A model generated the notes under the pieces. It did not search any database. It was not told the origin of the DNA and worked only from the letters and a program-made list of their open reading frames with translations. Both the position numbers and the translations under genes were made by a program. A stretch of 22,078 nucleotides of DNA from a virus: the IMG/VR virus record IMGVR_UViG_3300002180_000016, positions 32,305 through 54,382 of that record; one strand, given 5' to 3'. Below are positions 1 to 22,078 of the stretch, piece after piece (the stretch's first letter is position 1; each line of letters starts with the position of its first letter).

Positions 1-178
1 CATTTGCAGATACTGACCAACCGATCAGAGCTGACTGAATGGAACTCCAGTTCTGACCGAAAACAGTATCGTCAAGTTGACCAGCTTCGTTGTTGATAGC
101 CCCTGCATTGCCGGGCATGGTATACCAGTTGGAACCTGAATCATCGGATAGCCGAATGCGCTTTGCCGTGACAGCCAT
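1..178 (-). CDS. Major tail (tube) protein, N-terminal part
   Basis: The frame starts at ATG 178 and stays open to the window edge, giving the first 59 residues (MAVTAKRIRLSDDSGSNW...). Segments such as YTMPGNAGAINNEAGQLDDT, followed by FGQNW and IGWSVSAN, resemble the N-terminus of major tail tube proteins of siphophages that I recognise from aquatic phages; this is family recollection, not a search. It would polymerise into the tail tube. It follows the tail terminator gene by 14 bp, and an AAAGGA-type ribosome binding site lies just before the ATG. This gene order (gp10-like protein, terminator, tube) is standard for siphophages. The remainder of the gene lies outside the window. Confidence 0.8.
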   Translation of the reverse strand, partial: MAVTAKRIRLSDDSGSNWYTMPGNAGAINNEAGQLDDTVFGQNWSSIQSALIGWSVSAN

Positions 179-192
179 AGTAGTGTCCTTTC

Positions 193-630
193 CTAAAGAC
201 TAGTGCGGTTTGTACCGGAAGCCGGCTCGATAATTAGTTTGAAGTTGAGTGATAGCATAGGTTGATTCTGTTCGGAGTATCCTAGCATAGCGATATCCGA
301 TAGCATCGAAATGGATACCCAACGATCCGCTCCAATAGTTTGACTCGGTAGCCCAAGTAATGCATTTTTAACATCCTGGCACTTTGTGTATGCAGCTTCG
401 TAACCGTTAGGATTCCCCCGCACCATCACTTGAACGGTAGGCTCGTCTAGGAGCCATTGTGGGTTAGGTTTTAATCCGCCAGAGTCATAACAGGTAATTA
501 CGGAATGGGGTACATTATCAGCCTGCGCAGGTTCACGAGAGACATAGATAGCCCAGCCTGTAGTCGCCGCAAACGTACCGATGCCTGCAGATACCAAAAG
601 ATCCTTTATGACTGTAGCCGGACTAGGCAC
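193..630 (-). CDS. Tail terminator-like protein (GTG start)
   Basis: A 145-aa product if it starts at GTG 630, which I prefer. The frame is open further upstream, but that part overlaps the preceding gp10-like gene heavily, and an AAGG ribosome binding site lies about 8 bases before the GTG. The overlap with the upstream gene is then only 8 bp. The protein begins VPSPATVIKDLLVSAGIGTF and contains an AIYVSREP strand, a PTVQVMVRG strand and a paired NPNGYEAAYTKCQDVKNALL helix. This alternation, the size and the position between a gp10-like protein and the tube protein match tail terminator or minor capsid proteins that cap the tail tube. Function is inferred from fold-like pattern and position. 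Confidence 0.65.
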   Translation of the reverse strand: MPSPATVIKDLLVSAGIGTFAATTGWAIYVSREPAQADNVPHSVITCYDSGGLKPNPQWLLDEPTVQVMVRGNPNGYEAAYTKCQDVKNALLGLPSQTIGADRWVSISMLSDIAMLGYSEQNQPMLSLNFKLIIEPASGTNRTSL

Positions 631-1081
631 TAGAAGCCACCTTAAATCCTTCCTTAATACGTTCTTGAATCTTAGTGAAGTCTGCCAAGATTGCATGCTC
701 CAAGTATTTAGCTTGGCCTGGCTTTGCGTGGAAGTAGTCGAGACGTTCATGCACTATGGCCGCATAGTTTGGAATACCACCTTTTGCATAACCCATCGTG
801 ACTTGAGCACCTCCCCTGAATTTACGTTTCTCTAAGTAGCCTGAATTTTGTAGAGCTCTGGTTTTCACCGGAACAATACTTTTTGACAATTCAAACGTGG
901 GCTCTAGGGCATCATAAAGCACATTAATAGATTGCTCGTCCATATGCTTCATCCAACGTTTGAACTGAGCAATGATATGAGCCATGCTATCACGGGTCTG
1001 GCGCGTATAGAACTCTTCAGCGGAACCCGTCCCAGAGATCCACTTCTTACCTACTGCAGGCTTGAAAGGTGCAACTGCCAT
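623..1081 (-). CDS. HK97 gp10-like head-tail/tail completion protein
   Basis: A 152-aa product. The middle (PVKTRALQNSGYLEKR, then GYAKGGIPNYAAIVHE, then AKPGQAKYLEHAI) carries the typical order of the HK97-gp10-like family: a basic strand after PVKTG/R-LR, a G-Y strand, a YA..VHE segment, and a final PGQAKYLE helix. Members join the head to the tail or assist tail completion. The ATG at 1081 overlaps the TAA of the previous gene as TAATG, implying coupled translation. The C-terminal helix (ADFTKIQERIKEGFK) fits the family. The neighbours (stopper before, terminator after) agree. Confidence 0.8.
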   Translation of the reverse strand: MAVAPFKPAVGKKWISGTGSAEEFYTRQTRDSMAHIIAQFKRWMKHMDEQSINVLYDALEPTFELSKSIVPVKTRALQNSGYLEKRKFRGGAQVTMGYAKGGIPNYAAIVHERLDYFHAKPGQAKYLEHAILADFTKIQERIKEGFKVASSA

Positions 1082-1407
1082 TAGAGTAACGCCCTCCGTT
1101 CATTCATTGCATTTCGAATATCAGGAATAGTGATCAGCTTCTTAATGCGCCATGCATCATCAAGTGTCACAGGTACTGCATCTGAGTGGTCACCTAACAT
1201 TAGAAAGGCACCTAATTCCAATTCCTGAGACACGAATACCACTGCACGGGAAATTCTTTTCTCGCCTTGGTCATCCAAGAACTCATCCTGACGCTCTTCC
1301 CAGCGAACTTTGATGATCTCCGGGGTGTCATACGTAGTACCCCCAAAACCGTCATTGACGGGATTGGACCAGTACGTTGCTTCTTGGGGATAATTCTTAC
1401 CAATCAT
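1081..1407 (-). CDS. Head-tail stopper-like protein
   Basis: A 108-aa beta-rich protein beginning MIGKNYPQEATYWSNPVNDG, with FGGTTYDTPEIIKVRWEER and later strands (SRAVVFVSQELELGAFLML, AWRIKKLITIPDIRN). The pattern of an N-terminal YW.NP..DGFGG.TYD.P..I.VRWE segment is common in small head-completion (stopper) proteins of siphophages, which close the portal channel. Position directly after the adaptor gene supports this. Its ATG overlaps the TGA of the adaptor gene (ATGA). The identification rests on size, beta pattern and position rather than on a diagnostic motif. Confidence 0.6.
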   Translation of the reverse strand: MIGKNYPQEATYWSNPVNDGFGGTTYDTPEIIKVRWEERQDEFLDDQGEKRISRAVVFVSQELELGAFLMLGDHSDAVPVTLDDAWRIKKLITIPDIRNAMNERRALL

Positions 1408-1775
1408 ACTACCCTGAACTCCGCTCTCTGCGCAGCTGAACCGATAGATGCAAGTGTGCCTGATGTATCAAAGGCAACAGCTTGAGCGCCGTATCGTGTG
1501 CTATTAAAACCTAAATTTTCAGCCGATTGCCGATTGTATTCTTCCTTGGAGTCCCCCACCTGTTTAGATACAAGTCCACCCTGATTCCAGGATATTTCAA
1601 AGAAGTGTGCTGCCAGCCATAATTCAATTTGAAGTAGGCGTGCATCAGTAAAGTCTTGGGTAGTTAAGTTTTCGGTAATGACAAGCTCCGCAGCAGCAAT
1701 AGCGGGTGCAGCATCGGCCACGTCAGGATCGATGTTCATGAGTGCTAGTACTTCTGCGGAGGTGATGGCTGTCAT
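1404..1775 (-). CDS. Head-tail adaptor (gp6/DUF4054-like)
   Basis: A 123-aa, largely helical protein: MTAITSAEVLALMNIDPDVA, then a helix with DARLLQIELWLAAHFFEI, then GLVSKQVGDSKEEYN and a C-terminal GFNSTRYGAQAVAFDTSGTL. The helix pair followed by a V..E-K-GD..E.Y segment and a YG..A..LD..G.L end is characteristic of phage head-tail connector/adaptor proteins that dock under the portal. It is preceded by the coiled-coil gene (12-bp gap, with AAGG about 10 bases before the ATG) and overlaps the stopper gene by 4 bp. Family membership is recognised by pattern; the exact subfamily is uncertain. Confidence 0.7.
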   Translation of the reverse strand: MTAITSAEVLALMNIDPDVADAAPAIAAAELVITENLTTQDFTDARLLQIELWLAAHFFEISWNQGGLVSKQVGDSKEEYNRQSAENLGFNSTRYGAQAVAFDTSGTLASIGSAAQRAEFRVV

Positions 1776-1787
1776 TTGACTTCAACC

Positions 1788-2168
1788 TTATTTTTTAGTG
1801 GCTTCGGCTTTAGCTTTAGCAGAGGCAGCATTAGCTTCTTCTGCTTTTTTCTTAGCAGCCTCTTCAGCCTCAAGTTCCGCTTGTGTATCAGTCTGAATCT
1901 TTTCGCGAGCCTCTTTCGCCTCAGCCTCACGTTCCGCTTTTTCAGCTTTTTCAGCCTCGACTGCGGCCATAAGCATAGTGTGCTCAGCTTCAGCCTCTTT
2001 CAGGGGCTTGAATTTATCTTTGAAGTTTTGATATTGGCCTAAGCTCAAAGAAACGCGATTCATGGCCGGATCATTAGCACGGTGGGTGATAATGCCGCCC
2101 TTACCATCAGGAATAGTATGGGTGCCATTCATTAGAACGTAAATCTCTTTTTTATCTACTTTTGACAT
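1788..2168 (-). CDS. Lys/Glu/Ala-rich coiled-coil protein between capsid and adaptor genes
   Basis: A 126-aa product from ATG 2168, chosen because GGAGG lies about 5 bases upstream; the frame is open for 14 more codons without a comparable site. The N-terminal ~65 residues (MSKVDKKEIYVLMNG, GGIITHRANDP, LSLGQYQNFKDKFKPL) look globular. From about residue 66 to the end it is almost only A, E and K, with few other residues, predicting a long charged coiled coil or disordered helix. Function unknown. Its place between the major capsid gene and the adaptor suggests a virion component or an assembly factor. Low-complexity composition makes database hits to the C-terminal half unreliable. Confidence 0.7.
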   Translation of the reverse strand: MSKVDKKEIYVLMNGTHTIPDGKGGIITHRANDPAMNRVSLSLGQYQNFKDKFKPLKEAEAEHTMLMAAVEAEKAEKAEREAEAKEAREKIQTDTQAELEAEEAAKKKAEEANAASAKAKAEATKK

Positions 2169-2250
2169 GGGTGCCTCCATAAGGTTTATGTATCTAGTAT
2201 TGGGATGCACGAATTTCTAAGTGCACCCCATTAGATGTGTAGTGGATCTC

Positions 2251-3240
2251 TTACGAGTAGTGAACGATACCAGAACGACCATCGTAGTCATCCTTGATGC
2301 GAGGCACCATGATTGACAGGACTTTGAAGTGCTTGATGAAGCCACCCTCAGTCGCCCATTGAACAGTTGTCGGCTGCTGGCCGATAACCATATCAACAAC
2401 ATCGCTTGTCATCTGCACCATCAGAACGTTTGTGCCCGTAACTTGAGTTGAGGGCTTGACAGCTGCAATTGCGGGAATTGCCATAACACGATCAAGAATC
2501 GTTTTGTCAGATTCCAACTTGTGATCTTCGCCCATATGCACATAAGCCGCATAGGAGACATAGATTGTATAAGGGCCAAACATGTTGTCAGCAACTGCAG
2601 CAGAAATCATTGCAAGAGTGTCGGTCACGATTTGAGCACCCGTTGCAGTAGCCCAGGATGCAGTGACTGATCCAGTGTTACGATTTGGTGCGTTCATGTA
2701 ACCATAAATCGTACCATTAGTACCCGCAATAGTGGCACCTGAGAACAACGTAGCCTCAGTTATTTCGGCGACCTTACGTGTAGCCATAGCCGGCAGAGTT
2801 TTATCCATCGGTAGGCCAAGTTTCCGTGAAGATTCCAGCGCGCGAATGTTGATACGGAAATCTTTGTGGAAGATAGGTAGTGGGATGGATGCCAGATTGA
2901 ATTCTTGACGATCACGCTGCCCGCTAGTAACACCAGCCATCGAAATTTCAGCATCGGTGATATCACTCGAACGTTCCCATTCAAGACGAGTAGTGCCCAG
3001 ACCATTGGGGATGTCATAACGTAGTCCAGCGTTAATCAAGTCGGCAACGGCACCAAGACGTTCACGTGTAACTTCGACAACAGTTGAATCGAAATCAATC
3101 CATTCGTCACGACGAAGGACATCATTTGTACGCAAAGCATTAACGTCGAAATTTGATGCAAGTAGTCGTGAAGCAACATCACCACCCGCCTGCATATTGT
3201 TCCCATTCATTACCAGGGAATCGATTGCTGCGTTTTCCAT
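2251..3240 (-). CDS. Major capsid protein (HK97 fold)
   Basis: A 329-aa protein from ATG 3240, with AAAGGA upstream. Features of the HK97-fold capsid family: an N-terminal region with LRTNDVLRRDEWIDFDSTVV and ERLGAVADLINAGL, an E-loop-like segment around SDITDAEISMAGVTSGQRDR, a long spine-helix region (DKTLPAMATRKVAEITEATL), an A-domain with GPYTIYVSYAAYVHM, and a C-terminal GFIKHFKVLSIMVPRIKDDY ending in GRSGIVHYS. It resembles the encapsulin-like subgroup of phage capsid proteins. The context is decisive: it is preceded by a protease-scaffold and a decoration protein and followed by head-completion genes. No maturation cleavage site can be assigned by eye. Confidence 0.88.
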   Translation of the reverse strand: MENAAIDSLVMNGNNMQAGGDVASRLLASNFDVNALRTNDVLRRDEWIDFDSTVVEVTRERLGAVADLINAGLRYDIPNGLGTTRLEWERSSDITDAEISMAGVTSGQRDRQEFNLASIPLPIFHKDFRINIRALESSRKLGLPMDKTLPAMATRKVAEITEATLFSGATIAGTNGTIYGYMNAPNRNTGSVTASWATATGAQIVTDTLAMISAAVADNMFGPYTIYVSYAAYVHMGEDHKLESDKTILDRVMAIPAIAAVKPSTQVTGTNVLMVQMTSDVVDMVIGQQPTTVQWATEGGFIKHFKVLSIMVPRIKDDYDGRSGIVHYS

Positions 3241-3277
3241 ACGCGTAGTTCCTTTCAGTTAGGGAGGACTTCCCGGG

Positions 3278-3700
3278 TTAAATGGTGGAGATAATGATGC
3301 GTGCAGGTGCACCGCCACCGGAGTTATCTACGGCCTCAGTGGCTTCAGCGATAGCGACACCTGCAGCTAAAAGACGTACAGTACCATCACCCGCAGATTC
3401 TAGTTTGCTACCTACCACAACTGCAGTTGCGGCCGCCGCCAGCAAAGCATACACTTCAGAGCCTGGAGGTAGTACTTCAAAAAGTACTTGATCTGTTGCG
3501 GCATAGTCATCATCGATACCATTACCGAACAGCTCATTTTCCATTGCATAAGCTGGGGCTGTAGCTACTGCGGCTGTTGCATGAACAACTGCAGCACCTG
3601 CAGAGTTGATTTGGATCAGGTGACCTGGAGTAATTGCTGCACCAGCGGGCGCTTCTTTCCGGATACCATTACCTTTTAAGACGATTGTTCTAGGAGCCAT
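3278..3700 (-). CDS. Capsid decoration / head accessory protein
   Basis: A 140-aa Ala/Gly/Val-rich protein beginning MAPRTIVLKGNGIRKEAPAG, with ITPGHLIQINSAG, a mid segment FGNGIDDDYAATDQVLFEVL, and a C-terminal GDGTVRLLAAGVAIAEATEA ending in RIIISTI. The order (charged N-term, A-x-I-x-PG-LI strand, DY...DQV.F.V.PPGSEVYALLA, G..L.S.GDG..R) is that of small beta-barrel decoration proteins encoded between prohead protease and major capsid genes. It probably binds the outer capsid surface in many copies. AAGGA precedes the ATG at 3700. The family is assigned from pattern and position. Confidence 0.7.
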   Translation of the reverse strand: MAPRTIVLKGNGIRKEAPAGAAITPGHLIQINSAGAAVVHATAAVATAPAYAMENELFGNGIDDDYAATDQVLFEVLPPGSEVYALLAAAATAVVVGSKLESAGDGTVRLLAAGVAIAEATEAVDNSGGGAPARIIISTI

Positions 3701-3740
3701 TTTTCTATATCCTTATGACTGGGGTTAATACTAACTCAGC

Positions 3741-4559
3741 TTACTCGACTAAGGTTAGTGGGAATGCTTGCGCCGCAATTGGTGCTGCTTGAGAATCAAC
3801 TGCATTCACACTGGGGGATACTGGTGCAGCACCCTCAAATGTGGGGATATTGGCCAGCGTAGAAACACGTTCCAACATTTCGATATCGAAACTGTTCAGC
3901 ATTTCCTCAGGAAACGTGTTCCGCTCGTTTGCAAGAAGTTTGCCTACAAGTGAGGCTTTACGTTCGGCGTGCAATTTCAGTCCGGCAGTGAGTGATTCAC
4001 GAATTTCAGCAGGAGCCGAATTCAAATAAGCCTCGACCGAGATGGGTGCTGCATTTGCCGCAGGTTCTGCAATTGCAGGATCTGCAACGATGGGATCGGT
4101 AACGATTGCTGCATCTTCGACTTCGGCTTCGACTCCAGTGGGGGCCCCATCTGTAGCGTTTTCATTGTCCATGATAGTATCTTCCTCTGAGGTTTGGGCC
4201 GCGTCAGCAGCTTCGGTGTTCGCATCAGAGCCATCAAGAGCGGCCACAATACGGTTGATAATGTTAATCTTGGTAGGTTCACCTTCGTCCAGTGCAGCTT
4301 TGTCGTTTGCAATGGAGTAATTGAGGGCGAATTTATCCATTGTAGACCACAGTTCGAATACCACCTGTCCGGTTGTAAAGGTGTGAATCGTATAGAGGTC
4401 TTCAGGATAGCGTTCGGTCAAAGCCGATAGCAAAAGTGAACGTACGGAATCGACGGGTAAGTCGGAAGGAACTTCATTGGTGAAAAGTCCATCACATAGT
4501 TCGGTCAGCAATGCAGCACGCTTATCAATGCGAAGTTGTTCTTGTTCGGGGGTATCCAT
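3741..4559 (-). CDS. Nested scaffold protein (internal start inside protease gene)
   Basis: In-frame internal ATG at 4559 (residue 227 of the protease fusion) is preceded by AGGAGAGCACA, an ideal Shine-Dalgarno site with about 5 bases of spacing, stronger than that of the full-length gene. It would give a 272-aa product beginning MDTPEQEQLRIDKRAALLTE that omits the protease domain and the cysteine cluster. Some phages, such as lambda with Nu3 inside C, make scaffold this way. A second in-frame ATG at 4172 (MDNENATDG) has AGAGGA about 10 bases upstream and could give a shorter 143-aa form. The sites are seen directly; use of them is inferred. Confidence 0.6.
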   Translation of the reverse strand: MDTPEQEQLRIDKRAALLTELCDGLFTNEVPSDLPVDSVRSLLLSALTERYPEDLYTIHTFTTGQVVFELWSTMDKFALNYSIANDKAALDEGEPTKINIINRIVAALDGSDANTEAADAAQTSEEDTIMDNENATDGAPTGVEAEVEDAAIVTDPIVADPAIAEPAANAAPISVEAYLNSAPAEIRESLTAGLKLHAERKASLVGKLLANERNTFPEEMLNSFDIEMLERVSTLANIPTFEGAAPVSPSVNAVDSQAAPIAAQAFPLTLVE

Positions 4560-5237
4560 TGTGCTCTCCTGGTTTGCCTGATCACGGCATTCCGCACAAT
4601 CAGTACAGCCAGCATCGCAATCAGAGTTGGTTTGAACAGGTGCACTTTGGCGAACGTTATTCAATCGTGGAATCCCACAACCGTCTTCGATGGAACATGC
4701 ACCAATAGTTCCTGCTGATAATAAAGCAAGGTGGTCTGGTGAAATTGATCTCCAGATACCCTCATACGTATCACTATTGAAACGCCCATTCTGCTGGTCT
4801 ACAGATGCATACAACCCGGTTGAAACTTCAACAAGTCCGCCATTTTCAATGCTTGAAAGGATTTCCTGAATTTCACCACCCGCAGAATTAATTTTACCAA
4901 CATCCAGCCAGGCCTCAGTCTTGAGCTTTGAATCTTCAACTCGGGTGTTAAACAGTAAGCCATAGGACCATTCCTCTAAAATTTCAGGTTGGCCTGCACT
5001 TACAAATGAGCCGTTAACTTTAGGATGATTCATAACAACTGGTCGACCGTTCCAGCCTTGAGGATGTTTACCAAATTCCGCAGCAAGCGCCAATTCGGGG
5101 TGTTCAGAGTTGGCACTGTGGAGTACACCTTCGACGATGGCAACGAGTGGAACGATACGATGTTCCAACCCATTATAAGTCCCCGTTCTTATTGATGATG
5201 TGTCTGCAGTAGTAAGTACGTTAAACATCTGACGCAT
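3741..5237 (-). CDS. Prohead protease (DUF2213-like) with C-terminal scaffold region
   Basis: A 498-aa protein. Residues ~15-190 match the DUF2213 type prohead protease: EHRIVPLVAIVEGVLH, then GWNGRPVVMNHP (the likely catalytic His), then GGLVEVSTGLYA (likely Ser) and SISPDHLALL. Residues ~183-223 hold eight cysteines, including CDAGCTDCAEC, a possible metal site. From ~225 on the protein is acidic and Ala-rich and ends in helices with SVEAYLNSAPAEIRESLTAG and LANERNTFPEEML, as in scaffolding proteins removed during maturation. The ATG at 5237 has AGGA about 9 bases upstream; a second ATG at 5228 is possible. The gene has its own promoter at 5272-5300. An internal start likely gives a separate scaffold (next entry). 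Confidence 0.8.
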   Translation of the reverse strand: MRQMFNVLTTADTSSIRTGTYNGLEHRIVPLVAIVEGVLHSANSEHPELALAAEFGKHPQGWNGRPVVMNHPKVNGSFVSAGQPEILEEWSYGLLFNTRVEDSKLKTEAWLDVGKINSAGGEIQEILSSIENGGLVEVSTGLYASVDQQNGRFNSDTYEGIWRSISPDHLALLSAGTIGACSIEDGCGIPRLNNVRQSAPVQTNSDCDAGCTDCAECRDQANQESTMDTPEQEQLRIDKRAALLTELCDGLFTNEVPSDLPVDSVRSLLLSALTERYPEDLYTIHTFTTGQVVFELWSTMDKFALNYSIANDKAALDEGEPTKINIINRIVAALDGSDANTEAADAAQTSEEDTIMDNENATDGAPTGVEAEVEDAAIVTDPIVADPAIAEPAANAAPISVEAYLNSAPAEIRESLTAGLKLHAERKASLVGKLLANERNTFPEEMLNSFDIEMLERVSTLANIPTFEGAAPVSPSVNAVDSQAAPIAAQAFPLTLVE

Positions 5238-5271
5238 GAGTAAAATCCTAATGCACTGGTTGATTAATTTT

Positions 5272-5300
5272 ATTATACAGTAGAGCTAAGGCACATTCAA
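5272..5300 (-). promoter_or_regulatory. Sigma70-like promoter for the head gene cluster
   Basis: On the minus strand TTGAAT (5300-5295), a 17-bp spacer and TATAAT (5277-5272) lie about 35 bases before the protease ATG. The -35 hexamer is embedded in TTAACCAGTTGA, a 12-mer also found exactly at the promoter at 13667-13695. It lies in the 132-bp gap after the baseplate-like gene, the largest gap in the leftward block. Confidence 0.7.
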
Positions 5301-5369
5301 CTGGTTAAAACACTAAATATCGGACCGTTGCAGTGCTCTCTAGCGGGAGCCGCAGTAGTGGGTGTAGTG

Positions 5370-5699
5370 TTATTTGACGCCTTCATTAACGGTATATAAA
5401 CCAGTCTCTAGGGTCTCAATTGAGGTATCAGGTTTAGTTGCGACTACACCGAAGAACATCCTGCCAACATTGTCTGCATGTGAGGCTTCAGGTGCCCATT
5501 GATATCTGCCTGATGCTGGGGTTGTTAGCGTCGCATTAACAGTAAACACCTGATCTGCACTATCTGCAGGAAAAGGTTCAGTACTTACAACGACTACAAT
5601 AGACCAGCCAGTAATATCAGCTACGGCTTTCGTTTCGGTGGATTTTACGACGCGTGGAACTGGATAAGTATCCCCACGTACTCTGACTAGATTAACCAT
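5370..5699 (-). CDS. Baseplate upper protein-like (BppU N-terminal domain type)
   Basis: A 109-aa product from ATG 5699, one base after the stop of the fibre gene. A longer frame starting at 5732 would overlap the fibre gene by 32 bp and begins with an unrelated basic stretch. The N-terminus MVNLVRVRGDTYPVPRVV, followed by ADITGWSIVVVVSTE, matches the pattern (R-G-D-T, then D-(I/L)-T-G-(W/A)) that I associate with BppU-type N-terminal domains of phage baseplate/receptor-binding complexes. The rest is beta strands (FTVNATLTTPASGRYQWAPE, FFGVVATKPD, ETLETGLYTV). Likely an adaptor or small structural subunit for the large adhesins just upstream. It is the last gene before the promoter at 5300. 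Confidence 0.55.
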   Translation of the reverse strand: MVNLVRVRGDTYPVPRVVKSTETKAVADITGWSIVVVVSTEPFPADSADQVFTVNATLTTPASGRYQWAPEASHADNVGRMFFGVVATKPDTSIETLETGLYTVNEGVK

Positions 5700-5700
5700 G

Positions 5701-8370
5701 CTATATCCAATTCTCTTTAATTTCATCGTCAAGATAGTTTATCTCGACTTCATCTTTAGTATATTGCGTATGCACCTTATCATCGAGGTAGTTAACAAGA
5801 CGCTTATGAGTAGTATCTTCAGTTACAAAGGGTTTACGTGTTGGGGTGAATATTGCATCACTAATTGCATTAGATGCATATACACGTACACCTGATAGAG
5901 TAGTTTCAAAAGTTAGAGCCGATACTGAGGTACTGGACCATAATGGCGATGCACGTTTACTACGTACTAGGGATAGAGTAGATAGACTTCCAGATGTGAA
6001 TGTCGTGGATGAACGTTTGGATGCTACCAGCGTAATGGCTGAAACGGACTCACTTGAGAATGCTGCAGTTAAACTTGATCCAGGATTAAATACTGCCGTA
6101 GAAGTCGACACACTTGAGAATCGTCCTACAGCACGTAGGGTGGTTATCAATGTGACTTGGGACTGATCAGCACTTAAGAATGACCCATTTGCACGTTTGG
6201 ATGCGAGTAATGCTATTGTCGAAGTGGCTGAGGCACTAAAGGTACGTTGAGATGTGACTGCAGCCAGGGCACCGTTAAAAGTAGCTACCGAAGCTGATGT
6301 CGAAGTGAATACACCTTTAGCCGTTAAGGTGGGTACGAGTTGAGTTGTGCTTGTAGATGAGCTGCTGAATACTGCAAACTTGGAGCCACTAGTGACAAAG
6401 GACGCTGTCGATGCTGCCGTGGCATTAAATATTGCTACGCCATGCTTAGTGGGTGTAAATGCTGTGGTGGATGTGGATGCACTACTAAATGTAGGAGATG
6501 CACGTTTAGATACCAGCATGGCAGTTGTGGAAACTGACGCGCTACTGAATATCGAGGTGGAACGTTTAGATGCCAACAGTGCCAGTGTAGATGTGGCTAC
6601 TGACAGATAGGCTCGGCCGATCGTTGCTGTTGGGGCTGCGGTTAAAGTGCCCGTAGATACGCTGGAGAACTGACGCTGTGCATTGATAGACGCCAACCTA
6701 GCAGTAAAATCAGCCGTAGATGCTGAGGTACTCGCGAATTGAGCTGCGCCTCGTTTAGAATGTGCGAGTGTTAGGGTGCTTGTAGATACACTGTCAAATA
6801 CTGAAGTAGAACGTTTAGAGGTCAACAATGTAGTGGTCGACGTGTCGGTAGATGTAAATTGAGTAGTGCTTCGTTTAGTAGCCGGGAGAATTAATACTGA
6901 AACTGCCGCACTTGAAAAGAGGGTGTTGGAACGTTTGGATGTCAGGAGTGTTAGGGTGCTCACAGATGCACTATTGAATAGTGCAGTGGAGCGTTTAGTA
7001 GTCAGGAGTGCTAAGCTAGAGACTGATGGGCTATTGAATAGTGCTGGCGAACGTTTGGTACTAATAAATTGTGTAGAGGAAACCGAATTGGCTGCAAATG
7101 CGGCAGCACCACTTGTTCGAGGAACAAATTGTGTAACTGATGCACTAACTGAAGCGAAGGTGGCTTTGGTACGTTTAGAGCTAACGAATTGTGCTGCCGA
7201 ACTTGATGCAGACAAGAATATGGGAGACACACGTTTAGTAGTTAAAAACGTAGTAGTAGATACACTTGCGGATACGTATGCAGCGGAACTACGCTTGACG
7301 GCTAGGAGTGCTAAGACGCTCGTTGATGCTGATAAATACGTACGTTGAGAAGTAGAGCCCTCAGCTTCCTCAGACACACTAAACTCGGCCCAGCTAACTT
7401 GAGCCCTAGCCAGTAATGAAGGATTTAAGTATATTGAACTTGTAGATGCAGCTAAGAAGACCGCATTCTCGGCACCACCTACTAGTAACCCATTGAATAC
7501 TGCACCAGACGTAGATGTAGATGCGAATACTGCAGCACCACGCTTAGTCGATACAAATGTGGTCGATGACCCCGATGTGGATGTGAACGTTGCCTTACCT
7601 AATTTAGAGGCTATCAATGCCGTAGCCGATGTAGAGGAACTTAGGAAGGCGGTCAGAATCTTTCTAGAGTTGATGGCAGCCATTGAAGATGTACTAGTAG
7701 CTACAAATGCCGCCTTAGCTCTCTTGGAAGTTGAGAGTACGGTAGTTGATGCGCCGGCTGAAGCAAATATTGGGGATGCACGCTTAGTGGTCAGGAGTGC
7801 TGCAGTTGATACACTAGCAGAGGTAAACGTACGTTGGGTAGTAGTTCCTGCAGCAGTGTATGTCCCATCAATGTCTACGCCGAATAATTGAAGATTGGCG
7901 TTATCTGGCCCTGCTGTCTTAGAGTAGGTCCAAGTGAACCGAATATAAGCGGAGTTCCATTGAGTTGCTGTACCCGTCAGACCTGAGAATGTAACATTTC
8001 TCTGCACTCGTGTACTATCTGCGTGGCTACCAAGATTACCAGTTTCGTTCGTCAGAGGATTTGTCGTATCATTATTAGCATCATAGATACGTGCAGTTAA
8101 GGTACATGTATCATTCGAGAAACCCACAGCTTGGATATCTACATCAATATTGAGCGTATCCATGCTATCAAAATCAGCATTTACATTTGATAGACTGAAC
8201 CACGCAGCACCTGATGTTTCAGAATTATCATTAGCTACCCAATCCGAACTGGCTCCATTAGGTGCATCATTGGCATGTGTATAGAATGGTGTACCCGTAC
8301 CGGCATCATGGAAGATGTCGGCATCGATTAAACCATCAGCATCAAGGAGGAGTTGTGTTAAGGTTGCCAT
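5701..8370 (-). CDS. Large repetitive fibre protein (~32 x 20-residue repeats)
   Basis: An 889-aa protein. Residues 1-~175 form a non-repetitive, beta-rich head (DTLNIDVDIQAVGFS, then CTLTARIYDANN and FSGLTGTATQWNSAYIRFTW) resembling a carbohydrate-binding or jelly-roll domain. Residues ~178-845 are about 32 degenerate 20-residue repeats, consensus aromatic-x-S-x-S-x-S-T-x-x-L-x-x-S/T-K-R-x4. The last ~45 residues are charged, with two NYLDD motifs. The repeats are Ser/Thr-rich with regularly spaced hydrophobic and KR positions, suggesting a beta-solenoid or fibrous shaft. No chaperone or peptidase domain is visible. The ATG at 8370 overlaps the TAA of the LamG gene (TAATG). Probably a virion adhesin or fibre; not identified by homology. 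Confidence 0.7.
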   Translation of the reverse strand: MATLTQLLLDADGLIDADIFHDAGTGTPFYTHANDAPNGASSDWVANDNSETSGAAWFSLSNVNADFDSMDTLNIDVDIQAVGFSNDTCTLTARIYDANNDTTNPLTNETGNLGSHADSTRVQRNVTFSGLTGTATQWNSAYIRFTWTYSKTAGPDNANLQLFGVDIDGTYTAAGTTTQRTFTSASVSTAALLTTKRASPIFASAGASTTVLSTSKRAKAAFVATSTSSMAAINSRKILTAFLSSSTSATALIASKLGKATFTSTSGSSTTFVSTKRGAAVFASTSTSGAVFNGLLVGGAENAVFLAASTSSIYLNPSLLARAQVSWAEFSVSEEAEGSTSQRTYLSASTSVLALLAVKRSSAAYVSASVSTTTFLTTKRVSPIFLSASSSAAQFVSSKRTKATFASVSASVTQFVPRTSGAAAFAANSVSSTQFISTKRSPALFNSPSVSSLALLTTKRSTALFNSASVSTLTLLTSKRSNTLFSSAAVSVLILPATKRSTTQFTSTDTSTTTLLTSKRSTSVFDSVSTSTLTLAHSKRGAAQFASTSASTADFTARLASINAQRQFSSVSTGTLTAAPTATIGRAYLSVATSTLALLASKRSTSIFSSASVSTTAMLVSKRASPTFSSASTSTTAFTPTKHGVAIFNATAASTASFVTSGSKFAVFSSSSTSTTQLVPTLTAKGVFTSTSASVATFNGALAAVTSQRTFSASATSTIALLASKRANGSFLSADQSQVTLITTLRAVGRFSSVSTSTAVFNPGSSLTAAFSSESVSAITLVASKRSSTTFTSGSLSTLSLVRSKRASPLWSSTSVSALTFETTLSGVRVYASNAISDAIFTPTRKPFVTEDTTHKRLVNYLDDKVHTQYTKDEVEINYLDDEIKENWI
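5836..7836 (-). repeat. Degenerate ~60-bp tandem coding repeat, four blocks
   Basis: Within the fibre gene, units of about 60 bp encode the 20-residue repeats. A variant unit starting with Q-R-(T/Q)-(F/Y) recurs near 7830, 7345, 6678 and 6243, cutting the array into four blocks of about 7, 11, 7 and 7 units (counted by eye). The repeat keeps several antisense frames open; these are artefacts. AAACGT or its near variants (Lys-Arg codons) recur with the period on the coding strand. Confidence 0.8.
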
Positions 8371-11300
8371 TATGGAACATTAGCCTCCAATTCTAGGAAC
8401 AGATCATCATAATCGGTGATACTTGCAATCTGAGGTGCAGTTAATGTTTGAATGGCATCAGTATATGAATCACTGATGCTCGTATGAGTCCAAGATGCAA
8501 TGATCGCAGTTGTGGATGTGGGGACCATCATAGGTGCGGCGGGTTTGAATACTTGATAAGGATTGCGCTGCAGGCTATCTATTTCGGCTTGAGTTAATTC
8601 CGCATTGAACACATAGAAGTAGTCGAACCATCCGCGATAGGCGTAAGTCCCATTTATACCACCTTGGAACAGTGTATCCAGATACCAGTCGGTAGATATA
8701 CCAGTTCCAGACAGATAAGCGTTTTTGCCTTGGTACATCCTGATATCACTCGAAGATGTACCTTCACCACTGGAAGATATCGCCTTATGATCCATCCCAC
8801 TTTCAAAGTCAGTGATATTGGTTTCAGTGACGTGTTCAGCAGATGTCAGATTGCCAGAAAAACTTAAATATGCTGCATTACGTTCCCATAGGTAGTTATT
8901 ACTCTCTTCCGACGCCGTACCACAAATCCTACCATCATTCGCCGTGCTAGCCTGACTTCGCCATGCGACAGTCCAAGGATCGTTCATAGAAAAATCCATA
9001 CCCGGAGATATAGAGGACCACATATTAGTGACGCAAAGTAAAGTCTGGCGACCTTCATGAATTTCAGCAATACCTGCCGCCGGATAAAGTGATATCTGAT
9101 GATTACCCGTGTAATCAACGATCTTGCGTTGGCCGTCAAACAGGCAGCACAGCTTCAACTTTTGCGCCAGAGGATTGCTCATATCCAAGACCACTTTACC
9201 TACGGGCTTGCGATCAAGTTCTGAGAAGTCTGGGTGTAGTGACTTAGGTAACTCCGTCATAGTGAACCCACCGGAGCCTTGAACTAGACGTGCAGTTAAG
9301 TCTATGGCTTGGCTTGTATTGGAACGTTTGTAGCGATACTTGAGCCTATGGGCTGACTCAGTGTTTACGGTTCCTCCAGGATTGGACAGGCTCACTTTAC
9401 ATTTGTCTGCTGTGGGGGAACTTTCAGACTGGATGTAATCTACATCACTAGCGGTGACTTCATCTATTGCCGAGTACAGATCAATATTCGATCCTGTATC
9501 ACGAGTCCAACCGCCGTCAGTATCGTCAGCGTCTGGACGCAAATAAAGTGTAGCACTAGCCGAAACCTGCGCGAATGCGACTGCAGGTACAGCAGGCTTG
9601 AATACTTGATAGGGGTCGGCGTGCAACTCTCGTACCTCTGAGGCGCTTAACTCTTTATCAAGGATGAAAACGTAGCCAACATCACTATCTAAGGTGTGTG
9701 CATTTTGGTCGTCATAATAGTAGCCTACTCGAGTTCTTCCTGTGGTGCTTTCAGTGAAAGTCATATTAGGTTGTGACCCGTAAGAACTAACCTCAATACT
9801 ATCAACATAAATTGCCCCCGGATCACCTTGAGTCATGGTCGCGGCCACATCGTGCCAATTACCATCCGACACATCTACTGATATCCCAGACATGGCGGTT
9901 GTACCTGTACCTACAAACACATTCGTCTGAGCGTCATTCCGTTTGATATTGAAGTGGCACCCAGAAGTACCCCAAACGGATTGATTAGTGTCCGCGATCA
10001 TAACGGAATTTGCACCGTTATTCGGGGTTAAAGAACCATTCCACTTTTGACGACACATAAACGTCAACGCATTCTTAGCCTTGATAATACCGGAACGTTC
10101 CCAATAGTTAACCGCAGATCCTAAACCATAAAATTTACCGGCCCTAACTCCATAGCCAGTGCTGGTGCCTATACGTCTCATAGGGGACGGGTCAGGCTTG
10201 AACGATACTAACGCTCCGCCACGGGGGATGATCGCCTCAACAATATGCCGCCCAAATTTATTCGACCTGTCAATCTCAATTGAGGTGATGGGATGCTTCT
10301 TAGGTACGAAGTCTGGGTGAGCACGCTTAGGCAGCTCAATCGGATAGGTGGATGTCACTACGTCAGATATGAACATAGGCATAGGAACGATGGGTTTGAG
10401 AATCTGGTATGGGTCGTCAGATATTGCCTTGATCTCAAGTGCAGTTAATTCCCGACTCCATATAGCTGACCATTCAGACCGCCCTTCCGCACCATTCCTA
10501 TTTTCATCAATACTGAACAGACACACCGCCGGAACAGTGACCGCCCCAACATCCCCGCTAATAATAGTATCAGTTTCTTTTAATACACCGTCTTCGAATA
10601 TTGAAGAAAAGCCGTCTTTTCTAGTCAGGATAATGCTTCTATAAGTAGTGTTTGAAAATGCTGGGGTAGTGAACTCACGTTTCTGATATGTTCCTGCGGC
10701 ATTGTAGCCAATCGTGAACAGGTCTGATACTTGTTGATATAGATATACGGAAGCATAAGGAGCTATGTACGAACTTCTGGTCGCAGGGACGGACATAACA
10801 CCCCTATCAATCACGTTAGATGGTAGTGAGAATTTACCTCCAAAGGTGAACTCATTACTACCTCCAAGCCCAATCACTGAAGGTGCTTCAAAAACCCAGC
10901 CAGCATCTGACGAATTATTACTGGCAATAACCCTAGCGTTGTCTCCGATCTCACGCGCACCAGTTGCGTCGATACGTTTGGCACGTGTACCGTCCACATA
11001 ATTTCGGTCACCACTTTGAAAGAACAACAATCCCTTAGTTAAAGGGTTGGACCAATCTATGGCCACAGCGCCAGTAGGTTGGCGGCCTCTGATTGCGAAG
11101 TCAGGATGCAGGCGTTTAGGCAGCTCAAGTGGGTAGGTAGTTGTCACTACGTCAAGTATGGGTGTGGATATGAACGTATGCATAGGAATAGCAGGCTTGA
11201 GTAGTTGGTAAGGGTCTACATGTAGACTTTTAGCTTCTGCAGGAGTCAGCTCACTATCAAAGATATAGACATAATCAAGCCAGCCCTCATAGTTGTAGCC

Positions 11301-11912
11301 TTCACTGTTATATGAACTCAAAACCTGTTTAATTTTATAGGCAAGTGTAGCTGTGGAACTGGTAAGGTACCCTACACCATTTTCGTACATACGTAGATCA
11401 CTGCTAGAAACTCCGCCACCACTTGAAGTTACGACCTTACTAGCAAATTGGCTGAAATTTGCAATGTTGGTCTCGTTATAGCTACTGCTGCTAAATGCCT
11501 CCAATCTCAGATAAGAGCCGGGACGCTCCCACAGGTTGGTGTCAGTCTCGGACCTATCACCCGCAATCATACTGCCGTTAGCGAGGTCTTCTTGTTGGCT
11601 ACGCCACGCAATAGACCATGGATCAGTATTCAAGTAATCTATTCGGGGCTCAACTTCCAGATAGCCGTTAGGGGTATCTGTCTTATAGAGTACCTCACGA
11701 CCTTTGAATATCTGGCCGACTCCATTATCATCTACCCACGATAAACTGTGACGCCCAGTTAAATCAATTTGAGCACCGTTATTTCTGAAAAGTATTCCCA
11801 GTCTAAGTTTTCGTGCCAACGGGTGGGACATGTCCAAGGCCACGGGGCCGGTAGGTTTAACTCCGGCTCTGTGATCTGGGTGCAGATATTTAGGTAGCGT
11901 CAGGAGCGTCAT
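8370..11912 (-). CDS. Multi-domain LamG/concanavalin-like phage surface protein
   Basis: A 1180-aa protein with four related units at residues ~5-246, 262-514, 525-780 and 886-1132. Each opens with LPK-x-x-HPDF/H and (A/V)-x-D-x-S-(N/H)-(P/K), and closes with EL-(T/S)-x-x-E followed by DPYQ(L/I/V)(L/F)KP. Between are beta strands typical of LamG (concanavalin A-like) folds, which bind glycans. Units 1 and 4 are most alike (DPWSIAWRSQ / DPWTVAWRSQ; SSSDLRMY / SSSDIRMY). Residues ~786-882 (LYLRPDADDTDGGWT...) and 1137-1180 (IIASWTHTSIS..., ITDYDDLFLELEA) look like two halves of one other domain, split by unit 4. Likely a receptor- or glycan-binding virion protein. The start at ATG 11912 has AAGGGGG upstream. 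Confidence 0.75.
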   Translation of the reverse strand: MTLLTLPKYLHPDHRAGVKPTGPVALDMSHPLARKLRLGILFRNNGAQIDLTGRHSLSWVDDNGVGQIFKGREVLYKTDTPNGYLEVEPRIDYLNTDPWSIAWRSQQEDLANGSMIAGDRSETDTNLWERPGSYLRLEAFSSSSYNETNIANFSQFASKVVTSSGGGVSSSDLRMYENGVGYLTSSTATLAYKIKQVLSSYNSEGYNYEGWLDYVYIFDSELTPAEAKSLHVDPYQLLKPAIPMHTFISTPILDVVTTTYPLELPKRLHPDFAIRGRQPTGAVAIDWSNPLTKGLLFFQSGDRNYVDGTRAKRIDATGAREIGDNARVIASNNSSDAGWVFEAPSVIGLGGSNEFTFGGKFSLPSNVIDRGVMSVPATRSSYIAPYASVYLYQQVSDLFTIGYNAAGTYQKREFTTPAFSNTTYRSIILTRKDGFSSIFEDGVLKETDTIISGDVGAVTVPAVCLFSIDENRNGAEGRSEWSAIWSRELTALEIKAISDDPYQILKPIVPMPMFISDVVTSTYPIELPKRAHPDFVPKKHPITSIEIDRSNKFGRHIVEAIIPRGGALVSFKPDPSPMRRIGTSTGYGVRAGKFYGLGSAVNYWERSGIIKAKNALTFMCRQKWNGSLTPNNGANSVMIADTNQSVWGTSGCHFNIKRNDAQTNVFVGTGTTAMSGISVDVSDGNWHDVAATMTQGDPGAIYVDSIEVSSYGSQPNMTFTESTTGRTRVGYYYDDQNAHTLDSDVGYVFILDKELSASEVRELHADPYQVFKPAVPAVAFAQVSASATLYLRPDADDTDGGWTRDTGSNIDLYSAIDEVTASDVDYIQSESSPTADKCKVSLSNPGGTVNTESAHRLKYRYKRSNTSQAIDLTARLVQGSGGFTMTELPKSLHPDFSELDRKPVGKVVLDMSNPLAQKLKLCCLFDGQRKIVDYTGNHQISLYPAAGIAEIHEGRQTLLCVTNMWSSISPGMDFSMNDPWTVAWRSQASTANDGRICGTASEESNNYLWERNAAYLSFSGNLTSAEHVTETNITDFESGMDHKAISSSGEGTSSSDIRMYQGKNAYLSGTGISTDWYLDTLFQGGINGTYAYRGWFDYFYVFNAELTQAEIDSLQRNPYQVFKPAAPMMVPTSTTAIIASWTHTSISDSYTDAIQTLTAPQIASITDYDDLFLELEANVP

Positions 11913-11921
11913 GATGCCCCC

Positions 11922-12494
11922 TTATGCGGCTGGCCCGTGGGTCATTGGCGTCATGGTAATGTGGGTCTCATCCATGGCGGTGTGCATAGATGCAGTCGAG
12001 TTATTCTCGATCACAAGAATACCGTATCTGTGATCGGGGATAATGATGCCCACATGGCCGATGTTGATCGTTGCTGCACGTAAAATAAGGGAGCCAACGT
12101 ATTGCAATTGACCCAGCAAGCCATCTGTTTCAGTTACGTCGGCATCGGTACCAGTCAATGATCCGGGGTTACCCGTTGCGGCCGTTGCCGAGGGAGAACC
12201 GCCCCAGTAGAAATCGACTGTCTCACCATCTACAGGGGTAGCGGCATGTTCAAGACATGCATCAACTCGATACCAAGGCGCACGTGCAGCCCCAAGATCA
12301 GCTGTCTTTGTAGACTCTCGCGACCCCCCAGATGCAGCCAAACTAGTCAGATCCATCTGAACACCTGTAGGTGTGCCAATGATGATACTGTTTGCTGCAG
12401 TCGTGGGAGGACCTGCACCCGCAGTTGGAAAGTCAGTTACATCACGGAACATCAATTGAGTTCCATTAATTAGGAGTGTGGTTTCGTTCGCCAT
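11922..12494 (-). CDS. Conserved phage structural-type protein, unknown role
   Basis: A 190-aa protein beginning MANETTLLINGTQLMFRDVT. It is rich in Ala, Gly and Thr, with a beta-like profile (SIIIGTPTGVQMDLTSLAAS, then APWYRVDACLEHAATPVDGE, a VDFYWGGSPSA strand, and GILVIENNSTASMHTAMDE). It overlaps the upstream gene at TAATG 12494 and is followed 9 bp later by the LamG gene. The W-G-G-S-P-S segment and the run of adjacent virion genes recall small structural proteins seen near adhesin genes in aquatic siphophages. I cannot name a domain. Probably a virion or baseplate-associated protein, by position. Confidence 0.55.
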   Translation of the reverse strand: MANETTLLINGTQLMFRDVTDFPTAGAGPPTTAANSIIIGTPTGVQMDLTSLAASGGSRESTKTADLGAARAPWYRVDACLEHAATPVDGETVDFYWGGSPSATAATGNPGSLTGTDADVTETDGLLGQLQYVGSLILRAATINIGHVGIIIPDHRYGILVIENNSTASMHTAMDETHITMTPMTHGPAA

Positions 12495-12910
12495 TAGATT
12501 TCACCTCGTGCTTTTTTGACGTGGCTGGATGTGATCAAGCCTGAATACTGAAGTTCATTTGCGATCTCAGTGGCGCGACTGATCGTTTCAGAACGTAAGG
12601 TGTTAAGATTGGAAACAGTTGCGCCGGATGTGAACACATCAACTACGAACAGTTGTGCCAACCCATCAACTTCAGGATTGTGTTCGTTAATTGCACAAAA
12701 TGCCAACCATTGTGACTTTTTGGTGTCGGATAGTAGAGTATATTGCCCTGCATCAGTCGCTGCCCATATTTCAGCACCTGTCATACTTGATTTAATGCGG
12801 CTAATATCCAGTGCGTTCATTTGATCCGCTGCAAGCTGGGCGTCTACATCATATGCGCCTGATACAGGATGCGCCTGAGCCAGTTCCGCGGTTAGTGTAG
12901 CATAATTCAT
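12494..12910 (-). CDS. Conserved phage protein of unknown function
   Basis: A 138-aa mostly helical protein. It contains AQAHPVSGAYDVDAQLAADQ, then MTGAEIWAATDAGQYTLLSD, then KKSQWLAFCAINEHNPEVDG and a C-terminal ETISRATEIANELQYSGLIT. The sequence order (HPV-G-Y, helix, M-G-E-I-W/F-A-A-T-D, L-x-D-x-K-K-x-x-W-L-x-F-C, ..S-R-A-x-E-L/I) is a pattern I have met repeatedly in structural clusters of aquatic phages, without a known role. The ribosome binding site AAGGGA sits inside the end of the winged-helix gene; the stop overlaps the next ATG (TAATG). It could be a minor virion or assembly factor. Confidence 0.6.
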   Translation of the reverse strand: MNYATLTAELAQAHPVSGAYDVDAQLAADQMNALDISRIKSSMTGAEIWAATDAGQYTLLSDTKKSQWLAFCAINEHNPEVDGLAQLFVVDVFTSGATVSNLNTLRSETISRATEIANELQYSGLITSSHVKKARGEI

Positions 12911-12911
12911 G

Positions 12912-13238
12912 TTATAATTCCCTTTCGATAATCTTTACATCACCTCTGAAGACGTATCCGATCCCTTTACATGCTTCTATACATTCAAACGATCCGAATT
13001 TCTTCTCACACTTACGTCTAATTCGTTTGATGCAACTATCAACGCACCTATCGTTTGGATTAGCTGCCTCACCCCAAGCTGCATCAATTATTTGATTACG
13101 TGTTTTGATGAACTCGGGATGCCGCATTAAACATTTTAGAATATTGCCTTCTTTTGATGTCAGCATGACACTTAGATCCCCTAACCATAACTTATACGTG
13201 TTAAAGCATAAGCGGTACTCGGAGACCGAGGATGGCAT
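12912..13238 (-). CDS. Stand-alone OmpR/PhoB-type winged-helix DNA-binding protein
   Basis: A 108-aa protein consisting of one Trans_reg_C (OmpR/PhoB-type) winged helix and no receiver domain. Recognisable parts: an N-terminal beta sheet (YRLCFNTYKLWLGDLSVML), LTSKEGNILKCLMRHP (helix 1), KTRNQIIDAAWG (helix 2), RCVDSCIKRIRRKCEKKFG (recognition helix) and IEACKGIGYVF (wing hairpin with the signature G-x-G-Y-x-F). These are the family's diagnostic positions (LT..E..LL..L, R..L...VWG, R.VD..I.RLRRK, I.TV.G.GY.F). It lies among virion genes and is translationally coupled to its upstream neighbour (TAATG at 13238). It may regulate late phage or host promoters. It has five cysteines, unusual for this fold. 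Confidence 0.85.
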   Translation of the reverse strand: MPSSVSEYRLCFNTYKLWLGDLSVMLTSKEGNILKCLMRHPEFIKTRNQIIDAAWGEAANPNDRCVDSCIKRIRRKCEKKFGSFECIEACKGIGYVFRGDVKIIEREL

Positions 13239-13621
13239 TAGGTCAGAGTAACATCGATATCGCCGATTGCGAACTCAAGTGTATCGCCATCATTGATGGT
13301 TACAGTTGTGAAGCCATCCCATGCCAACATATTACCTACAGTGCTAGCATCAAAGATTGCGCCTGCGAGAACATCACCATAGTTACCCCCTGAAGCAGTG
13401 AATGAGACGAGACCAGTGTTTGCAATCGCCCCACCGGAGCTTGCCCCAAATGTGATTGCTTGACGTGCATATCCGCCCGTTGCAACCTCAGTACCTCCAC
13501 CAGCATCACTGGGGGTGACTGTGAACAGTGCCATATAGACCGTAGTGATGGCTGTAAATGTTTGATTACGAAATACGAAATCAAGAACTTTATCTTCGAG
13601 GTAGTCCGTGAAAGATGACAT
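13238..13621 (-). CDS. Small virion/tail-fibre-like protein
   Basis: A 127-aa product from ATG 13621, chosen because GGAG lies 7 bases upstream; the same frame reaches TTG 13633 but that codon is the ribosome binding site region itself. Sequence: MSSFTDYLEDKVLDFVFRNQ, then YMALFTVTPSDAGGGTEVAT followed by GGYARQAITF, and a C-terminal MLAWDGFTTVTINDGDTLEF. The Y-(M/V)-ALF-T..P.DAG.GTEV..GGYARQ motif is a known repeated signature of small phage structural proteins often annotated as tail-fibre or head proteins. It is the first gene after the promoter at 13667-13695 and starts the adhesin segment. Confidence 0.65.
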   Translation of the reverse strand: MSSFTDYLEDKVLDFVFRNQTFTAITTVYMALFTVTPSDAGGGTEVATGGYARQAITFGASSGGAIANTGLVSFTASGGNYGDVLAGAIFDASTVGNMLAWDGFTTVTINDGDTLEFAIGDIDVTLT

Positions 13622-13666
13622 GGCTTGCTCCAACTAGTGGGTTAAATTCGATGGGTCCTTACTAAT

Positions 13667-13695
13667 ATTATAGTGACTTCAAGGGGAAGTATCAA
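13667..13695 (-). promoter_or_regulatory. Sigma70-like promoter for the adhesin segment
   Basis: On the minus strand TTGATA (13695-13690), a 17-bp spacer and TATAAT (13672-13667) precede the gene at 13621 by 45 bases. It shares the 12-mer TTAACCAGTTGA with the promoter at 5272-5300, and the pattern CAGTTG, 6 bp, CCCCTTGAA (13698-13678) with the terminase promoter (17912-17892). Confidence 0.7.
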
Positions 13696-13699
13696 CTGG

Positions 13700-13948
13700 T
13701 TAACTGATTAAATTGTTGACTATTAGTATTGTAATTCCGCCTAAAGTGGTTGCTAGCCAGTCTGAGACATCTACGATACCCCTACCTAAGGCATCACGAA
13801 CTTCCTTAAGTGCCCCTACCAGACTAGCTGCAATGACACCCCAAGCTGTATCATGTATATCGTAAAAGATATCGGGCAATATTAGAGTAACTATTGCTGA
13901 TATAATTAGGCCTGCAATAAAGTGACCTATAAGATCAGGACGTATCAT
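13700..13948 (-). CDS. Small membrane protein, possible holin
   Basis: An 82-aa protein with hydrophobic segments at about residues 7-27 (IGHFIAGLIISAIVTLIL), 36-46 and 63-80 (LATTLGGITILIVNNLI). The spacing of H..AG near the N-terminus, GALKEVRDALG in the middle and D-W-LATTLGG near the end resembles small YfiM/VanZ-like membrane proteins that occur in phage lysis or late regions. It is translationally coupled to the portal gene (TAATG at 13948). A holin role is a guess based on size, membrane segments and phage context; no endolysin is present in the window to support it. Confidence 0.55.
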   Translation of the reverse strand: MIRPDLIGHFIAGLIISAIVTLILPDIFYDIHDTAWGVIAASLVGALKEVRDALGRGIVDVSDWLATTLGGITILIVNNLIS

Positions 13949-15297
13949 TATACAATCTCCTCCTCAATTATGGTTTCGTCGGTTACAGTAGCTGGCGTAT
14001 CTGTGGGCATAGTATCAGCTACCTCATTGAACATTGGAATTGATCCCGCAGATTCAATAATCTGACGCCCCTCCTCTAATGAAACGACTGGAACTTCAGA
14101 CGACAACGCCTTACTTACATTTGCCAGAGATCTAGCCTGCTGAGCTGATGTCATGGAACGTTCTAGAGGTGATTGACGGAATGCTTCAGGCCAGACCCAA
14201 GAGAGGGCAGTAGGTGCAGGTAGCACACCTAGACCTACAAGTTTCTTAACGAGAGGATTTAACATAATCGGTTCAACGAATGTTGAGCGTCTAGATTCGA
14301 CACGGGATGCCCAATTAGCCCTGTCCTGCGCTGACGCCAATTGCCCAGCTTCAGATCCAAGCAAAATGCGTTGAGGAATACCAGTCGCTCCAGCTAGTAG
14401 TGCAGTTAATACCCCAAATACACCTCGCGGATCAGCCATATCGGAACCCAATGTATTTATCTCTACACCTTTTGTACGCATAAATCTACGCATGCCATGA
14501 ATATACTCATCAACTTCATCAGACAGGGCCTCAGCATCTTCCTCAGTAAGCGTCATATCCTTATCAACATCCAGCTGCATACCACGATTAGCTGTCATCC
14601 AGAAAGTTTCAGCCGAGCCTCCGGCAATCTTCTCAATATCCTGTAGCAAGTTGTAAACACGTGCAATACGGGGAGATCCAAAAAGATCATTATCCAAAGT
14701 ATTCTCAGCTACATGCAAAATACGTGAATGATGCACTTCGTAAGTTTTAGAAATTCCCTGAGCGCGTGTAACATTTCCGAGATCCTCCCCACCAACATTG
14801 ATCTCATACATTGTAGGCATACCAAAACGTTCAGAAAGAACATTCTCCTCATATTTTGTAATGGTAACGTTTCCTGCACCATGTGCACGTAGGAAAGTTA
14901 CACTTAAACCATTTTCAAATTGAGCTGGCTCTTTTAAATTCAGTCCATCACTGAGCCCGATTACTAATACGCCGAACTCACCTAGACCAATCATGCGATC
15001 AAGTTGCTCCATACGTAAGTGCAGGCTGTGGCGTGCAATTAAATCCGACCACTTTTCCGCAAACACTTCATCACCTTCGGGTACTGGGGGGAGGGACCAG
15101 ATTGCACGAGGCTCAGAATCCACAACACGTGATGCAATATCCTGACGTTTCCATCTATTAAGGGCCATTTTATACGTTACGCGAAATTCATAGCCAAATG
15201 CAGCATAAACATCCCGATTTCCGCTAAATGTTGTACCTAAAAGGCCGTTAAAAGCCCTTAAACGTGCGAGTAAGTCAGCTTGATCAGTCATTTTCAT
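13948..15297 (-). CDS. Portal protein (DUF1073-like)
   Basis: A 449-aa protein matching the DUF1073 portal group: GNRDVYAAFGYEFRVTYKMA, then WKRQDIASRVVDSEPRAIW, MIGLGEFGVLVIGLSDG, the wing and crown region with HHSRILHVAEN and FGSPRIARVYNLLQDIEKI, the helix with LTEEDAEALSDEVDEY, and ATGIPQRILLGSEAGQLASA. It forms the dodecameric channel at the capsid vertex and docks the terminase. It overlaps the terminase gene by 14 bp. ATG 15297 has GAGG only 4 bases upstream; the in-frame ATG at 15291 has better spacing and may be the real start (447 aa). The C-terminal tail is rich in Asp, Glu, Thr and Ile. Confidence 0.85.
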   Translation of the reverse strand: MKMTDQADLLARLRAFNGLLGTTFSGNRDVYAAFGYEFRVTYKMALNRWKRQDIASRVVDSEPRAIWSLPPVPEGDEVFAEKWSDLIARHSLHLRMEQLDRMIGLGEFGVLVIGLSDGLNLKEPAQFENGLSVTFLRAHGAGNVTITKYEENVLSERFGMPTMYEINVGGEDLGNVTRAQGISKTYEVHHSRILHVAENTLDNDLFGSPRIARVYNLLQDIEKIAGGSAETFWMTANRGMQLDVDKDMTLTEEDAEALSDEVDEYIHGMRRFMRTKGVEINTLGSDMADPRGVFGVLTALLAGATGIPQRILLGSEAGQLASAQDRANWASRVESRRSTFVEPIMLNPLVKKLVGLGVLPAPTALSWVWPEAFRQSPLERSMTSAQQARSLANVSKALSSEVPVVSLEEGRQIIESAGSIPMFNEVADTMPTDTPATVTDETIIEEEIV

Positions 15298-16948
15298 TAT
15301 CCTCTATAATGATAGCGTCCTCAACTTCAGGATGAGCATTCATCTGTGAAGGACGCACATATTTAGCAATTTCAGGTGAATTTAGCCCTGGAACGCGTGT
15401 AATTCCTTGACCACTACGACGTCTACCCCATGTAGACCCCTGAATAGCCTTAGAATGGTGACTTTTACCCTTTTCTTGGACATCTTTATTCGCTAAAGCC
15501 TTCTTCCTACGTCCCCAAGTAGCAGATACTGCCTTATCACCCAGCAACGTATTATAACCGATTGAGCAGACATCTATCTGATCATCATTTATTCCGTCAG
15601 GAAAGTCTTCAAACTCATCTAAAAATTCCTTATTCCATGACCGATTGAGGATGTGAACCTTACCGGATTCTGCCGCGGCTAGGAATGGTTGTGCCCTAAT
15701 TACTTTGGAAGTAGTAGTAGGTGAGCCTGTTACCTTATAATCCGGTAACACATTATCGCGATAGTGTTCATATACCTGTTTACCTGAAGCCCCAGGTTCC
15801 TGCTCAAGAATAACTTCGACATCCGTACCATCAGTCTCAGCTTTCAGGGCTACGTTAGCCTCAATTGTGTGTGGGGATACTTGACGGCGAAACATATCAA
15901 TGATATAACAATGACGTGTTTTCATATCAACAGCAATCAAGCCTGACACCGTATAATCACCACCACCCTTAGTTCCAGCAAAATCCCAGATACGTGCGTA
16001 TTTAAGACGATTATGTGTGGGTACAATATCAACAATATCAATCCAGGTACGATCTGTTAGCTGATTGTCATCATCTACTGGACGTTGCTGATAAATGGCA
16101 TTATAGTAGAATGTTCCGATAACACGCTTAATATCACGTAATGCAGGAACATCATAACGCTCGGGAAACAATGGTTCACCTATTTCACGATTTAAAACGT
16201 CATCTTTCTCTGCAGTTGCAGTGAACTCAATATGTTTCCATTCGGGGAACTCACGTTTAATCCGTCCAATAAGGTCTTGAGTATGCCATCTTGTAGCAAT
16301 GATGATCAAGGATGCCCCAGGTTCAAGTCTATGATATGCAGTACCAGTAAACCACTCCCAATGCTTCTCATGGGTCTTCATATTACGAGCTTCTTCCATC
16401 GTCTTAATATAGTCATCGATAAGCATCACGTCGGCACCCTTACCAGTGATACCTCCTCCGAGACCTACATTCAGCATGCCTCCACCTTTGGTAGTCATAA
16501 AACGTCCTACAGACTTAACATCTGCACGGATACGTTCTTTAAGAATGTGGTGATTACGGTTCATGATATCACGAACTTCACGTCCAAAGTCAGTTGATAG
16601 ATCAGAACCATACGTAGCTAGAATGATATTCTTGTGAGGGAAATTCTCAAGACACCAGATAGGTGTTGCGATCGTAGCTAATCGCGACTTACCATGACGT
16701 GGAGGCCAGGAGATAATTAAACGTCCTCCAGGTTTTGCAATACACTTGGCAATCTCCATAGATGCATACAATAGAAACTCTTTGGGAATCCATTGGGGAT
16801 CTAATCTTGTATAGAGTGTTGCAGGAGTCAATCTGAAGTTATTAACCAAATCATCAACTGACGCAGTTTTATTAGTGAATGAACTTGACAGATCAGGTTT
16901 AGGTAATTTCTTACCATGTAAATGATATTGACTAAGATTAGGACTCAT
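15284..16948 (-). CDS. terL: Terminase large subunit (TerL)
   Basis: A 554-aa packaging motor. ATPase domain: Walker A at residues 81-88 (WPPRHGKS), adenine/TYGSDLS region ~111-118, Walker B VMLIDDY at 174-180, and the coupling motif IIIATRWH at 215-222. Nuclease domain: WDFAG with D322, LEQEPGASGK with E382, and DDQIDV with D456/D459, the expected acidic triad. Its C-terminal ~80 residues are basic and probably contact portal or DNA. It overlaps the 301-aa gene upstream by 11 bp and the portal downstream by 14 bp. All key motifs look intact, so the enzyme is expected to be active. Confidence 0.95.
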   Translation of the reverse strand: MSPNLSQYHLHGKKLPKPDLSSSFTNKTASVDDLVNNFRLTPATLYTRLDPQWIPKEFLLYASMEIAKCIAKPGGRLIISWPPRHGKSRLATIATPIWCLENFPHKNIILATYGSDLSTDFGREVRDIMNRNHHILKERIRADVKSVGRFMTTKGGGMLNVGLGGGITGKGADVMLIDDYIKTMEEARNMKTHEKHWEWFTGTAYHRLEPGASLIIIATRWHTQDLIGRIKREFPEWKHIEFTATAEKDDVLNREIGEPLFPERYDVPALRDIKRVIGTFYYNAIYQQRPVDDDNQLTDRTWIDIVDIVPTHNRLKYARIWDFAGTKGGGDYTVSGLIAVDMKTRHCYIIDMFRRQVSPHTIEANVALKAETDGTDVEVILEQEPGASGKQVYEHYRDNVLPDYKVTGSPTTTSKVIRAQPFLAAAESGKVHILNRSWNKEFLDEFEDFPDGINDDQIDVCSIGYNTLLGDKAVSATWGRRKKALANKDVQEKGKSHHSKAIQGSTWGRRRSGQGITRVPGLNSPEIAKYVRPSQMNAHPEVEDAIIIEDNEND

Positions 16949-17843
16949 TAGGAGTTTCCCTAGCTTGAATAATCAGTCGTTGGGCAATTTCCGCAGTCTC
17001 AGGATCATTCAAAAGCATATCAATGGAGATCTTAGACTCAGTACCCCCACTCAATAGTGAATTACGTCCCGCGGCTACCAATGTTTTCATCAAGACGTCA
17101 GTATCAGCATTCTCAGGACCCTCCTTCTTCAAGTTCTCACCACCTCCAACGGGCAGTCCCAGACTAATACGTTGGATCTTATTGAGAACCTCCATATACT
17201 TGATAGCTACGGCAGGCGTTAATTCCTCAATCCACCTTAAGTTATTTGGGTCTTCATCACCTGGCAGCTGATAGTATACATCCAAACCTTTAAACAACTG
17301 TTCAGCTTTAAGGAAAGACTGCTCATTAGAGCTGAGAATCCTACGCTCACGCATCTTAGAATGGGCGGCAATATTGAACATGTCAAACGCCTTTGAGCGG
17401 GCCGACCAGGAGTAGTAGAGGTATCCCTGTTGAAGATCATGTAACGAGAGCTTTGACGTTTCTATCGCTGCAATCTGTCTGATAGGGAACGTGGTGATCT
17501 GCTGAAGGTATTCTTGAAAGGCGTCATACATCATTGCGGGCTCAGATTCCATCTGTGACCAGATAGTTGAGCCATCTGCAAATGCTGGAAAACCTTCATC
17601 GTATGTGATTTCGATCATGGCATGATTCAGGATCTCTACTTGATCTTGATGGGTTTGCTCAAAGAAGTCCTCACTTATGTATGTGGGTGTGTAGAGATAT
17701 TGAGGTAGATCATAATCATTCTTGGGAATATCATCCCTTAGGATCTTAAAGACTTCCATACGTGGAGATAGGGATACCTTAGCAATTTCGGAAGGTTTGG
17801 AATAAGGCAGCTCAAAGTAATCTTGTTGTGCGTTGGCATTCAT
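16938..17843 (-). CDS. Protein upstream of terminase, possible small terminase subunit
   Basis: A 301-aa protein from ATG 17843 with AGGAGA 6 bases upstream. The middle is helical (DAFQEYLQQITTFPIRQIA; LSLHDLQQGYLYYSWSARSK; SSNEQSFLKAEQLFKGLDVY). The C-terminal third has KKEGPENADTDVLMKTLVAA and DMLLNDPETAEIAQRLIIQA. I see no clear helix-turn-helix at the N-terminus and the length exceeds most small terminases. The assignment rests on position: first gene of the late block, directly before and overlapping terL by 11 bp. It could equally be another packaging or head accessory factor. Confidence 0.5.
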   Translation of the reverse strand: MNANAQQDYFELPYSKPSEIAKVSLSPRMEVFKILRDDIPKNDYDLPQYLYTPTYISEDFFEQTHQDQVEILNHAMIEITYDEGFPAFADGSTIWSQMESEPAMMYDAFQEYLQQITTFPIRQIAAIETSKLSLHDLQQGYLYYSWSARSKAFDMFNIAAHSKMRERRILSSNEQSFLKAEQLFKGLDVYYQLPGDEDPNNLRWIEELTPAVAIKYMEVLNKIQRISLGLPVGGGENLKKEGPENADTDVLMKTLVAAGRNSLLSGGTESKISIDMLLNDPETAEIAQRLIIQARETPNES

Positions 17844-17867
17844 GGGAATCTCCTGACCTATATCTCT

Positions 17868-17896
17868 ATACTATAGTGTTTTTAAAAGCATTTCAA
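17868..17896 (-). promoter_or_regulatory. Sigma70-like promoter for packaging genes
   Basis: On the minus strand TTGAAA (17896-17891), a 17-bp spacer and TAGTAT (17873-17868) lie 24 bases before ATG 17843. Upstream is CAGTTG, 6 bp, CCCCTTGAA (17912-17892), an arrangement also present at 13698-13678. It drives the first genes of the leftward block. Confidence 0.6.
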
Positions 17897-18095
17897 GGGG
17901 GTATTACAACTGTTTTGGATTTGCGCGGTGGATGGTAGACTCTACCCGACTTAACCTCCTCGAGTACATACGACTAAGACTCTAGAGTACACTAACTCTA
18001 AACCTAAACCTAACCTAACACCATTACGATTTTAAGAATATGCATGTTGGTCTTTAGAGGCGAATCTGAAAAATTTTGTACGTCCCCTCTAGCAC

Positions 18096-18214
18096 TATAA
18101 GATAATAAATTAAAGTTGAAAAATAAAATTAATTATATTATATTAAATTATAAGATAAAAATAAAAAAATAAATAAAAAAATAAATCTTATCTTATAAAT
18201 ACATCGTAAGATAA
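18096..18214. repeat. TAAGATAA motif cluster
   Basis: TAAGATAA occurs near 18098, 18151 and 18207 on the plus strand, and in inverted form (CTTATCTTAT) near 18187-18196, around the early promoter. Repeats in both orientations flanking a promoter suggest operator sites. AT-richness makes chance copies more likely, so this is tentative. Confidence 0.4.
18116..18144 (+). promoter_or_regulatory. Rightward early promoter candidate
   Basis: TTGAAA (18116-18121), a 17-bp spacer and TATATT (18139-18144). The tract is so AT-rich that several alternative -10 elements exist, including nearer ones around 18190-18220. It lacks the CCWGGGTG box seen at the other three rightward promoters. Confidence 0.4.
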
Positions 18215-18254
18215 TAATATTTTACGGTTAACTCGTATCTTGAAAGGATACAAC

Positions 18255-18479
18255 ATGTCTACTTCTAAAAATGAAAATACTACACAAACTACTCTAACAG
18301 ATAAATATACCTACGACGAGTTAATATTAGAGACTAAATCTAAATCGGCGATGATTAGAAGGTTATATTCTGAAGGTTACAAGAAAGGTGAGATAGCTAA
18401 ATTTATGAATATAATCTATCAGTTCGTGTATAACGTAATAGCTAACGATGAACTGAAAAAGAAAGCTGCGACTAAGTAA
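18255..18479 (+). CDS. Small helix-turn-helix protein, paralogue A
   Basis: A 74-aa protein from ATG 18255, with AAAGGA 6 bases upstream. Its C-terminal half (KSKSAMIRRLYSEGYKKGEI, then AKFMNIIYQFVYNVIANDEL) is a short helix-turn-helix related to the gene at 20816-21061; about half of the residues over 43 positions are identical by eye. The N-terminus differs (STSKNENTTQTTLTDKYT). Where the paralogue and the general form of this helix have R-Y-Q-H-V-R-N-V, this copy has I-Y-Q-F-V-Y-N-V, losing the basic residues expected to touch DNA. It is visibly more AT-rich than its paralogue. It is the first gene of the rightward block, next to TAAGATAA sites. A regulator or antagonist role is inferred. 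Confidence 0.75.
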   Translation: MSTSKNENTTQTTLTDKYTYDELILETKSKSAMIRRLYSEGYKKGEIAKFMNIIYQFVYNVIANDELKKKAATK

Positions 18480-18484
18480 AGTAA

Positions 18485-18517
18485 GTAAGTAGGTGATCGT
18501 AAAGATCACCTACTTAC
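18485..18517 (+). terminator. Perfect 14-bp hairpin after paralogue A
   Basis: GTAAGTAGGTGATC (18485-18498) and its exact complement (18504-18517) enclose a 5-base loop, starting 5 bases after the stop codon. No T tract follows, so it may be an attenuating, processing or mRNA-stabilising hairpin rather than a full intrinsic terminator. Confidence 0.6.
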
Positions 18518-18595
18518 ACATATAGAGTAGATACCTAGTATGACTAGTTGTCTGTAACGATTACTGACATACATCAACATATAAAGGAACACAAA

Positions 18596-18778
18596 ATGAA
18601 ACTCTCCAAATTAAATGAAGTAGTACGAATGGCGAAGACACTTGACACATACGCCAAGGAACACAAAGAAGTCTATTGTGGACCTGACCCAACACAACTA
18701 CACGACATCACACCAGCCCAGATGGAAGTACTATTCGATGACTTAGTAAATCATTTCATACAGGCGTCAGGTGGGTAA
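18596..18778 (+). CDS. Small early protein, 60 aa, unknown
   Basis: A 60-aa product from ATG 18596, chosen for AAAGGA 7 bases before it; the frame is open upstream but without such a site. It begins MKLSKLNEVVRMAKTLDTYA, then has KEVYCGPDPTQLHDITPAQM and ends EVLFDDLVNHFIQASGG. It is likely helical at both ends with one cysteine. I recognise no family. Position among early genes suggests a host-takeover or regulatory peptide, but nothing in the sequence shows it. No dedicated promoter is clear; it may be read through the preceding hairpin. Confidence 0.65.
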   Translation: MKLSKLNEVVRMAKTLDTYAKEHKEVYCGPDPTQLHDITPAQMEVLFDDLVNHFIQASGG

Positions 18779-18826
18779 GCGCCACGTCGACACATACATA
18801 CCATATACACATATAGGAGAAGACCA

Positions 18827-19015
18827 ATGACTACCACACCGAAGATGACCTTGATGGAGGTACTCCCTCCCCTCACTCTAGGGATCGACCTACTCAATGA
18901 CCACCTACTGGAGGGGTTCATGGACAGTCCTGAGTATAAGGAACTGACCTTGTCTGAAGTCCGTGGGTGCTTGGCGATGGTCAATTATATGATCCGCAAC
19001 CAATCTGAGTCCTAG
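18827..19015 (+). CDS. Small early protein, 62 aa, unknown
   Basis: A 62-aa protein from ATG 18827 with TAGGAGA 7 bases upstream. MTTTPKMTLMEVLPPLTLGI is followed by a helix (DLLNDHLLEGFMDSPEYKEL) and a second one (LSEVRGCLAMVNYMIRNQSES). It is mildly acidic and helical; no known motif. Its codon use is GC-richer than that of paralogue A. It ends 14 bp before the structured element at 19030-19091, which may end or shape its transcript. Confidence 0.65.
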   Translation: MTTTPKMTLMEVLPPLTLGIDLLNDHLLEGFMDSPEYKELTLSEVRGCLAMVNYMIRNQSES

Positions 19016-19029
19016 AGACCGCAGAGCTG

Positions 19030-19091
19030 GGGCCTGAGCGATCCGTAACCTGGAGTTCCGTCAATCTTGGAACCCAGCTAAGCTCAGGCCC
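19030..19091 (+). ncRNA. Strong two-helix RNA structure, possible small RNA or terminator
   Basis: Outer helix: GGGCCTGAGC (19030-19039) pairs exactly with GCTCAGGCCC (19082-19091). Inside it, 19050-19059 (CTGGAGTTCC) pairs with 19069-19077 (GGAACCCAG) in nine pairs with one bulged A, around a 9-base loop. The internal loop is 10 bases on one side and 4 on the other. It is GC-rich in an AT-rich neighbourhood. It lacks the T-stem consensus of a tRNA and has no T tract. It could be a stable small RNA, a structured 3' end of the preceding gene, or a protein-binding site. Confidence 0.45.
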
Positions 19092-19200
19092 GGGTCCTCC
19101 ATTCTTGGGTATCGGGCGATCCTAGTGACCAGGGCTATTGACCTAGTTGTTGCGACCTACCTTGTGACCCAGTTCCCGGAAGACCAAAAATAATTTAGAA

Positions 19201-19247
19201 CCAGGGTGAAAATAAATATTGATTGTATTAATAAAATAATATATAAT
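19201..19247 (+). promoter_or_regulatory. Early promoter with upstream CCAGGGTG box
   Basis: CCAGGGTG (19201-19208), 10 bp, TTGATT (19219-19224), 17 bp, TATAAT (19242-19247). The 15-mer CCAGGGTGAAAATAA recurs exactly at the promoter before 20816. The ATG of the next gene lies about 110 bases downstream, giving a long leader. Confidence 0.65.
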
Positions 19248-19308
19248 AAATTTAATAATAATAAAAAAATAAAATACATACTAAAAAATAAATACTAAAT
19301 ACCAACTA

Positions 19309-19343
19309 CCAACTACTAACCAACTAACTAACTAACCAACCAA
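19309..19343 (+). repeat. CTAAC/CAAC repeat tract sharing a 16-mer with the origin-like region
   Basis: The leader of the 68-aa gene holds short tandem ACCAACT and CTAA units. TAACTAACTAACCAAC (19325-19340) is an exact copy of 21688-21703 in the repeat-rich right end. Confidence 0.6.
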
Positions 19344-19360
19344 TCTAGAAAGGACATACA

Positions 19361-19567
19361 ATGTCACATACTGAAACAGTCGCCCGCTTCGCTCAACTAT
19401 TTACTGACAACCAAGATCTTGGCGCCGAGATCAACATGCTAGTACGTACAGAGCTGGGCCTTGAACCAGATACTGACGTGGACGACAATGCTGAATACTG
19501 GGCCATGTACACCAAGTTAATGGTCGAATTTATCAACAGCGTCGCTACGTACGTAGATTCCAAGTAA
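19361..19567 (+). CDS. Small acidic early protein, 68 aa, unknown
   Basis: A 68-aa protein from ATG 19361 with AAAGGA 7 bases upstream; the leader ATCTAGAAAGGA resembles those of the two helix-turn-helix genes. MSHTETVARFAQLFTDNQDL is followed by an acidic linker (LGLEPDTDVDDNAEYWAMYT) and a hydrophobic C-terminal helix (KLMVEFINSVATYVDSK). It is acidic overall; small acidic phage early proteins often bind and inhibit host enzymes or mimic DNA, but no specific match is visible. It forms its own unit: promoter upstream, UUCG hairpin downstream. Confidence 0.7.
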   Translation: MSHTETVARFAQLFTDNQDLGAEINMLVRTELGLEPDTDVDDNAEYWAMYTKLMVEFINSVATYVDSK

Positions 19568-19575
19568 TATAAAAG

Positions 19576-19601
19576 ATCAGGTAGCCTTCGGGCTACTTGA
19601 T
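19576..19601 (+). terminator. UUCG-loop hairpin after the 68-aa gene
   Basis: ATCAGGTAGCC (19576-19586), loop TTCG, GGCTACTTGAT (19591-19601): an 11-pair stem with one G-U pair and a very stable tetraloop. Only three T's follow soon after (TTTAT), so termination may be partial. Confidence 0.65.
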
Positions 19602-19614
19602 ACAGTTTATATAA

Positions 19615-19667
19615 GGACCAGGTCCCTATAATCACCTTGTATAAACTTAAGACCTGGTACATACCAG
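19615..19667. repeat. CCWGG-centred inverted repeats
   Basis: GGACC-A-GGTCC (19615-19625) and CTGGTA-CA-TACCAG (19654-19667) are perfect inverted repeats, and ACCAGGT/ACCTGGT pair with each other across ~30 bp. They sit between the UUCG hairpin and the next promoter. Possible operator or RNA hairpins. Confidence 0.4.
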
Positions 19668-19722
19668 ATCTTCTGCGACCTAGTATGTTACCTAGCGACC
19701 GAGTCTATATAATTATTTTCAA

Positions 19723-19771
19723 CCTGGGTGCATTTGGACCATTGAAAGTACCATCGAAAATATATTATAAT
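19723..19771 (+). promoter_or_regulatory. Early promoter with upstream CCTGGGTG box
   Basis: CCTGGGTG (19723-19730), 11 bp, TTGAAA (19742-19747), 18 bp, TATAAT (19766-19771), 33 bases before ATG 19805. Same layout as the promoters at 19201 and 20714. It should transcribe the four-gene unit 19805-20722. Confidence 0.65.
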
Positions 19772-19804
19772 TAATTACGTACATCAAAATAAGAGGACTA
19801 AAAA

Positions 19805-20017
19805 ATGAATACCGAATCTTACGTACCGAAGTTACCGAATCTAGGTTATGAGGTCGATAATAGAGACCCGAACGAAACCGAACTACATACATGTAAAGGT
19901 ACCTTACATGTTAGCCCTACCGAACTATTCATCAACATGGTAGAAAACTGTTACCCCGACCAACTAGAACAGGTACTAGAGAACATACGTACCCTAGATC
20001 CAGACCTACTAACTTAA
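19805..20017 (+). CDS. Small acidic early protein, 70 aa, unknown
   Basis: A 70-aa protein from ATG 19805 with GAGGA upstream. It has an N-terminal Pro/Asn-rich part (MNTESYVPKLPNLGYEVDNR), a possible strand CKGTLHVSPTE, and an acidic helix (NMVENCYPDQLEQVLENIRT). Of ten leucines eight use CTA and two TTA, none CTG, a codon habit unlike the structural genes. Two cysteines. Unknown family. First gene of a four-gene unit; the next ATG follows 11 bp after its stop. Confidence 0.7.
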   Translation: MNTESYVPKLPNLGYEVDNRDPNETELHTCKGTLHVSPTELFINMVENCYPDQLEQVLENIRTLDPDLLT

Positions 20018-20028
20018 GGAGACCAACA

Positions 20029-20286
20029 ATGTACAACCCGTTACGTGATGGTACTATCTACCTGTACCCTAAAAACCGATCGATACGTGACCCGCGTATC
20101 TTTCTACTAGAAACCGAACCGTCCGGTACGGAAGACGTAGCATGTGCTACCGCGTGTAAGGGTAAGGTAATAGTGTACCAAGATAAGTCCTGTAACGTAC
20201 AGGTAACGGTAAATGGTAAGCCTACCGAACGTTACTCGATCCTGTACAATGGTAAGACCCAACGTAAACTATTCGGTACTACATAA
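20029..20286 (+). CDS. Small basic beta-type early protein, 85 aa, unknown
   Basis: An 85-aa protein from ATG 20029 with AAGGAG overlapping the previous stop region. It is beta-like: GTIYLYPKNRSIRDPRIFLL, CKGKVIVYQDKSCNVQVTVN, and SILYNGKTQRKLFG. Three cysteines (ACATACKGK...SCN) sit in the middle. Codons favour CTA, GTA, CGT and GAA. No family recognised; the alternating strands could make a small OB- or SH3-like barrel, which is a guess. Confidence 0.7.
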   Translation: MYNPLRDGTIYLYPKNRSIRDPRIFLLETEPSGTEDVACATACKGKVIVYQDKSCNVQVTVNGKPTERYSILYNGKTQRKLFGTT

Positions 20287-20322
20287 CAGCCAACCTAGAA
20301 TTCACTCTGAAGGAATAAGACC

Positions 20323-20478
20323 ATGATCATCGAAATTAAACTAGTTCGTAACCGGGACGCCTTCCAGTTTACCAATATGTCGTTCGAAGAGATCCGAGAC
20401 TGGTTAGGGAAAGTCAGTCCTGACGAAGTCGAGTACGTCGCAATTAATGGTGAGGAGATCCACAATGTCAAGCCCTAG
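20323..20478 (+). CDS. Very small early protein, 51 aa, unknown
   Basis: A 51-aa frame from ATG 20323 with AAGGA about 8 bases upstream, ending at TAG 20478. Sequence begins MIIEIKLVRNRDAFQFTNMS, continues FEEIRDWLGKVSPDEVEYVA and ends INGEEIHNVKP. The pattern strand, helix (MSFEEIRDWLGKV), strand (VEYVAINGEEI) is protein-like and it fills the gap between two tightly spaced genes, overlapping the next one by 14 bp in another frame. Function unknown. Confidence 0.65.
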   Translation: MIIEIKLVRNRDAFQFTNMSFEEIRDWLGKVSPDEVEYVAINGEEIHNVKP

Positions 20479-20722
20479 TAAGTCAATGATCCAAGTCCGT
20501 CAAGAAATGGAAGACAAATTAGAAACGTGTATGTTACTCGGTTGGATGTTGACCAATCGTCAGGCCCTACTGGAAAAACTAAAGGCCGAACATAGGGACA
20601 TGGTAGCCTCAGGTCATTCTACTATGAGAGACATAGAGCTCCTGGTAGACTACTATGTTGCTGCTGGGCGGGCTGACGGAGTAGTTGGTAATCAGGTACA
20701 AATTAATTTAACACCAGGGTGA
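20465..20722 (+). CDS. Small helical early protein, 85 aa, unknown
   Basis: An 85-aa protein from ATG 20465 with GGAGA about 6 bases upstream; an in-frame GTG at 20447 lies within the previous gene and has no better site. MSSPSKSMIQVRQEMEDKLE begins a long helix, followed by MLTNRQALLEKLKAEHRDMV, HSTMRDIELLVDYYVAAGRA and a short end (GVVGNQVQINLTPG). Helical hairpin, possibly coiled coil. Its final codons overlap the CCAGGGTG box of the next promoter. Unknown function. Confidence 0.7.
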   Translation: MSSPSKSMIQVRQEMEDKLETCMLLGWMLTNRQALLEKLKAEHRDMVASGHSTMRDIELLVDYYVAAGRADGVVGNQVQINLTPG

Positions 20723-20761
20723 AAATAATGCTTGCGTACCAATATGAAGATGCTATATAAT
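20714..20761 (+). promoter_or_regulatory. Early promoter with upstream CCAGGGTG box
   Basis: CCAGGGTG (20714-20721), 10 bp, TTGCGT (20732-20737), 18 bp, TATAAT (20756-20761). The box overlaps the stop codon of the preceding gene. Just downstream, AGAAAC-N6-GTTTCT (20770-20787) is an inverted repeat in the leader, a possible operator for the helix-turn-helix product that follows. Confidence 0.65.
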
Positions 20762-20815
20762 AATATCATAGAAACAATAACGTTTCTACTATCTAGATCT
20801 TGAAAGGATCATATC

Positions 20816-21061
20816 ATGTCTACTAAGAAAACAAACACTGCACCTGTCGCAAAAACCGAAGAAGTCAAAGTTGCACTTCCGGGTGATACGTACGAGCTGT
20901 CGGCCCTGATGAAAGAGCTGGTCACCAAATCTGCAGTGATCCGTAAACTGTCGGCCGAAGGTTTTACACGAGCTGACATCTCACGGTTCATGGGTATCCG
21001 GTACCAGCATGTCCGTAACGTCCTGGTTAACGATGCACTAAAAGCTGCCACAGAAAAGTAG
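20816..21061 (+). CDS. Small helix-turn-helix protein, paralogue B
   Basis: An 81-aa protein from ATG 20816 with AAAGGA upstream. N-terminal Lys/Thr/Ala-rich tail (STKKTNTAPVAKTEEVKV), then a compact helical domain: LVTKSAVIRKLSAEGFTRAD followed by ISRFMGIRYQHVRNVLVNDA. The E-G-x-(T/S)-x-A-x-I-(A/S)-x-x-x-G-I-R-Y-Q-H-V-R-N-V form is a familiar small DNA-binding helix-turn-helix, with R-Y-Q-H-V-R as the presumed recognition helix. Leader and first codons (TCTTGAAAGGAT..., ATGTCTACT) match paralogue A at 18255. It has its own promoter and shares its transcript with the 27-aa peptide. Probably a DNA-binding regulator of phage promoters. Confidence 0.8.
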   Translation: MSTKKTNTAPVAKTEEVKVALPGDTYELSALMKELVTKSAVIRKLSAEGFTRADISRFMGIRYQHVRNVLVNDALKAATEK

Positions 21062-21062
21062 G

Positions 21063-21146
21063 ATGGGCCACGTACTCTTGTACTTCTTTGGCGGGGTCAT
21101 GTTGGTGCTCCTCGTAGCACTGGTGCTCCCGTCACTCATCTTCTAG
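21063..21146 (+). CDS. 27-aa hydrophobic membrane peptide
   Basis: ATG 21063 lies one base after the stop of paralogue B, and the frame ends at TAG 21146. The peptide MGHVLLYFFGGVMLVLLVAL (then VLPSLIF) is almost entirely a single membrane helix. AAAG lies 5-6 bases upstream, and the near-contact with the preceding stop suggests coupled translation. A strong terminator follows 21 bp later, so the gene closes the transcript. Small phage membrane peptides may act in exclusion, lysis timing or membrane stress; no specific role can be read here. The frame is short, so chance remains possible. Confidence 0.55.
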   Translation: MGHVLLYFFGGVMLVLLVALVLPSLIF

Positions 21147-21167
21147 GGCCCAACGCTTGACAAAGCT

Positions 21168-21204
21168 AAGATCCGTTCCGGTACGCTGGTTCGGGTCTTT
21201 TTTT
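21168..21204 (+). terminator. Intrinsic terminator closing the early block
   Basis: AAGATCCG (21168-21175) pairs with CGGGTCTT (21192-21199, one G-U) around a 16-base loop, and seven T's (21198-21204) follow. Best terminator in the window; it ends the transcript of paralogue B and the 27-aa peptide. Confidence 0.8.
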
Positions 21205-21221
21205 GTGCATGTGAGGACCAG

Positions 21222-21248
21222 GTACGTAGGTACCAAGTACGTAGGTAC
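21222..21248. repeat. Two copies of GTACGTAGGTAC
   Basis: Exact 12-bp direct repeats at 21222-21233 and 21237-21248, 15 bp apart, right after the terminator. Each copy is partly palindromic (GTAC ends, TACGTA core). Possible protein-binding site. Confidence 0.5.
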
Positions 21249-21350
21249 GCTTAACCTGTTTACCACTGCTACAGGTAAGTTGCTAGTAACTGAGCGCGGT
21301 TCAAATTTTAAAAATAGGGAGGTTGGGATTTCCTGACAAACCGAAATTTT

Positions 21351-21378
21351 TGTAGGTCCTGCCAAGATCGGACCTACA
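21351..21378. repeat. 9-bp inverted repeat TGTAGGTCC
   Basis: TGTAGGTCC (21351-21359) and GGACCTACA (21370-21378) are separated by 10 bases. No T tract follows on either strand, so it is not a standard intrinsic terminator. Confidence 0.5.
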
Positions 21379-21771
21379 CACAGCCACGTCAGATTCACTA
21401 TCATTCATTCCGTAGAAGTACACTCCATATCACAACACAACAAGTTCGTTGGAAAACCCGGTGGTTTAACTAGTTGATTTCTAACAATAAATTGTGAAAC
21501 TACTGGGGATTCTCATACGTCATTCAATACTCACACAGATTTTATCTAATGTTTTCAACAAGTTAACCTAAATTGGCAGAAACCGTTGGTTAGTTGGTTA
21601 ATTTTATACTATATATATACAAATATTTTCTATATATTTTAATACCTTTTTTTATTCATCCACTTCTTTTTTATTATATATTAGATATAACTAACTAACC
21701 AACGAAACTAATATTATCTATATATTTCAATAAGTTAACCTACACCTTTATCGCGCCAATCCCGGTGGTTA

Positions 21772-21922
21772 CAGGATATTCCCGGGGGTTAATTTGACAG
21801 TATGAATGTTTTTCTTGACAACGTGTTCTAAAAACAATTCAAAACTTGTCGACTCCTCCACATTTTTTGCGGGAAGAAAACGTTGGTTTTCAGGATATTC
21901 CCGGGGGTTAATTTGACAGTAT
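21772..21922 (+). repeat. Two exact 32-bp direct repeats
   Basis: 21772-21803 and 21891-21922 are identical over 32 bp, from CAGGATATTCCCGGGG through GTTAATTTGACAGTAT, spaced 119 bp. Each contains a TTGACA hexamer and follows a GGTGGTT/GTTGGTT word. No -10 is visible at good spacing, so they look like binding sites rather than promoters. Confidence 0.85.
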
Positions 21923-21952
21923 ATAAATTAACCAACGGTTTCTCCCTTACAA

Positions 21953-21961
21953 TTATCCACA
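21953..21961 (+). promoter_or_regulatory. DnaA box
   Basis: TTATCCACA matches the consensus high-affinity DnaA box (TTATNCACA) exactly and lies immediately beside the iteron-like repeats. Confidence 0.6.
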
Positions 21962-21968
21962 GATCCGT

Positions 21969-22078
21969 ATGTATTATAGATACCACTTACTTGCCTTAGC
22001 TGTTACCGCATTAGGATCCTTGAGTATTCAGTACCTTTCAATATTGAAATCCGTCGAATTTTCATTGTGCGGTACGGG
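21969..22078 (+). CDS. Possible membrane or secreted protein, N-terminal part
   Basis: A frame from ATG 21969 stays open to the window edge (36 full codons): MYYRYHLLALAVTALGSLSI, then QYLSILKSVEFSLCGT. The hydrophobic N-terminus could be a signal peptide or membrane helix. No clear ribosome binding site precedes it and it is short, so it may be chance. A 14-bp perfect palindrome, TTTCAATATTGAAA (22036-22049), lies within it and could instead be an operator in a non-coding stretch. Confidence 0.25.
   Translation, partial: MYYRYHLLALAVTALGSLSIQYLSILKSVEFSLCGT

Follow-up and report, generated by a model that had tools for sequence, protein, structure and literature searches.

A palindromic element with paired IHF-like sites as a candidate replication origin in a family of siphophages

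In the origins of SaPI elements, repeats flank an AT-rich core on both sides. SaPI initiators have helicase activity, and in phage P4 the initiating helicase and primase are fused in one viral protein (PMC7145576). The iteron plasmid origins pSC101 and R6K gamma are facilitated by IHF alongside a replicon-specific initiator, and in phage lambda ori the inverted-repeat initiator sites adjoin an AT-rich region (PMC5043065). At Escherichia coli oriC, IHF bends DNA beside the AT-rich DUE (PMC10380432).

Very few lytic phages have mapped origins. We describe here a non-coding element which, with a probability of roughly 0.77, serves as replication origin in a family of siphophages that appear to be lytic. 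Comparison of about 15 phages narrows the likely origin of each down to about 250 bp; two of these phages, MaInes and StAshley, are isolates on the laboratory host Brevundimonas pondensis LVF1.

The candidate region and its genomic setting

The window, i.e. the whole stretch of 22,078 nucleotides analysed, comprises bases 32305-54382 of the 54,382-bp virus record IMGVR_UViG_3300002180_000016. This record has no end repeats and represents an incomplete phage genome; judged against MaInes, it is short of about 13 kb, and the stretch holding the primase-helicase gene is missing. The late genes (terminase, portal, capsid, tail) are on the minus strand in the window, a block of small plus-strand genes lies at 18.2-21.1 kb, and a plus-strand replication module occupies the record's first 19 kb. 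Members of this module are a ligase, a SNF2-type helicase, a PD-(D/E)XK exonuclease, a Sak4-like ATPase, QueC/D/E and FolE, a family-A DNA polymerase, a ribonucleotide reductase and a deaminase. Because the candidate region stands at the right end of an incomplete record, 117 bp before the last base, its flanking replication genes are out of view. The features are, in window coordinates:

15284-16948, minus strand: terminase large subunit, anchor for locating the same place in relatives
16938-17843, minus strand: conserved 301-aa gene upstream of terminase; the two together span 15284-17843 as the anchor
20816-21061, plus strand: small helix-turn-helix (HTH) protein, 81 aa, of a family with several copies near the putative origin in relatives
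21454-21961, no strand assigned: whole candidate origin region, non-coding, 31.7% GC
21465-21480, plus strand: IHF-like site a, reverse complement AAATCAACTAGTTAAA, 0 mismatches to WATCAANNNNTTR
21552-21567, minus strand: IHF-like site b, TTTTCAACAAGTTAAC, 1 mismatch; second-best in 54 kb with a relatives-only profile
21583-21592, 21762-21771, 21782-21791 and 21901-21910, plus strand, and 21929-21938, minus strand: iteron-like CCSKKGGTTA copies, specific to this phage
21584-21600, plus strand: left inner arm CGTTGGTTAGTTGGTTA, tetranucleotide-phased
21598-21683 (genome 53902-53987), plus strand: AT-rich core, putative unwinding element, 86 nt with zero G
21688-21704, minus strand: right inner arm TAACTAACTAACCAACG, 16/17 complementary to the left arm, hairpin z -4.1
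21724-21739, minus strand: IHF-like site c, ATTTCAATAAGTTAAC, 1 mismatch; best in 54 kb with the relatives-only profile
21772-21803, plus strand: 32-bp direct repeat CAGGATATTCCCGGGGGTTAATTTGACAGTAT, copy 1, exact
21891-21922, plus strand: 32-bp direct repeat CAGGATATTCCCGGGGGTTAATTTGACAGTAT, copy 2, exact
21953-21961, plus strand: DnaA box TTATCCACA, perfect, one copy, without conservation among relatives

The initial annotation had described about 510 non-coding bases with repeats in both orientations, an AT-rich core between near-perfect 17-bp inverted repeats, two exact 32-bp direct repeats and a perfect DnaA box. All of these are present, the DnaA box being the weakest item. No convincing ORF overlaps the region (there is one 52-aa GTG ORF on the minus strand). 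The repeat AAACCGTTGGTTA occurs exactly once per strand (21580 plus, 21929 minus), and the related 10-mer CCSKKGGTTA is found five times in the 22-kb window, always inside the region, with 0.22 occurrences expected; the region's repeats are thus far above chance. The core between the 17-bp arms has 12% GC; the AT core proper was delimited anew as 21598-21683. All 15 phages have a core rich in pyrimidines on one and the same strand with respect to terminase, and the inner arms are phased alike (TTAG/TTAC) in the related loci L096, L084, L083, L239 and L245. A search of Rfam gave no match.

The G-free tract was considered as a unique mark of the element and rejected: a longer one exists at 19226-19347, so such a tract is not diagnostic by itself. 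An AT-rich leader at 19187-19347, ahead of the gene at 19361, bears CTAACCAACTAACTAACTAACCAACCAA, a word with tetranucleotide phasing that also makes up the inner arms. Another non-coding leader (18096-18240, 92% AT) precedes the first small HTH gene; it has AAGATAA/TTATCTT inverted repeats and includes the 110-nt stretch with the highest AT content in the record.

The HTH proteins form a very small family (motif IRYQHVRNVL) with two or three members in each phage, encoded on the segment from terminase to the putative origin: 18255-18479 and 20816-21061 in the window, 14654, 15746 and 18394 in L037, and 6197, 7237 and 7968 in L089. Relatives were found by tblastn within terminase-anchored loci, and patterns of the protein gave no confirmed match in IMG/VR. 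Members of this family are candidates for repeat-binding regulators, and the protein at 20816-21061 might bind the phage-specific repeats. Elsewhere in the window, a stand-alone OmpR-type winged-helix output domain (Trans_reg_C) lies amid tail and structural genes (12912-13238), and an 889-aa protein (5701-8370) with about 40 degenerate repeats (xSxSTxxLxxxKRSxxxFxSxS) is possibly a fibre-like tail protein.

The element in related phages

DNA-level searches with the window and the region in phage records and DNA collections found no near relative; weak matches to Acinetobacter phages were discarded as AT-rich chance alignments. At the protein level, the Brevundimonas phages MaInes and StAshley are related (terminase 39-41%, capsid 45%) and have the structural gene order and the replication/7-deazaguanine module in common with our record. 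Both were isolated as plaque-forming siphoviruses (PMC10070969). Dozens of IMG/VR contigs are also related, the closest terminase being about 60% identical.

In these relatives, a long imperfect palindrome occupies the gap that lies upstream of terminase and the neighbouring genes. It is built of an AT core rich in pyrimidines, of inverted repeats next to the core and of paired IHF-consensus sites in the arms. This architecture recurs in about 15 distantly related phages at the corresponding genomic position. Convergent site pairs 167-218 bp apart were found at 10 family loci, and 1.28 Mb of reversed sequence contained none. The site profile itself had served to locate some of the held-out loci; L239 and L245 were recognized by their sites and inner arms. 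A search for long inverted repeats, blind to the sites, recovered most of the same elements and in addition those of L096, L079 and L230, with two sites each. In 7 of 10 phages tested, no other inverted repeat of the locus is as strong as the element, the exceptions including L116, where it is weak, and our own copy. The latter is irregular: its site spacing is 259 instead of 167-218, its third site is reversed, and its long-palindrome score of 22.5 stays under the 99th percentile (23.0) for the record as a whole. AT peaks picked by eye in L102 and L079 turned out to be leaders of HTH genes, the true elements being given by the unbiased inverted-repeat scan.

The individual sites conserved between phages are the 16-mers at 21465, 21552 and 21724, which the initial annotation did not name. 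With the relatives-only profile, site a ranks fourth in the 54-kb record; conversely, a profile trained on our own window only has its top match within the element of L084, L116 and MaInes. The 27 sites from 15 phages, read in the other direction, give WWWTCAANNAGTTARC, with TCAA in 27 of 27 and TTA in 25-27. Compared with the IHF consensus WATCAANNNNTTR, as given in PMC10380432, 16 sites have no mismatch and 11 have one; the exact consensus occurs five times in the whole 54-kb record, once in the element. The Brevundimonas hosts of the relatives are proteobacteria. Judged by consensus match, the 16-mers are probably IHF sites, and another bending or dyad-binding protein with a similar site is conceivable. 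IHF is probably the architectural partner at the putative origin.

A scan of IMG/VR for AACTNGTTGATTTNNAACAA gave 57 matches, mostly outside the near-relatives and consistent with chance or coding repeats. The 154-kb contig L167, with an RCC1-like gene, has about nine copies of TAACTYGTTGAWTTTAAAC within 1 kb, in both orientations (1530-2520); it is apparently unrelated and perhaps eukaryote-virus-like. In L174, a phage contig with RecA-like and DnaB-like helicase genes, similar sites (AACCYRYTGATATTAC, AAATCAACAAGTTAGT) cluster in the non-coding gap after the helicase gene (5000-5230).

Origin function and its alternatives

The initial annotation had associated an origin with a GC-skew minimum and with neighbouring Rep or ParA/B genes. 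The former was found within 1.6 kb of the element in the two complete, circular relatives. In MaInes, the minimum of the detrended cumulative skew is at 15,066 and the element at 16,499-16,692 (1.4 kb apart); in StAshley they are at 50,829 and 49,203-49,397 (1.4-1.6 kb apart). The skew maximum of both genomes is where the two gene arms converge. In our own record the minimum lies at the contig end beside the element and is partly forced by detrending a fragment, and L102 and L089 have a local minimum away from it. GC skew is confounded by gene direction throughout: the third-position skew of plus-strand genes is -0.05 left of the element and +0.20 right of it, that of left-arm minus-strand genes is -0.06 (coding strand), and the two effects do not separate cleanly.

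As to the neighbouring genes, the replication module of the relatives begins on the far side of the element. ParA, ParB, a Rep_3 initiator and integrase were all missing from ten records, including two complete genomes, in searches where positive controls were detected; the same ten records contain no DnaB-type helicase. What is conserved is a protein of about 800 aa with a DUF3854 segment, encoded about 3-15 kb downstream of the element and kept in 8 of 10 records and, over a wider set, at 32 loci. A PDB profile search with it returned no sequence match, whereas a fold search with its AlphaFold model (pLDDT 88) matched poxvirus D5/E5, ASFV PrimPol, NrS-1 and the SaPI5 primase-helicase (7ola). 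It is thus predicted to be a D5/SF3 primase-helicase. In L002, the DNA polymerase ORF (11849-14311) starts with a uracil-DNA-glycosylase-like domain fused to the family-A polymerase.

The recurrent architecture and position, the strand-biased core, the nearby skew minima of two relatives and the adjoining replication module together argue that the element is an origin, as had been suggested for our region. It would be the main origin, bidirectional and of theta type. The primase-helicase, for which we consider the role of origin-opening initiator an even bet, would assemble on repeats of the palindrome arms, and IHF would bend DNA at the paired sites so that the arms are brought together. The AT-rich core would then melt with exposure of the pyrimidine strand, the helicase would load and prime there, and forks would depart to the right (replication genes, plus strand) and to the left (late genes, minus strand). 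More tentatively, such elements might form a class of phage origins not described before, in which IHF bends a long palindrome built around a pyrimidine strand poor in G, and a TOPRIM/D5 primase-helicase opens it independently of DnaA. The class would be common to the whole family of 7-deazaguanine-synthesising siphophages, with repeats drifting between phages as initiator specificity co-evolves with the arms.

The alternative that survives best, though we consider it unlikely, is that early-gene operators and promoters occupy the region instead of an origin. TTGACA lies within both 32-bp repeats, sigma-70-like sequences were seen by eye to the right of the element in L072, L089 and L116, small HTH proteins are encoded close by, and IHF acts in transcription as well. 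Promoter-like sites in the window's region are, however, not commoner than in shuffles, and promoters need no long palindrome around an 80-120-nt G-poor core; moreover, the flanking genes are co-directional in several phages and skew minima are located at the element. A regulatory role may hold in addition, because origins can contain promoters.

Lambda cos contains IHF sites, and the element might be a packaging site (cos or pac), recognized by terminase with the help of IHF, so that the genome would end close to the terminase genes. Of the near-complete contigs, four (54-67 kb) do end 71-705 bp from the palindrome: 336 bp from a site in our own record (window 22078), 705 bp in L072 (stretch 1-706), 114 bp in L083 (1-115) and 71 bp in L230 (1-72). 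Either assemblies break there, as a long palindrome can itself cause, or some physical event takes place there. These ends are found on both sides of the element, however, and at differing distances; the circular records of MaInes and StAshley continue through it, as do contigs L084, L089 and L116; and about 4.5 kb of sequence with unrelated small genes separates it from terL, all of which makes a packaging site very improbable.

The initial annotation had likened the region to plasmid or phage-plasmid origins and raised DnaA-dependent replication and a plasmid-like state. The likeness stands as far as the perfect DnaA box, iteron-like repeats and AT core of the window are concerned, and TTATTCACA lies near the L089 element. 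Ties to DnaA and to plasmids are not supported. The 54-kb record has no second DnaA box, but 23% of shuffles also yield one copy per 22 kb, and the lone box is not above chance; among 15 phages, 2 have boxes in the element where about 1.75 would be expected, which speaks against DnaA dependence as a conserved property. Among plasmid records, none had a place covering 80% of the terminase query. A phage-plasmid whose AT core is opened by host DnaA, with a Rep protein, and which may persist as a plasmid is therefore the least credible of all readings, given also the ten records free of partition, Rep_3 and integrase genes, the phages' own primase-helicase and the failure to find close plasmid relatives; a DnaA-type or plasmid-type origin is not supported, nothing tying the element to either.

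With the likely origin and likely initiator pinned and two of the phages isolated, the pair is directly testable, and the drifting repeats present a natural series for the evolution of initiator specificity.

Comparison with described origins

If the element is an origin, it differs from E. coli oriC in having no DnaA-box array, two mirrored IHF-like sites and a strand-biased G-poor core. It shares with lambda ori the inverted repeats next to an AT-rich stretch; lambda ori, however, is within the initiator gene O and uses host DnaB, whereas the present element is non-coding and no DnaB-type helicase was found in the records searched. An AT-rich unwinding region, repeats and IHF-like sites are common to it and to pSC101 and R6K gamma; contrary to these, it has no Rep_3 initiator and no conserved DnaA box, its layout is inverted instead of direct, and it is accompanied by a phage replisome.

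The P4 alpha and SaPI replicons are approached through the predicted primase-helicase, whose model matches the SaPI5 enzyme. The differences are that homology is undetectable at the sequence level, that the primase part is here a TOPRIM-like DUF3854, that the palindrome is mirrored and carries IHF-like sites, and that 3-15 kb separate the putative origin from the gene, the phage being complete and independent of a helper. The element thus resembles both IHF-assisted iteron origins and P4/SaPI replicons in principle, being, by the tests made, a member of neither.
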